DNA of 55,876 bases, taken from contig JAUXYI010000018.1 of NCBI GenBank assembly GCA_030694425.1, positions 1-55,876 of the forward strand, written 5' to 3'. The notes under the pieces are model-generated. The model did no database searches, was not told the DNA's origin, and saw only the letters and a program-made list of their open reading frames with translations. This DNA is from Thermodesulfovibrionia bacterium. Its GTDB lineage: Bacteria; Nitrospirota; Thermodesulfovibrionia; UBA6902; BMS3Bbin08. Positions 1-55,876 of this stretch are shown here, piece by piece. Position numbers and translations under genes: made by a program. Position 1 is the first letter of the stretch. Each line of letters begins with the position of its first letter.

Positions 1-225
1 CAGAAGAAATTGGAAGTGCTTGCAAATATAGAAAGATTAAATTTTACTATACTGCCAGTTCCAAACAGCTTAATATGCCAGGCAGCAGAGTATAAAGCCC
101 AATACAGCATCTCTTATGCTGACTGTTTTGTCCTCACATCAGCCTTAGAGCATAAGGCTGCAATAGTAACCGGCGCCCCTGAATTTAAAAAAGTTGAACA
201 TTTGGTGAAGATAGTTTGGGTGTAG
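1..225 (+). CDS. PIN-domain (VapC-like) toxin, C-terminal part
   Basis: The reading frame is already open at the first base, so the N-terminus lies outside the window. The visible 75 codons contain YADCFVLTSALEHKAAIVTG, which matches the second half of PIN ribonucleases: the acidic residue of the Y-A-D segment, then the strand-turn with a T-G where these proteins usually read TgD. Known PIN toxins cleave RNA and are paired with a small DNA-binding antitoxin just upstream; that partner would be outside the window. The D normally following the T-G is replaced (T-G-A-P-E-F), but E is close by. The frame stops at TAG and runs straight into a nucleotidyltransferase-like remnant. Confidence 0.75.
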   Translation, partial: QKKLEVLANIERLNFTILPVPNSLICQAAEYKAQYSISYADCFVLTSALEHKAAIVTGAPEFKKVEHLVKIVWV

Positions 226-321
226 GAAAAATGCCGCCTTCAAGACCATGACTCTGATTTGTATAGATTTATTGCTGATGAGATAAAGAAAAAAGGTATA
301 GTGCTTTATAGTAAAAGATAA
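226..321 (+). pseudogene. C-terminal scrap of a nucleotidyltransferase-like gene
   Basis: Directly after the PIN stop codon, in the same frame, 31 codons read EKCRLQD... and end in SDLYRFIADEIKKKGIVLY plus a few residues before TAA. The ending K-K-G-I-V-L-Y resembles the C-terminus of small MNT/KNTase-type nucleotidyltransferases. There is no start codon or ribosome binding site, so this is a remnant if real. It may be what is left of a gene after a deletion that joined it to the PIN gene. Confidence 0.3.
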
Positions 322-457
322 ACCTTCAAGAACCTTGAAACTCATTTCCTCATTTGACCTGTTTGGTCATATTTTCTTATTATAACTTAATGAATTTTAA
401 AATTAACTACCACGCAGCAGAGCTGCGAGGTATCAAGACTAAACAGCTATTAGCATT

Positions 458-524
458 GTCATTCCGGCTTGTCCGGAATCTTTCTTCAGTTTCAAAGAAG
501 GATTCCCGACGGAGCGGGAATGAC
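458..524. repeat. Dispersed palindrome, family A (GTCATTCC...GGAATGAC)
   Basis: An imperfect inverted repeat running from GTCATTCCGG to GCGGGAATGAC with internal pairing of TTTCTTC and GAAGGAT. Relatives occur at 13051, 17193, 20065, 40315, 47173, 47501 and 54365. It sits just upstream of the PhnD-like lipoprotein gene; the apparent in-frame extension of that gene through this element has no ribosome binding site and is not believed. Confidence 0.75.
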
Positions 525-542
525 ATAAGAGAAACCTGTATC

Positions 543-1463
543 ATGCCTGCCTTAATATTTCTCTGCTTTTTCTTTTTAATATCCTGGGGATGTACGCAGG
601 AAGAAACACCCAAAAAAGTAAGTCTTTATAACAAAACGGCTGAAAATAGAGGGGGGGTAGAACACGATGAAAAGGATACCATCAGGTTTGGATTTGACCT
701 CAGACTTGGACCAAAAGAGGATGTAAGGATTTACGGTCCCCTTCTTGAATATCTTGAAAAGGCTACAGGTAAACACTTCAGTATAAAATTCACGGAAAAA
801 TACGAGGATACAGTTGAAAATCTTGGCAAAGGCATTACCCATTTTGCTGCTGTTGGTTCTCTTAGCTACGTAGTTGGAAAGGAAAAATACGGAGACAGGA
901 TTAAGTATCTTGTCAGCGGGGTTAATGACGAAGGAGAACCGAGGTACGAGGCTGTTATTTTTACGAGGCCAGGGAGCAATATACAGACAGTAAATGACCT
1001 AAAAGGAAAATCTTTTGCCTTCGGACCAAAGATGTCAACACAAGGACACCTCATACCGAGAAAAATGCTGGAAGACGCAGGAATTACTCTTAAAGACCTG
1101 AGTTATTATATCCATACAGATTCGCATATAAACACGGTAAGCTCTGTTTTAAATGGAGAGTGTGATGCAGGGGGCATACAGGATGTTCTCGCGAGAAGAC
1201 TGGAAATAGAAGGGAAGATAAAGGTTTTAAAGATATCTGATTCTTATCCAAGCAGTCTCATTGCTTATAACAGTACTGTGGACAGCAAAACAGTTGAGGC
1301 TGTCAGGTCAGCTCTTTTTGCTTTTGAACCAACAGGAAGACATAAGAATATGCTTGTTGACTGGGATAAAACCGAAATGCCCCTGGGTTTCATAAGCGTC
1401 AATGAATCTGAGTTTTACAAGGTGGCTGTCCTTGCAAGGAAATACGGACTTCTGACAAAATGA
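543..1463 (+). CDS. PhnD-like periplasmic substrate-binding lipoprotein
   Basis: A 306-residue protein of the phosphate/phosphite/phosphonate binding-protein family (PhnD/SsuA type). The chosen ATG gives a clean lipoprotein signal: a hydrophobic stretch ending in ISWGC with the lipid-carrying Cys at residue 17. Family-like segments follow: FGFDLRLGPKEDVRIYGPLL, then YEAVIFTRPGSNIQTVNDLKGKSFAFG, then a late GYSRN-like FIS...NESEFY. An upstream in-frame ATG exists but would run through a dispersed repeat. No ABC permease or ATPase lies nearby; instead a histidine kinase follows after a repeat-filled gap. In such arrangements the binding protein often works as the ligand-sensing partner of the kinase rather than in transport; that role is inference. 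Confidence 0.85.
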   Translation: MPALIFLCFFFLISWGCTQEETPKKVSLYNKTAENRGGVEHDEKDTIRFGFDLRLGPKEDVRIYGPLLEYLEKATGKHFSIKFTEKYEDTVENLGKGITHFAAVGSLSYVVGKEKYGDRIKYLVSGVNDEGEPRYEAVIFTRPGSNIQTVNDLKGKSFAFGPKMSTQGHLIPRKMLEDAGITLKDLSYYIHTDSHINTVSSVLNGECDAGGIQDVLARRLEIEGKIKVLKISDSYPSSLIAYNSTVDSKTVEAVRSALFAFEPTGRHKNMLVDWDKTEMPLGFISVNESEFYKVAVLARKYGLLTK

Positions 1464-1480
1464 AATGTACCTACTTAGCC

Positions 1481-1696
1481 GCAGATTCACACGGATGAAC
1501 ACAGATACATTTAAATATTTAGACAGGATATAGACGAAAGAAAATTTTTGGACACAGATGAACACAGATTACCATGATTAAATTAAAATATAAATTTATT
1601 ATTATCTGTGTATATCTGCGAAAATCTGTGGCTAAATAAACAGGAAAATATCAGCGCTAATCAGCGTAAATCATTCGACTGAGCTCACGTCGAAGT
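1481..1696. repeat. Dispersed repeat cluster, family D (ACACAGAT / CGCAGATT type)
   Basis: The gap between the lipoprotein and kinase genes is filled with direct and inverted copies of a degenerate word: GCAGATTCACACGGATGAAC, GGACACAGATGAACACAGAT, then inverted forms ATCTGTGTATATCTGCG and ATCTGTGGCTAAATAA. The same words recur at 47698-47790 and 52323-52418. No promoter could be separated from the repeats. Confidence 0.7.
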
Positions 1697-1715
1697 CTGT
1701 GGCTGGATAATTACA

Positions 1716-3119
1716 ATGAAACTAAGAACAAAGATAACGATTCTCACAACCGCAATAGTCATTATTGTCGGGTTTCTTACCACCATCTCAGTAAGAGGCG
1801 TTATTATTAATGCCTTCAGGGAAGAACTTGAAAAAAAGGCGAAGTCCGTTGCAGGCAATCTTTCCGAGAGAGTTGCAAACTTCATTCTTCTCGGCGACTA
1901 TTTTCAAACAACACAGGCATTAAACGAGGTCCTGAACAAAGAAAAGGATTTAGAATATGTCTTTGTGACAGACGGAGAAGGTAAAATCTTTGCCCATACT
2001 TTTAATGGCGGCGTACCTGTTGGCATCCTGTCCTGGAATCCACTTAAAAACAAAATTGTAAATGTTCAACTCCTTGACACCGAAAAAGGGTTTATAAGGG
2101 ATGCAGGAGTAAGTATTTTTCCGAATACAAAGTCAGAACTTCATTTGGGAATCAGAGAGGACAGTTTAAAGTCCACACTCATAACGATGAGAAATATAAC
2201 CGTTCCAATTATAATATCTATGATATTTTTAGGTGCAATTGCTTCATTTTTTATAAGCCGTTTAATTACCGAGCCCCTTAATAAATTTGTTGAATTCACA
2301 GATGTGCTTGGCAGAGGAGAATTTGGCAAGAGGTTGGAAATTCATTCCCGTGATGAAATAGGACAGCTCTCACATTCTTTTAACCGGCTTTCCATGGAGC
2401 TAAGGGCAGCCAAGGAGAATATGAAAGAGGCTTATACATATACACACCTGCTGCAGGCTGAAAAACTTTCATCTATCGGGCAGATTTCAGCAGGCCTTGC
2501 TCATGAGCTTAAAAACCCTGTCACTACACTAAAGATGCTTTTTCAGGCGTTTAAGGAACAGCCTGACATGACAAAAGAGGATGCAGAGGTAATACATAAT
2601 GAAATAGAAAAGATAGACAATATACTCACAAAGTTCCTTGGGTTTGTAAAACAGAAGGACGTTAATGCCTCAGATATTAATATAAACTCCCTTATTGAGC
2701 GTGTCTTATCACTTGCCACCTTTGACTTAAAGAACAAACGCATAGCGGTGCATAAAGATATGTTAGAAACCCTTCCTGCTATAAAGGGGAACGAGTCACT
2801 CTTTGAACATGTCTTTCTGAATCTCATACTTAATTCTATTGATGCAATGCCTTACGGAGGAGAGATTAGAATCTCGGGGAAAACAGATGATAATTTTGCA
2901 GAAGTAATGATATGGGATAAAGGCTGCGGCATACCGCTTAAGATAAAGTCAAAGGTCTTTGACCCGTTTTTTACAACAAAAGCAAACGGCACAGGACTCG
3001 GGCTCTCAATAGCATATAATATAGTGAAGGCGCATGGCGGCAAATTATTTTTTGACAGCAATGAGGGAGTAGGAACTGTATTTACTGTAAGATTACCGAA
3101 AGAGGTAAAGAATGGATAA
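1716..3119 (+). CDS. Membrane-bound sensor histidine kinase (NtrB/PAS-less type)
   Basis: 467 residues. TM1 about 8-30, an extracytoplasmic sensor domain about 31-160, TM2 about 162-184, HAMP about 182-235, then the dimerisation/phosphoacceptor domain with His263 in AGLAHELKNPV, and an HATPase_c domain with N box LNLILNSIDAMP, G1 box DKGCGIP, F box DPFFTTK and G2 box GTGLGLSIA. It autophosphorylates and should pass phosphate to the regulator encoded next; the two genes overlap by 8 bases. The sensor domain has no recognised ligand pocket. The preceding lipoprotein gene may supply ligand sensing. The start ATG has a poor ribosome binding site because the upstream DNA is repeat. Confidence 0.93.
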   Translation: MKLRTKITILTTAIVIIVGFLTTISVRGVIINAFREELEKKAKSVAGNLSERVANFILLGDYFQTTQALNEVLNKEKDLEYVFVTDGEGKIFAHTFNGGVPVGILSWNPLKNKIVNVQLLDTEKGFIRDAGVSIFPNTKSELHLGIREDSLKSTLITMRNITVPIIISMIFLGAIASFFISRLITEPLNKFVEFTDVLGRGEFGKRLEIHSRDEIGQLSHSFNRLSMELRAAKENMKEAYTYTHLLQAEKLSSIGQISAGLAHELKNPVTTLKMLFQAFKEQPDMTKEDAEVIHNEIEKIDNILTKFLGFVKQKDVNASDININSLIERVLSLATFDLKNKRIAVHKDMLETLPAIKGNESLFEHVFLNLILNSIDAMPYGGEIRISGKTDDNFAEVMIWDKGCGIPLKIKSKVFDPFFTTKANGTGLGLSIAYNIVKAHGGKLFFDSNEGVGTVFTVRLPKEVKNG

Positions 3120-4530
3120 GATTCTCGTAGTAGATGACGAACAAGGAATTTGTTATTCGTTTAAACGAGTCATTGGAAGACACGGCTATGATGTTATCAC
3201 AGCCTTCAGCGGAGAAGAGGCTGTTGAGAAGGTAAGTAAAGAACATCCCACACTTGTTATGATGGATGTGACAATGCCAAAGATTGACGGTCTTGAAACC
3301 TTAAAAAAATTAAAGACGCTCTATCCAAATCTTACAATAATAATGATGACAGCCTACACCACCTCTGAAAGAGCAATAACAGCAATGAAGTACGGAGCCT
3401 ATGACTATCTTACCAAGCCTGTTGACAATGCACAATTAATCTCCCTCGTGGAAAAAGCTATCACAGCAGGGAAAATGTCCATCCCCGTTACATTTGAAGG
3501 AACGGCAGAGGAAGAAGAAGGAGATAGGATTATTGGAAAAACCCCGGTCATGCTCGAGATATACAAAAAAATAGGGCAGATTGCAGAAAGCGATGTTACC
3601 GTGCTTTTACTGGGAGAAACCGGTACAGGCAAAGAACTGATAGCAAGGGCAATTTATCATCACAGCAAAAGGGTTAATAAACCGTTTCTTCCTGTTAATT
3701 GCGCAGCTATTCCAGACCCTCTTCTTGAAAGCGAACTCTTTGGACATGAAAAAGGCGCTTTTACAGGAGCGGATAACAGAAGGATTGGCAAATTTGAACA
3801 GTGTAACACAGGCACTATGTTTCTTGATGAAATAGGAGACATGCCCCTATCTCTTCAGTCAAAATTGTTGAGGGTGCTTCAGGACGGATGCTTTCAGCGG
3901 CTCGGGGGGAATGATTTGATTAAGACAGATGTAAGGATTATAGCTGCCACAAATAAGAACCTTGAATCATTGATAAATATGGGTAAGTTCAGAGATGACC
4001 TTTACTGGCGTTTAAACGTAGTAAGCATAAATGTGCCGCCCCTCAGGGAAAGGAGGGATGATATAGAAGACCTAATTCAATATTTCATACAGAAATTTAA
4101 TAGAGAACTCGCTAAAAATGTAAAAGGGGTTTCATTAGAAATACTCAAAGAGTTCAAGGGGTATCATTGGCCCGGAAATGTAAGAGAGCTTCAAAGTATT
4201 ATCCAGCGCGGGATGGTCCTATGCCGGTCCCGGCCTTTCGGGATTCTCTCTTCCAAAGATTGCGAATGGTTATCACAGATAAGGCTCTCCTCCGAGGGAA
4301 TAATGGATGTTGAAAAGGCACTTTCTGATGTTGTGAATAAATTCTTGCAAAGGGGAAGCTCAGAGATATATAAAGAAGCAATTGCTACCTTTGAACGTCT
4401 TATGGTTAAAAGAGCGCTTGAACTAACCAATAATAATCAGGCGATGGCAGCAAAACTTCTCGGCATATCAAGGAATACACTCAGGGAAAAACTTGAAAAA
4501 GTTCAAAACGATAATCTGTCCGAAAAATGA
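3112..4530 (+). CDS. Sigma-54-dependent response regulator (NtrC family)
   Basis: 472 residues in three parts. The receiver domain has the acidic pair D8-D9, phosphoacceptor D52 in MMDVTMP, T80 and K102. The AAA+ domain has Walker A GETGTGKE at 168-175, the sigma-54-contacting GAFTGA loop at 215-220 and a Walker B MFLDEIGD. The C-terminal Fis-type helix-turn-helix reads NNQAMAAKLLGISRNTLREK. It opens sigma-54 promoters after phosphorylation by the upstream kinase. A sigma-54 promoter and a 13-base palindrome lie directly downstream of this gene, before a binding-protein gene that is the obvious target. Confidence 0.95.
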   Translation: MDKILVVDDEQGICYSFKRVIGRHGYDVITAFSGEEAVEKVSKEHPTLVMMDVTMPKIDGLETLKKLKTLYPNLTIIMMTAYTTSERAITAMKYGAYDYLTKPVDNAQLISLVEKAITAGKMSIPVTFEGTAEEEEGDRIIGKTPVMLEIYKKIGQIAESDVTVLLLGETGTGKELIARAIYHHSKRVNKPFLPVNCAAIPDPLLESELFGHEKGAFTGADNRRIGKFEQCNTGTMFLDEIGDMPLSLQSKLLRVLQDGCFQRLGGNDLIKTDVRIIAATNKNLESLINMGKFRDDLYWRLNVVSINVPPLRERRDDIEDLIQYFIQKFNRELAKNVKGVSLEILKEFKGYHWPGNVRELQSIIQRGMVLCRSRPFGILSSKDCEWLSQIRLSSEGIMDVEKALSDVVNKFLQRGSSEIYKEAIATFERLMVKRALELTNNNQAMAAKLLGISRNTLREKLEKVQNDNLSEK

Positions 4531-4541
4531 ACATAATGTTC
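4529..4541. promoter_or_regulatory. Palindrome, candidate activator (enhancer) site
   Basis: GAACATAATGTTC is a perfect 6-1-6 inverted repeat beginning inside the last codons of the regulator gene. It lies about 66-78 bases upstream of the GG of the sigma-54 promoter, a normal distance for an NtrC-family enhancer. A second small inverted repeat, TCAATTATTGA, follows at once. Binding by the regulator encoded upstream is inference. Confidence 0.5.
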
Positions 4542-4604
4542 AATTATTGACCACATTTTTATCAGCATTAATATTGTAACTAACCATATTTAAAGAATAT
4601 TTAC

Positions 4605-4620
4605 TTGGCATAAATCTTGC
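4605..4620 (+). promoter_or_regulatory. Sigma-54 (-24/-12) promoter
   Basis: TTGGCATAAATCTTGC carries the invariant GG and GC dinucleotides separated by exactly ten bases, and matches the TTGGCA-N6-TTGC consensus closely. It points at the periplasmic binding-protein gene about 90 bases downstream and directly follows a gene for a sigma-54 activator. Confidence 0.85.
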
Positions 4621-4715
4621 GTTACATTTTTTTATTCAAAAAATATTGACATTGTTTTTTGAATGGCTTAATGTAAGCCTTAAAATTAAACTTTCTAAGA
4701 AAGGAGAGTATGGGT

Positions 4716-5582
4716 ATGAAAAGAAGCATGTTAGTAGTATTAGCAGTGATGGCGCTGCTTGTGTCTTTTATTCCGTATGCAGCAGCAGGAGAGAGCATCC
4801 TTGATAAAGTGACAAAGGCTGGTGTGGTAAAAATCGGGACGGGCAATAAGACATCGCCCATGAATTATATTGACGAAAAAGGTAACTGGATCGGTTTTGA
4901 TATTGACATGGGCAATGCGCTTGCTGAAAAACTTGGCGTAAAAATTGAATGGGTATTAGTTGATAATAAAACAAGGATTTCCTTCCTGGCTGATGGAAGA
5001 ATCGACCTGTCTATGGCAAATATAAGCCAGACCAGAAGCCGTGAGGAACAGATAGACTATGCTGAGCCGCCTTATTTCTGGACAGGTAAGATTTTTTATT
5101 CAAAAAAGGGCAAATTCAAATCCATAGCAGACCTTGCAGGAAAGAGGATAGGAGTTGACCAGGGTTCAAATGCGTTTATAGCGGCGCCGCAGGAAATTGC
5201 CAAATACTCAAAAACAGCGCCTGTAATGTCCTCATTTCAGAATAGCTCTGAGGGCTTTATAGCATTAAAGCAGGGTAAGATTGATGCATATTCTCAGGAT
5301 GCCCAGATAATGGCAGCTGTTTCAGGCAGCTTGGGAGAAAAATATGAGGCAGTTGGAGCAATTTATAGCCCGGGACTTTATGGTATCGGGGTTACACCGG
5401 ATGACAGCAAGTGGAGGGATAAAATAAGCTTTGTCCTTCAGGATATGCTTAAAGACGGAACATACGAGAAGATTTATCAGAAGTGGTTTGGTCCAAAAGG
5501 CATATTCCCGCTCCCGATAAATGCAAGACCTCGTTTGCCAAAAGATACTTTTGGCGATATGCTCTATATCTGGCCGGATTAA
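4716..5582 (+). CDS. Family 3 periplasmic solute-binding protein (amino-acid type)
   Basis: About 288 residues. A signal peptide (MKRSMLVVLAVMALLVSFIP, cut near AAAG) precedes an SBP_bac_3 domain: VVKIGTGNKTSPMNYIDEKG, FDIDMGNALAEKLGVKIEWV, RIDLSMANISQTRSREEQID and GKRIGVDQGSNAF. These bind polar amino acids or related small acids for ABC uptake or for sensing. The second ATG is preferred because AAGGAG lies 9 bases before it but only 3 before the first ATG at 4710. There are no permease or ATPase genes alongside, so it is either an orphan import component or a sensing protein. Expression should depend on sigma-54 and the adjacent regulator. Confidence 0.9.
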   Translation: MKRSMLVVLAVMALLVSFIPYAAAGESILDKVTKAGVVKIGTGNKTSPMNYIDEKGNWIGFDIDMGNALAEKLGVKIEWVLVDNKTRISFLADGRIDLSMANISQTRSREEQIDYAEPPYFWTGKIFYSKKGKFKSIADLAGKRIGVDQGSNAFIAAPQEIAKYSKTAPVMSSFQNSSEGFIALKQGKIDAYSQDAQIMAAVSGSLGEKYEAVGAIYSPGLYGIGVTPDDSKWRDKISFVLQDMLKDGTYEKIYQKWFGPKGIFPLPINARPRLPKDTFGDMLYIWPD

Positions 5583-5595
5583 TTTATTAGGGTTT

Positions 5596-6060
5596 TTATT
5601 TTTTACTTTGAATCTTTTTAATTATCTCGGTTGTAGATATCCCTTCAACAAAGGGGATGGTGTGGACTTCTTTTACAATATCGCTTCCAACAATATTTTT
5701 TGTGTCCCAGTCAGCCCCTTTGACAAGTATATCAGGCTTAATCTCCTTTATAAGTTCATAGGGCGTATCTTCATTAAAGAGCGTAATGTAGTCGACCATG
5801 GATAATGCCGAAAGAACCTCTGCCCTTTGCTGTTCCGGAATTATAGGTCTGCCTGGTTTTATCGTTGATACGGAGCTATCTGAATTAAGTCCTATGACAA
5901 GTATGTCCCCTAATTTCTTTGCCTCAGTGAGATAGCGGACATGCCCTGCATGGATAATATCAAAACAGCCGTTGGTGAAAACGATTTTTTTATTTTGATT
6001 TTTGAGTTGTGAAAGGATTTGCTTGAGTTTTTTTCTGTCAACGATCTTATCTTTGTGCAT
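5596..6060 (-). CDS. rfaE2: D-glycero-beta-D-manno-heptose 1-phosphate adenylyltransferase
   Basis: 154 residues, the length of the stand-alone nucleotidyltransferase half of HldE. The signature FTNGCFDIIHAGHVRYL at 28-44 contains the HxGH nucleotide-binding motif; LNSDSSVSTIKPGRPIIPE and VEGISTTEIIKKI complete the family pattern. It makes ADP-heptose from heptose 1-phosphate and ATP for the LPS inner core. The kinase partner (rfaE1) is not here, but a WaaF-GmhB fusion for two other steps is encoded at 15.5-17.1 kb. Its start overlaps the end of the small membrane-protein gene upstream by 14 bases. Confidence 0.93.
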   Translation of the reverse strand: MHKDKIVDRKKLKQILSQLKNQNKKIVFTNGCFDIIHAGHVRYLTEAKKLGDILVIGLNSDSSVSTIKPGRPIIPEQQRAEVLSALSMVDYITLFNEDTPYELIKEIKPDILVKGADWDTKNIVGSDIVKEVHTIPFVEGISTTEIIKKIQSKK

Positions 6061-6376
6061 TTGTTTTAATATTTTTCAAGAAACAGGTTGCTATATCACA
6101 GAAAAAACAGGAAGTTATTGTACGTTGCGTATGATCTATGCCCCAGTTATGTAGTTTCCCTCCAAGGAGTTGTCCGAAAAAGAACGCCCCTACAAGCACG
6201 GGGAAAGTTATAAATTGCCAACCCAGATGCCCGAGGATGCGGAAGGCTATCACAAACGGAATCGGCGCATGAACTGCGGCAAACCATTGCAGGGAAAACT
6301 TCCTTGTATTTGCCCTCCAGTAACCGAAAGGGATATTTATGAGAAAAATGATGATTGCAACAGTCCAGAGGCTCAT
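6047..6376 (-). CDS. Small membrane protein, function unknown
   Basis: 109 residues with three likely membrane segments: about 4-21, 33-52 and 57-75. Conserved-looking features are a basic loop after TM1 (YWRANTRKFSLQW), H35 and P38 in TM2, and a C-terminal C-F-F-C-D cluster. It is translationally overlapped with rfaE2, suggesting co-expression. I do not recognise the family. The codon use and hydrophobic pattern are those of a real gene rather than of an antisense frame. Confidence 0.6.
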   Translation of the reverse strand: MSLWTVAIIIFLINIPFGYWRANTRKFSLQWFAAVHAPIPFVIAFRILGHLGWQFITFPVLVGAFFFGQLLGGKLHNWGIDHTQRTITSCFFCDIATCFLKNIKTNAQR

Positions 6377-6415
6377 GCTGTTACTCTATCAAAGCCGTTT
6401 TTTGAAAAAGGTTTT

Positions 6416-6706
6416 TTAAACCCTTGCTTCTTCAGCATCAAATTTAACCGCAGGGACTGAAATTTTTGGTGATTTGGCAATTCGCTTTGAATTTTCTATT
6501 AATTTTAAAATTAAGCGTCCGACGTCAGCCTTAACAACCTTTTCTCTACAACGTGGACACACACCGGCAGGAATACCTTCTACAATAACAAGTTTCCCTC
6601 GTAACCAAAAATCCTGTTTGATAAGTTTTTCCTGCATCTGAGTGCCGCAAATTTCACATTCGCCATAATTATATTTTATTTTTTTTCTCATAGGTTTATT
6701 CCTCAT
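6416..6706 (-). CDS. YgiT-type zinc-finger (MqsA N-terminal-like) antitoxin
   Basis: 96 residues with two CxxC pairs, CEIC near 17-20 and CPRC near 51-54, in the YgiT/MqsA zinc-finger layout (GVCPRCREKVV). It lacks the C-terminal helix-turn-helix of full MqsA, as many short relatives do. Its ATG overlaps the stop of the DUF4258 gene, the usual toxin-first order of these pairs. A second copy of this pair, with the toxin truncated, occurs at 45837-46219. Confidence 0.8.
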   Translation of the reverse strand: MRNKPMRKKIKYNYGECEICGTQMQEKLIKQDFWLRGKLVIVEGIPAGVCPRCREKVVKADVGRLILKLIENSKRIAKSPKISVPAVKFDAEEARV

Positions 6707-6978
6707 AAGGCATAAGTTGTGATTAATAATAATTTCCCAGTGCTTTTAATTCTACAAATAATTGCTATTTCTCTTCCATTAGTTGCGGGACCAAGAACCT
6801 CATAACGTATTCCCCTTGGGTCGCGTGTAAATCTGCGATTTACTTTGCCGTTGTAAATTGCCATTTCAATATCCTCAAAAGTAAGATTGTCGTTAACCAT
6901 TTCTTCAAAAAAATGTGGAATTGTAAACTCATATTCCTGCTTTCTTATTTTTTCTCTGATAGTGTGAATAATAGCCAA
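6703..6978 (-). CDS. DUF4258 protein, probable toxin partner
   Basis: 91 residues, beginning with TTG and preceded by AGAGG. The sequence has the DUF4258 pattern: I-R-x-K-I, then F-T-I-P-H-F-F-E-E-M, I-x-x-A-I-Y-N-G, R-x-Y-x-V-x-G, I-I-C-R and a final LLITTYAL. DUF4258 belongs to the RelE/MqsR-like toxin fold group by family association; activity here is inference. It forms an ATGA overlap with the YgiT-type gene. The pair lies beside the four-gene membrane module but is separated from it by about 200 bases. Confidence 0.75.
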   Translation of the reverse strand: MAIIHTIREKIRKQEYEFTIPHFFEEMVNDNLTFEDIEMAIYNGKVNRRFTRDPRGIRYEVLGPATNGREIAIICRIKSTGKLLLITTYAL

Positions 6979-7185
6979 TAATATTAACCTCTGGTTTCAT
7001 TTATTTTTAAGTATAGCATAACATTATAAAGCTTTGCGTTGTACTGATTTTCTTATAGAAATTACCCTGCTAAAATTACATGGTCATGTAAAAATAGCAG
7101 GGATATTATGATATGTCAAGGATGAGGTTATCTGGCAATGCGGGTTTTAAAAGGACTGTTCCCTTTTTCTCTACCTATTCAGTGT

Positions 7186-8109
7186 TTAACGCCTACGCTC
7201 GTATTTATAAAAAAAATCTTCAACGCCCCAACGTAGACGACGTTCTAAAGGCGCTTGGGTAGCTGTGCTTTTTATATAAACATAATGCCGACATTCTGGA
7301 TTTCTCTTACGACTCCATTGATATATTGGGAAAGCTTTCTCTTTAAATTCTGTTAAAGATTGCAAGGGAGATTCTCTAATAAAATTATCTATGCCAGGTA
7401 ATTTAAGAGCATCCTCTTCTCTTTCAAGTGACCATGCTTTTTTTGTAATTAAACCCTCATCTGAGATAGCAATATCCAGAAAAAATTGAATTTCACCTGT
7501 TGTTTCATTTACCCAGCATGGAGGATAGTCACGACCACCATGTGCTTCAAGCTGTTTCTGAAAGAAAGCGAGCTGTCCTCTTATGTCTTTAAGTTCGTTA
7601 TCTTTTTCTGTGTTATACTTATCAAAATCTTTAATTTTTTCCAAGAGGTTTTGCTCATTATTGTTATCGCCCCCTTCTTTTTCAGTAATTTTTTTAAGCT
7701 GATTTTTTAAAGCCAATGCAGTCATTATTTCTTCTTGTAATATATTGTCCTTGTCCGCTTTTTTTTGAATCATGTTTTTAATTTCAGTCAAAATAGATAA
7801 TTCGGCTTCAAGATTCTCTATTTTTTGTTTCAGATGCTCATTTTCTGCTTGGGTGTCTATTTTCCTTATTAATTCAGACAGTATTTCATCAGGTTTAGTG
7901 CTTCCGCTTTCTTTTAAGACACTGTGAATTTTTTGAAGCATTTGAGCTGTTGACTGTTCTTTCCTTGCTATTTCTTCACGTTGCTTTGTTATCTCAGGTA
8001 TTTGCCGATCTTTCAACCCGATAAATAAAATCAGTATGAAAATTATTATAAAGGCTATTTCTGTTATTGAAAGAGGGAAAACCTGCCCAGTTTGTTTTTT
8101 AGAAAACAT
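7186..8109 (-). CDS. Single-TM coiled-coil protein, MotB/ZorB-like N-terminus (fourth gene of membrane module)
   Basis: 307 residues. One N-terminal membrane helix about 12-32 (FPLSITEIAFIIIFILILF) carries an acidic residue, Glu17, at its start, as MotB, ExbD and ZorB carry an Asp. A long predicted coiled coil covers about 40-190. A distinct C-terminal domain, about 193-307, starts YPPCWVNETTGEIQFFLDI and ends with CRHYVYIKS and VEDFFYKYE. It does not look like OmpA or a peptidoglycan-binding domain, and I cannot name it. Last gene of a same-strand group of four; 49 bases separate it from the MotA/TolQ-like gene. A role as the pore-lining partner of that protein is inference. Confidence 0.8.
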   Translation of the reverse strand: MFSKKQTGQVFPLSITEIAFIIIFILILFIGLKDRQIPEITKQREEIARKEQSTAQMLQKIHSVLKESGSTKPDEILSELIRKIDTQAENEHLKQKIENLEAELSILTEIKNMIQKKADKDNILQEEIMTALALKNQLKKITEKEGGDNNNEQNLLEKIKDFDKYNTEKDNELKDIRGQLAFFQKQLEAHGGRDYPPCWVNETTGEIQFFLDIAISDEGLITKKAWSLEREEDALKLPGIDNFIRESPLQSLTEFKEKAFPIYQWSRKRNPECRHYVYIKSTATQAPLERRLRWGVEDFFYKYERRR

Positions 8110-8158
8110 TTTTAAGTAGTAGGATAAATATTTGCTGAATTTTAGGTCAAAATAAGAG

Positions 8159-9493
8159 TTATCTTCTCAAAAAACCAAAGATTCCTCTGCCTATTACATC
8201 TTTCATGCTTGATTGAATTAAATCATTATTGTTTTTTATAAGAGTCTGAATTAGTTCAATGCTTTTTGACAATTCTTTTTGAAAAATAAGTAACTGGTCA
8301 GATGTTGTTTTGGAAATATTAAAAAACTCTGGTGCTCCTTTTATTAAATTTGATGTTACCATTTGTCCCTCTGTAACATTTTGTATTTTATCGTTAAGTT
8401 GTTGCGTCTGAATGTTAATATTTGCCATAGATTCACTAATACTATTTTTAATAGAAATTGATAAATTATCTATTGTCTTTGTATAGTGGTCAACTATTTT
8501 TAAGATTTGTTCTTGTCCTGCAATTGTGTTATTAATTTTATCTATTAGTGCAGGTGTGTCATTAAAACTTTTTACTATTTTTTCAAAGGCTTTGGAAATC
8601 TTCCCTGACCATGAGCGTAAATCTGTGGTAAGATTTGTTACTTCGTTGCCAATACTACCAGAGCCTTTTTTAAGGGTTTCAGATAGATTTGAAATGTCAG
8701 AGGTTATTAAGTTAATTTCCTTTTTTAAATTGTCAACAGGTTCTTGCATTATTTTTACAAAATAATCGCCGGGCAAGTTCATTTCTTGAATTTTAGAATT
8801 TAAAGTTGCAGCACTTTTTGTTAGCTCTTCTTCAAATTTCTTTGTTGTTTCAATTATTGAGTCGGAGACGGTTTTCATTGCAGTAGTGAACTGTTCGGCA
8901 ATTTTAGCGTTGTCATCGTTAATTTTTTTAAATATTTCAGACAAATTTTCTGTATATTTTTCTGTTGTAATATTGATTTGGGTTGTTACTTTATTTGAAT
9001 ATGTGTAAACGTCTTCATGAAGACGTTTTATTTTTTCAACAAATATTTCTAAATGAATCTGAAAAGTCTTTGCAGTATCTATTAGGCTATCTTCTATTGT
9101 CTGTTTAACTTCTTGGAGGTCTTTTTTAAAGTTAACTATATATACCCTTGCCCCCATGCCTAAGAGGGTACTTACCATTGCAGCTCCAAAACGAGCGGCA
9201 ATTCTCTCAAATTTCAAACCGGCATCAGGCAAATCAAAGAGTATTAATATTATTGTGCTTATGGTAAAAAGGAAACCAAGGTAGTAACAGCTATCGCCAA
9301 ACTTTTCATCTGAGATATCATCCGGATGTCTTTTAACACCAATAATAATGTAAGCAATCATTAATGTTATAGGGATTGTTAAGCCAAAAATCCAAGGGTC
9401 ATTAATCAACCATCCGATAACAGATGAGGAAATTTTTAATGTTATTGTTATGAAAAATATTTTAGAAATTGGAATTTGCTTAAGTTGTTTCAT
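8159..9493 (-). CDS. Four-TM protein with long coiled-coil tail, MotA/TolQ/ZorA-like (third gene of module)
   Basis: 444 residues. Likely membrane helices at about 9-30, 33-53, 69-88 and 99-120; the last (ARFGAAMVSTLLGMGARVYI) is rich in Gly, Ala and Ser/Thr in the manner of the pore helices of MotA/TolQ/ExbB. The remaining 320 residues are a soluble, heptad-rich tail with many Asn, Thr and Ser, reminiscent of the long cytoplasmic tail of ZorA in Zorya defence. The last residues are basic (GRGIFGFLRR). The vWA-like gene ends 10 bases upstream. The comparison with stator proteins rests on topology and residue type, not on a clear signature. Confidence 0.8.
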   Translation of the reverse strand: MKQLKQIPISKIFFITITLKISSSVIGWLINDPWIFGLTIPITLMIAYIIIGVKRHPDDISDEKFGDSCYYLGFLFTISTIILILFDLPDAGLKFERIAARFGAAMVSTLLGMGARVYIVNFKKDLQEVKQTIEDSLIDTAKTFQIHLEIFVEKIKRLHEDVYTYSNKVTTQINITTEKYTENLSEIFKKINDDNAKIAEQFTTAMKTVSDSIIETTKKFEEELTKSAATLNSKIQEMNLPGDYFVKIMQEPVDNLKKEINLITSDISNLSETLKKGSGSIGNEVTNLTTDLRSWSGKISKAFEKIVKSFNDTPALIDKINNTIAGQEQILKIVDHYTKTIDNLSISIKNSISESMANINIQTQQLNDKIQNVTEGQMVTSNLIKGAPEFFNISKTTSDQLLIFQKELSKSIELIQTLIKNNNDLIQSSMKDVIGRGIFGFLRR

Positions 9494-9503
9494 ACTATTA
9501 ATA

Positions 9504-10304
9504 TTATCCTTGTATAAGCTGAACTGTCGTTAACCTTGCTCCCATTTCTTTAAAATAATCCTCCCAGAACTTTGCATGGCCTCTATTTTGTAATGAGGGA
9601 GAATGCATTAAATAAGCTATTTCGACTTCAACATCAGCAAGGTTAGTTCTTACCTTTTTAAAGTAATCAGTCTGCTTGAATTGTTGAAAATCTATCTTGT
9701 CTTTATATTGTGAATACATCAGTGTATTATGCAGCATGTCCGAGATTATAATTAATTTTTTCCCCCCTTTGATTGAATGTTTGCCAAATCCATCTATTGA
9801 GGCAATTTGAAGCATTTCCATAATAGGAGAAAACTGGCGAGGTTGTGGTGAATCAAAAAAATATTCTATCTCTTTAAATTCTTTTAAAAAGTTCTTATAA
9901 AGTTTTGCGTATTTTTCAGGGGCTTCCGTCCATGGGCTTTTTGTACTTCCATCGCCGGGGTTGCATTTATCAAAAATTGGCTCTGAGAATTTTGTAATGT
10001 CCTCATCAATTACGAAAATAGTTAATTGTTCTCCTGCATTAACCCTTTTTTTAACAATTTCATCCATGTAAGTATATAATGATTTCTGTTGAATAAAATT
10101 AAGCGGGGTTGTTCTATCTATTAACACAACGACATGTCCAAGTGCACCGGATTGAGGACAAAAGGACTCTGGGTTAGGTGGATTAGAACCTTGAAAATAT
10201 AAGTACGATGCTCCAATCACTATAAAAACAGTCAGGGATATTAGAACTATGGCATATATAATGTCTTTTTTACGCCTACCACCAGGACCTTTTGGCTCTC
10301 GCAT
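9504..10304 (-). CDS. Membrane-anchored vWA-like protein (second gene of module)
   Basis: 266 residues. A basic N-terminus (KGPGGRRKKD) and one membrane helix about 15-37 precede a domain with a von Willebrand A-like plan: VVVLIDRTTPL at 58-68 as the first strand with D63, an LTIFVIDE strand, and KLIIISDMLHNT at 183-194 with D189. The metal-site motif is D-R-T-T rather than the classical DxSxS, so metal binding is doubtful. Its ATG overlaps the stop of the upstream gene in a TAATG, so the two are probably translationally coupled. Function unknown; a stress- or phage-related complex is possible from context. Confidence 0.8.
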   Translation of the reverse strand: MREPKGPGGRRKKDIIYAIVLISLTVFIVIGASYLYFQGSNPPNPESFCPQSGALGHVVVLIDRTTPLNFIQQKSLYTYMDEIVKKRVNAGEQLTIFVIDEDITKFSEPIFDKCNPGDGSTKSPWTEAPEKYAKLYKNFLKEFKEIEYFFDSPQPRQFSPIMEMLQIASIDGFGKHSIKGGKKLIIISDMLHNTLMYSQYKDKIDFQQFKQTDYFKKVRTNLADVEVEIAYLMHSPSLQNRGHAKFWEDYFKEMGARLTTVQLIQG

Positions 10305-11755
10305 TACACCGCTCCAATACTATCGCCATAAAAAATATCTTCTGGTGATATTTTTTTATACTCGTTAACAAATGTTGCTTGAATATCTTCTTTAATTTTT
10401 AAAATTTGAGAACTTAAAGTTTGAATTTCCTTATGTCGCACAGCATATTTTTGTTCATCATCTTTGCTGCTGAAATCCGGAATTGTAAAACGAGTTAGAA
10501 TGTAATCGTCGTTAAAATACTTTGGCATAGGAGTACTCCTGTGCAGTTGATTAATGCTTCTGAAAGTTTGCAACAACGCTGTTTTACAATTTTCGGCATC
10601 ATTAAAGGAAGCATCCAGTTTTGTTTTTGTTGAACTTTTATTTTGTATTGCTTCGTATAACTGCAACAGGTCATTTTGAGACTTGTTTGAAGCTTTTTCT
10701 AAGTCCTCCAGAGATGATTTCTTTAAATTCTCCAACTGGGTACGAATATCATCAATCTCTATTTCGTAATCCTGCTTGGCTTGTACATATTGTTTATGTA
10801 TTTTTCCATAACCCGGGTATTTATCGTCCATAGAATAGGTGTCATAACCTGCACCTGTTGCGAAAATTAGACTTAAAATAAATAAGAACCATGAGTGTAC
10901 CTCTTTGAGACCAAAAGCATTATTACGTATATTTTCCAGTGCTAATCGCGCCGCATTATCAGGATCACTGCCTAAAGCATCACGATAATGAGCTATTGTT
11001 AATGAAATGACTATAGCTATAATAAAAGCCAATATGATAAAGAATATACCAAACATTTTTCTAAGCACAGATACATGGTTAATTTGTGAAATAAAAAAAT
11101 AACCCCATAGAGACGCAATAGAGACATTAATGAATGCAAAGACAGCAGCATATATGAAACCTTGTATAAGCCCTCCCCAAATACCTTTCTGAAAAAAAAC
11201 TGCGTTGGCTGCTGCTTCAGCAATTATCAGAAAGGCCAATATTGCCCAGCTTAAAACCAGACGAGTACCCGTTTGATAATAAGGATCACGCTCTAATTTA
11301 CTGGCTTCTTTAAAACGATTAAATTCAACTTTTCTATTTCGAGCATCTGATGCTAACCCTTTAAGCAAGGAATCATTTCCAGTAAGAATTTTATTTGCCT
11401 TATTTTCAAAATTAGTCTTGGCAGTACTAATGTTGCTGATATGTGAAAAGATACTCATATCTAATTGATTAATATCTTTATTGATTACAGTTAAACGGTC
11501 TTTTGCCCAGTTCGTATAATCCTGTCGGGCTTTCTGGACAATTTGAATAATTTGTGCTTCAATTCCACATAGTGCTGTTGCATCAGATGGAGGAATGTTT
11601 GCAGAGCCGAGTCGCTTGCCTTCTGCTTCAATATTCAATTCTTCAGCTACTTTCTCTACAGTTAAAGGATTTGAGATAGGGTGAAATGGTTTAGGGGACT
11701 CACTTGGATTATGGATTAGCCATTTAAGAATTTTTTTTATTAATTCTTTCAACAT
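10304..11755 (-). CDS. Four-TM protein with flanking coiled coils (first gene of module)
   Basis: 483 residues. A soluble N-terminal half about 1-160 with helical heptads, four membrane helices at about 165-188 (containing AEAAANAVFF), 194-222, 234-256 and 288-306, then a short segment with DTYSMDDKYPGYGK, a second coiled-coil stretch about 320-390, and a C-terminal tail. I cannot assign a named family. It heads the operon, about 36 bases below a predicted promoter with an overlapping palindrome, and overlaps the vWA-like gene by one base. Confidence 0.8.
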   Translation of the reverse strand: MLKELIKKILKWLIHNPSESPKPFHPISNPLTVEKVAEELNIEAEGKRLGSANIPPSDATALCGIEAQIIQIVQKARQDYTNWAKDRLTVINKDINQLDMSIFSHISNISTAKTNFENKANKILTGNDSLLKGLASDARNRKVEFNRFKEASKLERDPYYQTGTRLVLSWAILAFLIIAEAAANAVFFQKGIWGGLIQGFIYAAVFAFINVSIASLWGYFFISQINHVSVLRKMFGIFFIILAFIIAIVISLTIAHYRDALGSDPDNAARLALENIRNNAFGLKEVHSWFLFILSLIFATGAGYDTYSMDDKYPGYGKIHKQYVQAKQDYEIEIDDIRTQLENLKKSSLEDLEKASNKSQNDLLQLYEAIQNKSSTKTKLDASFNDAENCKTALLQTFRSINQLHRSTPMPKYFNDDYILTRFTIPDFSSKDDEQKYAVRHKEIQTLSSQILKIKEDIQATFVNEYKKISPEDIFYGDSIGAV

Positions 11756-11789
11756 TTAAGCGGTTTAATTACTAAAACTAAGGATATTT

Positions 11790-11815
11790 TACAGGCATAT
11801 TAAAATATGCCTGTA
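11790..11815. promoter_or_regulatory. Palindromic operator overlapping the module promoter
   Basis: Two perfect 12-base arms, TACAGGCATATT and AATATGCCTGTA, separated by two bases. The palindrome covers the -10 box and most of the spacer of the predicted promoter, the classical place for a repressor site. It could also form a hairpin at the end of the deoB transcript, but no T-run follows it. Confidence 0.6.
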
Positions 11816-11826
11816 TGCGATGTCAA
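11799..11826 (-). promoter_or_regulatory. Sigma-70 promoter of the four-gene module
   Basis: On the minus strand, a perfect TTGACA (-35, positions 11826-11821) is followed after 16 bases by TTTAAT (-10, 11804-11799; five of six consensus bases). It lies just past the deoB stop codon and fires toward the four-gene module, giving a leader of about 35-40 bases. Confidence 0.65.
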
Positions 11827-11828
11827 TA

Positions 11829-13007
11829 TTAGAAGGTAGTCTTTAATTTGTTCAAAAAACTCTTTCCCCTGACAGGCGCTTTTATCCCGAATGCCTCAAG
11901 CGCTGTTGCGCCGAGGTCTGAAAAGCTGGTCCTTAATCCAAGATTAATCCCTTTTTTAATTGCAGGGACATAAATTAGCAGGGGCACATATTCTCTTGAA
12001 TGGTCTGTGCTTGGGGTAGTCGGGTCACAGCCATGGTCCGCTGTTATTATCAAGAGGTCATCTTTGCTAAGAACCTCAAAAATTTCAGGCAGTCTTTTAT
12101 CAAAATCTTCAAGTGCTTTTGCATAACCTTGAGGGTCATTTCTATGTCCATATAAAGTATCAAAATCCACAAGAGTTACCCAGACAATGCCTTTTTTTAT
12201 GGCATTAAAAGACAAAATGGTTTTTGATATGGCGTCGTTATTGTCTGATACGAGAACGGTTTTTGTAAAACCTTTACCAGCAAATATATCTTTTACTTTA
12301 CCAATACTTATTACATCCATACCGCCTTCTATCAGATATTCAAGGGCGGTTTTTTTAAATGGTGGGATGCTGTAATCTTTTCTCCTTGGTGTTCTTGTGA
12401 ATGAGCCTTCTCTGCCAATAAACGGTCTTGCTATAACTCTGCCAATATTGTAAGGATATTTCAGGATGCCCCTTGCAATTTCGCACATCCTGTAAAGATC
12501 TTCAACCGGAATTATTTCCTCATGCGCTGCAATCTGAAATACACTGTCGGCAGATGTATAAACAATTGGGCTGCCAGTCCTCATGTGTTCTGGACCAAGT
12601 TCTTTTATAATCTCTGTGCCCGAAGCAGGCTTATTCCCGAGTACTTTCCTTCCAATTGCTTTTTCAAAGGCATCAATTATCTCTCTGGGAAAACCATCAG
12701 GATATATTGGAAAGGGTTTATCTACTATTACCCCCATCATCTCCCAGTGGCCTGAAGTCGTGTCTTTTGCCTTTGATGCCTCAGCCATTTTTCCATAACA
12801 ACCTTTAAGTTGACCGGGCATTCCAATTCCTTTGAACTCACCTAAAAAACCAAGTCCGAGAGACTCCAGATTTGATAGGTTCAGTCCCCCGACTGCATCA
12901 GCCATGTTTCTCAGGGTATTACTGCCTTTATCACCGTACTCTTCAGCATCCGGCAGTTCGCCAATGCCAAGCCCATCCAGAACAATCAATAAAACTCTTT
13001 TCACCAT
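11829..13007 (-). CDS. deoB: Phosphopentomutase
   Basis: About 392 residues from the ATG that gives [20 protein letters not shown], the normal family start; an in-frame GTG seven codons earlier is less likely. Alkaline-phosphatase-superfamily metal-site motifs are present: LDGLGIG with a metal Asp, [11 protein letters not shown] with the phosphothreonine region, and [19 protein letters not shown] near the C-terminus. It interconverts (deoxy)ribose 1- and 5-phosphate in nucleoside salvage. It stands alone, with no deoA, deoC or punA nearby, and is followed on the same strand by the promoter of the four-gene module. Confidence 0.95.
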
Positions 13008-13027
13008 TATGCAATAGAATACCACAG

Positions 13028-13170
13028 CCCGAATCCCGATTTAGGATTTTGTCGTTGCGAGCAAAGCGAAGCAATCTCGCTTTTTTATGATGAGATTGCC
13101 ACGAACCCTTCGGGTTCTCGCAATGACGGGCAAATAAAAGCATAAATGATTTCTAAATCGGGATTCGGGA
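13028..13170. repeat. Nested inverted repeats: family A element inside a second palindrome
   Basis: Outer arms GAATCCCGATTTAG (from 13031) and CTAAATCGGGATTC (ending about 13166) enclose a family A element at 13051-13127, whose own arms are GTCGTTGCGAG and CTCGCAATGAC. The structure is between deoB and the divergently transcribed phosphatidyltransferase gene. It looks like one repeat inserted in the loop of another. Confidence 0.7.
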
Positions 13171-13261
13171 CAGTTTCAGAGAAACGGAGGAACACAGATT
13201 TCATGAAATATTTACCAGACAGGATGTATAATGAATAAGTAAAAAAATATTTTTTAAAAAA

Positions 13262-13849
13262 ATGAAAGTTAATATGCTAAGCAGCCAGCTTGGACATTTT
13301 CTTGATAGACCTTTGTTGCCCCTTGCGAAAAAGATTAAAGTAAATCCAAATATTATTACAATCGTTGGGTTCATTATAACAACTATTGCTGCAATAACTA
13401 TTCCATACAACTTAATATTAGCCGGTGTCCTTATCCTCTGCGGCGGACTTTTTGACATGTTTGACGGAATAATTGCAAGGGCAAACGGAAGGGCAACGGA
13501 CTTCGGCGCCTTTCTTGACTCAGTGCTTGACAGATATTCAGATTCTTTTCTCCTGCTCGGTTTCGGGTGGTATTTTTTTAAAAATGGTTCAATATCAGGG
13601 ATGCTTTTAAGTGCAGGCACAATGATTGGAACTCTTGTAATAAGCTATGCAAAGGCAAGGGCAGAAGGACTCGGCAGAAATTGTCATACAGGGCTCATGG
13701 AAAGAGGAGAAAGGATTATACTCATGATTTTCGGGGCATTGACTGGATTAGTACTGCCGGTAATGTGGATACTGCTTATTCTAACCCATGTGACAGTAAT
13801 CCAGAGAATTCATCATGTATGGAAGATAATGAAACGGGAACAGGTTTAA
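13262..13849 (+). CDS. CDP-alcohol phosphatidyltransferase
   Basis: 195 residues with the complete family motif D-G-x2-A-R-x8-G-x3-D-x3-D, read here as FDGIIARANGRATDFGAFLD followed by SVLD, and about five membrane helices. These integral membrane enzymes join a CDP-linked lipid to an alcohol such as glycerol phosphate or inositol phosphate. The short length and the motif context do not separate PgsA from archaetidylinositol-phosphate-synthase-like members, so no symbol is given. The gene is isolated, divergent from deoB across a repeat. Confidence 0.9.
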   Translation: MKVNMLSSQLGHFLDRPLLPLAKKIKVNPNIITIVGFIITTIAAITIPYNLILAGVLILCGGLFDMFDGIIARANGRATDFGAFLDSVLDRYSDSFLLLGFGWYFFKNGSISGMLLSAGTMIGTLVISYAKARAEGLGRNCHTGLMERGERIILMIFGALTGLVLPVMWILLILTHVTVIQRIHHVWKIMKREQV

Positions 13850-13947
13850 TTTCTTCTGTTACCTAAAGAGTAAAAGAGTATTTGGAATAAGCCCTGTAAC
13901 ATCGTGAATAGTCAGGTAATCTTTATTCCTTTGCATGTTTGCAAGCC

Positions 13948-14020
13948 TGACCCTCAACCTCCCTCAACCTCCCTCACAAGCCTGACCCTCAACCTCCCTC
14001 ATGACCCTCAACCTCCCTCA
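13948..14020. repeat. Short tandem repeat, three copies of a 19-mer
   Basis: TGACCCTCAACCTCCCTCA occurs at 13948-13966, 13983-14001 and 14002-14020, with a partial ACCTCCCTCA copy between the first and second. The first and second copies are also both preceded by AAGCC. No coding sense on either strand; likely replication slippage in a gene-free gap. Confidence 0.85.
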
Positions 14021-14121
14021 CAGCCAGATATTTTCCTATACCTCCCCACAATCCTGTAAATCTTAAGCCTTTTTTGGTTCGAGCTTTATGACAATCTGCG
14101 CATCAAGCTAAAAATCAAAAA

Positions 14122-14649
14122 TTAAAACTCTATCCCTTTTCTTGCCTTTACGCCGCTGTTAAAGGGGTGCTTAATCATTCGTATTTCTGTTACGTAGTCA
14201 GCAATTTTTATTAGTTCTTTTGGCGCTCCTCTGCCTGTAAATACAAGTTCCAGCCTCTGAGGCTTTGCGTTTATAATTTTTTTGACATCAGCCATACTCG
14301 CAAGACCGCATGCAAGAAGATTATTGAATTCGTCCATGATAATAAGGTCATAGGCATTGCTTTTTACTTCTTTTATGGCGCTGTTTATGGCTTTCTTTAT
14401 CGATTTTTTAAGTTCTGACAGTTTTACCGTTGAGTCAAAAAGCGGGGTTGTCTGTCCCTTGAATTTTGTGACTTTTATATTGAATTTCTTTGCAAGGGCG
14501 ATTTCTCCGGAGTCTCTTTTTATACTTTTCAGGAATTGCAGAATCAGCACCTTTTTGCCATGACCTGCCGCTCTCATAGCAAGCCCGAAGGCAGCTGTGG
14601 TCTTACCCTTGCCTTCTCCTGTATATACGTGTATCAGTCCTTTAGCCAT
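14122..14649 (-). CDS. cobO: Cob(I)yrinic acid a,c-diamide adenosyltransferase (CobO/CobA type)
   Basis: 175 residues from the ATG that gives MAKGLIHVYTGEGKGKTTAA, with P-loop GEGKGKTT and the family segments FDSTVKL, IIMDEFNNLLACG and LVFTGRGAPKELIKIADYVTE. It adds the 5-prime-deoxyadenosyl group to cobalamin precursors. The frame is open 22 codons further upstream, but that stretch is a dispersed repeat (GTACTGCGTAATGCGTTA type) and is unlikely to be translated. A B12 need fits the corrinoid-protein remnant and the B12-binding radical SAM gene in this window. Confidence 0.93.
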   Translation of the reverse strand: MAKGLIHVYTGEGKGKTTAAFGLAMRAAGHGKKVLILQFLKSIKRDSGEIALAKKFNIKVTKFKGQTTPLFDSTVKLSELKKSIKKAINSAIKEVKSNAYDLIIMDEFNNLLACGLASMADVKKIINAKPQRLELVFTGRGAPKELIKIADYVTEIRMIKHPFNSGVKARKGIEF

Positions 14650-14725
14650 AAAATTGTACTGCGTACTGCGTAATGCGTTATCAGCCGAATAATTTCTTCT
14701 CTCGTAACTCGTCACGGATAACTCA
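14648..14725. repeat. Dispersed repeat, family F (GCGTAATGCGTTAT / CTCGTAACTCGTC)
   Basis: Short degenerate words TACTGCGTACTGCGTAATGC and ACTCGTCACGGATAACTCAT fill the space between cobO and tRNA-Gly. Similar words occur at 42241-42267 and, inverted, at 42434-42464; a sister set (TTAAGAGTTATGAGTTA) occurs at 16561, 19801, 27300 and 32650. Confidence 0.6.
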
Positions 14726-14738
14726 TCACTGTCTCATA

Positions 14739-14813
14739 TGGAGCGGGCGACGGGATTCGAACCCGCGACCTTCAGCTTGGGAAGCTGACACTCTACCGCT
14801 GAGTTACGCCCGC
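14739..14813 (-). tRNA. tRNA-Gly (anticodon CCC)
   Basis: A full cloverleaf reads on the minus strand: acceptor GCGGGCG pairing with CGCCCGC, D-arm with CTCAGCGGTAGAG, anticodon stem TCAGC/GCTGA with loop TTCCCAA giving anticodon CCC, and T-arm GCGGGTTCGAATCCCGT. The 3-prime CCA is encoded. Confidence 0.95.
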
Positions 14814-14903
14814 ATTTAACCCCCTATAAAATAATGAATATTTTATATTGCCTCTCTTATTAATGCAAGGACTTTACCTTAAAAATAAGGAAGTTTTTTC
14901 TAA

Positions 14904-15338
14904 AACCATTGTTCTGCCCCTTCTGATCTTGTGCAGAGAGGGAGAATTCCTTTATTAAAAGAGGCTATCGGTCTTATCAAGGCAGATATAGGCAATGATG
15001 TTGCCATAGGCACATATGTGCTCGGACCTTTTACTCTTGCAGGACTGGACATACTAAAACCCCATGTAACACAGCTTGACCTCGGAGTAAAGGGCTCTGT
15101 GGTTATCGGTACGGTTGAAGGCGACGTCCATGACATAGGAAAAAATATCGTAAAGATGATGTTTGATGTGACAAGGTTTACCGTTTATGATTTAGGCAGG
15201 GATGTCCCGCTTGATAAATTTGTTGAAGAACAATTAAGGACAGATTCTGACCTTGTGTGCCTCTCTGCCATGATGACAACAACAATGGTTGGCATGAAAA
15301 AAGTTATTGACAATCTTAAGGCAAAAAATCCAATTTGA
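14904..15338 (+). pseudogene. Chimeric remnant: methyltransferase (UroD/MtaA-like) joined to corrinoid protein (MtaC/MtbC-like)
   Basis: The frame begins after a stop without a convincing start. The first third, KEAIGLIKADIGNDVAIGTY followed by VLGPFTLAG, is the kind of sequence found inside uroporphyrinogen-decarboxylase-like corrinoid methyltransferases. It runs straight into ILKPHVTQLDLGVKGSVVIG and GTVEGDVHDIGKNIV, the linker and cobalamin-binding motif (His of DxHxxG) of small corrinoid proteins. It stops after MMTTTMVGMKKVIDNL, before the usual GGAPV half of the B12 domain. This is best explained by a deletion that fused two neighbouring genes of a methyl-transfer cluster, followed by loss of the end. 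A functional hybrid is unlikely. Confidence 0.65.
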
Positions 15339-15476
15339 AAAAGATAATATTGAATCCAGCATGTCTCATCTCTCTCCGATTATTGAAGATGAGAAAAAAC
15401 ACATAAAACATGAAGATGGTCCGGGAATCCGTTTCTTCCTAATTATTGTCTCAAGGTTTTTCTAAAAGGATATTTA

Positions 15477-17141
15477 TCAGGTCTTTTCCTGATTCAGTAT
15501 CCAATCAACTGCGTCTTTAAGGTTTTTGGCTATAAAATCAGCATGTTCTGATTTTTTGTCATGCCCTGTCAGCACTAATACCCCTTTAGCTCCGACAGCA
15601 TTGGCAAGGAGCACATCTAAAGTTTTATCCCCTATTACATAAGACTCCTTGAGCTTAACTCTGTGTTTAAGACCTGCTTTATATAAAAGCATAGGCTTGG
15701 GCTTTCTGCATTGACATTCATCATCTGGATGATGAGGACAGTAATAAAAATCATCTACTCCTAAAGTCTTTTGAAGGTATTCATTTGACTCTTTTACAAA
15801 CTCTTCGCTCACAATCCTGCGTGCCACGCCTGACTGGTTTGTTATGCCAATAAGTTTAAAGCCCGCATTTTTTAATCTCTGTAAATTTCCCTGAACACCT
15901 TCAAGAATTTTTAAGTCGCTGAAACTGTTCAGATAGCCGACGTCCTCAATAAGAGTTCCATCTTTGTCTAAAAAAACAGCCCTGTTTTTTGGAAGGATTT
16001 CCAGTAATGCGTTATAGACATCGTCTGTGCTTATCTCTGTCATGCATCTAAGGTGCCTATCGGGACATTCTCTTTCCAGACACGGAGAGCAGGGAATGTC
16101 CTTGCGGATAATTCTGTGTCCGTCTCCCAGAGGACCTGTTATTGCCTTGTCCGTAGAGCCGAATATGGCTGCAACAGGCACAAAAAGAGCGGAAGCTATA
16201 TGCATAGGACCCGAATCATTGCTTATGAATGCGTCGCATTCTGAGATTAGCGCCATAAGCTCTCTAAGATTGGTTTTCCCTGCCAGATTTAAAATCCCCT
16301 CCCTCCCCCTATCTAACCCCTCTGTGTCCCCCCTTGTTAAGGGGGGAATAAGGGGGGTGTCTGTGCTCTGTGCTCTGTGCTCTGTGTTCTGATGATTTAC
16401 TGCCTTAATGATTTCATTTACTATTTCAATTTCTGACGTGCTTCCAAACAGCGCCACATTCCCGTTAAGCTCGTTAATTATCCTGTGAATTAATTCAGCA
16501 AATCTTTCAGGCATCCATCTTTTTGCAGAGCCATAGGCTGCACCGGGGTTTATACCAACTAAGAGTTGAGAGTTATGAGTTAAGAGTTTAGAGTTAAGAA
16601 AGTTTCTTGCTTGATTAATTTCTTTTTCATTGAGATAAAGCAGTGGTTCAGTATATTGAGCCTCTATGTTCAAAGACTCTTTTAATAAATTTAAATAATA
16701 GTAAACATGGTGCTGCTTGATAGCCTTGTTTTTTTGTCTGTGTTCTGCGCTCTGTGTTCTGTTATCTGTCTTTTTTACAGGCACAGCCTTTGTGAGCAAT
16801 AACCCCCTGAAATCCCTTTGGTATCCAATCCTCTCGGGGATTCTTGAAAGCCACGCAATAAAAGCAGCATCAAAGGCATTTTGCAAAAGTATTGCGGTGT
16901 TGAAGCCTTTAGACTTTAATATTTTAGCGAGTTTAAATTTGCCGGCGATACTGTTATATTGGTCTTCATAGAGGATGATTTCATTTACAGCTGGATTTCC
17001 TTTGAAAATTTCAGCGACCCATGGTTTAACTAAGAGGCTTATATAGGCATCAGGGAAAGCATTGCGAACAGCCCTTATGGCAGGCATTGTAAGAACAGCA
17101 TCGCCTATCCAGTTAACTCCCCGTATGAGAATTTTCTCGAT
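15477..17141 (-). CDS. Fusion: ADP-heptose:LPS heptosyltransferase II plus heptose 1,7-bisphosphate phosphatase
   Basis: A WaaF (GT9) domain of about 370 residues is followed by a GmhB (HAD) domain of about 170. WaaF evidence: VGINPGAAYGSAKRWMPERF, SNDSGPMHIASAL and GSTDKAITGPLGDGH. GmhB evidence: FLDKDGTLIEDVGYL with both nucleophile-site Asp residues, TNQSGVARR, zinc loop CPHHPDDECQC and VIGDKTLDVLLA. The two act in heptose activation and transfer to LPS core. Family homology KILIRGVNWIGDAVLT continues upstream of the first ATG (17087) to 17141, where an ATC codon follows GGAGG by six bases; no ATG, GTG or TTG exists there. I annotate from the ATC. Four repeat-derived segments lie in frame inside the WaaF part. 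Confidence 0.88.
   Translation of the reverse strand: MEKILIRGVNWIGDAVLTMPAIRAVRNAFPDAYISLLVKPWVAEIFKGNPAVNEIILYEDQYNSIAGKFKLAKILKSKGFNTAILLQNAFDAAFIAWLSRIPERIGYQRDFRGLLLTKAVPVKKTDNRTQSAEHRQKNKAIKQHHVYYYLNLLKESLNIEAQYTEPLLYLNEKEINQARNFLNSKLLTHNSQLLVGINPGAAYGSAKRWMPERFAELIHRIINELNGNVALFGSTSEIEIVNEIIKAVNHQNTEHRAQSTDTPLIPPLTRGDTEGLDRGREGILNLAGKTNLRELMALISECDAFISNDSGPMHIASALFVPVAAIFGSTDKAITGPLGDGHRIIRKDIPCSPCLERECPDRHLRCMTEISTDDVYNALLEILPKNRAVFLDKDGTLIEDVGYLNSFSDLKILEGVQGNLQRLKNAGFKLIGITNQSGVARRIVSEEFVKESNEYLQKTLGVDDFYYCPHHPDDECQCRKPKPMLLYKAGLKHRVKLKESYVIGDKTLDVLLANAVGAKGVLVLTGHDKKSEHADFIAKNLKDAVDWILNQEKT
16294..16392. repeat. In-frame insert in waaF-gmhB: family B palindrome plus family C heptamers
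   Basis: A C-rich/G-rich palindrome (CCCCCCTTGTTAAGGGGGG core) at about 16294-16358 is joined to four-fold CTCTGTG-type heptamers at 16359-16392. Read on the coding strand the pair adds about 33 residues, including EHRAQSTDTPLIPPLTRGD, between two conserved WaaF segments without breaking the frame. Confidence 0.8.
16561..16600. repeat. In-frame insert in waaF-gmhB: family F tract
   Basis: Degenerate repeats of GAGTTAAGAGTT, encoding SKLLTHNSQLLV on the minus strand. The same DNA word occurs outside genes at 19801-19868 and 27300-27335, so it is a dispersed repeat that has been accommodated in coding sequence. Confidence 0.75.
16734..16767. repeat. In-frame insert in waaF-gmhB: family C heptamers
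   Basis: TCTGTGTTCTGCGCTCTGTG and continuing TTCTG units encode DNRTQSAEHRQK on the minus strand. The closest relatives are at 16359-16392 in this same gene and at 48892-48926 inside aroA. Confidence 0.75.
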
Positions 17142-17192
17142 AGTTTCCCTCCGTTACCATTGTCCAGTCCCAAAAATAACCTTACCATGACT

Positions 17193-17315
17193 GTCATTCC
17201 GAGCCCTTCGCAAGTCATTCTGAGCGAAGCGAAGAATCTCATCTTTCTGCTCAGGATAAACTCCGCGAGGAATCTCGTTTTTAGATTGCTTCGGGACTTC
17301 GTCCCTCGCAATGAC
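17193..17315. repeat. Composite family A palindrome
   Basis: Begins GTCATTCCGAGCCCTTCG and ends CTTCGTCCCTCGCAATGAC, with inner inverted words GCGAAGCGAAGAATCTC and GAGGAATCTCG. It occupies the gap between the Lon-type protease gene and the waaF-gmhB gene. Confidence 0.75.
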
Positions 17316-17343
17316 AGTGTAAGGAAATTTTAGGGACAGAATA

Positions 17344-19776
17344 CTATGCATTATTGTTTTTTTCTTTTTTCTTGTTTTTTTTCCCATTTTCCTCTTCCGT
17401 TTCCTTCAGGGCTTCTGACAGTTCTTCCAGCCTCTTGGAGACAAGGGAATTTAATGTGCCTTCGGGATAATTTCCATCGGGCTGCAATTCTCCGGCAGGC
17501 ATTCCAGTAAGAATCTCTATGCCGTCTTCTATATTATCAATGGTATAGATATTAAACTTTCCGCCCTGGACCGCTTCTATGACGTCTTTATTAACCATCA
17601 TATGTTTCAGGTTTTTTCTTGGAATAATTACTCCGTGTTCTCCATTGAGCCCGCTGATTTTGCATACTGCAAAAAATCCTTCTATTTTTTCGTTAACCCC
17701 GCCTATAGGTTGAACCTCTCCATGTTGGTTCATTGAGCCTGTTATTGCGATACATTGTTTTAAAGGCACACCCGCAATACTGCTTAACAATGCATAGACT
17801 TCAGCGCATGTGGCGCTGTCGCCTTCTATCATGCCGTACAACTGTTCAAATGTAAGAGAGGCAGAGAGGGAGAGAGGGTGTTTTTGGGCATACTTTTCGC
17901 CTAAATAGGCGCTGAGCGTAAATATGGCTTTTTCATGGATTTTTCCACTTAATTTTATTTCCCTTTCTATATTTACAATGCCTGCTTTTCCAGCATATGA
18001 CTTGGCTGTAATCCTTGAAGGAACGCCGAATCTGTAGTCTCCAAGGTCAAGAACTGAAAGGCCGTTAATCTGGCCTACTGCAGAACCCTCGGTGGTAACC
18101 ATGAGAGTTCCTTCTTTGATTGCATCCTGTATTTTTTTCTCAATCTTGTTAATGCGGTAGATTTTTTCATCAAGGGCTTTTTCAACATGCTCGGCTTTTA
18201 CGGCGTTGTTGTTATTAAGTCTTGCCCAGTAATCAGCCTCCCGCAAGAGGTCAGATACTTCGCTGAATCGGGCCGAAAGTTTGTCCTGATGTTCAGCAAG
18301 CCTTGAACTGTATTCAACAACTTTTGCAACAGCGCTATGGTCAAATGGTTTTAATCCTTTTTCAAGACATTTTGCGCGGATAAAGCTGGCATATTTAACG
18401 GTATTTTCCTTGCTTCTTTCCATGCGATAATCAAAGTCAGCCTTTACCTTGAATAAATCTCTATACTCTACATCAAGATGGAATAGCAGATAATAGAGTC
18501 TGGGGTCGCCTACAAGTATAATTTTTACGTTAAACGGCATAGCCTCTGGCCGAATAGTCAGAGTAGAAATAAGACGGTATTGTTCCCAGACATCTTCTAT
18601 TCTTACCTTCCTGTCCCTGATTGCCCTTTTAAGAGCGTCATAGACAAAAATGTTTTTTAAAAGCTCAAGGGCGTCTGTGACTAAATAGCCGCCGTTTGCC
18701 CTCTGGAGAGAGCCTGCTTTTATCATGGTGAAGTCTGTTACGGCAACGCCGTATTGGACTTTGTATTCAATCCTTCCAAAGAGATTGTAGTAGGTCGGAT
18801 TGCTTTCCACTATAACAGGGACCCCTATTGTATCGCGGTTGTTTACAAATAGATTTACAGAATATCTTGCAAACGAAGGTTCTGACTTTAAAGGTTTCAT
18901 AAAAGGAAGAGGCGATGCCTGTTCCTCTTGAACCTTGAAATCTTCCAGATGCTCAAGGATATCTTCTCTTACCTCATCAAAATAATTAAGAAGTTCAGCG
19001 GCTTCCTTATATTTGTGTTTTAGTTCATCTATCAGGAGTCCAATAGATGAAAGCACTGCCTGCTGTTCAAGCTGTATTAATTTATCTTTAATTTTTTTCT
19101 CTTCTTCCCTCACAAGCCTTACAGTATCATCAAGCTTTTCCTGCAGATTTTTGCCTATTTCTTCTATCTTCTTTCTTACCTTTGATTCCAGACTCTCGTA
19201 CTCTTCCTCGCTTAATGCCTCACTGTTTTTCTTCACAGGGACCAGCGCAAGCCCGCCAACGGTTTTCCTTAGAGAAAAATCCTTTTCTTTTGCCTCCTTC
19301 TCAATCTCTAAGAAATATTCTTTTTGCTTTTTCTGGAATTCTTCCAGTACCTTGGTTCGCTGTTTTTCGTATTCCTTAGATTCAAATATCTTTGGTATCT
19401 CCTGCCTTAGGGCTTTAATCAACTCATCCATGTCTTTCTGGAGTGTAAGTCCTTTTCCGGGCGGCAGGCTTAAGGCTTTAGGTTCATCAGGGTTTCTAAA
19501 GTTATACACATAACACCAGTCATCCGGCACAGGCTGGTCTTTGGCTCTTTCTTTTAATATGTTTTTGATTGTAGTCATTTTCCCTGTGCCGCCTTCACCG
19601 AGGATGTAAATATTAAATCCATGGTCATCAATCCCCAGACCAAAATCAATGGCTCTCAAAGCCCGTTCCTGTCCGATTGTTTCTTCAAGGGTTGGCAGTT
19701 CATCTGTAGTTTTAAATGGGAGATAAGCAGGGTCACAGCAGTGGTATAGCTCTTCTTTTGCGGCTTTCCTCAACAT
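17344..19776 (-). CDS. Lon-family ATP-dependent protease (AAA_32 / LonB-like, YcbZ type)
   Basis: 810 residues. The N-terminal AAA domain has Walker A GEGGTGKMT at 60-68, split by a long coiled-coil insertion about 130-270; the Lon proteolytic domain has catalytic Ser654 in EGDSATCAEV and Lys697 in GGVNEKIEG, with the 43-residue spacing typical of Lon. A charged Lys/Glu/Asn tail ends the protein. The Walker A ends in K-M-T-T rather than K-T-T/S, as is usual in this subgroup. Cytoplasmic protein quality control is the expected role. It stands alone, with dispersed repeats on both sides. Confidence 0.93.
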   Translation of the reverse strand: MLRKAAKEELYHCCDPAYLPFKTTDELPTLEETIGQERALRAIDFGLGIDDHGFNIYILGEGGTGKMTTIKNILKERAKDQPVPDDWCYVYNFRNPDEPKALSLPPGKGLTLQKDMDELIKALRQEIPKIFESKEYEKQRTKVLEEFQKKQKEYFLEIEKEAKEKDFSLRKTVGGLALVPVKKNSEALSEEEYESLESKVRKKIEEIGKNLQEKLDDTVRLVREEEKKIKDKLIQLEQQAVLSSIGLLIDELKHKYKEAAELLNYFDEVREDILEHLEDFKVQEEQASPLPFMKPLKSEPSFARYSVNLFVNNRDTIGVPVIVESNPTYYNLFGRIEYKVQYGVAVTDFTMIKAGSLQRANGGYLVTDALELLKNIFVYDALKRAIRDRKVRIEDVWEQYRLISTLTIRPEAMPFNVKIILVGDPRLYYLLFHLDVEYRDLFKVKADFDYRMERSKENTVKYASFIRAKCLEKGLKPFDHSAVAKVVEYSSRLAEHQDKLSARFSEVSDLLREADYWARLNNNNAVKAEHVEKALDEKIYRINKIEKKIQDAIKEGTLMVTTEGSAVGQINGLSVLDLGDYRFGVPSRITAKSYAGKAGIVNIEREIKLSGKIHEKAIFTLSAYLGEKYAQKHPLSLSASLTFEQLYGMIEGDSATCAEVYALLSSIAGVPLKQCIAITGSMNQHGEVQPIGGVNEKIEGFFAVCKISGLNGEHGVIIPRKNLKHMMVNKDVIEAVQGGKFNIYTIDNIEDGIEILTGMPAGELQPDGNYPEGTLNSLVSKRLEELSEALKETEEENGKKNKKKEKNNNA

Positions 19777-20064
19777 AAATAAACCTCCAAATAAATATAG
19801 TTAACAGTTGAAAGTTAAAAGTGAAGAGTTAAAAATCCATCAACTTAATAACTTTTAACTCTTAGCTTGTTTTAGATGTTGACATTATAGCCTTGATAAA
19901 TTCCTGTTTACAAGAGTTTTTTTGGTGATAGCAAATTTTGATTTTTCCAAGCTTAGTATACAAAACTTTTCTTTTTTTCTTTCATTGGTAAAGCCTCATA
20001 AGCAGTCATTGCTCCGAAAATACCCTGTTAAGCTGTTATTCCTGTACATTTCTCCTCTTCATCC
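19777..20064. other. Gene-free stretch with family F repeat
   Basis: 19801-19868 holds inverted copies of AGTTAAAAGTGAAGAGTTAA and TTAATAACTTTTAACTC. The rest is A+T-rich with no frame that looks coding on either strand. Confidence 0.6.
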
Positions 20065-20145
20065 GTCATGCCCGAAGTTCTTAATCGGGCATCCAGTTTA
20101 TTTGTTTTAATGTCTGGATTCCCGCTTACTGACTGCGGGAATGAC
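20065..20145. repeat. Composite family A palindrome (copy 1)
   Basis: Two small palindromes in tandem: GTCATGCCCGAAGTTCTTAA with GGGCATCCAGTTT, then TGTCTGGATTCCCGC with GCGGGAATGAC. The element at 54365-54451 is the same composite in opposite orientation, with long identical stretches. Confidence 0.8.
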
Positions 20146-20404
20146 ATTTTTCATTTTTATTCTCCTTTGTGAGCTGAAAGCTCATGAGGGTTTGATTTAT
20201 TATCAGCCAATTGTTTTCACACTCCTCAAAATACTCAATAATAAGCCTATAAGTTTATTTTATTTGACCTGTATTGAGATGGATTTCTATATTAGGGGTG
20301 CATTTTTTTTTGGATTTAGTATATAATATTTTTTACTTCGCCCTCTATAATAAATTAAAGGGCTTTAAATTCAAAAATCCCGAAAAGTAGAAAGGAGTAT
20401 TTAC
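20146..20404 (+). promoter_or_regulatory. Leader and promoter region of dsrC
   Basis: A gene-free A+T-rich stretch. TATAAT occurs at 20346-20351 within CCCTCTATAATAAATT, about 55 bases before the dsrC start, but a convincing -35 box at the right distance is missing. A second TATAAT lies near 20322. AAAGGAG lies eight bases before the dsrC ATG, a strong ribosome binding site. Confidence 0.4.
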
Positions 20405-20740
20405 ATGTCAATGTTAGAATTTGAAGGAAAAAGTTATGAGGTTGATGAGGAGGGGTATTTACAGGACTGGCAGGTGTGGAATGAAGGTTTAGCAGCTGAG
20501 ATGGCGAAACAAGACGGTCTCACACTTACAAATCCACACTGGGAGGTAATCAGATTTCTGAGAAGTTATTTTGAAAAATACCAGATAGCCCCAATGGTAA
20601 AAATACTTACCAAAGAGATTGGTAAAGTTTTAGGTTCAGAAAAAGGTAATACCAAATACCTGTATGAACTCTATCCGGCTGGTCCGGCTAAACAGGCTTG
20701 TAGGTACGCAGGACTTCCCAAGCCAACTGGCTGCGTATAA
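20405..20740 (+). CDS. dsrC: DsrC, sulfur-carrier protein of dissimilatory sulfite reductase
   Basis: 111 residues. Both essential cysteines of the flexible C-terminal arm are present: Cys99 and Cys110, ten residues apart, in ACRYAGLPKPTGCV, with the penultimate Cys one residue from the end. This separates a true DsrC from TusE and RspA relatives that lack one of them. DsrC takes sulfur from DsrAB as a trisulfide and delivers it to DsrMKJOP. It is encoded directly ahead of the dsrMKJOP group; dsrAB is not in the window. Confidence 0.96.
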   Translation: MSMLEFEGKSYEVDEEGYLQDWQVWNEGLAAEMAKQDGLTLTNPHWEVIRFLRSYFEKYQIAPMVKILTKEIGKVLGSEKGNTKYLYELYPAGPAKQACRYAGLPKPTGCV

Positions 20741-20795
20741 AAATTTACCTGAGAAAAAAGTAAATTAATCTTTTTTGAACCTTTTAAACCTATGA

Positions 20796-20866
20796 GATAG
20801 CTATTATCTCGCGGGTTAAAACCTGGAGGAGCAGATTATATTGCTCTACAAGAGCAGGGACTTGAT
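20796..20866 (+). promoter_or_regulatory. Structured leader between dsrC and the RsbRD-like gene
   Basis: GAGATAGCTATTATCTC forms a six-pair hairpin, and GCTCTACAAGAGC and GAGCAGATTATATTGCTC can form two alternative ones just before the start of the RsbRD-like gene. This resembles a leader with competing stems but I see no known riboswitch motif. It may only slow passage between dsrC, which is needed in large amounts, and the membrane complex genes. Confidence 0.35.
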
Positions 20867-21505
20867 ATGAAGCTATATAACCTTCTATCAGAAAAAAAGT
20901 CTGCTATTTTAAACAGATGGTATGATGCAGTACTTGATACCTATCCATCTGATACCTCGGGTTTTTTGAAAGGGCAAAAGAATCCATTCCTTAATCCGGT
21001 AGGTTCCACAATATTTCAGGGAATAGAAAATCTCTTTGAAGAACTTCTTTATGAAAAGAATCCCCACTCACCCCCCCATCCCCCCCTTACTCAGGGGGGG
21101 CAAGAGAGGGGTAAAGGAGGGATGGGGGGATTATCAGGTGAAAGGGCTTCTTTATTCCTTGACAACATTATCAGAATCAGGGCAGTTCAGGAATTTACCC
21201 CATCCCGGTCAATTGTTTTTATCTTGCTTTTAAAAAATGCAATCAGAGAAGAGCTGAAAAATGAGCTTGTGGAACGGCAGCTTCTTGAAGAATTGCTGTT
21301 TTTTGAATCCAAAATAGACGATATGGCTCTCCTATCCTTTGATATCTATATGAAATGCCGCGAGAAACTATACGAGCTCAAAGTAAATGAATTGAGGCGC
21401 CTGACATTCGGAAGATTACAAAAAGCAGACAGGATAGATAAACAGGAAAATGACCTGAAATCTAACAACAACGAGGCATTAGAAAGAAAAGAGGTAAACA
21501 AATGA
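20867..21505 (+). CDS. RsbRD N-terminal-domain protein linked to DsrMKJOP
   Basis: 212 residues. The N-terminus LYNLLSEKKSAILNRWYDAV followed by YPSDTSGFLKGQKNPFLNPVG is the typical opening of RsbRD_N proteins, a sensor-like helical domain that often precedes dsrMKJOP in sulfate reducers. The rest is helical and ends in a charged tail; no STAS or kinase domain follows. Residues 66-93 are translated from a G/C-rich family B repeat (positions 21063-21134) inserted in frame. Its stop overlaps the dsrM start by four bases, so it is co-translated with the complex. Its job, perhaps regulation or assembly, is unknown. Confidence 0.8.
   Translation: MKLYNLLSEKKSAILNRWYDAVLDTYPSDTSGFLKGQKNPFLNPVGSTIFQGIENLFEELLYEKNPHSPPHPPLTQGGQERGKGGMGGLSGERASLFLDNIIRIRAVQEFTPSRSIVFILLLKNAIREELKNELVERQLLEELLFFESKIDDMALLSFDIYMKCREKLYELKVNELRRLTFGRLQKADRIDKQENDLKSNNNEALERKEVNK
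21063..21134. repeat. In-frame family B palindrome inside the RsbRD-like gene
   Basis: CCCCCCTTACTCAGGGGGG core with C-rich and G-rich flanks. It encodes a Pro-rich then Gly-rich segment (HSPPHPPLTQGGQ, GKGGMGG) in an otherwise helical protein. Related to 16294-16358, 42301-42391 and 49984-50105. Confidence 0.8.
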
Positions 21506-22497
21506 ATGCCTTACTTTCCTTAGTTGCAGTTATAGTCCTTATTCTGATTGCATTTATAGGAATTAAGGTAGCAAGCCTGCATTTCCTTTTTGGGGTTGTC
21601 ATACCTTATGCAGCTATTGCCACATTTTTGATAGGAGTTATTTACCGCGTTGTAAAATGGGGGCGTACGCCTGTGCCATTTCGGATACCCACAACATGCG
21701 GACAACAAAAATCCCTGCCATGGATTAAACAGTCCAAACTTGATAACCCATCCAGCACATCAGGGGTTATTGGGAGGATGCTGCTTGAAGTCTTCCTGTT
21801 TCGCTCCTTATTCAGCAATACAAAATTTGAATTAAAAGAAGGTCCTAAAATTGCTTACGGCTCAACCAAGTGGCTCTGGTTGGGCGGACTGGCATTTCAC
21901 TGGTCATTTTTTGTTGTTTTAGTCAGACATGTAAGGTTATTCACAGAACCTGTGCCTTCCTTCCTGCATAGCATTGAAGTCCTTGATGGGTTTCTGCAGG
22001 TAGGAGCGCTGGGAGTTTTAATAAGCGGAGTTGTCCTTTTGCTGGCTGTAACCTATCTTTTTTTGAGAAGGGTTTTTATTCCGGAGGTTCGCTACATCTC
22101 TCTTGCTGCTGATTACTTCCCTCTCTTTCTCATAATGAGCGTTGCTCTTTCCGGCATCCTCATGCGGTATTTTTTGAGAGTGGATTTAGTGAGTATAAAA
22201 GAATTGACAATGGGGCTGGCAAGTTTTAGTGTTGCAGTTTCTCTTGAAAAAATCAGCGTTATTTTTTATATCCATCTATTTCTTGTAAGTGCTTTATTTG
22301 CGTATATACCTTTCAGCAAGATAATGCATATGGGAGGGGTTTTCCTCAGTCCCACAAGGAATCTGGCAAATAACAGCCGTATGGAGAGACACATTAACCC
22401 ATGGAATTATCCTGTCAAAGTTCATACATATGAAGAGTATGAAGATGATTTCAGGGAAATAATGAAGGATGCTGGGATACCAGTTGAGAAGGAGTAA
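21502..22497 (+). CDS. dsrM: DsrM, cytochrome b subunit of DsrMKJOP
   Basis: 331 residues with about six membrane helices and the NarI-like region: FHWSFFVVLVRHVRLF, SGVVLLLAVTYLF and YIHLFLVSALFAYIPFSKIMH. The His residues in these helices are the expected haem b ligands. DsrM takes electrons from menaquinol and passes them to DsrK. ATGA overlap with the gene before; dsrK follows two bases later. Confidence 0.95.
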   Translation: MNALLSLVAVIVLILIAFIGIKVASLHFLFGVVIPYAAIATFLIGVIYRVVKWGRTPVPFRIPTTCGQQKSLPWIKQSKLDNPSSTSGVIGRMLLEVFLFRSLFSNTKFELKEGPKIAYGSTKWLWLGGLAFHWSFFVVLVRHVRLFTEPVPSFLHSIEVLDGFLQVGALGVLISGVVLLLAVTYLFLRRVFIPEVRYISLAADYFPLFLIMSVALSGILMRYFLRVDLVSIKELTMGLASFSVAVSLEKISVIFYIHLFLVSALFAYIPFSKIMHMGGVFLSPTRNLANNSRMERHINPWNYPVKVHTYEEYEDDFREIMKDAGIPVEKE

Positions 22498-22499
22498 AT

Positions 22500-24176
22500 A
22501 TGTCAAAAACGCCTAAAGCAGATGAGCTGTCCAAGATAGATTACATGCCGCCTAAAAGCGGGTGGATGGATACGCCTGTTGAGTTCAAACAGGGCTTCTG
22601 GTGTTATGGTTCAAAAGCAAAAAGCCTTGAAACAGTAGGCTTTCCAAATCCGAGACAATGGTCGCCTGCTGATGAGGACTGGAAGCTGCCTGAAAACTGG
22701 CAGGAAATAGTCCTGAAAGGTTTCAAAGAGCGGCTTGATAAGTATCGTTCTTTCAAGGTTTTTATGGATATATGTGTGAGATGCGGCGCCTGCGCTGATA
22801 AATGCCACTTTTTTATCGGCTCCGGAGACCCTAAGAATATGCCTGTTCTCAGAGCAGAACTGCTTCGGTCGGTGTATAGAGGGAATTTTACAAAGGCAGG
22901 CAAGATACTGGGTAAACTTGCCGGCGCAAGAGAACTTACCTATCCTGTGCTTAAAGAGTGGTGGTACTATTTCTTCCAGTGCACTGAATGCCGGCGCTGC
23001 TCAGTTTTCTGCCCTTATGGAATTGACACGGCTGAAATTACTATGATGGCGAGGGAGCTTCTTAACTTGTTAGGTCTTAACACTGACTGGATATCCGGGC
23101 CGGCTGCAAATTGTTATATGAAGGGCAATCACCTTGGCCTTGAACCCCATGCAATCACAGGCAATATTGAATACATGTTAGACGATATAGAGAGTATAAC
23201 CGGTATAAGAATAAAGCCGACATTTAACAGGAAGGGCGCTGAGATACTTTTTGTTGTGCCTTCCGGTGACTTATTCGCGGACCCGGGCACTTATACCACT
23301 ATGGGTGAGCTCATGCTTTTTCATGAGCTTGGCCTTGACTACACATGGAGCACTTATGCATCCGAGGGAGGAAATTTTGGCTTTTTCACTTCAAATGAGA
23401 TGGCGAAAAGGCTTAACTCCAAGATATACGCTGAAGCCAAGAGGCTGGGGGTAAAATGGATAATCGGGGGAGAATGCGGACACATGTGGAGGGTTCTCCA
23501 TCAATACATGGACACATGGAATGGTCCTGCAGATTTCCTTGAGGCGCCTAAATCTCCAATAACCGGCACTGTATTTGAAAATGCAAAATCTACCAAAATG
23601 GTGCATATTGCTGAATTTACCGCTGACCTGATAAGACACGGGAAATTAAAGCTTGACCCTCGCAGAAATGACCACCTGAAGGTGACTTTCCATGATTCCT
23701 GCAATACCTCAAGGGGAATGGGAATCCTTGAAGAACCTCGGTATATCATTAAAAACGTATGCAGCCATTTTTATGAGATGGATGAAAATACTATCAGGGA
23801 GAAGACCTTCTGCTGCGGAAGCGGCTCAGGCCTGAATGCAAGTGAAAATATAGAGCTCAGGATGAGGGGAGGCCTCCCAAGGGCAAATGCTGTAAAGGAT
23901 GTCGTGGAAAAATACGGGGTAAACATGTTAGCAAATATCTGCGCTATTGACAGGGCTGCGCTTCCGCCTCTGATGGATTACTGGGTTCCCGGAGTGGGTG
24001 TTACCGGGGTTCACGAACTTGTTGCCAATGCATTGGTTATGAAGGGCGAGAAAGAGAGAACAACTAACCTGCGTGGTGAACCCCTTCCAGGCGTAGTAGA
24101 AACAAGGGAAGAGAGAAGAAAAAGGGAGGATAGAAGAAAAGAAGTGGGTAGAAGAAGAAAAAGGGAGGAAGGATAA
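22500..24176 (+). CDS. dsrK: DsrK, HdrD-like iron-sulfur catalytic subunit
   Basis: 558 residues. Two 4Fe-4S motifs, CVRCGACADKCHFF and CTECRRCSVFCPYG, are followed by two cysteine-rich CCG-type regions (GGECGHMW; HDSCNTSRG with FCCGSGSGLN) like those that hold the unusual cubane of HdrB/HdrD. It is the likely site where the DsrC trisulfide is reduced. The last about 25 residues are only Arg, Lys, Glu and a few others (from REERRKRED on), written by a GAAGAAAA-like simple repeat; normal DsrK ends before this. Confidence 0.95.
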   Translation: MSKTPKADELSKIDYMPPKSGWMDTPVEFKQGFWCYGSKAKSLETVGFPNPRQWSPADEDWKLPENWQEIVLKGFKERLDKYRSFKVFMDICVRCGACADKCHFFIGSGDPKNMPVLRAELLRSVYRGNFTKAGKILGKLAGARELTYPVLKEWWYYFFQCTECRRCSVFCPYGIDTAEITMMARELLNLLGLNTDWISGPAANCYMKGNHLGLEPHAITGNIEYMLDDIESITGIRIKPTFNRKGAEILFVVPSGDLFADPGTYTTMGELMLFHELGLDYTWSTYASEGGNFGFFTSNEMAKRLNSKIYAEAKRLGVKWIIGGECGHMWRVLHQYMDTWNGPADFLEAPKSPITGTVFENAKSTKMVHIAEFTADLIRHGKLKLDPRRNDHLKVTFHDSCNTSRGMGILEEPRYIIKNVCSHFYEMDENTIREKTFCCGSGSGLNASENIELRMRGGLPRANAVKDVVEKYGVNMLANICAIDRAALPPLMDYWVPGVGVTGVHELVANALVMKGEKERTTNLRGEPLPGVVETREERRKREDRRKEVGRRRKREEG

Positions 24177-24574
24177 TGTATGATGGCGGCAAAATAATTG
24201 TAGGGCTTATTATATTTGTCGGTTTGGTGACATTTCCTATCCTTTATAATATGGGCAAACCAGCTGCTATGCCTGAACTAAAACTTAATACCCCGGAAAT
24301 CCAGCAATTACAGGAAAAACACTGTGTGGAATCAAAGGAATATATGAGAGCCAATCACATGCAGCTTCTGAATGACTGGAGAGACTGGGCTGTGCGTGAT
24401 GGCAAAAGGGTTTATGTAAATTCTGAAGGGAAACATTTTACCATCAGTCTTCAAGATACATGTATGCACTGTCACTCAAACAAAAAAGAGTTTTGTGATA
24501 GGTGCCACACTTATGCAAATGTAAAACCTTACTGCTGGAGTTGCCATCTCGCGCCAAAGGAGAAGGAGACATGA
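24176..24574 (+). CDS. dsrJ: DsrJ, periplasmic triheme cytochrome c
   Basis: 132 residues. An uncleaved N-terminal membrane anchor (about 5-25) and three CxxCH haem sites: CMHCH, CDRCH and CWSCH, all in the last third. Starts in a TAATG overlap with dsrK. It faces the periplasm and has one haem with unusual ligation in studied members; ligands cannot be told here. Confidence 0.95.
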   Translation: MYDGGKIIVGLIIFVGLVTFPILYNMGKPAAMPELKLNTPEIQQLQEKHCVESKEYMRANHMQLLNDWRDWAVRDGKRVYVNSEGKHFTISLQDTCMHCHSNKKEFCDRCHTYANVKPYCWSCHLAPKEKET

Positions 24575-25374
24575 GTATAAATAGAAGAGAATTCTTAAAG
24601 CTTGCCGGTTTTTCCACGGTCATGGGATTGACAGGAAGTTCAGTTGTTGATGAACTCCTTAAAACCAAAGCTGAGGCCTCTCAGGTTTTAGTAGATGAGA
24701 AAGCCCTATCAGCAAAGAGATGGGCCATGGTTATTGATACGAGCAAGTTTAAGACAGAAGAAGATTATAAAAGCGTGATTCAAGCCTGCCACAGCATACA
24801 CAATGTGCCTGATATTGGAAACCCTAAAGATGAGGTTAAATGGATATGGACTGATACGTATGAGCACACCTTTCCCGGCCAGGAGAATGAATATATTCCA
24901 GAAGGTATAAAACACAAACCCTTTCTCCTTCTCTGTAATCACTGTTATAATCCTCCTTGTGTAAGGGTTTGTCCTACAAAGGCTACCTTTAAGAGGAAAG
25001 ACGGAATTGTTATGATGGACCAGCATCGCTGTATTGGATGCAGGTTCTGTATGGCGGCCTGTCCTTTTGGAGCGAGAAGCTTTAACTGGAGAGACCCAAG
25101 GCCCTTTATCAAAGAGACAAACCCGGAATATCCCACAAGGACAAAAGGCGTTGTGGAAAAGTGTACCTTCTGCTTTGAGCGGCTTGCCAGAGGTCTTAAG
25201 CCTGCGTGCGTGGAAAAGTCTAACGGAGGATTGATATTCGGCGACCTGTCAGACCCTAAATCAGAAGTCAGAAAAGTCCTCAGCGCACACTATACCATCC
25301 GGCGTAAACCAGAAATAGGGACACAGCCCAGTGTGTACTACATAATAGGAACAGGAGGTAATGAAAATGCTTGA
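24571..25374 (+). CDS. dsrO: DsrO, periplasmic iron-sulfur protein
   Basis: About 267 residues from the ATG preceded by AAGGAG. The twin-arginine signal [19 protein letters not shown] directs export of the folded protein. Ferredoxin-like cysteine groups follow: [28 protein letters not shown] and CTFCFERL with a later CVEK, giving three to four 4Fe-4S clusters as in other DMSO-reductase B-type subunits. The ATGA overlap with dsrJ fixes the start; an in-frame start 69 bases earlier would lie inside dsrJ and hide the signal. Confidence 0.95.
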
Positions 25375-26539
25375 AAAGGCGCTGACCGGCAGTAGGCGAT
25401 ACTGGGTATGGATATTCTTTTTGCTTGCTGTTATAGGAACAGGTTTTATCTGCTACCTCCGTCAATTTGATTATGGGTTGGGAATTACCGGCATGAGCAG
25501 GGATGTTTCATGGGGTTTTTATATCTCCCAGTTTACATTCCTCGTCGGTGTTGCTGCTTCAGCAGTCATGCTCGTCATACCATATTACCTCCATGACTAT
25601 AAAACTTTTGGAAAAGTTGTAATCTTAGGTGAGTTTTTAGCTGTCTCTGCTGTGACCATGTGTATCCTGTTTATTTTCGTTGATCTGGGTCAACCAATGC
25701 GCGTTCTTAACGTGATACTGTATCCAACTCCCAATTCAATTCTATTTTGGGATATGATTGTCTTGAATGGCTACCTTTTCCTTAACATTGTGATTGGCTG
25801 GACTACCCTTGGTGCGGACCGTAAAGGAGTTCCGCCGCCCGGGTGGGTAAAGCCGCTGATATATCTCTCAATCCCATGGGCTATAAGTATTCACACTGTT
25901 ACAGCCTTTCTTTATGCCGGTCTTCCTGGAAGGCATTTCTGGCTGACAGCCGTTATGGCAGCACGATTTCTTGCATCAGCATTCGCCTCAGGGCCGGCGC
26001 TTCTCATTATTTTATGCCTCATAGTGAGAAAGGTCAGCAAGTTTGACCCGGGCAAAGAGGCTGTTCAGGCGCTGGGTAAGATAGTCACATACGCCATGTT
26101 TGCAAATGTATTTCTCCTTGGTCTGGAATTCTTTACTGCATTTTACAGCCAGATACCAGGACATATGCATCCCTTTGAATATCTCTATGTCGGGCTGGAA
26201 GGGCATGGAAAGCTTGTACCATTAATGTGGATATCTTCCATATTTGCCGTAGTAGCGCTTATCATGCTGGTTAATCCCAATATGCGCAAAAAAGAGAGCG
26301 CCCTTGCTTTTGCCTGTGTAACCGTTTTTATCTCTCTCTGGATTGATAAGGGGTTTGGTCTGGTTGTGGGTGGTTTTGTCCCCAATCCATTTGAAGGGGT
26401 AACAGAGTATTGGCCAACGCTACCCGAGGCATTAATTACCCTTGGTGTGTGGGCAATAGGGTTCTTGATACTCTCTATCCTTTACAAGGTAGCTGTCACG
26501 GTCAGGGAAGAGACAAGCTCCTGGCCATCGCTTCATTAA
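25367..26539 (+). CDS. dsrP: DsrP, NrfD-like membrane subunit
   Basis: About 390 residues with roughly ten membrane helices and NrfD/PsrC-family segments ([53 protein letters not shown]). It is the second quinone-binding subunit of the complex. The second of two close ATGs is preferred because AGGAGG is eight bases before it but only two before the first (25361). Overlaps dsrO. A terminator-like hairpin follows. Confidence 0.95.
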
Positions 26540-26571
26540 CAGATTTTTTTTAAATATCTAATCCTATATTA

Positions 26572-26597
26572 GGACAGCTGTCTCGGCTGCCCTTTTT
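26572..26597 (+). terminator. Terminator of the dsr operon
   Basis: GGACAGC and GCTGCCC pair with one mismatch around a seven-base loop and are followed by a T-run. It lies about 30 bases past the dsrP stop. Confidence 0.6.
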
Positions 26598-26712
26598 ATT
26601 TCCCTATATATTAAGTGAATAAATGGCCGCTTATCCCAATAATTAAGAACCATGGTTAGAGAAGCAATACCACACGAATAGGCTGTAATTTGTTTTATAT
26701 ATTTAAAGTCCT

Positions 26713-26916
26713 TTATTTTCTGTTCTTATCTGATACATCTTTCCGGGCCGTGTGGGTGACTATGAAATTCTCCGGCCGCAAGTCTGGGTTCTTCTCAAGC
26801 TCCTCAACAAAGACAGTGATAGCCTTCCGCATGAAGGCTGAGAAGTGCACCCTCCTCGGTAATGCATGGATTCTCTGACGTGTATCTTCGTCAATTGTCG
26901 CTGTGTACTTTGCCAT
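26713..26916 (-). CDS. Small ribbon-helix-helix-like protein
   Basis: 67 residues, MAKYTATIDEDTRQRIHALP, then FSAFMRKAITVFVEELEKNP. A short strand followed by two helices fits a ribbon-helix-helix DNA-binding fold, common in antitoxins and small regulators, but no partner gene is adjacent. GGAGC is in a good position upstream of the ATG. It lies alone on the minus strand between the dsr operon and a ferredoxin gene. Confidence 0.6.
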   Translation of the reverse strand: MAKYTATIDEDTRQRIHALPRRVHFSAFMRKAITVFVEELEKNPDLRPENFIVTHTARKDVSDKNRK

Positions 26917-27060
26917 AATTGCTCCTTATTTGATGGATTGTTTATTATAACTAAATCGGCGCTCAGCTTTGTCAGGAAGCTGGGAAGGCTCTATCACACT
27001 TTCTAAAATATTTAAATTTTAAGGATTGGATGTAATCAAGTAAACAGGAGGTGAATAAGC

Positions 27061-27246
27061 ATGTATTTAGTTAACGTTGACCATGGGAAATGTGACGGGT
27101 GTGAAGAGTGTTCAAATATCTGCCCTTCCGAAGTTTTTAAAATAGTTGATGGAAAATCAGACCCTTACCAGGTATCTGACTGTGCATACTGTTTAAGCTG
27201 CGTGGAAGCCTGTCCTAACAGCGCAATTACCGTAACTGAAATGTAA
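27061..27246 (+). CDS. 2[4Fe-4S] ferredoxin
   Basis: 61 residues with two intact cluster motifs, CDGCEECSNICP and CAYCLSCVEACP. Small soluble electron carrier. AGGAGG with good spacing precedes the ATG, and a strong terminator follows. It sits between the dsr operon and the tusA-dsrE group, suggesting a redox role in sulfur metabolism, which is inference. Confidence 0.95.
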   Translation: MYLVNVDHGKCDGCEECSNICPSEVFKIVDGKSDPYQVSDCAYCLSCVEACPNSAITVTEM

Positions 27247-27264
27247 GAGCAGAGTAAGATTAAA

Positions 27265-27298
27265 TAAAAAAGGGCTGTCTTAACACAGCCCTTTTTTA
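27265..27298 (+). terminator. Bidirectional rho-independent terminator
   Basis: AAAAAGGGCTGT and ACAGCCCTTTTT pair around a short loop, with A-run before and T-run after, so it can end both the ferredoxin transcript and the facing tusA transcript. Confidence 0.9.
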
Positions 27299-27299
27299 T

Positions 27300-27335
27300 T
27301 ATAACTTTTAACTAATAACTCTTAACTTTAAACTC
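27300..27335. repeat. Family F repeat
   Basis: TAACTTTTAACTAATAACTC followed by TTAACTTTAAACTC, matching tracts at 19801-19868 and, inverted, at 16561-16600. Confidence 0.6.
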
Positions 27336-27340
27336 TATTC

Positions 27341-27592
27341 TCAGGGTTTCTTGATATAGATTTCCCAGTAACCCTTGTCTTCAAGTTTGATTAACTCGTA
27401 CGTAAATCCATGTTTTTCACAATATTTTGGTATTGTGTCCTCTGCAGATGCCGGGGCGTCACAAAGCACTTTTAGCAGAGTGCCCGGAGATGCCTTCTCC
27501 AAGGTCTTTTTTGTTAATACGAGCGGGTAAGGGCAAACCCTGCCGAGTACGTCCAGAGTATCTGTGGGTGTCTGTGACTTTAAATCAGCCAT
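27341..27592 (-). CDS. tusA: TusA-family sulfur carrier
   Basis: 83 residues with the CPxP motif C20-P-Y-P-L after a short strand (DVLGRVCPYPLVLTK), then a typical helix and the KVLCDAPAS strand. The Cys carries a persulfide sulfur. It is the last gene of a four-gene same-strand group with three DsrE-superfamily proteins, as in sulfur oxidisers and reducers that pass sulfane sulfur toward DsrC. Confidence 0.93.
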   Translation of the reverse strand: MADLKSQTPTDTLDVLGRVCPYPLVLTKKTLEKASPGTLLKVLCDAPASAEDTIPKYCEKHGFTYELIKLEDKGYWEIYIKKP

Positions 27593-27614
27593 AATCGCCT
27601 CCTATATATTTATT

Positions 27615-28028
27615 TTAAAAGAAAAGGAGATGGTTGACTTCTTCCATCATCTTGGTTATCTCACTAAAAGGAACAACCTTTGTTTTCATCTCTGCCCCAA
27701 ATTCTTCAGCATCTATTACAATGTCATTTTCAGTTAATCCAAACCTTGCAAGGTCTTCTTTGCATACAAGAATATTCAAATCAAGGAGCAGCGCCATTTT
27801 AATATGCGTTTCTGTGCTTGTAAGTTTGTATATATCCATTGCCTTCTGGTTTTTTATGCAGTTCAATACGCCGTCTCCGATAAAAGCAATGTCTGCAGTA
27901 ACCAAATCGCCTTCTTTAAGATATACCTCAACGCTCTGAGATGCAATAGCGTGTGTAAGCGCAAGTTTAGGATTTTCACTCTTGTATGGTGGTCTTTGTA
28001 CAATAAATCCCAATTTTGTAGTTGCCAT
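27615..28028 (-). CDS. DsrE-superfamily protein (DsrF/TusC-like)
   Basis: 137 residues. Opens with a strand (TKLGFIVQRPPYKSENPKLA), then the repeated alpha-beta plan of DsrE-like proteins (DIAFIGDGVLNCIKNQKA; LNILVCKEDLARFGLTEND), ending with LLFF. Its likely partners are the two neighbours. Only two Cys residues occur, in NCIK and VCKE, in the positions of the sulfur-binding region of relatives; which is active is uncertain. Confidence 0.8.
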   Translation of the reverse strand: MATTKLGFIVQRPPYKSENPKLALTHAIASQSVEVYLKEGDLVTADIAFIGDGVLNCIKNQKAMDIYKLTSTETHIKMALLLDLNILVCKEDLARFGLTENDIVIDAEEFGAEMKTKVVPFSEITKMMEEVNHLLFF

Positions 28029-28030
28029 TG

Positions 28031-28390
28031 TTATTCACCCCCTATATGCAGGACCCTGTCAGCGTCAAAAGCGCTTGCAAGGTACCAGTCCATGCTGTGT
28101 CTTTTAAAACCTTCCATTGTGTTATCTTTGTGATAGCCTCTTGCTTCTGCACAAGCCTCACAGGCCGTTACATTGAGTCCTTTTGCCATTAGTTCTTTCA
28201 AGGGTTTTTCAAGAGCGGAATAGTCCTTAAATGCCCTCTGGTCTTTTATTGAAAGCATAGTTCCGTTACCCGAGACCCAGAAGTCAACCTTATGACCCTT
28301 ATCTATTGCTGCGGCACAGAGCTTTACAGCAAAATCAAGAGTCATTGACCCGACGAGTGAAGAAAAACAACCTATTGTTAGTTTCCCCAT
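28031..28390 (-). CDS. DsrE-like sulfurtransferase subunit
   Basis: 119 residues with the DsrE pattern: LTIGCFSSLVGS, KGHKVDFWVSGNGTMLS, then a Cys pair in ACEACAEARG, where the sulfur-carrying Cys of DsrE/TusD sits. Ends with VLHIGGE. Expected to form a complex with its DsrF- and DsrH-like neighbours and to pass sulfur to or from TusA or DsrC. Confidence 0.88.
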   Translation of the reverse strand: MGKLTIGCFSSLVGSMTLDFAVKLCAAAIDKGHKVDFWVSGNGTMLSIKDQRAFKDYSALEKPLKELMAKGLNVTACEACAEARGYHKDNTMEGFKRHSMDWYLASAFDADRVLHIGGE

Positions 28391-28403
28391 TTTTTATATC
28401 CTC

Positions 28404-28700
28404 CTATAACCATGCTAATTTTTCGTAGTCATTGAATATTAAATCAACTAACTCGCTGTATGTTATAACTTTGATGTTACCGCTGATGTTTGAACTGCTA
28501 ATCCCTCTTGTTTCAAGGTCTTCTGAAAGCACATAAAAATTTGCAGATTTTTTCAGCAGAGGGGAGGGATTCCCATTTTCCTTAATGGTTGTATGATAGA
28601 CGCCGTTTCCTACAAGGATTATCCCTAGTTTTTCAGCTTTTAGTCTATCAAGGGTATCAACGGTAATCTTATAATCGCTGACAAAGACAGCCAGTCTCAT
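28404..28700 (-). CDS. DsrH/TusB-like protein
   Basis: 98 residues: LAVFVSDYKITVDTLDRLKA, LGIILVGNGVYH, ANFYVLSEDLETRGIS and VITYSELVDLIF. The order of strands and helices fits DsrH/TusB. First gene of the operon. It has no Cys, whereas DsrH often has one, so the role is probably structural in the hetero-oligomer. Assignment to this family is by pattern and context. Confidence 0.72.
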   Translation of the reverse strand: MRLAVFVSDYKITVDTLDRLKAEKLGIILVGNGVYHTTIKENGNPSPLLKKSANFYVLSEDLETRGISSSNISGNIKVITYSELVDLIFNDYEKLAWL

Positions 28701-28936
28701 AACTATACCTCCTCGAGTGGAAAATATTGGAAATATTGGTAATTGAAAACCCTAAAAGTTTATCTGCTGTTAATGGCTTTTGTCAAGGAAGAATGGAATT
28801 ATAAGAATTCCTTATAGATTATTATAGAGATTGTTAAGAAGGAATGACAAATTCTTCAAAAAAACAGCGAACTCATGAAGTTAATAATTTTCATGGCTTT
28901 GCCTTCCCAGAATGTTTCAACAAATCCAACCTTCCA

Positions 28937-29110
28937 TTAGCTTTTTTCATTATACATCTGTAATTCTGTTACAACCTCGTTTTTTTTAAGCAGGATTACA
29001 GCATAGTCTGATTTAATCTCTTCTAATTCCCATATTCGGTCTTTTAGAGCAATATCAGGATTAAAATTGTTCAAAAATGCCTTCCAGTAATTATTAAATA
29101 TTGCTCCATT
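28937..29110 (-). pseudogene. Unrecognised coding remnant
   Basis: A 57-codon open stretch with good codon use, no start codon (a TAG lies just before it) and no ribosome binding site. It reads GAIFNNYWKAFLNNF, then ALKDRIWELEEIKSDYAVIL and KKNEVVTELQMYNEKS. The content looks like the end of a real protein of unknown family. The rest of the 28.7-29.1 kb gap is A+T-rich and empty. Confidence 0.35.
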
Positions 29111-29167
29111 CTATACGAAATTACGAAATAAAAAAAACTTAATTAATATTATTTTATTCAGAAAACT

Positions 29168-29542
29168 CTATAATGTTATTTTACTGGCAAAATAACTGCC
29201 TAAGAACGCACCAAAGGCATCTGCAAGCAAATCGTAGAGCGAGACATCTCTGTCAGGCACAAAGGATTGGTGGAATTCATCAGAAGCGCCGTAGAAAACG
29301 GAAATGAGAAATGCCAGTAGAAAAACATATCTCTTGATTCCGCTTTTATTAAGAGAAAGGGAAAGGAGAAAGGCGAGAATGAGGTAAAGAAACATATGAA
29401 TGACTTTGTCAAAATTTCCTATCAGGGTAGGTAGGTCGGATCCCCCAAGAGAAGATAGATAGAAAATAACTCCCATATAACTTACGGTAAGGATCCAATA
29501 AATAATAGTTGTTCGTAAATTTGATGTTTTTGCTCTATACAT
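29168..29542 (-). CDS. VanZ-like membrane protein
   Basis: 124 residues, four membrane helices, with the VanZ signature GNFDKVIHMFLYLILAFLLS, YGASDEFHQSFVPDRDVSLY and DLLADAFGAFLGSY. The D-E-H-Q and P-D-R motif is invariant in the family. Members link to cell-envelope traits but the reaction is not known. Lies downstream of feoB across a large palindrome. Confidence 0.9.
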   Translation of the reverse strand: MYRAKTSNLRTTIIYWILTVSYMGVIFYLSSLGGSDLPTLIGNFDKVIHMFLYLILAFLLSLSLNKSGIKRYVFLLAFLISVFYGASDEFHQSFVPDRDVSLYDLLADAFGAFLGSYFASKITL

Positions 29543-29569
29543 TTCTTATTAGTCTTAAATAGGGTTCAA

Positions 29570-29612
29570 GGATTCATCCCGATTATTCGGGACGAATAAT
29601 CGGGATGAATCC
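29570..29612. repeat. Perfect 20-base inverted repeat after feoB
   Basis: Arms GGATTCATCCCGATTATTCG and its exact complement, separated by three bases, end two bases from the feoB stop. No T-run follows on the minus strand, so it is not a standard terminator, though the hairpin could still stall polymerase or protect the mRNA end. The TTCGGGA centre is shared with the CCCGACTATTCGGG word at 35190-35210. Confidence 0.8.
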
Positions 29613-29613
29613 T

Positions 29614-31590
29614 TTAACTAAATATTTTCAGCCATAAGAGTGTTTTGTGAAGCAGTCCGCCTACAAGAAAAGAAAATGGAAACACAAACCCCGCTATTAT
29701 TAAAGCTGCCTTTAATCCCCGTTCTTTTATTATGACAAACAAATTTGCTATACAGGGTATAAACAATGTAACGGTCACTAAGCTTACCACAACCTGTTCA
29801 GTGTTTAATAGTCCCTGTTCCTGGAGGGCAAAGAGTCCTGCTGCTCCGTAATCTCTCCTTAAAAACCCTATTATAAATGATTCCGTTGCTTTTGCCGGGA
29901 GTCCAAGAAAATTTACAATGATAGGGGAGGCTGCTTTTTCAAGCAAAGGCAGAATCCCTAATTTATCTGCTGTAAAAAGTATCAGTGTTCCAAGGATAAA
30001 TAAAGGAACAGCTTCTTTTAAATACCACTCAATCCGCCCCATGGTTTTTATAAGGATATTTGAGAGTTGCGGCAGTCTGAGAGGTGGAATTTCAAGCATA
30101 AAATCTGCTTTCTGGCCAGGTATGATTTTTGAAGAAATAAAACCTACAAATATTATTACCCCGACTAAAACAGAAATCCATATGAGCAGCGCTTCTAACG
30201 GTTGTTTTCCGAACATCCCCAGTATTACACCAAGCTGAGCCGAGCATGGTACGCCGAGGGCGAGCAAAAGGGTTACGATAAGCCTTTCTTTAGGAGTGTC
30301 CAGGATTCTTGCGGTAAGTGTTGCCATGGTGTCGCAGCCAAGACCAAGAACCATTGGCAGGACTGCTTTTCCATTAAGCCCTATGGCGCTGAATGCCTTG
30401 TTTAACATCGCAGCCAGACGCGGAAGGTAACCAGAGTCTTCCAGAATTGCAAATGCAATAAAAAAAGTTGCTGTTATGGGCAGGATAATAGCGATTGCAT
30501 AGGTAATTGCCATGGTTATTATCCCATATTGACCTATTAAAAGCTCTTGCAGAAGATTTATTGGAATAAGCGTTGTAATGATTTTTTTAGCAAGCGGATT
30601 TAAATATTCACCAAAGATTACATCTTCAATTAAGTCAACCAGAATACCTGCGCCAAATCTTCCTACAAATTCATACAAGCCAAATAGGACAAGGAATAAG
30701 AAAGGGAAACCCCATACCGGATGAGTTGTTAGTTTATCAATGAATGATATGAATCCTTTTTTTGTCGTGGGGGTTCTGGTAAATATCTTCTCGGAGATGT
30801 TATCTGCGATTTTCATGCGCTGCTGGCTTACTATATAAGATAGAGGAAGAGAATATTTTTCTGATGCGCTGTCCCTCAACTCCTCAATGCGTTTTATGTT
30901 CTCCTCGGTCAGGTTTTTAAGAAGCCAGTTTTTCAGCGTTTTGTCTCCGGAAAGTATCATAAGCGCAATTGAACGCCTTGTTATATTTGAATCAGGCAGC
31001 AAAGTCTCTATTTTGGAGATATATTCTTCAATACATGAGTCGTAAGTGAATTTGAAATCTGAGACCCTTGGATGCGCAGCTACCTTTTTAAGAGAGTCTA
31101 TACCTTTTTTCTGAACCGCTATTGTTGAAACAATCTCCACCCCGAGAATTTTTTTAAGTTCATCCTCTTTAATATTGATTCCCCGGTCTAATGCCTCGTC
31201 CCTCATATTTAAGTCAAGAATAATAGGAAGCCCCATCTCTATAAGTTGAAGGGTAATGGAGAGAGACCTTTTTATGTTTTTTGTATCAGCGACCTGTATA
31301 ACTGCGTTTGTTTCTTCTTCAAGGAGTATATCTCTAGTGACTTTTTCATCTTCGCTCATGGGTATGAGGCTGTTTACTCCTGGAGTATCAATAATTAGAT
31401 ATCTTTTTTTACTGATGATAGCATTACCCATTGTCACTTCAACAGTTGTGCCGGGATAATTAGAAACTGTCACATAGCGGCCTGTCAACAGCGAGAATAT
31501 TGCACTTTTGCCTACATTGGGATTACCCACAAGGGCTATCCTCGGGGTGTCTTTTGCAGTGTCCTTAATTTTTTTGTGGTGCTGGTGCAT
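29614..31590 (-). CDS. feoB: Ferrous iron transporter B (FeoB)
   Basis: 658 residues. N-terminal G domain with G1 GNPNVGKS at 22-29, the switch segment NYPGTTVEV, G3 DTPGV, and then the helical spacer. The membrane part has the two Gate regions: LEDSGYLPRLA with GLGCDTMAT, and FLRRDYGAAGLF. It is a complete but short FeoB; no feoA is visible next to it. fur is encoded directly upstream on the same strand with a Fur box ahead, so the pair is expected to be repressed when iron is plentiful. Confidence 0.95.
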   Translation of the reverse strand: MHQHHKKIKDTAKDTPRIALVGNPNVGKSAIFSLLTGRYVTVSNYPGTTVEVTMGNAIISKKRYLIIDTPGVNSLIPMSEDEKVTRDILLEEETNAVIQVADTKNIKRSLSITLQLIEMGLPIILDLNMRDEALDRGINIKEDELKKILGVEIVSTIAVQKKGIDSLKKVAAHPRVSDFKFTYDSCIEEYISKIETLLPDSNITRRSIALMILSGDKTLKNWLLKNLTEENIKRIEELRDSASEKYSLPLSYIVSQQRMKIADNISEKIFTRTPTTKKGFISFIDKLTTHPVWGFPFLFLVLFGLYEFVGRFGAGILVDLIEDVIFGEYLNPLAKKIITTLIPINLLQELLIGQYGIITMAITYAIAIILPITATFFIAFAILEDSGYLPRLAAMLNKAFSAIGLNGKAVLPMVLGLGCDTMATLTARILDTPKERLIVTLLLALGVPCSAQLGVILGMFGKQPLEALLIWISVLVGVIIFVGFISSKIIPGQKADFMLEIPPLRLPQLSNILIKTMGRIEWYLKEAVPLFILGTLILFTADKLGILPLLEKAASPIIVNFLGLPAKATESFIIGFLRRDYGAAGLFALQEQGLLNTEQVVVSLVTVTLFIPCIANLFVIIKERGLKAALIIAGFVFPFSFLVGGLLHKTLLWLKIFS

Positions 31591-31604
31591 ATCAGTAGAA
31601 AATT

Positions 31605-31680
31605 AAAAGTCAAAGTGACAAATCAAAATCTAAAAATAATTTTTGCATTTCGATATGTATTTTTTATTTTTTATTTTTTG
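31605..31680. repeat. Family E A+T-rich repeat at the fur-feoB junction
   Basis: AAAGTCAAAGTGACAAATCA, ATTTTTGCATTTCGATATG and TTTTTATTTTTTATTTTTTG. The last tract writes the C-terminal Ala-Lys-Ala-Lys-Asn-Lys-Lys of Fur on the minus strand. Related to 34660-34795, 35120-35228 and 51150-51248. Confidence 0.55.
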
Positions 31681-32176
31681 CCTTTGCTTTGTTTAACTCA
31701 TACTCCGACACCTCGGTACTATGGTACTTACATTTCTTACAATACCCATAGATTTCCATCTTGTGTATTACAGTATAAAATCCGAATTCATTGGAAATTT
31801 TTTCTTGAAGCCTTTCCATTTTCATATTTTCGAATTCTGTAATTGTCCCGCAGTTTATACATATGAGATGGTCGTGGTGGTCTTCAGCAGGAAGGGGTTC
31901 ATATCTTGTAAGGTTATCTGCAAAAACCCGTTCAGTAGCAAGCCCTAATGTTGTAAGAAGTTTTAATGTCCTGTATACGGTTGTAAAACCAATCCCTTTA
32001 TGTTTCCTGCCTATTTTTTTATATAAGTCCTCGGCAGTGATATGGCCTGTACCTCTAAGGAATTCGGTAGCTATGACATCCCTTTGTCTGGTGGATTTAA
32101 GCCCCTTTTCCTTTAAAGAGTTTTTTAGACGCTCTTTTTTTTCGGAGATCTTGAAACTTTTAACTGACTTGTACAT
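31664..32176 (-). CDS. fur: Fur-family iron regulator
   Basis: 170 residues. Winged-helix N-terminus with TTVYRTLKLLTTLGLA, then the metal-binding region DHHDHLICINCGTITEF and a C-terminal CKKC, i.e. two CxxC pairs for structural zinc. The context (feoB next, near-consensus Fur box ahead) supports Fur over PerR or Zur. The C-terminal lysine-rich tail is repeat-derived. Confidence 0.92.
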   Translation of the reverse strand: MYKSVKSFKISEKKERLKNSLKEKGLKSTRQRDVIATEFLRGTGHITAEDLYKKIGRKHKGIGFTTVYRTLKLLTTLGLATERVFADNLTRYEPLPAEDHHDHLICINCGTITEFENMKMERLQEKISNEFGFYTVIHKMEIYGYCKKCKYHSTEVSEYELNKAKAKNKK

Positions 32177-32188
32177 TAGATGTTTTTT

Positions 32189-32217
32189 ATTTTAACCAAA
32201 ACAGTATGCCTTGTCAA
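32189..32217 (-). promoter_or_regulatory. Sigma-70 promoter of fur-feoB
   Basis: On the minus strand, TTGACA (32217-32212), a 17-base spacer and TAAAAT (32194-32189). A near-ideal promoter about 13 bases before the fur start codon, so the leader is very short. Confidence 0.85.
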
Positions 32218-32218
32218 G

Positions 32219-32237
32219 GAAAATGAAATTCATTTTC
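32219..32237. promoter_or_regulatory. Fur box
   Basis: GAAAATGAAATTCATTTTC, a perfect 9-1-9 inverted repeat that matches the classical 19-base Fur consensus GATAATGATAATCATTATC at 15 positions. It abuts the -35 box of the fur promoter. Confidence 0.85.
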
Positions 32238-32324
32238 AAAATAAATTTAGTATATGAACAAAAAACTTTTTTAAATACAGTGGAATCCCGGAAATCAGGT
32301 TAATCTTTCTTGTGGCTGACAAAA

Positions 32325-32375
32325 AGAGATAAAAAATGCCGTCAATAAAGGTTTCCGACGGCATTTTTTATCTCT
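32325..32375. terminator. Strong bidirectional terminator
   Basis: Nineteen-base perfect arms, with GATAAAAAATGCCGTC on the left and GACGGCATTTTTTATC on the right around a 13-base loop. On the minus strand it ends the ferredoxin gene; A and T tracts in the stem allow use from both sides. Confidence 0.85.
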
Positions 32376-32394
32376 GATTTCAATAGAGGCTTTT

Positions 32395-32580
32395 TTATTC
32401 TTCAAAAGTTATTGCCTCTGAAGGACACGTGTCAGCTGCTTCTTGGCAATCACAGGTATTGCACTTATCAGCTGCTTTAACTTGTGCTTTATCGTCTGCG
32501 AGTTCAAACACCTCTGGACATAACTCAACACATGTGCCGCATCCGGTGCACAAATCATAGTCAATTGCTGGTTTTTTCAT
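32395..32580 (-). CDS. 4Fe-4S ferredoxin
   Basis: 61 residues. CTGCGTCVELCP is a full 4Fe-4S motif; the second half has CNTCDCQEAADTC, with cysteines spaced unlike a second standard cluster, so a single cluster plus perhaps a disulfide is more likely, as in Desulfovibrio/Thermotoga-type ferredoxins. GGGAGG precedes the start. Confidence 0.9.
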   Translation of the reverse strand: MKKPAIDYDLCTGCGTCVELCPEVFELADDKAQVKAADKCNTCDCQEAADTCPSEAITFEE

Positions 32581-32692
32581 ATAGAGCCTCCCTTTTAAAG
32601 TATTTTCGCCCTCTATAATAACATAATCTTGAAGTTTTCAGTTGTTTTAAGCCCTTAAACCAATAACTGATTACTGATAACTGTTTACTGAT

Positions 32693-33007
32693 TTATTCCA
32701 CTGGCGTAACAACTGCCATTACAACAAGCTTTTCACCTTTATCAGCTTCAAAACCATGCGGCTCCATCGGCTCACAGAGAATGCAGGTTTTTTCATCTGC
32801 TTCAATTTTTTCTTCACCTACAGTAAAAGTGCCCTTGCCTTCAACAACATACATTAAAAGCCTTAGCGGCGCCTTATGCGGCTCTAATTTCTGCCCGGGT
32901 TCAAGGCACATGAGTGCGATCCTCATCTCCGGCTTGTCAGCGAGCATGTCCCTGGAGATCTTATTAGGATAAAATTTTATTAGTTTCTTCAGGTCAAGTA
33001 TTTCCAT
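32693..33007 (-). CDS. Cupin-domain protein
   Basis: About 104 residues. Single beta-barrel cupin with CLEPGQKLEPHKAPLRLLMY, VEGKGTFTVGEEK, then PMEPHGFEAD. Some of the metal-ligand His/Glu are present (E..H, later H), so metal binding is possible. The ATG at 33007 is preferred to a GTG two codons earlier because the GGGGG ribosome binding site overlaps the GTG. No neighbour hints at a substrate. Confidence 0.85.
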   Translation of the reverse strand: MEILDLKKLIKFYPNKISRDMLADKPEMRIALMCLEPGQKLEPHKAPLRLLMYVVEGKGTFTVGEEKIEADEKTCILCEPMEPHGFEADKGEKLVVMAVVTPVE

Positions 33008-33268
33008 GTTCACCCCCTTTCTTATCGAGATTAAATGTCAGCAAAACGCCTGACCTTTTAGGGGGAAGAGGGTGGGGATAAAGGCCAGGCATCCTGCTTG
33101 ACAGATTATCTTTTCAGTCTTATTTGTACTGTCGATAGAGGCTTCTCCTCAATCATAACGAAGCCTTTTACAAAAATTAACTCTCCTTCCTTTAAGAAAA
33201 TCTGCACCAATAATTAAAAAATCCTTATTTCTATATGTATATATTATAAAATTTTTTCTTTTTTTTAC

Positions 33269-33284
33269 TATGATTTAAATCATA
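33269..33284. promoter_or_regulatory. FNR/CRP-type palindrome
   Basis: TATGATTTAAATCATA is a perfect 16-base palindrome that contains the TGAT-N4-ATCA core recognised by FNR/DNR-type regulators. It lies in a 320-base gene-free gap, 260 bases ahead of the cupin gene and about 50 bases past the TIGR02757 gene, with no clear promoter boxes beside it. Confidence 0.4.
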
Positions 33285-33303
33285 ATTCGACAAAGCTCAT
33301 AAT

Positions 33304-33326
33304 TTGACAGGCTCATTATCTGTCAA
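33304..33326 (-). terminator. Hairpin after the TIGR02757 gene
   Basis: TTGACAG and CTGTCAA pair around nine bases, five bases past the stop codon of the gene to the right. No long T-run, so termination would be weak. Confidence 0.4.
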
Positions 33327-33331
33327 GTTTA

Positions 33332-34201
33332 TTATATTGAAAAAAAGGCACAGGTCTGGCATGTATTTATGGATTTTCTCCCTTTGCATAATCCGGAAAT
33401 CCCATAATGACATAGCGCAAAATCATATTTCAAAGGGTCCTGGGGATCTAATTTTTTAAGTGATTCGGTTATTTCTTTAGCTGTTTTCCAGTCCGAAGAG
33501 ATTCTCTTTGTCAGGTCAAGACATCTTGAAATCTTTGCTATGTGCGTATCAAGGGGAATAATCAATTTAGATGGCGGAACTTTATCCCAGATGCCAAAGT
33601 CAATATCTTTAGTCCTTACCATCCATCTTAAAAACAGATTCATGCGCTTGCATGCACTGCCTTTTTCAGGGGAAGGGAAAAACTGAGTTAGACCATAGGG
33701 CTTGATATTTCTTCCATAGATTGCTGATGTATCTATTTTAAGAAAAAAATCCACAAGATTATTAAGCGCCTCACCGATATCATCCTGTTCCGGCTTGTAA
33801 TATTGATAGAACAGGTTTTTGAGGGAACCCCATTTTTTTAATGTCTTGCTTAACATATATATAAGACACAAAATATCTTTCTTTTTATTGAATCTATAAC
33901 TTATACCCTTAAAATATTTACTGTCTTTTTTTAAAGCAAAATTCTTGAAAAAATTGGCAGGGTGCCTGTTGCCATGTATCAGGATTTTTTCTATAACAGG
34001 CTTGAAAAGCTCAACTTTCCCATAAGCAAAACAAGAGGCAATAAAACCCGCAATCTCAATGTCCTCCGGAGTTGAATATCTGTGGGGAAATTCAATAGGG
34101 TCGTGTTTAAGCCTTTTTTTAAAGTTATATCCCCTGTAGAATCTGTTAAGGATGTTTTTTAGAAAAGATTCAGACAGTAGAGATTTGTTATAAACTAACA
34201 T
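33332..34201 (-). CDS. TIGR02757/DUF2400 family protein
   Basis: 289 residues. It starts with a helical part, then DPIEFPHRYSTPEDIEIAGF, FAYGKVELFKPVIEKIL, RLNLFLRWMVR-like KRMNLFLRWMVRTKDIDFG, and ends CHYGISGLCKGRK with CQTC. The family is widespread and of unknown function; helix-hairpin-like features and the C-terminal cysteine set recall base-excision glycosylases, but this is only a resemblance. Confidence 0.88.
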   Translation of the reverse strand: MLVYNKSLLSESFLKNILNRFYRGYNFKKRLKHDPIEFPHRYSTPEDIEIAGFIASCFAYGKVELFKPVIEKILIHGNRHPANFFKNFALKKDSKYFKGISYRFNKKKDILCLIYMLSKTLKKWGSLKNLFYQYYKPEQDDIGEALNNLVDFFLKIDTSAIYGRNIKPYGLTQFFPSPEKGSACKRMNLFLRWMVRTKDIDFGIWDKVPPSKLIIPLDTHIAKISRCLDLTKRISSDWKTAKEITESLKKLDPQDPLKYDFALCHYGISGLCKGRKSINTCQTCAFFSI

Positions 34202-34282
34202 GTCTTTTCCGAGAGAAACAACTTTTAAAAGAACAAAAAAGGATAAGAATATTAAGTATACATTTCTATACTGCTTGATGTT

Positions 34283-34630
34283 TTATATCTTTATCCCCAC
34301 AAAAATCTTTTCCTCTTTAATCTCTGTAATGAGTCTTTCTAATGGTGCGGGTGCAGGGCCGCCAATAACATTTCCATTAACATCATATTTACTTCCGTGG
34401 CAGGGGCAGAGAAACTGTTCTGTTTTGCTGTTCCAGTCAACAATACATCCAAGATGAGAACATACAGCAGAAAACGCTATCAGTCCTTCAGGCAGCGCTG
34501 CGAGAAAAATCGTTATTTCATTTTCTCCGCTGTCGTCAGTATAAGTCAGGCTTGTCTTTTTCACTCCTTTTTCAGGAGCGTCTTTAAGTTCGAGGATAGG
34601 AAAATATTTTATTATTATTTTTGCCTCCAA
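34283..34630 (-). CDS. Rieske [2Fe-2S] protein without a membrane anchor
   Basis: 115 residues. Both Rieske boxes are complete: CSHLGC and CPCHGS, each giving Cys and His ligands. QcrA-type subunits normally begin with a membrane helix of about 30-40 residues; here the frame starts shortly after a TGA and has none. There is no ATG: TTG at 34630 lies within the GGAGG that would serve as ribosome binding site, and the codon at ideal spacing after GGAGG is ATA. Either a soluble Rieske protein with an odd start or a QcrA-like gene that lost its 5-prime end next to a repeat. Confidence 0.8.
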   Translation of the reverse strand: MEAKIIIKYFPILELKDAPEKGVKKTSLTYTDDSGENEITIFLAALPEGLIAFSAVCSHLGCIVDWNSKTEQFLCPCHGSKYDVNGNVIGGPAPAPLERLITEIKEEKIFVGIKI

Positions 34631-34659
34631 AACAGAAGGGTTCCGGGATTTGAGGGTTC

Positions 34660-34795
34660 AAGAAAAAATCAAAAATCAAAATGCAAAATGTAAAATTAAG
34701 GAATTTTTTAAATTTAAATTATTTTTTCTCCATAATTTTGATATTTAATTTTTAATTTTTGAATTTTTCCCACTTGACCCCTTGACCCCTTTGAT
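34660..34795. repeat. Family E A+T-rich inverted repeat
   Basis: AAAAATCAAAAATCAAAATG and AAAATGTAAAATTAAGGAAT are mirrored by ATTTAATTTTTAATTTTTG. A CTTGACCCCTTGACCCCTTT doublet follows. It lies between the Rieske and HU/IHF genes. Confidence 0.6.
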
Positions 34796-34811
34796 TTTTA
34801 CTTAAACGGGG

Positions 34812-35102
34812 CTAAGCCTTGTTTATCATCTCGCGAAGTTCCTTGCCCACCTTAAAATAAGGGACTTTCTTAGGCGGCACTTCAACGGATTCACCGGTTT
34901 TTGGATTCCTGGCTTTTCTTGCTCTTCTGCTGCGGAGTTTAAAATTGCCGAAACCTCTTATCTCAACTTTTTCACCTTTGATAAGGGCATCTTTAATGCT
35001 CTCAAAAACAGTTTCTATTACTATTTCAGTCTGTTTTTTTGTAATCCCGATGTCTCGGGAAACCTTTTCTGTTATTTTTTCAATAAGAACGGATTTTGTC
35101 AT
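34812..35102 (-). CDS. HU/IHF-family DNA-bending protein
   Basis: 96 residues. VEIRGFGNFKLRSRRARKAR followed by NPKTGESVEVPPKKVPYFK is the beta-arm region; the N-terminal helices fit as well. The arm sequence with R-R-A-R-x-A-R-N-P-x-T is close to IHF alpha/beta; the order rpsA - sppA - this gene resembles the rpsA-ihfB linkage of other bacteria. Exact subunit identity is not decided. Confidence 0.93.
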   Translation of the reverse strand: MTKSVLIEKITEKVSRDIGITKKQTEIVIETVFESIKDALIKGEKVEIRGFGNFKLRSRRARKARNPKTGESVEVPPKKVPYFKVGKELREMINKA

Positions 35103-35119
35103 ATATTATTCCTCCTTTT

Positions 35120-35228
35120 AAATAAAATTCAAAACTTAAAATTCAAAATGCAAAATTAAGGAATATTTAATTAAAATTTTTTCCACAATTTTGTCCCGAC
35201 TATTCGGGATGATATTTGAATTTTTATT
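35120..35228. repeat. Family E A+T-rich inverted repeat
   Basis: AAAATTCAAAACTTAAAATT and CAAAATGCAAAATTAAGGAA, mirrored by TGATATTTGAATTTTTA. Includes a small CCCGACTATTCGGG palindrome. Lies between the HU/IHF gene and sppA. Confidence 0.6.
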
Positions 35229-35232
35229 TTTT

Positions 35233-36078
35233 TTAAAGTGTTAGTATGTATTTCAACCCGATGGTTGGAAAACCTTTTTTTATTAGTTCACTGGGAAGAT
35301 TTCCGCTGATAATATTCCAGATGCTGAGCTTTTCTTTTTTACTAACCACGCGAGGCTCGCCTTTAATACCACTTAATTTCCCTGCCAGATTAACGGCATC
35401 ATCAAGATTTCCTAATGTATCAACAAGCCCAAGTTCTTTAGCTTTTTTGCCTGTAAATATACGGCCGTCAGCAAGTTCTTTAATATTCTCATATTTCATA
35501 TTTCTGCCCTCAGATACTGCTCTGATAAACTGGTCGTGCACATCATCAAGAACAGACTGGAGGATTTTTCTTTCTTCCTCGGTCATGGATTTGAACATAG
35601 AGGCTATATCTTTATGTTTGCCGCTTTTTATTACCTTTGTCTCAACCCCGATTTTTTTCATAAGACCTTCAATATTAGGTATCTCCATTATTACGCCGAT
35701 AGAGCCTGTTAATGTCCCGGGATTGGCAACTATCTTATCAGCAGGACAGGCGATATAGTAGCCGCCTGACGCAGCCACAGAGCCCATGGATGCAACGACT
35801 TTTTTCTCTTTTTTCAGCTTTACTATTTCCTTATATATTTCCTGTGCCGGGGCTACTGCACCGCCGGGGCTGTCAATCCTTATAACAACTGCTTTAATTG
35901 ATGAATCCTTGGCATAGGTTTTTAATTCATCAATGACATCTCTTGAATCTAATATTACACCTTCTACGCGTATGATTCCGACTTTTTCACCTATCGGGAT
36001 ATGTGTAAGGGTCAAAACATAACTGATGACAGCGATGACGATAATAGTAATAAACAGAAATAATAAGATTTTTTTCAT
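35233..36078 (-). CDS. sppA: Signal peptide peptidase SppA (short form)
   Basis: 281 residues. One N-terminal membrane helix about 4-24, then the S49 domain: RIDSPGGAVAPAQEIY, catalytic Ser104 in VAASGGYYIA and Lys156 in SGKHKD, 52 residues apart as in Bacillus SppA. It cleaves leftover signal peptides in the membrane. Three bases separate it from the upstream rpsA. Confidence 0.95.
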   Translation of the reverse strand: MKKILLFLFITIIVIAVISYVLTLTHIPIGEKVGIIRVEGVILDSRDVIDELKTYAKDSSIKAVVIRIDSPGGAVAPAQEIYKEIVKLKKEKKVVASMGSVAASGGYYIACPADKIVANPGTLTGSIGVIMEIPNIEGLMKKIGVETKVIKSGKHKDIASMFKSMTEEERKILQSVLDDVHDQFIRAVSEGRNMKYENIKELADGRIFTGKKAKELGLVDTLGNLDDAVNLAGKLSGIKGEPRVVSKKEKLSIWNIISGNLPSELIKKGFPTIGLKYILTL

Positions 36079-36081
36079 ATG

Positions 36082-37662
36082 TTAAATTTCCCTTGTTGTT
36101 TTTATGCTGAGGCCTATCTTTCTTTCAGGGGCATCAACTTTTATTATTCTGGCTGTTAATTCGGTTCCTATTTTAAAAGTTTCATCAAGGCTTTTATCCT
36201 GAGTCTGTTCAATTTCAGAAGAATATATTAATCCCTCTACTCCTCCTTCAAGTTCAATAAAGATGCCGAAATCAGCTATTTTTGTTATTTTCCCTTTTAC
36301 CTGTTCGCCCAATTTATATTTATTGGGAATTTCCTCAATCCACGGGTCCGGCGTCAACCCCTTTAGCCCTACTGCAATTCGCTCTTTTTCTGCGTCAATA
36401 CTGAGAATTACAACTTCAAGCTTTTGCCCTTTTTTAATAAGCTCTGAGGGATGTTTTATATGCTTTGTCCATGATATCTCAGATATATGTAAGAGGGCGT
36501 CAATTTCTTCGTCAAGGGTTACAAACGCACCGAAATCAGAAAGGCTTTTTACCCTTCCATTGACTCTCTGACCCACGGTATATTTTTGTTTTATAGCTTC
36601 CCATGGATTTGGTTTAAGCTGTTTTATACTCAGGGATATTCTTTTTTGGGCAGTATTAACATTCAAAACAACCGCCTCAACAGCGTCCCCTATTGAAAAA
36701 TATTTAGAGGGGTTTTTGATTTTTTCCAGCCAATCAAGCTCTGATACATGCACTAAGCCATCGAGACCTTCTTCAAGCTGAATAAAAATACCATAATCAA
36801 CGATATTTGTTACTTTTCCGATAATGGTCTTACCTGTTGGATACCTTTTTTCAGCATCTATCCATGGGTCAGGTTTTTTCTGTTTGTAACCAAGCGTGAC
36901 TTTTCCCAGTTCTCTGTCGAAACCAAGGATAACAACTTCAACCGTATCACCTATTCTGAATAATTCACCAGGATGGCTGATTTTACCCCATGACATATCT
37001 GATATATGCAATAAACCGTCAATTCCTCCCAGATCAATAAAAGCGCCGTAATCTGTAAGGTTCTTTACCGTACCTTCTACCAGCGTACCTTCTTTGAGCT
37101 TGGAGAGGGTTTCTTTTCTTAGAATATCACGTTGTTCTTCAAGCATAATCCGCCTTGACACTATTATATTAGACCTTTGGTTATTTATCTTCATTACTTT
37201 AAAAGGGCAGACCAGCCCTATAAAATGGTCAGTATCCTTGCAGCTCTTGATGTCTATATGGGAGCCGGGAAGAAAGGCATTTATACCGCAGATTTCAACC
37301 GTCATTCCGCCTTTTACTTTTCCTGTTATTTTCCCGTCGACAGGAGTCCCTGTATTGCAGGCATTTTCTAACATATCCCATGTTTTTATTCTTACTAACC
37401 TTTCCCTTGAAAGGCTGACAAAACCGTCATGGTGTCTTACATCTGTTACGTATACCTCTATTTCTTCGCCTTGCTTTAAGTTGTTGCGTTCTTCTGCCGG
37501 AAGCTCAACAGACGGGATAAAACCTTCCCATTTAGTTCCTATATCTACTATAACCCCGTCGTGTTTTACCTGTATAACCCTGCCTTTCAGGATTGTACCC
37601 GGCTGCAGACCCCTGAAGGTATCGGCATAAAGTTTTTCTAATTCTTCTCTTTGCAATTCCAT
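36082..37662 (-). CDS. rpsA: 30S ribosomal protein S1
   Basis: 526 residues with six S1/OB repeats; repeats 3-6 are closest to each other (VEGTVKNLTDYGAFIDLGGI, GKVTNIVDYGIFIQLEEGLD, GRVKSLSDFGAFVTLDEEID, GKITKIADFGIFIELEGGVE). Binds mRNA and helps it onto the 30S subunit. Part of the conserved cmk-plsC-ispH-rpsA-sppA run. Confidence 0.96.
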   Translation of the reverse strand: MELQREELEKLYADTFRGLQPGTILKGRVIQVKHDGVIVDIGTKWEGFIPSVELPAEERNNLKQGEEIEVYVTDVRHHDGFVSLSRERLVRIKTWDMLENACNTGTPVDGKITGKVKGGMTVEICGINAFLPGSHIDIKSCKDTDHFIGLVCPFKVMKINNQRSNIIVSRRIMLEEQRDILRKETLSKLKEGTLVEGTVKNLTDYGAFIDLGGIDGLLHISDMSWGKISHPGELFRIGDTVEVVILGFDRELGKVTLGYKQKKPDPWIDAEKRYPTGKTIIGKVTNIVDYGIFIQLEEGLDGLVHVSELDWLEKIKNPSKYFSIGDAVEAVVLNVNTAQKRISLSIKQLKPNPWEAIKQKYTVGQRVNGRVKSLSDFGAFVTLDEEIDALLHISEISWTKHIKHPSELIKKGQKLEVVILSIDAEKERIAVGLKGLTPDPWIEEIPNKYKLGEQVKGKITKIADFGIFIELEGGVEGLIYSSEIEQTQDKSLDETFKIGTELTARIIKVDAPERKIGLSIKTTREI

Positions 37663-37680
37663 AATGTTAGTAATATTATA

Positions 37681-38520
37681 TTACCTCCTGAAAGAAATTT
37701 CCCTAATTTTCTCCACTACCTCATCTATAATCCATTGAGGAGTTGAAGCCCCTCCGGTTATGCCTATCTTTTTATTCCCCTTAAACCATTCTTTCTGAAT
37801 CTCATCAGCGGTCTCTATGTGATATACTTTAGCACAAATACTCCTTGAAAGATTAGTGAGTTGAGTGGTGTTGGCGCTGTTTTTACCTCCAACGATAATA
37901 ATGGCGTCCACTGTTTTAGCAAGTTCCTTTGTCTCTTCTAAGCGCAAGGCTGTGGAATCGCAGATAGTATTATACACTTTAACCTCTCTTGTAGAGCGGA
38001 TAACCTGACAGACGAGTTTTTTAAGACATTCAAGCGGCTGGGTTGTTTGAACAATTATTCCAACCTTGTTTTTCAGGGGGGGGAGTGGTTCGTTGATATT
38101 TGTAATAATCACATTATCTCCGGAAAAACCGAGTAGTGACTGAACCTCGGGGTGTTTTTTATCGCCTAAAATTATTACCTGATAGCCTTCTTCTTTAAGC
38201 GTTTGAGCATGCTGCTGGGCTTTTTTGACAAATGGGCATGTGGCATCAACGATTTTATAGCCCACTTTTGATATCTCATCATAAACCTTTGGTGGTACTC
38301 CATGTGTCCTTATAACAAGGGTTTTTATCTTTGGAAAATGCACGTCTTCAATAGGAGACACCCCCTGCATTATAAGCTCCTGAACTACCTGAGGGTTATG
38401 GATAAGGGGACCTAATGTGTATATACCCTCTTTTGTATCCTTAGCCAGGTCAAAAGTAATATCTATGGCGCGTTTAACCCCAAAACAAAAACCAGCTCTC
38501 TTAGCTACTATTATCTCCAT
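37681..38520 (-). CDS. ispH: 4-hydroxy-3-methylbut-2-enyl diphosphate reductase
   Basis: 279 residues. Cys12 in AGFCFGVKRA, DATCPFVKKAQQHA with the second cluster Cys, and NTICDSTALRLEE with the third hold the 4Fe-4S cluster; IRTHGVPP, SANTTQL and GGASTPQWIIDEV are typical. Last step of the MEP isoprenoid pathway. Overlaps the plsC gene by 20 bases. Confidence 0.96.
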   Translation of the reverse strand: MEIIVAKRAGFCFGVKRAIDITFDLAKDTKEGIYTLGPLIHNPQVVQELIMQGVSPIEDVHFPKIKTLVIRTHGVPPKVYDEISKVGYKIVDATCPFVKKAQQHAQTLKEEGYQVIILGDKKHPEVQSLLGFSGDNVIITNINEPLPPLKNKVGIIVQTTQPLECLKKLVCQVIRSTREVKVYNTICDSTALRLEETKELAKTVDAIIIVGGKNSANTTQLTNLSRSICAKVYHIETADEIQKEWFKGNKKIGITGGASTPQWIIDEVVEKIREISFRR

Positions 38521-39172
38521 GGTGTTTTTTCAGCTCTCCTATTGCATACATAATTTTTTGACTTATATTTTCATAAATATTGCTGCCTTTTTCTTCATAA
38601 GGGGCTATAGGTTTGCCAAATATTACTGATATCCTGGCCCTTCTGAGCCATTTAGCATCAACAGGCAATGCCTTATCAGACCCGATAATGAGGGTCGGGA
38701 TTACCGGCACTTTGCTAATGCTGGCTACCATACCAACGCCTCGTTTTCCTTCAAGTAATTCGCCTGTTTCGCTTCTTCTTCCTTCGGGAAACATAACAAG
38801 CAATTCACCGCTTTTAAGTCTCTTTACAGCTTCTTTTATGGTTGAAGGAAGTGTTTTCTCCCTGTCAACAGGGAATGCATGGTGTTTTATAAACCATCCA
38901 AGCAATGGAATCTTAAAAAGCCCTTTTCTTGCCATAAAAGTTGCTCTTCTTGGCAGGGCAGCGCATAATAAAGGCGGGTCCAGATAACTTATGTGGTTTG
39001 ATGCTATTATTACCCCTCCTTCTGCCGGAATGTTGTCTTTTCCTTCAACATGCAAGCCGCCATTAATGCGTAAAATTAATTTTATGATTAAGACATAAAA
39101 ATGGTAAAAAAGATTGCCTGCTAAACTTGGTTTCTTAGGCAGATTATCTTTTAATTTGTCCGCCAAAGTCAA
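38501..39172 (-). CDS. plsC: 1-acyl-sn-glycerol-3-phosphate acyltransferase
   Basis: 223 residues. The HX4D catalytic motif is NHISYLD (H60, D65), followed by FPEGRRSETGELLEGKRG and VPVIPTLIIGSDKALP. It makes phosphatidic acid in membrane lipid synthesis. ATGA-type overlap with cmk upstream. Confidence 0.94.
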   Translation of the reverse strand: MTLADKLKDNLPKKPSLAGNLFYHFYVLIIKLILRINGGLHVEGKDNIPAEGGVIIASNHISYLDPPLLCAALPRRATFMARKGLFKIPLLGWFIKHHAFPVDREKTLPSTIKEAVKRLKSGELLVMFPEGRRSETGELLEGKRGVGMVASISKVPVIPTLIIGSDKALPVDAKWLRRARISVIFGKPIAPYEEKGSNIYENISQKIMYAIGELKKHHGDNSS

Positions 39173-39819
39173 GGTGTTTTTAGTGACTCCATTATTTTTG
39201 TAACAACCTCTTCTAAAGTGAGGCTGGTGGTATCTATATAAATCATGTCCTGTGTTCTTTTGAGCGGTGAAGCCTGTCTTGTTGAATCCCGGTTATCTCT
39301 TTTCTTTATATCATCAATAGTAGTTTCTAATTTTATATCAGAATTTTTCTCTTTTAGTTCTTTAAATCTTCTCATGCCTCTTTCTTCAGGACTGGCATCA
39401 AGATAAAATTTATTTTCTGCTTCTGGGAAAATAACCGTACCGGCATCTCTTCCTTCAATAACTATTTTTCCTTTAAGTCCGAATTCCCTTTGTATGGTAA
39501 AAAGGCGTTCTCTCACAGCGGGTTTAGCAGAGGCTTTAGAGCTTAATTCCCCTATTCCCATGCTTCGTATCTCTGATGTAACATCGGTTCCATCTACCAT
39601 AATTCCATCTTCATCAAATGTTATATCTATTTTTTCAAGGATGTTACGGAGACTTTTTTCATCTTCAATATTTGCATTTTCTTTTTTTATCTTCCATGCA
39701 ACTGCCCTGTAAAGGGCGCCGGTATCAAGATACTGATAACCGAGTCTTTTGGCAAGAAGCCTTGATACAGTGCTCTTGCCAGCCCCTGAAGGGCCGTCTA
39801 TGGTAATGATGTCTTTCAT
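39169..39819 (-). CDS. cmk: Cytidylate kinase
   Basis: 216 residues. P-loop GPSGAGKST at 9-17, YLDTGALYRAVAWK, EGRDAGTVIFPEAENKFYLD and KKRDNRDSTRQASPL. Phosphorylates CMP and dCMP. First gene of the operon continuing into plsC, ispH, rpsA and sppA. Confidence 0.96.
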   Translation of the reverse strand: MKDIITIDGPSGAGKSTVSRLLAKRLGYQYLDTGALYRAVAWKIKKENANIEDEKSLRNILEKIDITFDEDGIMVDGTDVTSEIRSMGIGELSSKASAKPAVRERLFTIQREFGLKGKIVIEGRDAGTVIFPEAENKFYLDASPEERGMRRFKELKEKNSDIKLETTIDDIKKRDNRDSTRQASPLKRTQDMIYIDTTSLTLEEVVTKIMESLKTP

Positions 39820-40314
39820 TGCAAATTTAACTTTTAAAATGCTAAATGATAATTTTGAAATGTATAAAAAACATCCCTCAATGTTTGAATAAGTGATAAA
39901 AAAGAGATATACGGTATTCAGGATAATGATACAAGATTTGGGATAGAGGATACAAGATTAATGACTGTAATCCTTTCTCTTGCCTATGGCTCTAATCTCT
40001 AAAATTTGCTTTGAATTTGTTAGGATTTTCTATTTGGGACAACCGGCGATGTTTCCCCTATCTTTTAAGGCAGAAGCCTATCAAGAGGCTTGAGGTAAGC
40101 TAACTGGAAAAAGTTACTCAATACCGTTGATGCACAGATTGTTATTAAACTTGAACCTAAGAAGCTGAGATTTAGAGGATTGTTGGAGAAGGTGGGGGGG
40201 AATATCCGGGGAATGTCCCTCTGTCTGCCCAAAAGAAGGAAGCACAGGTAAATTAATTGCATTTTAGGGATATAAGGAGAAGCAGTTGAAAAAAAACTTT
40301 TTACTCCTTTATCT
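39820..40314. other. Gene-free stretch, repeat debris
   Basis: Contains GGATAATGATACAAGATTTG and GAGGATACAAGATTAATGAC direct words and otherwise no frame with coding character on either strand. Confidence 0.45.
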
Positions 40315-40384
40315 GTCATTCCCGCGCAGGCGGGAATCCAGTCTTTTCAGAAACTTTCCGGATCCCCGTTTTCACGGGCATGAC
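40315..40384. repeat. Family A palindrome
   Basis: GTCATTCCCGCGCAGGCGGG with AATCCAG, then GGATCCCCGTTTTCACGGGC ending ATGAC; two short palindromes back to back. Confidence 0.75.
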
Positions 40385-40458
40385 ACCTTTTCCTAATATA
40401 GGAGTTTTTTTCAATAGCCTGTAAAGACGCGACTTCTTTTTGCTTGTAGGATCGACAT

Positions 40459-40487
40459 AGCTATTCGCGATAGCTTTTTGATATAAT
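40459..40487 (+). promoter_or_regulatory. Promoter and palindrome ahead of a small antitoxin-like gene
   Basis: AGCTATTCGCGATAGCT (arms AGCTAT/ATAGCT) lies where the -35 box would be, with TATAAT at 40482-40487 and the start codon about 32 bases further. Fits an autoregulated small operon. Confidence 0.45.
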
Positions 40488-40519
40488 CACCTTAAGGAAG
40501 GTACCAAAAGGAGATCTCT

Positions 40520-40684
40520 ATGGCAAAACCAATCAAAGAAACACCTATTTTGAGAGGAAAAGAAGCAGAGTATTTTTTTACCAAGGTACAGAAGAACGAA
40601 ACCAAAAAGGTGTCCGAAAAAGAATATAAACGGGCTGTTTCCATCTTCGAAAAAGTAAAGGAAAAGAACAAGAGACTATTTTAA
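40520..40684 (+). CDS. Small antitoxin-like protein (partner of a GNAT toxin remnant)
   Basis: 54 residues: MAKPIKETPILRGKEAEYFF, then a charged helix ending KVKEKNKRLF. AAAGGAG precedes the ATG. Eight bases downstream begins a truncated GNAT acetyltransferase, so the pair looks like a GNAT-type toxin-antitoxin unit whose toxin has decayed. The opening P-I-x-x-T-P-x-L-R-G-x-x-A resembles short proteins I have seen in this position; a family name is not certain. Confidence 0.7.
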   Translation: MAKPIKETPILRGKEAEYFFTKVQKNETKKVSEKEYKRAVSIFEKVKEKNKRLF

Positions 40685-40691
40685 GCCCTGA

Positions 40692-40790
40692 ATGATTGAG
40701 CAGTTTACCTTCCGAAGGCTTGACCTCGACGCTAAAATAAAACCTTTTGATTGCGGCGACTCTGACCTTAACGAATTTTTCCAAAAATAG
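40692..40790 (+). pseudogene. N-terminal fragment of a GNAT acetyltransferase toxin
   Basis: 32 codons, MIEQFTFRRLDL, then KPFDCGDSDLNEFFQK and TAG. FDCGDxDLNxFF is the usual start of GNAT-type toxins (TacT/AtaT relatives); the acetyl-CoA binding part is absent. Truncated by deletion or insertion. Confidence 0.7.
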
Positions 40791-40949
40791 TCTTCAATCT
40801 TTTGTGCTTCTGATTTCTTTGCAATTCATATCCCACGGTTAGCACCTCATCTTCTAATGAAGTTTACCTGCAATGAGCAACTCATTTGCATCAGAATAGG
40901 TTCGGATATCCGTCCAGTTTTGGGCTACATCCGAAGTACTTAGGATATA
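40768..40949 (-). pseudogene. Possible frameshifted remnant of unknown gene
   Basis: On the minus strand, YILSTSDVAQNWTDIRTYSD and ANELLIAGKLH are followed, after a one-base shift near 40855, by EDEVLTVGYELQRNQKHKRL. Both halves look coding, but no start exists. Not recognised. The rest of 40.8-41.19 kb shows nothing else except a direct-repeat word at 40990-41020. Confidence 0.25.
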
Positions 40950-41187
40950 TCACCTCTATCTGAAGGGCCAGAAACCCCTCTTATGCTTCAATTATTATTA
41001 AAACCCCTATTGTTGTCAAGTTCCTTAACTTTAGAATCACGTCTTTAATTATCAGTTTTTTTAATTCAATGGTCTGTAAAATCCTGATGTTCATCCCTTT
41101 GTTCCCTTCTCCCCGACTGCCTCTGTATTTATACCCCTTTCGTTTTTATTTTTTCAGAGGATGAACTAAAATTATAAATATATTAGG

Positions 41188-41395
41188 CTAATCATCATCC
41201 TCCCTCTTCTTCACCAACCTCACCTTTATATCCTTATCCTCCTCTGCAAACTTCAACAAACCATTTTTGATTTTATTATCAAGCTCCTTGTCTTCAATCA
41301 TCTTTGAAAGCCTTGCAAGGTTAAGCAATGACACCTCTTCCCATATCCCGGCTTTCTTAATATATCTCTCAAGTTCTTCCCGCCCCGCAGCCCTC
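41188..41395 (-). pseudogene. C-terminal coding remnant after the WYL-type gene
   Basis: An open stretch with no start reads REELERYIKKAGIWEEVSLL, then NLARLSKMIEDKELDNKIKN and ends KFAEEDKDIKVRLVKKREDD. It is in a different frame from the truncated WYL-type regulator and looks like the end of another protein joined to it by deletion. Confidence 0.4.
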
Positions 41396-41839
41396 TAAAA
41401 CAGCCTTAAATATCCCTTCAGGTATTGGAGAATATTCTATGAGCTGTAAAGAAAAAGCCTTATCAATTATATCAGGTTCTATCATATGCCTTTTAAGAAT
41501 GGAGGTGATTTTTTCCAGCACCGATGACAGGTCGCTGCCAATATGTCCGCTGCTTATATCCTGCAATATTTTTCTTGTAATAAGGAGTGAAGAAAGCTCC
41601 TCATCTGAAAGATATATAAAAGGCAGAGAAAATGTATTGTCTTTATAGCAGTAGCCCTTTTTGCTTTTGTCATAAACAAGAGGGCAGTTCAATCTGTCCC
41701 GCATAAATTCTATGTCTCTTTGGGCAGTCTTGGCAGATATTTCAAATTGGCTTGCCAGTGATGTTGCATTAGGGTATTTTTTATTCTTTGTTTTACTGTC
41801 AAACCAGATAAATCTTTCATAGATATTCTTGCTGCCCAT
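41369..41839 (-). pseudogene. Truncated YafY/WYL-type transcription regulator
   Basis: 156 residues against about 310-330 for the family. The helix-turn-helix (NATSLASQFEISAKTAQRDI followed by EFMRDRLNCPLVYDKSKKGY) and the beginning of the middle helical region are present; the WYL ligand domain is missing. The frame ends just after ILEG-like VLEGCGAGRT, exactly where the WYL domain normally begins. Could still bind DNA, but is likely a remnant. Confidence 0.75.
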
Positions 41840-41910
41840 ATTTTAAGCAAAAAAGGATAATTTATAAAAATTAATAACTCGCTCCTTCAAAATTCATTTG
41901 AATTGGTATC

Positions 41911-42219
41911 TTAACCGCCGATTATGCTCTTGTCTTCTACAATAGCCTCGTGCATTTCTCTCTGCATGGCGGGGTAAGTAACAGTTATCCACTCATTACC
42001 AAAATGATGTGTCAGCATATTAAGTGCATGGAGATTGTCGGTCTCTATGATAAATATAATCCTTAGTGGTGATTTTCCGACCACCTCGTATCTGTCTATC
42101 CTTTTGCACATCTTCTGAAAAATTTTGTCCCTGCCTTTTTTATACCATTCTTCCCTTTCCCTGTTTATTGCACCTATAGAGACTTCTTCTTTTGCATCAA
42201 AAACGGAAATATAAAGCAT
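41911..42219 (-). CDS. Small conserved protein, DUF3303-like
   Basis: 102 residues: MLYISVFDAKEEVSIGAINR, GKSPLRIIFIIETDNLHALN, FGNEWITVTYPAMQREMHEA. Alpha-beta pattern like a ferredoxin-fold (ABM/DUF3303) domain. The ATG at 42219 is preferred over a GTG inside the GGGAGG ribosome binding site. Lies downstream of acs across a nested repeat; function unknown. Confidence 0.72.
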   Translation of the reverse strand: MLYISVFDAKEEVSIGAINREREEWYKKGRDKIFQKMCKRIDRYEVVGKSPLRIIFIIETDNLHALNMLTHHFGNEWITVTYPAMQREMHEAIVEDKSIIGG

Positions 42220-42240
42220 AAGCACCTCCCTTTTATTTAT

Positions 42241-42464
42241 CGTAATGAGTAATGCGTTATGCGTGATAAGTAATTATACTAAAAGCAAAAAATAAGTTTA
42301 CATACCCCCACACCCTACCCCTCACCCACACGGGGAGTGGGGACTCTAAAATCCCCCCTCCCTTGACGGGAGGGGGCGAGGGGGAGGGTGAATTATGTAA
42401 TTTTATTTAATTCCTTTAATATAATATCTTAAAACTCATTACGCATTACGGATTACGCATCACG
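42241..42464. repeat. Nested repeats: family B element inside family F arms
   Basis: Outer arms GTAATGAGTAATGCGTTATG (left) and CTCATTACGCATTACGGATT (right) enclose C-rich/G-rich family B palindromes at about 42301-42391 (CCCTCCCTTGACGGGAGGG core). The right arm also encodes the end of acs: its last residues Val-Met-Arg-Asn-Pro and the stop codon are repeat sequence. Confidence 0.75.
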
Positions 42465-44431
42465 ATTTTTCTTCCCTCTATTATCTTTTCTACTACATTC
42501 GGGTCAGCAAGCGTGGTAGTATCGCCTATCTCACCTTCTTTGCCTTCTAATATCTTTCTCAAAATCCTTCTCATTATTTTTCCGCTTCTGGTTTTCGGGA
42601 GCCCGTCTACAAATTGTATTTCATCTGGCTTAGCAATAGGCCCTATCTCCCTTTTTATTTCTTCAACGAGTTCTTTTTCCAGTTCCTTGCTTTCCTTAAA
42701 ACCGCTTTTCAGGATAACAAATGAATATATACCCTGTCCTTTGATATCATGCGGAAAACCGACTACCGCAGCCTCTGCTACAGCAGAATTGGCGACAAGT
42801 GCGCTTTCTATTTCTGCGGTACCCAGCCTGTGCCCTGATACATTTATTACATCATCTATCCTGCCGAGCAGGAGATAATCTCCGTCACTGTCAACCCTTG
42901 CTCCGTCTCCGCTGAAATAATTTCCTTTATACTGAGAAAAATAAGTCTCTTTATATCGCTCCGGATTGCCGTAAATAGTTCTTGCTATCCCTGGCCATGC
43001 ATTTTTAATAACAAGGGCGCCGTCTTCATCATTTCCTGCTATAGAGCCGTCGGGTTTCATCACAGCCGGCTCTATTCCAAAAAATGGTCTTCCGGCAAAG
43101 CTGGGTTTCATTGGCACTGCGCCTGGCAGCGAGGAAATAAGTATGCCTCCTGTTTCAGTCTGCCACCATGTATCCACTACCGGGCATCTTCCCTGTCCTA
43201 TATTTCTGTGATACCACAGCCATGCCTCCGGGTTTATAGGCTCGCCAACAGAGCCTAAAAGTCTGAGAGCGCTCAGGTCATTCTTTTTTGTCCATTCTTC
43301 ACCCTCTTTTGCAAGCGCCCTTATAACAGTAGGAGCAGTATAAAATATATTCACCTGGTGTTTCTCTACTACTTCCCAGTATTTGTTGGGTTTTGGATAA
43401 GTAGGAACGCCTTCAAACATTATGCTCGTAGCTCCATTACTTAGAGGGCCATAGACTATATAAGAATGGCCTGTTATCCAGCCAATGTCTGCAGTGCACC
43501 AGAAGGTATCTTCTTCGTGATAATCAAAAATATATTTAAATGTAACCGCAGTATAAAGCAGGTACCCTGCAGTTGTATGAAGCAGTCCTTTTGGCTTTCC
43601 TGTGCTCCCGCTTGTATAGAGGATGAAAAGAGGGTCTTCTGCGTCCATCTCTTCGGGTTCGCACTGTGACGATATGTCTTCCTTTTTAAGTTCCTCTTCA
43701 GCGTAGATATCCCTGCCTTCTCTCATATTCACGATATTGCCTGTTCTTGTGAATATAAGACATCGCTCTATAGTCGGTGTTTCTTCCATGGCAATATCTG
43801 CATTTTTTTTGAGAGGGATTACCTTCCCTGCACGGAACGAGCCGTCAGATGTAACAAGGACTCTTGCCTGACAGTCATTAATCCTCTCTCTCAGGGCAAA
43901 GGCGCTGAACCCGCCGAAAACCACACTGTGCACAGCGCCAATTCTGCTGCATGCCAGCATACCAATGGCAAGTTCAGGAATCATGGGCAGATAGAAGACC
44001 ACCCTGTCGCCTTTTTTAACCCCTAAATTTTTAAGCAGATTTGCAAACCTGCATACAAGCCAATGAAGTTCTTTATATGTGAAAGTCCTGGTCTCGCCGT
44101 TTTCTCCTTCCCAGATGAGCGCTGCCTTGTTTTTTCTGAAGGTTTTTAAATGCCTGTCCAGACAGTTGTAGGAGACATTTAATTTTCCGCCGATAAACCA
44201 CTTAATTTCAGGCTTAATAAAATCACGTTCCATCACTTTATCCCATTTTTTAAACCATGAGATATTTTTTTCTGCCATCTCTGCCCAGAAACTTTCGGGG
44301 TCATTAATTGATTTCCGGTACATATCCTGATACTCGGCTATGCTCTTAACGTGTGCATTTTTTGAAAATTCCTCAGAAGGCGGAAAGGTCTTATGCTCTT
44401 TATGTAAAACCGGGATTTCTTTATCCCCCAT
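42446..44431 (-). CDS. acs: Acetyl-CoA synthetase (AMP-forming)
   Basis: 661 residues. ACAS_N domain ([20 protein letters not shown]), ATP motif [54 protein letters not shown], and the acetylatable Lys in [13 protein letters not shown]. Activates acetate for carbon assimilation. Monocistronic, with repeat sequence at its 3-prime end. Confidence 0.96.
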
Positions 44432-44602
44432 TTTAACCCCCTTTAGTTTAAAAATTACAATTTTGGGTAAAAGACGTGAAATCTATGGGTAATTATATCA
44501 CACCCTAATGGAATACAGGATGTAAAGGCAAACTACACGGATATAATAACAAATCTTAAATTGTTAATCTATGGTGTGATGCTATAAGGAATCTTCAAAT
44601 AT

Positions 44603-45019
44603 TCAGTTTTCAAACAAAGCGAGAAATTCCTCTGGGGTTAAAACAGGGATTTTGTCATTAACATAGTCATCCTTATTTCTCGTGATGATACAATCTGCTT
44701 TTACTTTAATCGTGGAATAATACTGAACAGCATCCTCAAAATCCTTAAAGTCAGCGGTTAAGGACAAATCTATTACCTTCTCGTCAACTGCGGCAACGCT
44801 GAAGACAATCCTGATTTTTTCCAGAGTTTTTAGTGCTTTTGTTCTGTTTAGCTCTTTTGACAGCAGGTAGAAAAGGGTTGGAAAACTTAAGGCGCAGAGG
44901 TATCCTTTTAATTTTTTATCTTCAATCTTTTTGAATAACCTTGCAGCGGAATAATAAAAAGGTTCTCGCTTCAGAAAAATATCAAGTATGAAATTGATAT
45001 CACAGAGGACTGTTTTCAA
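44603..45019 (-). CDS. PIN-domain toxin
   Basis: 138 residues. Acidic motif positions are visible: D8 in LCDINFILDIFL, a central E/D region, DFKDFEDAVQYYS and IITRNKDDY with the final Asp. Probable ribonuclease toxin. Overlaps the upstream antitoxin gene by four bases. Confidence 0.88.
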   Translation of the reverse strand: MKTVLCDINFILDIFLKREPFYYSAARLFKKIEDKKLKGYLCALSFPTLFYLLSKELNRTKALKTLEKIRIVFSVAAVDEKVIDLSLTADFKDFEDAVQYYSTIKVKADCIITRNKDDYVNDKIPVLTPEEFLALFEN

Positions 45020-45270
45020 AGATATTTGTCCTCTATATGTTTCTTGTAGCTTTTAAGCAATTTTTTATTGTCAGCTTTTGAAGGCAGGATACCTGTTATT
45101 TCAGATAAGATAGGCGATTCTATTATTTCTTTCTTCTCTTGAAATGAAATAGACTTGAAATAATCCGAAACCATTCTTGACAGACTAACTTTTCTTGTCT
45201 TTGCCAGCCTTTTTGCATTTTTGATTAATGTTTCGTCCAGTCTTAATGTTAATTTTGCTCCCATATCCAA
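45016..45270 (-). CDS. Ribbon-helix-helix antitoxin
   Basis: 84 residues: KLTLRLDETLIKNAKRLAKT followed by RKVSLSRMVSDYFKSI, then a flexible tail that would bind the toxin. DUF6364-like. AGGAGG lies close to the ATG. Expected to repress its own promoter together with the PIN protein. Confidence 0.88.
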   Translation of the reverse strand: MDMGAKLTLRLDETLIKNAKRLAKTRKVSLSRMVSDYFKSISFQEKKEIIESPILSEITGILPSKADNKKLLKSYKKHIEDKYL

Positions 45271-45391
45271 ACCTCCTTGTCTATGACTCGTAGAGACGTA
45301 TATATTTTATTTTATTATACGTCATATGTCAAATGAAATTTTTTATGTCTATGACCCGTAGGGAAGTCAAAGTTACTGTTATGAAGGGTGG

Positions 45392-45475
45392 TTATTTATG
45401 GTTCTCTGGGTGTATTGCTTGTGAAGAGGAGGGGAAGGGAACAACAACGACATCACCCTTTACAAACTTTGCCAT
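45392..45475 (-). pseudogene. N-terminal fragment of a MazF/PemK toxin
   Basis: 27 codons: MAKFVKGDVVVVPFPSSS and nine more residues, then TAA. The opening matches MazF/PemK toxins (G-D-V-V-V-V-P-F-P), which need about 110 residues. Its ATG overlaps the antitoxin stop, the normal coupling, so the pair was once complete. Confidence 0.75.
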
Positions 45476-45654
45476 GCTTCGTCTTCCTCTGGTTTAAGCC
45501 AATCTTTTTTGAGAGAAGATTCACTTGCAATGGCAGTGTCAAGCCTTTCCTTGATTATCTTTGTCTTTAGGAAGTGAACAAAATCCAACACTTCATCAAG
45601 AAAAGAATCGGGGACTTGGTTGATTTCATCTATAAGTAGTTCTTTTTTACTCAT
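45460..45654 (-). CDS. DUF2281-like antitoxin
   Basis: 64 residues: LLIDEINQVPDSFLDEVLDF and VHFLKTK, a disordered middle and a Trp-rich end (DEAWQSL). This is the common layout of DUF2281 antitoxins paired with PIN or MazF toxins. The MazF partner overlapping its stop is truncated, so the antitoxin is orphaned. Confidence 0.8.
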   Translation of the reverse strand: MSKKELLIDEINQVPDSFLDEVLDFVHFLKTKIIKERLDTAIASESSLKKDWLKPEEDEAWQSL

Positions 45655-45836
45655 GAGTTCCCTCCTTCCAATCGTTCTAAAACAATTATACCAAATTTAA
45701 CTCAGTTATTTTGCATTTATTCGTGTTAGCCGTCCGTTGCAGGCATTCATTAAAATAGAACCGTCCCATTTTTCTTTCCTATAGGGCAAAGACACGGCCT
45801 GTGCGTTTGTTATGTGGAGAGGGGTGCGTAATTTTT

Positions 45837-46082
45837 TTACGCAAAATTAACTACTGGAACTGAGCGCTTAACAGCAAAATTCTTCTTGTGCAACTTAATG
45901 CGTTCAATTTCATGCAGTGTTTCTGCCTCAAGGTAACTTTCTCCGCAGTGAGGGCAAGTTACAATAGGGACATTTTCTATTACCAAAATGTCTTTGCCCT
46001 TGCCGTATGTCCTTGCCACCCTACGGATACGAGCACCCTGTTTCCCGCAATTATCACATATCATTTCTTTCCCTGTTCTCAT
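45837..46082 (-). CDS. YgiT-type zinc-finger antitoxin (second copy)
   Basis: 81 residues with CDNC near 9-12 and CPHC near 43-46, then YLEAETLHEIERI and a basic end. Same family as the gene at 6416-6706. The DUF4258 partner just upstream is cut short, so this copy lacks a working toxin. Confidence 0.82.
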   Translation of the reverse strand: MRTGKEMICDNCGKQGARIRRVARTYGKGKDILVIENVPIVTCPHCGESYLEAETLHEIERIKLHKKNFAVKRSVPVVNFA

Positions 46083-46219
46083 GGAAATATTATGGCACAG
46101 TGTTCAACATCATAGATCGACAGGGAATCATTATCCATCTCTTCTTCCCCGTAGATTGTCAAAATATATTCACGGTTGCGGATCTTATCCCGCATCTCTT
46201 TCAGAATCCGGTCAAACAT
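46079..46219 (-). pseudogene. N-terminal fragment of a DUF4258 protein
   Basis: 46 codons: MFDRILKEMRDKIRNREYIL, then EEEMDNDSLSIYDVEHCAI and a divergent IFP end. Homologous with the start of DUF4258 proteins, whose full length is about 90; the beta-rich half is gone. ATGA overlap with the YgiT-type gene is preserved. GAGAGGA precedes the ATG. Confidence 0.75.
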
Positions 46220-46382
46220 CAAATCCTCTCATTTCTTGTCTTTTCTCACAAACTTCATTATCACATAACTTATTTACAAGCGAAATATCCCCCTGTTTTT
46301 GGGGTTATAGACGAACCTGTTTCGTTTATCCCGATTCTGGCTGAGAAGCCATAATACCCTGTTGCCTGACTTTTTTTGTCAC

Positions 46383-46748
46383 TTACCACCTCCTTATCCC
46401 CAGATTCATACTGTCCAAAGGACTTTGAATTTTACTTATGTTTTTGGTACTAACATGGGTATAGATTTCAGTAGTTTTACTGTGAGCATGACCCAATAGC
46501 TCCTGTATGTACCTCAAATCAGTTCCAGCCTCTAATAAATGAGTCGCAAAACTGTGCCGCAAGGAATGCACCGTTATCTCTTTTTTTATCCCTGCCTTTT
46601 GACAAGAATGCTCCAGAATTTTTTGCACTGTTCTTATCGAAATATACCTGTCGGCCTCTGCCTGCACTGAGCGGCTAACGGGCGGAAAAGAAGCCCGAAG
46701 GGTTCGGACCATAGTATTTTTCGCCATGTTGTCGGTAGTTGTGGGCAA
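46383..46748 (-). pseudogene. Tyrosine recombinase (XerC/D-type integrase), C-terminal part
   Basis: 121 codons. The catalytic half from [12 protein letters not shown] to the end is intact: [38 protein letters not shown], giving H-x-x-R, H and the nucleophile Y. The first catalytic Arg and the core-binding domain are absent, replaced by about 35 unrelated residues. Marks past integration in this zone. Confidence 0.85.
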
Positions 46749-46753
46749 TATCT

Positions 46754-46942
46754 TTAAGCAACTTTCTTCTTTTTTTCTTTTGAAGGAATTGTTTGCAATT
46801 TAATCTGCCCCTCAGAGAGAATTTTATCCGCATCAGCCCTAATCTTTTCTATATATTCTTTCGGACTTAAATTCCTAACTTCGCCATAGACTTTCTCTTT
46901 CCATTCCCATACTTCAATTAATGATTTATCATACTTCCTCAT
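46754..46942 (-). CDS. Small hypothetical protein
   Basis: 62 residues, [40 protein letters not shown], with a Lys-rich end. Helical and charged, good ribosome binding site (GGAGGTG). I take it for a member of a small conserved family found next to toxin genes, but it has no toxin partner here. Confidence 0.6.
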
Positions 46943-47172
46943 CCGACACCTCCATGGGAGTTATTAACTCCGGCATGACAACAAAAAGACATTTATGGAC
47001 AGACTCTACTTATGGTCTTCTTAGTTAAATTATTGATTAAAATCCTTATGTTGTCAAGAAATTTTATTTGTGGTGTTACGTAAAAATCATAATTAGACAT
47101 GTTAAATTGACCACTTGTTTCTTTGACGGAAAAGTAATATATTAGTTTCGTTATTCGTAGTTAGTTTGTTTC

Positions 47173-47199
47173 GTCATTCCTGCGAAAGCAGGAATCCAG
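47173..47199. repeat. Family A palindrome, left copy beside the GIY-YIG gene
   Basis: Starts GTCATTCCTGCGAAAGCAGG and ends AATCCAG. The copy at 47501-47527 is its inverse with one mismatch in 27 bases. Confidence 0.9.
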
Positions 47200-47208
47200 A
47201 GATATTGA

Positions 47209-47526
47209 ATGAAGAAATTTTATGTTTATATCCTTTGTAATAAACGAAATGGCACCTTATATACAGGCATTACATCCGATCTTATTAAGCGTATTTATGA
47301 ACACAAAAATAATCTGGTTGAAGGTTTTACTCAGAAACACAATGTTCACCGGTTAGTCTGGTATGAGATACATGAAACAGCAGAGACTGCCATCAGTAGA
47401 GAAAAACAAATAAAGGTATGGAAACGGCAGTGGAAACTGAGACTTATAGAGGAGAATAATCCTGAATGGAATGATTTATATGATATTATTTGTGAAGACA
47501 CTGGATTCCTGCCTTCGCAGGAATGA
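47209..47526 (+). CDS. Small GIY-YIG endonuclease (UPF0213-like)
   Basis: 105 residues. FYVYILCNKRNGTLYTGITS is the GIY-YIG core, followed by R28-region LIKRIYEHKNN, HRLVWYEIHETAETAISREK and IKVWKRQWKLRLIEENNPEW with the catalytic Glu. Single-domain members of this family are common and of uncertain role. The last eight residues (TGFLPSQE) and the stop codon are written by the right-hand family A palindrome. Upstream ATG has only weak ribosome binding support. Confidence 0.9.
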   Translation: MKKFYVYILCNKRNGTLYTGITSDLIKRIYEHKNNLVEGFTQKHNVHRLVWYEIHETAETAISREKQIKVWKRQWKLRLIEENNPEWNDLYDIICEDTGFLPSQE

Positions 47527-47527
47527 C
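47501..47527. repeat. Family A palindrome, right copy, overlapping the GIY-YIG stop
   Basis: CTGGATTCCTGCCTTCGCAG followed by GAATGAC. Inverse of the left copy; contains the TGA stop of the endonuclease gene. Confidence 0.9.
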
Positions 47528-47697
47528 ACAATAAAAAGAGAGAACTTACCTAACAATGATGTCTACAAATGCTTTCTCATATGTCCATAGATGATTTTTA
47601 TGTAACAGAAATTTTATTTGTGGTTATTTGAGGTAATGAATTTAAAACGTGTTAGAGAGAATGGGAAGGTTTTTAGTTTTATCCTAAAAACGGCAGT

Positions 47698-47790
47698 TAG
47701 CCGCTGATTTGCGCAGATTGACGCGGATTTTTCAATGAGTTACAAGAAGTTTTTATTCTTATCGGTGTTTATCTGTGTTTATCTGTGGCC
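47698..47790. repeat. Family D repeat downstream of aroA
   Basis: AGCCGCTGATTTGCGCAGAT, TTGACGCGGATTTTTC and GTGTTTATCTGTGTTTATCT, matching words at 1481-1696 and 52323-52418. Confidence 0.65.
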
Positions 47791-47807
47791 AAATGCTTTT
47801 TATATTT

Positions 47808-49118
47808 TTATTGCTGCAGTTTCTCCAGCATCTCCATAAACCCCGGGAATGATGTATTTACACACTCCGTATCTTCAACAATAGTTTCTCCATCAGCAAC
47901 AAGTCCGGCGATTGCCATGGACATTGCGACCCTGTGGTCGCCGTAACTCTGAGTGGTAGCCCCCTTAAGCCTTGCTCTGCCTTTAATAATAATGCCGTCT
48001 TCAAGTTCTTCAACTTCAACGCCCATCTTTCTTAATTCTTTAGACATGGAGGCTATGCGGTCTGATTCTTTTACCCTTAATTCTTTAGCGCCTGTTATTT
48101 TTGTTGTTCCCTGTGCTGCGGATGCAGCAATACAGAGGATTGGGAATTCGTCAATAGCCCTTGGAATCATATCACCGCCGATTTCTATGCCGGTAAGTCG
48201 TGAATATTTTACGGATATGTCAGAAACAGGCTCTCCGGAGACTTCACGCTTATTTCCAATTGTTATATCAGCGCCCATCATTTTAAGAATGTCCAATAAT
48301 CCTGTTCTTGTAGGATTTATGCCGACATTTTTTATTAATATCTTTGAATCAGGGACAATGGCGCCTGCCACAATAAAAAATGCTGCTGAAGAAAAATCTC
48401 CGGGAATAGTTGTATCCAGAGGTTTAAGTTTAGCTTTGCCGGTTACGCTGACTTTGAGATCTTTTATTTCAATATTAACGCCTGCTGCTTTTAGCATCCT
48501 CTCTGTATGGTCTCTTGATTTTTCCGGCTCGCTGACAGATGTAACACCGTCGCAGTAAAGTCCTGCAAGGAGAACCGCTGATTTAACCTGTGCACTTGCC
48601 ACTGGAGATTTATAGTCAATTGGTTTTAACTTTCCTCCTTTTATGTTGAGAGGAGGATAGCCGCCTTTTTCTGATTGGATAACAGCGCCCATTTCTGTGA
48701 GGGGCGTAATGACTCTCTGCATTGGTCTGCGCATTAGAGAGGAGTCTCCTATGAGTGTGGCAGAGAACGGCTGACCTGCAAGCACCCCGCATAAAAGCCT
48801 CATTGTAGTCCCTGAATTACCGCAGTCAATAATGTCTTTGGGTGTCTTTAAGCCCATCAACCCTTTGCCATGAATTATTAAATCTGCCTTTTGTCTGTGT
48901 TCTGTGTTCTGTGTTCTGTGTTCTTCTATTTCAATTCCCATTTGCCTGAAGGCATTGCATGTTCTTAAAGGATCTTCTGCATTGAGGAAATTTCTGATTA
49001 TGCTTTTCCCTTCCGACAGCGAAGAAATAATTGATGCCCTGTGAGAAATGGATTTGTCAGGAGGGGGAGAGATTTCTCCTTTTAGAGGTCTTTCATATTT
49101 TATATTTATCTGACTCAA
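47808..49118 (-). CDS. aroA: 3-phosphoshikimate 1-carboxyvinyltransferase (EPSP synthase)
   Basis: 436 residues. PPDKSISHRASI, DCGNSGTTMRLL, SSLMRRPMQRVI, DFSSAAFF, RAIDEFPILCIAA and KESDRIASM are the standard substrate-binding motifs. I start at TTG (49118), seven bases after AGGAAGG, which gives LSQINIKYERPLKGE; a longer frame runs back into tyrA without support. Overlaps the end of tyrA by 26 bases. Residues about 71-84 (EHRTQNTEHRQK) come from a CTGTGTT heptamer repeat inserted in frame between two conserved segments. Confidence 0.94.
   Translation of the reverse strand: MSQINIKYERPLKGEISPPPDKSISHRASIISSLSEGKSIIRNFLNAEDPLRTCNAFRQMGIEIEEHRTQNTEHRQKADLIIHGKGLMGLKTPKDIIDCGNSGTTMRLLCGVLAGQPFSATLIGDSSLMRRPMQRVITPLTEMGAVIQSEKGGYPPLNIKGGKLKPIDYKSPVASAQVKSAVLLAGLYCDGVTSVSEPEKSRDHTERMLKAAGVNIEIKDLKVSVTGKAKLKPLDTTIPGDFSSAAFFIVAGAIVPDSKILIKNVGINPTRTGLLDILKMMGADITIGNKREVSGEPVSDISVKYSRLTGIEIGGDMIPRAIDEFPILCIAASAAQGTTKITGAKELRVKESDRIASMSKELRKMGVEVEELEDGIIIKGRARLKGATTQSYGDHRVAMSMAIAGLVADGETIVEDTECVNTSFPGFMEMLEKLQQ
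48892..48926. repeat. In-frame family C heptamers inside aroA
   Basis: TCTGTGTTCTGTGTTCTGTG plus a further unit, five heptamers in all; encodes a Thr/Glu/His/Gln-rich loop in EPSP synthase. Related to 16359 and 16734. Confidence 0.8.
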
Positions 49119-49965
49119 GGATTTGCCTTCCTGCCTTTGCTTTCTGGAATTCCTTTTCAAGATTGTCCCAATCGGAATTCTCAATAAGTTTTTTTATATG
49201 GGTTATAGAAGACAGAAAACGGTCAAGCGATTTAAGTATATGTTCCTTATTATAATGGCAGATATCCCGCCACAGTTCCGGAGGGCTTAATGCAATCCTT
49301 GTCATGTCCCTGAGCCCGCGTCCGCCGTGAGGAAGAATATTTTCATTTAAATCCATGATAGCATTTATAAGCACATAGGCAAGCACATGCGGCAGATGGC
49401 TTACTGCAGCAAAGATTGCATCATGTTCATCAGGAGACATTAAAACAGTTTTTGCTCCTAAAGTATTCCAGAGTTCAAAAACCTTTTCCAAAGCCGTTTT
49501 ATCTGTATTTTCATCAGGAGTGATGATGCACCGTGTATTATTAAAGAGGTCCGGTGATGCAGCGTTTACACCTGAGCATTCTTTGCCTGCAATTGGATGC
49601 GCTCCCACAAAACTTACACCTTCGGGCATTAACTTTTTAAGTTCTTTTATTACCTCAGCCTTGACGCTTCCGACGTCAGTGACTATTGCACCTTTTTTTA
49701 TGTTTTGCTTTATTCCTTCTACTATTTCTGAAAATTGACCTACTGGCGTTGCAAGCAGGATTAAGTCAGCGTCTTTGACTCCTTCTGCCGGTTCTGTAGA
49801 GAATTCGTCTATAACCCCTAAATCTTTTGCCTTGATAATGTTTTCTTTTTTTCTCCCTATGCCAATTATCGTGCCTTTAAATCCCTTTTTTTTAAGCGCA
49901 AGGGCAAATGAGCCGCCTATAAGTCCTACGCCGATTATAGCAATCCGATTAAAGTTCATATTCAT
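49093..49965 (-). CDS. tyrA: Prephenate dehydrogenase
   Basis: About 290 residues from MNMNFNRIAIIGVGLIGGSF; NAD-binding GxGxxG, then DLILLATPVGQFSEIV, VTDVGSVKAEVI, FVGAHPIAGKE with the catalytic His, and VSHLPHVLAYVL. Makes 4-hydroxyphenylpyruvate for tyrosine. The frame is open for 15 codons upstream, but that DNA is a family B palindrome. In operon order pheA-hisC-aroF-tyrA-aroA. Confidence 0.94.
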   Translation of the reverse strand: MNMNFNRIAIIGVGLIGGSFALALKKKGFKGTIIGIGRKKENIIKAKDLGVIDEFSTEPAEGVKDADLILLATPVGQFSEIVEGIKQNIKKGAIVTDVGSVKAEVIKELKKLMPEGVSFVGAHPIAGKECSGVNAASPDLFNNTRCIITPDENTDKTALEKVFELWNTLGAKTVLMSPDEHDAIFAAVSHLPHVLAYVLINAIMDLNENILPHGGRGLRDMTRIALSPPELWRDICHYNKEHILKSLDRFLSSITHIKKLIENSDWDNLEKEFQKAKAGRQILESDKYKI

Positions 49966-49983
49966 AAATTTAAAAATGTTTGT

Positions 49984-50105
49984 CCCCCTCACCCTAACCC
50001 TCTCCCGCAAGGGGAGAGGGAATGCCCTTTTTATCTATCTCCTACCAGAGACGTATCCTTTATAATCTCCCCTCCCTTGATGGGAGGGGATGAAGGGGAG
50101 GGTGA
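49984..50105. repeat. Two family B palindromes between aroF and tyrA
   Basis: CCCTCTCCCGCAAGGGGAGA at about 49999-50018 and CCCTCCCTTGATGGGAGGGG further on. A hairpin inside a five-gene operon could modulate expression or mRNA stability of tyrA and aroA. Confidence 0.75.
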
Positions 50106-50109
50106 ATCT

Positions 50110-51135
50110 TTAAATTTCCCTTCCTACTGCTTTTGCAATAAGTTTTAGCTCTTTCATAAGAGCCTTAAACTTGGTTGGTTTCAATGACTGCTCACCATCA
50201 GAAAGGGCATCTGCTGGGTTTGTGTGTACTTCTATCATAAGACCGTCAGCGCCTGCTGCAATTGCTGCCTTTGCCATAGGGGCAACGAGGTCCCATTTAC
50301 CGGTGCCGTGACTCGGGTCAACAATAACAGGCAGATGAGTAAGGTTCTTTAAAACAGGCACGGCATTTAAATCAAGCGTGTTACGTGTTTCTGTTTCAAA
50401 AGTCCTTATACCTCTTTCGCAGAGGATGACATTGTTATTCCCTTGCGCCATAATGTATTCAGCTGCCATGAGAAGCTCTTTAATGGTTGCAGAGAGCCCT
50501 CTTTTTATGATTACTGGTTTATTGTGGGAGCCGACTTCCTGTAAGAGCCTGAAATTCTGCATGTTTCTTGCTCCTATCTGGATGACATCTGCATACTTGA
50601 GAATCAGATAGATATCCCGCGGGTCCATAAGCTCTGTTACAACGGGCAAGCCTGTTTTTTTCCGTACTTCTGCAAGAATCTTTAAGCCCTCTTCGCCGAG
50701 CCCCTGGAAGCTGTAGGGAGAAGTCCGTGGTTTGAATGCTCCGCCTCTGATAAATGTTGCGCCTGCCTTTTTGACCTCCTGCGCTATTTTTAGAAGTGTA
50801 GCCTTATCTTCCACAGCGCATGGACCTGCAATAACGTGTATTTTTTTGCCTCCAATAATATTTTCGCCAATCTTGATTGTTGTTTTTTCAGGCTTAAAAT
50901 CTTTGCTTGCGAGTTTATAAGGCTTGATAATACGATGGACTTTTTCAACTCCAGGCATTGCCTCAAATGCACTGCTTTCTTCCTCTGTAATCTTTGATGT
51001 GTCGCCAATAACGCCAATGACTGTTCTTTCAGTGCCTTTTGAGATATTGGCTTTAAACCCCTTGCTCTCAAGTTTTTTGGTGATATTGTGGAGTTCCTTG
51101 GAAGAAGCCCCGGGTCTAAGTACTATAATATCCAT
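50110..51135 (-). CDS. aroF: 3-deoxy-7-phosphoheptulonate synthase (DAHP synthase, AroF/AroG beta type)
   Basis: 341 residues. An N-terminal ferredoxin-like regulatory domain ([28 protein letters not shown]) precedes the barrel: [56 protein letters not shown] and [12 protein letters not shown]. First step of the shikimate pathway; feedback control through the N-terminal domain is known for this type. Confidence 0.95.
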
Positions 51136-51149
51136 TACAGCCTCCTTTA

Positions 51150-51248
51150 AAAATTAAAACTTAAAAATCAAAATTAAAAATTGTGGAAGAAATTATAAAT
51201 CTAAATAGGAATTCCTTCATTTTACATTTTAATTTTTGCATTTTGAAT
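51150..51248. repeat. Family E repeat overlapping the hisC 3-prime end
   Basis: AAAATTAAAACTTAAAAATC with inverse TTTTACATTTTAATTTTTGC and ATTTTGAATTTC. The last codons of hisC (Gln-Asn-Ala-Lys-Ile-Lys-Met) are written by it. Confidence 0.6.
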
Positions 51249-52313
51249 TTCTCTCAGTGCTTCCATTAAGCTTTTATTTTCTTTCGGGAGTCCTATTGAT
51301 ACCCTGATCTCACGAAGACCCATTGGTCTTACAATAATACCTTTTTTCAAAAGGTCATTGTAAAGCTGAAAAGCTGTATCTTCTTTTAAGATAATATATA
51401 TGAAATTCGCCTCTGTTTGTATGTAATTAATTTTCATAGCTTTAAATTGTTTATAGAAGTATTTTTTGCCCTTTTCATTTATCCTTTTTACCCTTGCAAC
51501 GTGTTTTTCATCTTCTAATGCTGCAAGAGCAGCCTTCTGGGCTAAGGAATTTACATTGAAAGGCTGCCGCACTTTGTTCATTTCTGTAATTATTGAGGCA
51601 TTTGCAATTCCATAACCTATTCTGAGCCCTGCAAGTCCGTATATTTTAGAGAACGTTCTTAGTATTAGTATATCTCTGCCCTGTCTTAAGTATTTCATGC
51701 TGTCGGCATAATCTGATGAGGTGACATATTCATAATATGCCTCGTCAACAACGACTAATATGCCATCAGGAACTTTTTCTATGAAGGAATCCAACTCAGC
51801 CTTTGTATTTATTGTGCCAGTAGGGTTATTAGGGTTTGCTATAAAAATAATCTTTGTTTTCTCTGTTATTCTTGATGCCATTGCATCAAGGTCATGGCGC
51901 AAGTCCTTAAGAGGAACAACTATATTTTTCCCTTTTGCTGCCTGCACAATCATTGAGTAAACTACAAAAGAAGGATGTGCCATTATTGCCTCATCGCCGG
52001 GACTGACGAATGTCCTAACCGCAAGTTCTATAATTTCATTGGAGCCATTGCCGAGCAGGATTTCATCAGGTGTTACCCTTAATTTTTTAGCCAGTGCCCC
52101 TTTGAGGTAATAACAACTTCCGTCCGGGTATCTGTTTAAGCTGCGAATGCCTTGTCGCAATGCCTTTACTGCAAGAGGCGAGGGGCCCAAAGGGTTCTCA
52201 TTGGAAGCAAGTTTTATTGAACCTGTAATCCCAAGTTCTCTCTCGAGTTCTTCTATAGGTTTACCCGGGACATAAGGTTTAATGGTTTTTATATGTTCTG
52301 GCGCTTGTATCAT
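51222..52313 (-). CDS. hisC: Histidinol-phosphate aminotransferase
   Basis: 363 residues from MIQAPEHIKTIKPYVPGKPI. LASNENPLGPSP, ANPNNPTGT, VVDEAYYEY and LRTFSKIYGLAGLRIGYG with the pyridoxal-phosphate Lys. In this operon it more likely serves aromatic amino acid transamination, as the HisC-like enzymes of pheA-aroF clusters do, as well as or instead of histidine synthesis. A nine-codon upstream extension lies in a family D repeat and is not believed. C-terminus is repeat-derived. Confidence 0.93.
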   Translation of the reverse strand: MIQAPEHIKTIKPYVPGKPIEELERELGITGSIKLASNENPLGPSPLAVKALRQGIRSLNRYPDGSCYYLKGALAKKLRVTPDEILLGNGSNEIIELAVRTFVSPGDEAIMAHPSFVVYSMIVQAAKGKNIVVPLKDLRHDLDAMASRITEKTKIIFIANPNNPTGTINTKAELDSFIEKVPDGILVVVDEAYYEYVTSSDYADSMKYLRQGRDILILRTFSKIYGLAGLRIGYGIANASIITEMNKVRQPFNVNSLAQKAALAALEDEKHVARVKRINEKGKKYFYKQFKAMKINYIQTEANFIYIILKEDTAFQLYNDLLKKGIIVRPMGLREIRVSIGLPKENKSLMEALREIQNAKIKM

Positions 52314-52322
52314 AATAGAAAA

Positions 52323-52418
52323 TATATCCGCAGATTTCACAGATTAATCAGATTTTTAAATCTTTAAAAAATATAAAATTTTGCAATATCTGCGCCATCT
52401 GCGTAATCTGTGGAATAA
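52323..52418. repeat. Family D repeat between pheA and hisC
   Basis: ATCCGCAGATTTCACAGATT and ATCTGCGCCATCTGCGTAAT followed by CTGTGG; inverted words around an A+T-rich centre. Confidence 0.7.
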
Positions 52419-52429
52419 TTAAATTTTTG

Positions 52430-53497
52430 TTACTCTGCAGATGGGTAAGATCCGAGAACTTTGAGATATAAGCACTCTTTTTTTACTTCATCAATTGCTT
52501 TTTTAACATTTTTATCGTCTATGTGGCCTTCTGTATCTACAAAGAATATATATTCCCATGCCTTTCTTCTGGATGGTCTGGATTCTATTTTTGTAAGGTT
52601 TATTTTATGTTTTGCAAAGGGCTGTAGTATTGAATAAAGCGCTCCGGGCTTGTCCTTGACAGAAAACATAATGGAGGTTTTGTCTTTCCCTGTTTTCGGG
52701 GAGAAATTTTCTGCTATTACAAGGAAACGCGTGTAATTGTGCTTATGGTCCTCGATTCCCTTTTTTACGAATTTAAGATTATAAATAGTCGCTGCAAGTT
52801 CGCTTGCAACAGCTGCAAAAGAAGGGTCTTTTGAGGCGTGCTTAGCAGCAGCAGCAGTGCTTGTTTCCTCTATGATTGGAATACTTGGTAAATTTTGTTC
52901 AAGCCAGTCTCTGCACTGGGCAGTTGCCTGAGGATAAGAATAAATTTTCTTTATATTACTCATTTTACCGGTCTTTGATAGAAGGTTGTGTGATATCTCA
53001 AGCATTATCTCTGCGGCAATCTTCAAATCTGAGTCTATAAACATGTCAAGGGTGTAATTCACCATGCCTTCTGTTGAATTTTCAATTGGCACGACACCAT
53101 ATTGTGCGCTCCCCCGCATAACAGCTTCAAAAACAGCTTTTATAGTAGTTTCAGGCAGGTATTCTGCTGATGAGCCGAACTGTCTTTGCGCCGCGAGGTG
53201 AGTAAAAGTTGCTGAAGGTCCCAGATAGCCTACCTTTAATGGCTGCTCTAAAGAAAGCGATACAGAGAGTATTTCTCTATATATTGCTTTTAGGACATCA
53301 TTAGGAAAAGGGCCTATATTTAACTTTTTTAGCCTTTCAAGTATTTCCCTCTCTCTTTCAGGCGAATGCGGTTTTATATGTTGTTTTTCTTTTGTTTTTT
53401 TTATTTCAAGGACAACACCGGTTCTCTCGTTTAATAATTCCAGTATTTTTGAGTCAATGTTGTCAATTTGCTTTCTATAGTTACTAAGTTCAGACAT
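52430..53497 (-). CDS. pheA: Chorismate mutase / prephenate dehydratase (P-protein)
   Basis: 355 residues. Chorismate mutase about 1-85 (YRKQIDNIDSKILELLNERT), dehydratase with VGYLGPSATFTHLAAQRQFG, VPIENSTEGMVNYTLD and YTRFLVIAE, then an ACT domain with KPGALYSILQPFAKHKINLT and IESRPSRRKAWEYIFFVD for phenylalanine feedback. The ATG at 53497 is preferred over an upstream in-frame TTG at 53521. First gene of the aromatic operon. Confidence 0.95.
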   Translation of the reverse strand: MSELSNYRKQIDNIDSKILELLNERTGVVLEIKKTKEKQHIKPHSPEREREILERLKKLNIGPFPNDVLKAIYREILSVSLSLEQPLKVGYLGPSATFTHLAAQRQFGSSAEYLPETTIKAVFEAVMRGSAQYGVVPIENSTEGMVNYTLDMFIDSDLKIAAEIMLEISHNLLSKTGKMSNIKKIYSYPQATAQCRDWLEQNLPSIPIIEETSTAAAAKHASKDPSFAAVASELAATIYNLKFVKKGIEDHKHNYTRFLVIAENFSPKTGKDKTSIMFSVKDKPGALYSILQPFAKHKINLTKIESRPSRRKAWEYIFFVDTEGHIDDKNVKKAIDEVKKECLYLKVLGSYPSAE

Positions 53498-53697
53498 AGT
53501 TTTCTCATTTGCAGCAGGCAATAGAAATATTAAGAAACTACTTTAGCAATTTTTTTGCATTTTTTCAAGCGGTTGTATAAATTTAATATTCCTATTTAAA
53601 TATTTGTGTCTTAAATCTTTAAGCTAAATTTTTAGCGAAGCATGGCGGACAGATGTGTTAAGATACACCTAATTTAAAAAAAATGAGGCATGAACCG

Positions 53698-54309
53698 ATG
53701 CTCATAAAAAATAACAAATGCCGTCAATTTATTACAGTTCTGGCAATCTCAATTATCTTTTTTGCCCCCGCAGTTTTTGCACAGGATAAAAAGATGGCAG
53801 AATTTCGCAGCGCTAAAAGCCATTGGACTTTTCTTGGAGGCTACGGTGTTACGCATCCGGGATTTGGCGCCACACGTACAAGGGTTGAGACGGTAGATTT
53901 TGTATTGCAATACGGATATTTTCTCTCGGAAGAAGTGGGTAAATCATGGTATCGGGGCAGGCATGAGATGCTTATTGAAATCCCGGTCCGTACTGTTGTA
54001 AATCCGGAAACAGCCTTGATAACGGGGATTAACTTTCTTGCATGCTGGAATTTTACCGCATCGGAGAGAATAATACCGTATGTTTGTGCCGGCGGCGGCC
54101 CTGTATATACTAACCTTGATATCTCCGGGCTTGGATCAGAATTTAACGGCAACTATCAGGCAGGACTGGGGTTTAATTATTTTATACGGGGAAATACCAG
54201 CATTAACCTTAACTACCGCTTGCATCATATTTCGAATTCAGGTGCGGCAGAACCCAATGAACCGCTAAATTCCAGCATGATACTTTTGGGTATATCGTTT
54301 TTTCAGTAA
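53698..54309 (+). CDS. PagL-like lipid A 3-O-deacylase (acyloxyacyl hydrolase family)
   Basis: About 203 residues. A signal peptide (LIKNNKCRQFITVLAISIIF, cut after AVFA) and an outer-membrane beta-barrel pattern with alternating strands. The C-terminal YRLHHISNSGAAEPNEPLNS carries the family H-x-S catalytic pair and the following N. PagL removes the 3-O acyl chain of lipid A. The ATG at 53698 is chosen because GAGG lies nine bases before it; an ATG five codons earlier lacks one. Confidence 0.86.
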   Translation: MLIKNNKCRQFITVLAISIIFFAPAVFAQDKKMAEFRSAKSHWTFLGGYGVTHPGFGATRTRVETVDFVLQYGYFLSEEVGKSWYRGRHEMLIEIPVRTVVNPETALITGINFLACWNFTASERIIPYVCAGGGPVYTNLDISGLGSEFNGNYQAGLGFNYFIRGNTSINLNYRLHHISNSGAAEPNEPLNSSMILLGISFFQ

Positions 54310-54364
54310 ATTATCTTTATATCCTGTCTAGTATACTGTCTCATAAATACGTTTACTCCATTTT

Positions 54365-54451
54365 GTCATTCCCGTCCCGATACATCGGGATAAGCGGGAA
54401 TCCAGACATTTAAGAAAAACTGGATGCCCGATTAAGAACTTCGGGCATGAC
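54365..54451. repeat. Composite family A palindrome (copy 2)
   Basis: GTCATTCCCGTCCCGATACA ... GCGGGAATCCAGACATTTAA, then ACTGGATGCCCGATTAAGAA with CTTCGGGCATGAC. The right half is identical, inverted, to the left half of the element at 20065-20145. Confidence 0.85.
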
Positions 54452-54499
54452 GGATAAAGTTTTTTTGAGGCTTTATAAATGACAGCACTAGTAATTGAA

Positions 54500-54556
54500 T
54501 TAGCCGGGCTCAAAGTCTTTTTTGATTTCCAGGAATGCAGGCAGGTTTTTTATTCT
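54500..54556 (-). pseudogene. C-terminal tail of a radical SAM gene left at the insertion edge
   Basis: On the minus strand, about 18 codons read RIKNLPAFLEIKKDFEPG and stop. The gene at the right edge of the window ends LIKNLPTFLRIRNQFE, so this is the end of a close paralogue. The GC-rich methyltransferase ends directly inside it (in a different frame), suggesting that the rest of the paralogue was replaced. Confidence 0.65.
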
Positions 54557-55305
54557 TTCTTTCCATCTTTCCGGCAGACGAGCAGGACCTCGCTCACCAT
54601 CTCGGTGTCGATCATATGGGGGGAGAGGGCGAGCTTTTTCTGAAAGCGCAATCCCAGCGGCGTGAATACATAGCTGTACCACCACATCGCCTTCTTGCGC
54701 CGATGTGTGAGGAACCACATCCCGAGATCGAGCAGGCGCGACGATTTTGGCTTCATCCCATAGATAGCGCTCTGCTCCACAGTGAAGCTGTGCTCCTTGA
54801 GCTTGGCGAGTAGACGCTCTGGTTCGTAACGGCGCCGATGCCCCACGAATTCATCGAATGCCGTCCACTGTGATGGGTGAAGCGGCACCGAGAGGAGAAA
54901 CGCTGCGTCGGGAGCGGCCACGCGCGACAGCTCGGACAACGCGCCATTCTCATTGTCAACATGCTCAATAATGTCGAGGGCGCACACGAGATCGAACGCG
55001 CCGTCAGCAAACGGCAGCGAGGACACGAGGCCAAGAACTGCGTTTGCTCCACGCGCGCGCAGTTTGGCAATTGCCGGCGCGCTGATATCCACGAAATACG
55101 TCTCCTTGAGAGGGAGCCGAGGCCTTAGCCCGGGTGCGACTTCGAGCCGCGGCCGCGACGGAGAGACAAGTGAGCATACGAGCGGCCAGGTGTTAAAGCG
55201 CTCTGGCTCAACCAGATGCGCGTCTGTCCACAGCGGGTCGTAGAACCGGCGGTTTGCTTCGAGGATCTCGGAGTCGGTACAGTTGTGTAAATGGGATAAA
55301 TTCAT
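54550..55305 (-). CDS. SAM-dependent methyltransferase (class I), probably acquired
   Basis: 251 residues. A Methyltransf_11-like core: LEVAPGLRPRLPL (motif I, imperfect), YFVDISAPAIAKLRARG (motif II), FDLVCALDIIEHVDN (motif III-IV) and LSVPLHPSQW. The substrate is unknown; position next to LPS- and radical SAM genes suggests a surface glycan or lipid. The DNA is visibly much richer in G+C than everything around it, with many CGC/GCG codons, so it looks recently transferred. The end of the gene abuts a radical SAM tail. Confidence 0.85.
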   Translation of the reverse strand: MNLSHLHNCTDSEILEANRRFYDPLWTDAHLVEPERFNTWPLVCSLVSPSRPRLEVAPGLRPRLPLKETYFVDISAPAIAKLRARGANAVLGLVSSLPFADGAFDLVCALDIIEHVDNENGALSELSRVAAPDAAFLLSVPLHPSQWTAFDEFVGHRRRYEPERLLAKLKEHSFTVEQSAIYGMKPKSSRLLDLGMWFLTHRRKKAMWWYSYVFTPLGLRFQKKLALSPHMIDTEMVSEVLLVCRKDGKKE

Positions 55306-55374
55306 TTATCTCTTCCTTTTAGTTTCTGTTTTAGTTTATGGTTATTCTTATATACTCAAGTAAAATAAAAGCCA

Positions 55375-55876
55375 TTATTCAAACTGGTTCCTTATCCTCA
55401 AAAACGTGGGAAGGTTCTTTATAAGCCTGAATGTGCTGTCAGGACATTTGAACATCAAAGGCCAGAATTTCGACATCCAGTTCTTTCCGGTGTAGAACCT
55501 CTTAATAGCCTGCCTGTGAAGTTTCTCCATCTTCTCTTTGGATTCTATTCCCTTAGGCACAAAGACAAAATTCATGCAGTTCATTAATTCCCATTTCTCA
55601 TCGAACGTCCCATCTTCATGGATCGTCTTATAGGCAGGAGAGCCGGGAAAGGGCGTGAACTTGGTAATGTTCATATCATCAAGCCTGAGTTCTTCGATAA
55701 AATCAGTTGTTCTTTTTATGGTCTGCTCCGTCTCGCCGGGAAGCCCCATCATAAAGAGTCCTTTTGCCCTCATGCCGTTTTTCTGTATCCGCCTGACCGT
55801 GTCCCTTATCTGATTCAGGGTCACCTTTGCTTTATGCCTATCAAGCAGTTCCTGGTCTCCGGATTCCATCCCTATA
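55375..55876 (-). CDS. B12-binding-type radical SAM enzyme, C-terminal part
   Basis: The frame is open at the right edge, so the cobalamin-binding and Cx3Cx2C parts are outside the window. Visible: IGMESGDQELLDRHKAK, GMRAKGLFMMGLPGETEQTI, NITKFTPFPGSPAYKTIHED, then a C-terminal basic region. This is the second half of the radical SAM barrel followed by the DUF4070/4080-like tail of HpnJ- or BchE-type enzymes. Substrate unknown. Confidence 0.88.
   Translation of the reverse strand, partial: IGMESGDQELLDRHKAKVTLNQIRDTVRRIQKNGMRAKGLFMMGLPGETEQTIKRTTDFIEELRLDDMNITKFTPFPGSPAYKTIHEDGTFDEKWELMNCMNFVFVPKGIESKEKMEKLHRQAIKRFYTGKNWMSKFWPLMFKCPDSTFRLIKNLPTFLRIRNQFE

Follow-up and report, generated by a model that had tools for sequence, protein, structure and literature searches.

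A conserved four-gene membrane module with stator-like architecture and a recurring link to thermonucleases

The window analysed here (the whole stretch of 55,876 nucleotides, from a Thermodesulfovibrionia bacterium) contains four closely packed genes, A to D, for membrane and coiled-coil proteins. They raise the question of whether such a set encodes an ion-driven machine comparable to the Zorya defence system, as the initial annotation had inferred from a presumed ZorAB-like channel. The genes lie in the order A-B-C-D on the minus strand (span 11755-7186); A and B share 1 base, while B and C are spaced by 10 bases and C and D by 49, exactly as first annotated:

Gene A, 10304..11755, minus strand: 483 aa; N-terminal coiled-coil region, four transmembrane (TM) helices, C-terminal coiled coil (ORF, hydropathy, family profile)
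Gene B, 9504..10304, minus strand: 266 aa; one TM helix, then a predicted vWA-fold domain (ORF, AF2, Foldseek)
Gene C, 8159..9493, minus strand: 444 aa; four TM helices, then a coiled-coil tail of ~320 residues (ORF, hydropathy)
Gene D, 7186..8109, minus strand: 307 aa; one TM helix, long coiled coil, C-terminal domain (ORF)

Hydropathy gave the same TM counts as the initial annotation (four, one, four and one), and the layout of C first described agrees with both ORF and hydropathy. Searches of the four proteins with Pfam, NCBIfam and PADLOC returned nothing beyond coiled-coil noise and sub-threshold matches. The module has a foreign base composition (GC 33% and GC3 0.25-0.28, against 40% and 0.33-0.47), and its neighbours are a DUF4258/MqsA-like pair and a gene that was judged by eye to be phosphopentomutase-like.

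Relatives were collected with A alone, because a single-protein scan of genome contigs with B gave nothing and B proved too variable in alignment. Whether the four families occur together as a unit across genomes had been named as a check, and they do: at 44 of the 46 loci found, B, C and D accompany A in the same order, beyond chance, confirming that the four genes are one conserved unit. These loci are mostly from Alphaproteobacteria, with one Acidobacteria MAG and one Bacteroidota-labelled MAG. The same order was seen in a genome of the same phylum as the window (G149) and at all five plasmid loci found with B. Many copies are located on large conjugative or mobilizable plasmids, many of them rhizobial, and a strong match to B was present in merely 2 of 396 same-phylum genomes. 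We propose that this patchy distribution reflects recent acquisition, and that the module moves horizontally. Three loci (L017-L019) carry the C-D pair without A and B. No description of the gene set was found in the literature searched, in which subscription papers are thinly covered; within that scope the module is, as first suggested, an undescribed membrane system, conserved across several phyla and including many rhizobial plasmids.

The TM helices of A span residues 170-304 (bases 10844-11248, by hydropathy), and a D-x-YPG motif is conserved in its family. No Pfam, NCBIfam or PADLOC family matched A, and a match to ZorE2 at E 0.017 was rejected as coil. B carries a TM helix at residues 15-33, positive side first, followed by a domain at approximately residues 53-266 (bases 9504-10148). 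Its AF2 model (pLDDT 90.1) matched the LFA-1 I domain, TFIIH subunits, VWF A1 and Rpn10 in Foldseek, the top solved structures being mostly vWA/I domains (TM-score by query length 0.32-0.44 among the 50 best), so that modelling confirms the earlier assignment of a vWA-like fold. Invariant residues in B are Cys49/Cys114, Asp63 and Asp189; with Thr65, which is also present, the two aspartates are candidate residues of a MIDAS metal site, and the full DxSxS motif is absent. Charge bias places the vWA domain on the outer side in 35 of 36 proteins, and we predict that it is TM-anchored and periplasmic.

The TM helix of D (residues 13-31) contains Glu17 (bases 8059-8061), and this glutamate is kept in all 35 D proteins, although these share little identity overall; a distant relative (L145) has Asp at this position, and two of the three partners lacking A and B (L017 and L019) have Gln. 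An OmpA domain (PF00691) follows in 22 of the 35, through which D also matched PomB in a PDB search. The initial description of D as a single-TM protein with an acidic residue and a coiled coil, MotB-like in architecture, is thereby borne out at the family level. In the window, D instead ends in another domain (bases 7186-7536) with conserved Cys198-Trp199 and Cys273-Arg274, and neither Pfam nor structure comparison detected an OmpA or peptidoglycan-binding domain. The model of this protein has low overall confidence, but its C-terminal domain is well modelled (pLDDT ~84-93 for residues 200-300); the model matched no known structure at E<=0.001.

In C, the TM helices are found within residues 12-120, and the tail (residues 122-444, bases 8159-9130), which gave coiled-coil matches only, would extend on the cytoplasmic side. 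Invariant threonines are located in TM3 (Thr77, bases 9263-9265) and TM4 (Thr109, bases 9167-9169), and are candidates for a Ser/Thr ring facing the acidic residue. Homology of C to known stator proteins could not be supported. Pfam MotA_ExbB (PF01618) scored 16.3-16.4 bits, under its gathering cut-off of 22.9, with a best E of 0.0052 among 35 C members. Against TolQ/ExbB/MotA/ZorA-like proteins, the C profile reached 15.9 in hhalign, where shuffled controls reached up to 22.1, and HMM scores equalled those of shuffles. The ZorAB-like channel of the initial annotation is therefore not upheld as a matter of descent, and the module is not Zorya; the stator reading of C and D rests on architecture, from which a stator-like assembly and an ion drive would follow. 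A search of the PDB with the whole-C profile returned apolipoproteins and other coils, which were discarded as composition, and C matches at four further loci (L005-L008) were false relatives, similar in the coil only. No relative of C was found in phage records.

No homology between C and the proton-channel superfamily could be detected, which leaves room for a passive reading, in which the complex is an envelope-spanning scaffold or mechanosensor without an ion drive. It would tie either a nuclease or a ligand of the vWA domain to peptidoglycan, the acidic residue would serve packing, and the resemblance of C-D to a stator would be superficial. The Gln-bearing partners and the lack of a peptidoglycan-binding domain in the window copy of D would fit such a scaffold. 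Strict retention of the glutamate in otherwise divergent proteins, its replacement by Asp in the distant relative, and the paired invariant threonines of C argue against it, and we consider it unlikely.

A nuclease was found to accompany many of the relatives. In 20 of 37 representative (tree-set) relatives, a gene for a thermonuclease (SNase) lies within ~1.3 kb of the module, where ~0.06 would be expected from the background density (53 in ~90 Mb, 15 such genomes); its placement switched repeatedly among them, the labels needing 11 or more changes along the tree of A. Two relatives (L135 and L150) encode natural D-SNase fusions of the form TM-coil-OmpA-SNase. The SNase is of a secreted type, and its catalytic residues are intact. 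Given the topology of D and the fusion behind the OmpA-like domain, it is predicted to act in the periplasm. About half of the representative relatives have no adjacent SNase, although several of their contigs end nearby; in the window, none is adjacent or fused to D, and three SNases are encoded on other contigs. The earlier statement that the set comes without a nuclease thus holds for the window copy and some others, but not for about half of the relatives, in which an SNase adjoins the module or is fused to D. The flanks of relatives, checked for known defence genes as first proposed, matched 61 PADLOC models, including RmrA, SduA, PD-Lambda-1, AbiEii and AbiLi, against 5 in a small control of five plasmid segments, with 14 RmrA models all matching the same two proteins. 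Taken together, the recurring link between module and SNase suggests a new way to destroy incoming foreign DNA.

The same features could belong to a Tol/Ton-like envelope or DNA-handling machine outside defence, energising a periplasmic task such as envelope repair, plasmid transfer, or the breakdown or uptake of extracellular DNA as a nutrient, with the SNase as a secreted scavenger. The OmpA-type domains, the secreted type and intact catalytic residues of the nuclease and the frequent location on conjugative or mobilizable plasmids are consistent with this. Patchy, recent acquisition, defence-type neighbours, and vWA and coiled-coil partners that differ from TolA/TonB count against it, making it quite improbable. 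That the module is a true, if diverged, Zorya system in which ZorA/ZorB homologues work with a different effector is very improbable indeed: the C tail matches PADLOC ZorA models (E ~1e-6 to 1e-5), but these matches and that to NCBIfam ZorA (NF033914; 18.5 bits, cut-off 190) cover coil only, neither PDB searches nor hhalign with the TM part found ZorA, and two extra subunits are retained at nearly all loci. PADLOC gave no ZorB match for D and no ZorC/D, ZorE or ZorF/G among the four genes, in agreement with the initial view that this is not classical Zorya. Matches to ZorA models elsewhere in same-phylum genomes were ordinary ZorAB-like pairs or coils.

Our preferred reading, to which we assign a probability of roughly 45%, is a mobile four-protein inner-membrane machine that works in the manner of ZorAB and licenses a nuclease to attack incoming DNA, most likely from phages; both the periplasmic side of the nuclease and the defence role are inferred. 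At its core would be C, contributing four TM helices and the long cytoplasmic tail, and D, contributing one TM helix whose acidic residue carries the ions, together with a periplasmic stalk, ending in an OmpA-like domain that would bind peptidoglycan or, in the window copy, in another periplasmic domain. The vWA domain of B may be a periplasmic sensing or docking part, and A would supply a second four-TM coiled-coil part. Disturbance of the envelope would let ions flow through C-D, moving tail and stalk and thereby licensing or positioning the nuclease. For roughly half of the relatives, this would be the putative periplasmic thermonuclease that adjoins the module or is fused to D. For the window copy, the nuclease may be supplied by another part of the genome, or a different effector may take its place. 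More tentatively, and as a rather doubtful extension, the module may represent a new class of defence machines, ion-driven and anchored in the envelope, with an evolutionary origin distinct from that of the MotA/ExbB/ZorA superfamily. Such a machine would link a vWA sensor to a periplasmic nuclease on a peptidoglycan-anchored stalk, and foreign DNA would be cut during its passage through the periplasm, ahead of its entry into the cytoplasm. Should C-D prove to be ion-driven and yet lack stator homology, the stator architecture would have originated independently. In the D-SNase fusions, a motor-like complex and a nuclease are linked within one polypeptide, so that the question of how Zorya couples motor to nuclease becomes testable.

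Like MotAB, TolQR and ExbBD (PF01618), C and D are a gene pair with a matching TM count and an acidic residue in the single-TM partner, and in most relatives D has the OmpA-type C-terminus of MotB. Unlike in these systems, C lacks a cytoplasmic domain in the TM2-TM3 loop and carries a long coiled tail, with PF01618 sub-threshold and profile comparison within noise. SNIPE consists of one membrane-associated nuclease with DUF4041; in both cases the nuclease would sit where DNA enters, whereas here it is an SNase tied to a four-protein machine. The vWA conflict systems (Kaur et al. 2020, PMC7159879), whose gene sets were compared without detail, likewise combine a vWA fold with other conflict parts, but no MoxR-type AAA or NTPase partner was found here, and the vWA domain of B is TM-anchored and predicted to be periplasmic. 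In Zorya (ZorAB plus ZorCD, ZorE or ZorFG), the Asp of ZorB packs against Ser/Thr of ZorA, and the ZorA tail and the peptidoglycan domain of ZorB are both needed (PMC11890865). The module differs in its TM Glu, its extra subunits A and B, and its thermonuclease, predicted to be extracytoplasmic, in place of a helicase or HNH effector. It shares with Zorya a multi-TM protein with a long, presumably cytoplasmic coiled tail beside a single-TM partner with an acidic residue, a peptidoglycan-binding domain on that partner in most relatives, an accessory distribution and a nuclease partner.

Four same-strand, closely packed genes make up the module, as the initial annotation had described, with a one-base overlap between A and B followed by gaps of 10 and 49 bases.

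Genes of the module in the window, with transmembrane (TM) helices by hydropathy
11755-10304, minus strand: gene A, open reading frame, 4 TM helices
10304-9504, minus strand: gene B, open reading frame, 1 TM helix
9493-8159, minus strand: gene C, open reading frame, 4 TM helices
8109-7186, minus strand: gene D, open reading frame, 1 TM helix

Searching genome contigs with A as the sole query yielded 46 loci, and B, C, and D were found in order at 44 of these, the exceptions being L061, in which A is cut short, and L067, which lacks C and D. Relatives of B were also found on 18 plasmids, mostly rhizobial, with the same A-B-C-D order at all five plasmid loci examined. Judged by this gene order, A-B-C-D is one unit, and the four families proposed to form a single system do occur together elsewhere. 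A profile of B matched 15 of the 289 genomes of Alphaproteobacteria (the class of the Rhizobium genome G323) and 7 of the 396 genomes of the window's phylum, strongly only in G000 and G149. The latter, from another class of that phylum, carries a full set adjoining phage-like genes and a thermonuclease gene of the staphylococcal nuclease type (SNase), while a genome of the window's order (G162) holds a full but diverged set (L145).

Diverged A-B pairs stand without recognizable C or D at L137, L138, L140, L142, and L144, which suggests that A and B are themselves a mobile core that combines with different partners. After two Mesorhizobium modules comes a conserved membrane protein of ~335-400 aa whose N-terminus resembles DUF4236 (L045, 12577-13584; L047, 12584-13792). 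In a same-class genome (L148, 4787-12221), a type III CRISPR-like group of Cas10/Cmr2 and RAMP genes is directly preceded by a distant A-B pair and a bacterial PH-domain protein.

The module looks to have been acquired horizontally by the window's genome, given its low third-position GC (0.25-0.28 in A-D versus 0.33-0.47 in twelve other window genes) and overall GC (33% versus 40%), the single copy of C in the genome, and the lack of any match to D among 40 close relatives. Directly downstream, a DUF4258 protein (Pfam, E = 5.6e-11) and an MqsA-like zinc-ribbon protein form a toxin-antitoxin-like pair (6416-6978, minus strand).

Co-occurrence near known defence genes, proposed as a check in the initial annotation, finds some support as well. 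Two proteins per side of 36 relatives (128 kept) were compared with PADLOC models at E ≤ 1e-8 and matched 61 of them, including RmrA, SduA, PD-Lambda-1, AbiEii, AbiLi, and capP, a count inflated by several models per protein. A small control of 107 proteins from five plasmid segments matched five models, four of the ATPase type, three of which were also on the flank list. These results give qualitative support for a defence-type neighbourhood of the relatives.

Of the 37 loci placed with the window copy on a tree of A, 20 have an SNase gene next to the module; from 53 SNase matches in ~90 Mb of 15 host genomes, ~0.06 would be expected by chance. Its position varies (upstream or downstream, either strand, mostly within 0.5 kb; ~0.8-1.3 kb from the module in most Mesorhizobium). 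The seven placement labels require at least 11 changes on the A tree, so the link was kept or remade through these shifts in gene order. Two D proteins, those of L135 (670 aa) and L150 (488 aa), continue past an OmpA-like region into a C-terminally fused SNase; the fusions look independent, as their D parts are very different (D profile E ~1e-11 versus ~1e-97). Most module-linked SNases retain the catalytic Arg, Asp, and Glu of staphylococcal nuclease, and many adjacent ones begin, by eye, with hydrophobic leaders. The SNase should face the periplasm, given the single TM helix of D and the binding of OmpA-like domains to peptidoglycan. The earlier statement that the set is without the Zorya nuclease, if read as the lack of any nuclease partner, holds for the window copy, which has no SNase nearby (the genome's three are all on other contigs), and for some others, but not for these relatives. 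One module without SNase adjoins a protein resembling, by eye, endonuclease/exonuclease/phosphatase-family nucleases (L063, 6749-7561, minus strand), for which a PDB sequence search gave no match, and on a Sinorhizobium plasmid a DUF4041 protein adjoins SNase and module (L015, 12518-13993).

No known family could be assigned to A, in which motifs around LALAHYR and DPYPG are kept across the aligned set. The vWA-like call for B was confirmed by an AlphaFold2 model (pLDDT 90, 33 sequences), whose best solved-structure matches were vWA and integrin I domains, TFIIH vWA subunits, and Rpn10. Invariant residues of B include two cysteines, Asp63, and Asp189, and the full MIDAS motif is absent from its sequence. 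In 35 of 36 sequences, charge is higher before the TM helix than behind it; by the positive-inside rule, the vWA domain should be periplasmic.

In D, the TM consensus is G-L-T-M-A-E-x-M-L-L-L-V-F, with the Glu invariant in 35/35 sequences and an Asp in the TM of the diverged L145 protein. A Pfam OmpA domain follows the coiled coil in 22 of 35 D proteins; in those of the window, L016, L063, L065, L066, L069, and L070, it is replaced by a common domain with conserved Cys-Trp and Cys-Arg. A model of the window's D matched no solved structure at E ≤ 0.001.

The relation of C to ZorAB, MotA, or ExbB was not borne out. Pfam MotA_ExbB scored 16.3 bits against the window's C (E = 0.0085; cut-off 22.9) and reached E ≤ 0.5 in 6 of 35 family members. 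Profile comparison gave a probability of 0.3% with same-phylum ZorA-like proteins and a score of 15.9 with TolQ/ExbB (shuffled columns, up to 22.1), and HMMs of TolQ, ExbB, MotA, and ZorA scored real and shuffled C equally, while true ZorA-like proteins of the phylum were easily recognized against ZorA structures. With scores below cut-off or within shuffles, stator homology of C is not shown; what speaks for a stator reading of C-D is the architecture, the pairing of the genes, the acidic residue that never varies, and the OmpA domain. C has a coiled-coil tail (residues 122-444), and its invariant residues include Thr77 (TM3) and Thr109 (TM4). Pairs homologous to C, and weakly to D, also occur without A and B; the acidic position in the partner's TM is Gln in L017 and L019 and Glu in L018.

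Coordinates of C-D pairs lacking A and B (genomes of the window's phylum)
L017: 7030-8953
L018: 6304-8233
L019: 7428-9438

By analogy, the best reading is a machine working like ZorAB, which would sense a disturbed envelope and then license or place a nuclease; in the relatives with SNase, this nuclease would lie outside the cytoplasm. Competing with it are two other readings: a machine serving the envelope or DNA uptake, and a scaffold that is anchored but passive. When membership was tested, the module fell outside MotA/TolQ/ExbB and also outside Zorya, in agreement with its description as not classical Zorya. No account of the A-B-C-D set was found in the literature searched. The best explanation, the ZorAB-like machine, still works like a known kind of system; the module would be categorically new should C-D turn out to have no relation to stators and the nuclease to act in the periplasm. 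In Zorya, an aspartate of ZorB packs against Ser/Thr of ZorA, and defence needs both the tail of ZorA and the peptidoglycan-binding domain of ZorB (PMC11890865). The module has the same kinds of element, namely an acidic TM residue, a tail, and, in relatives, a peptidoglycan-binding-type domain, and adds a vWA protein (B) and a second coiled-coil membrane protein (A).
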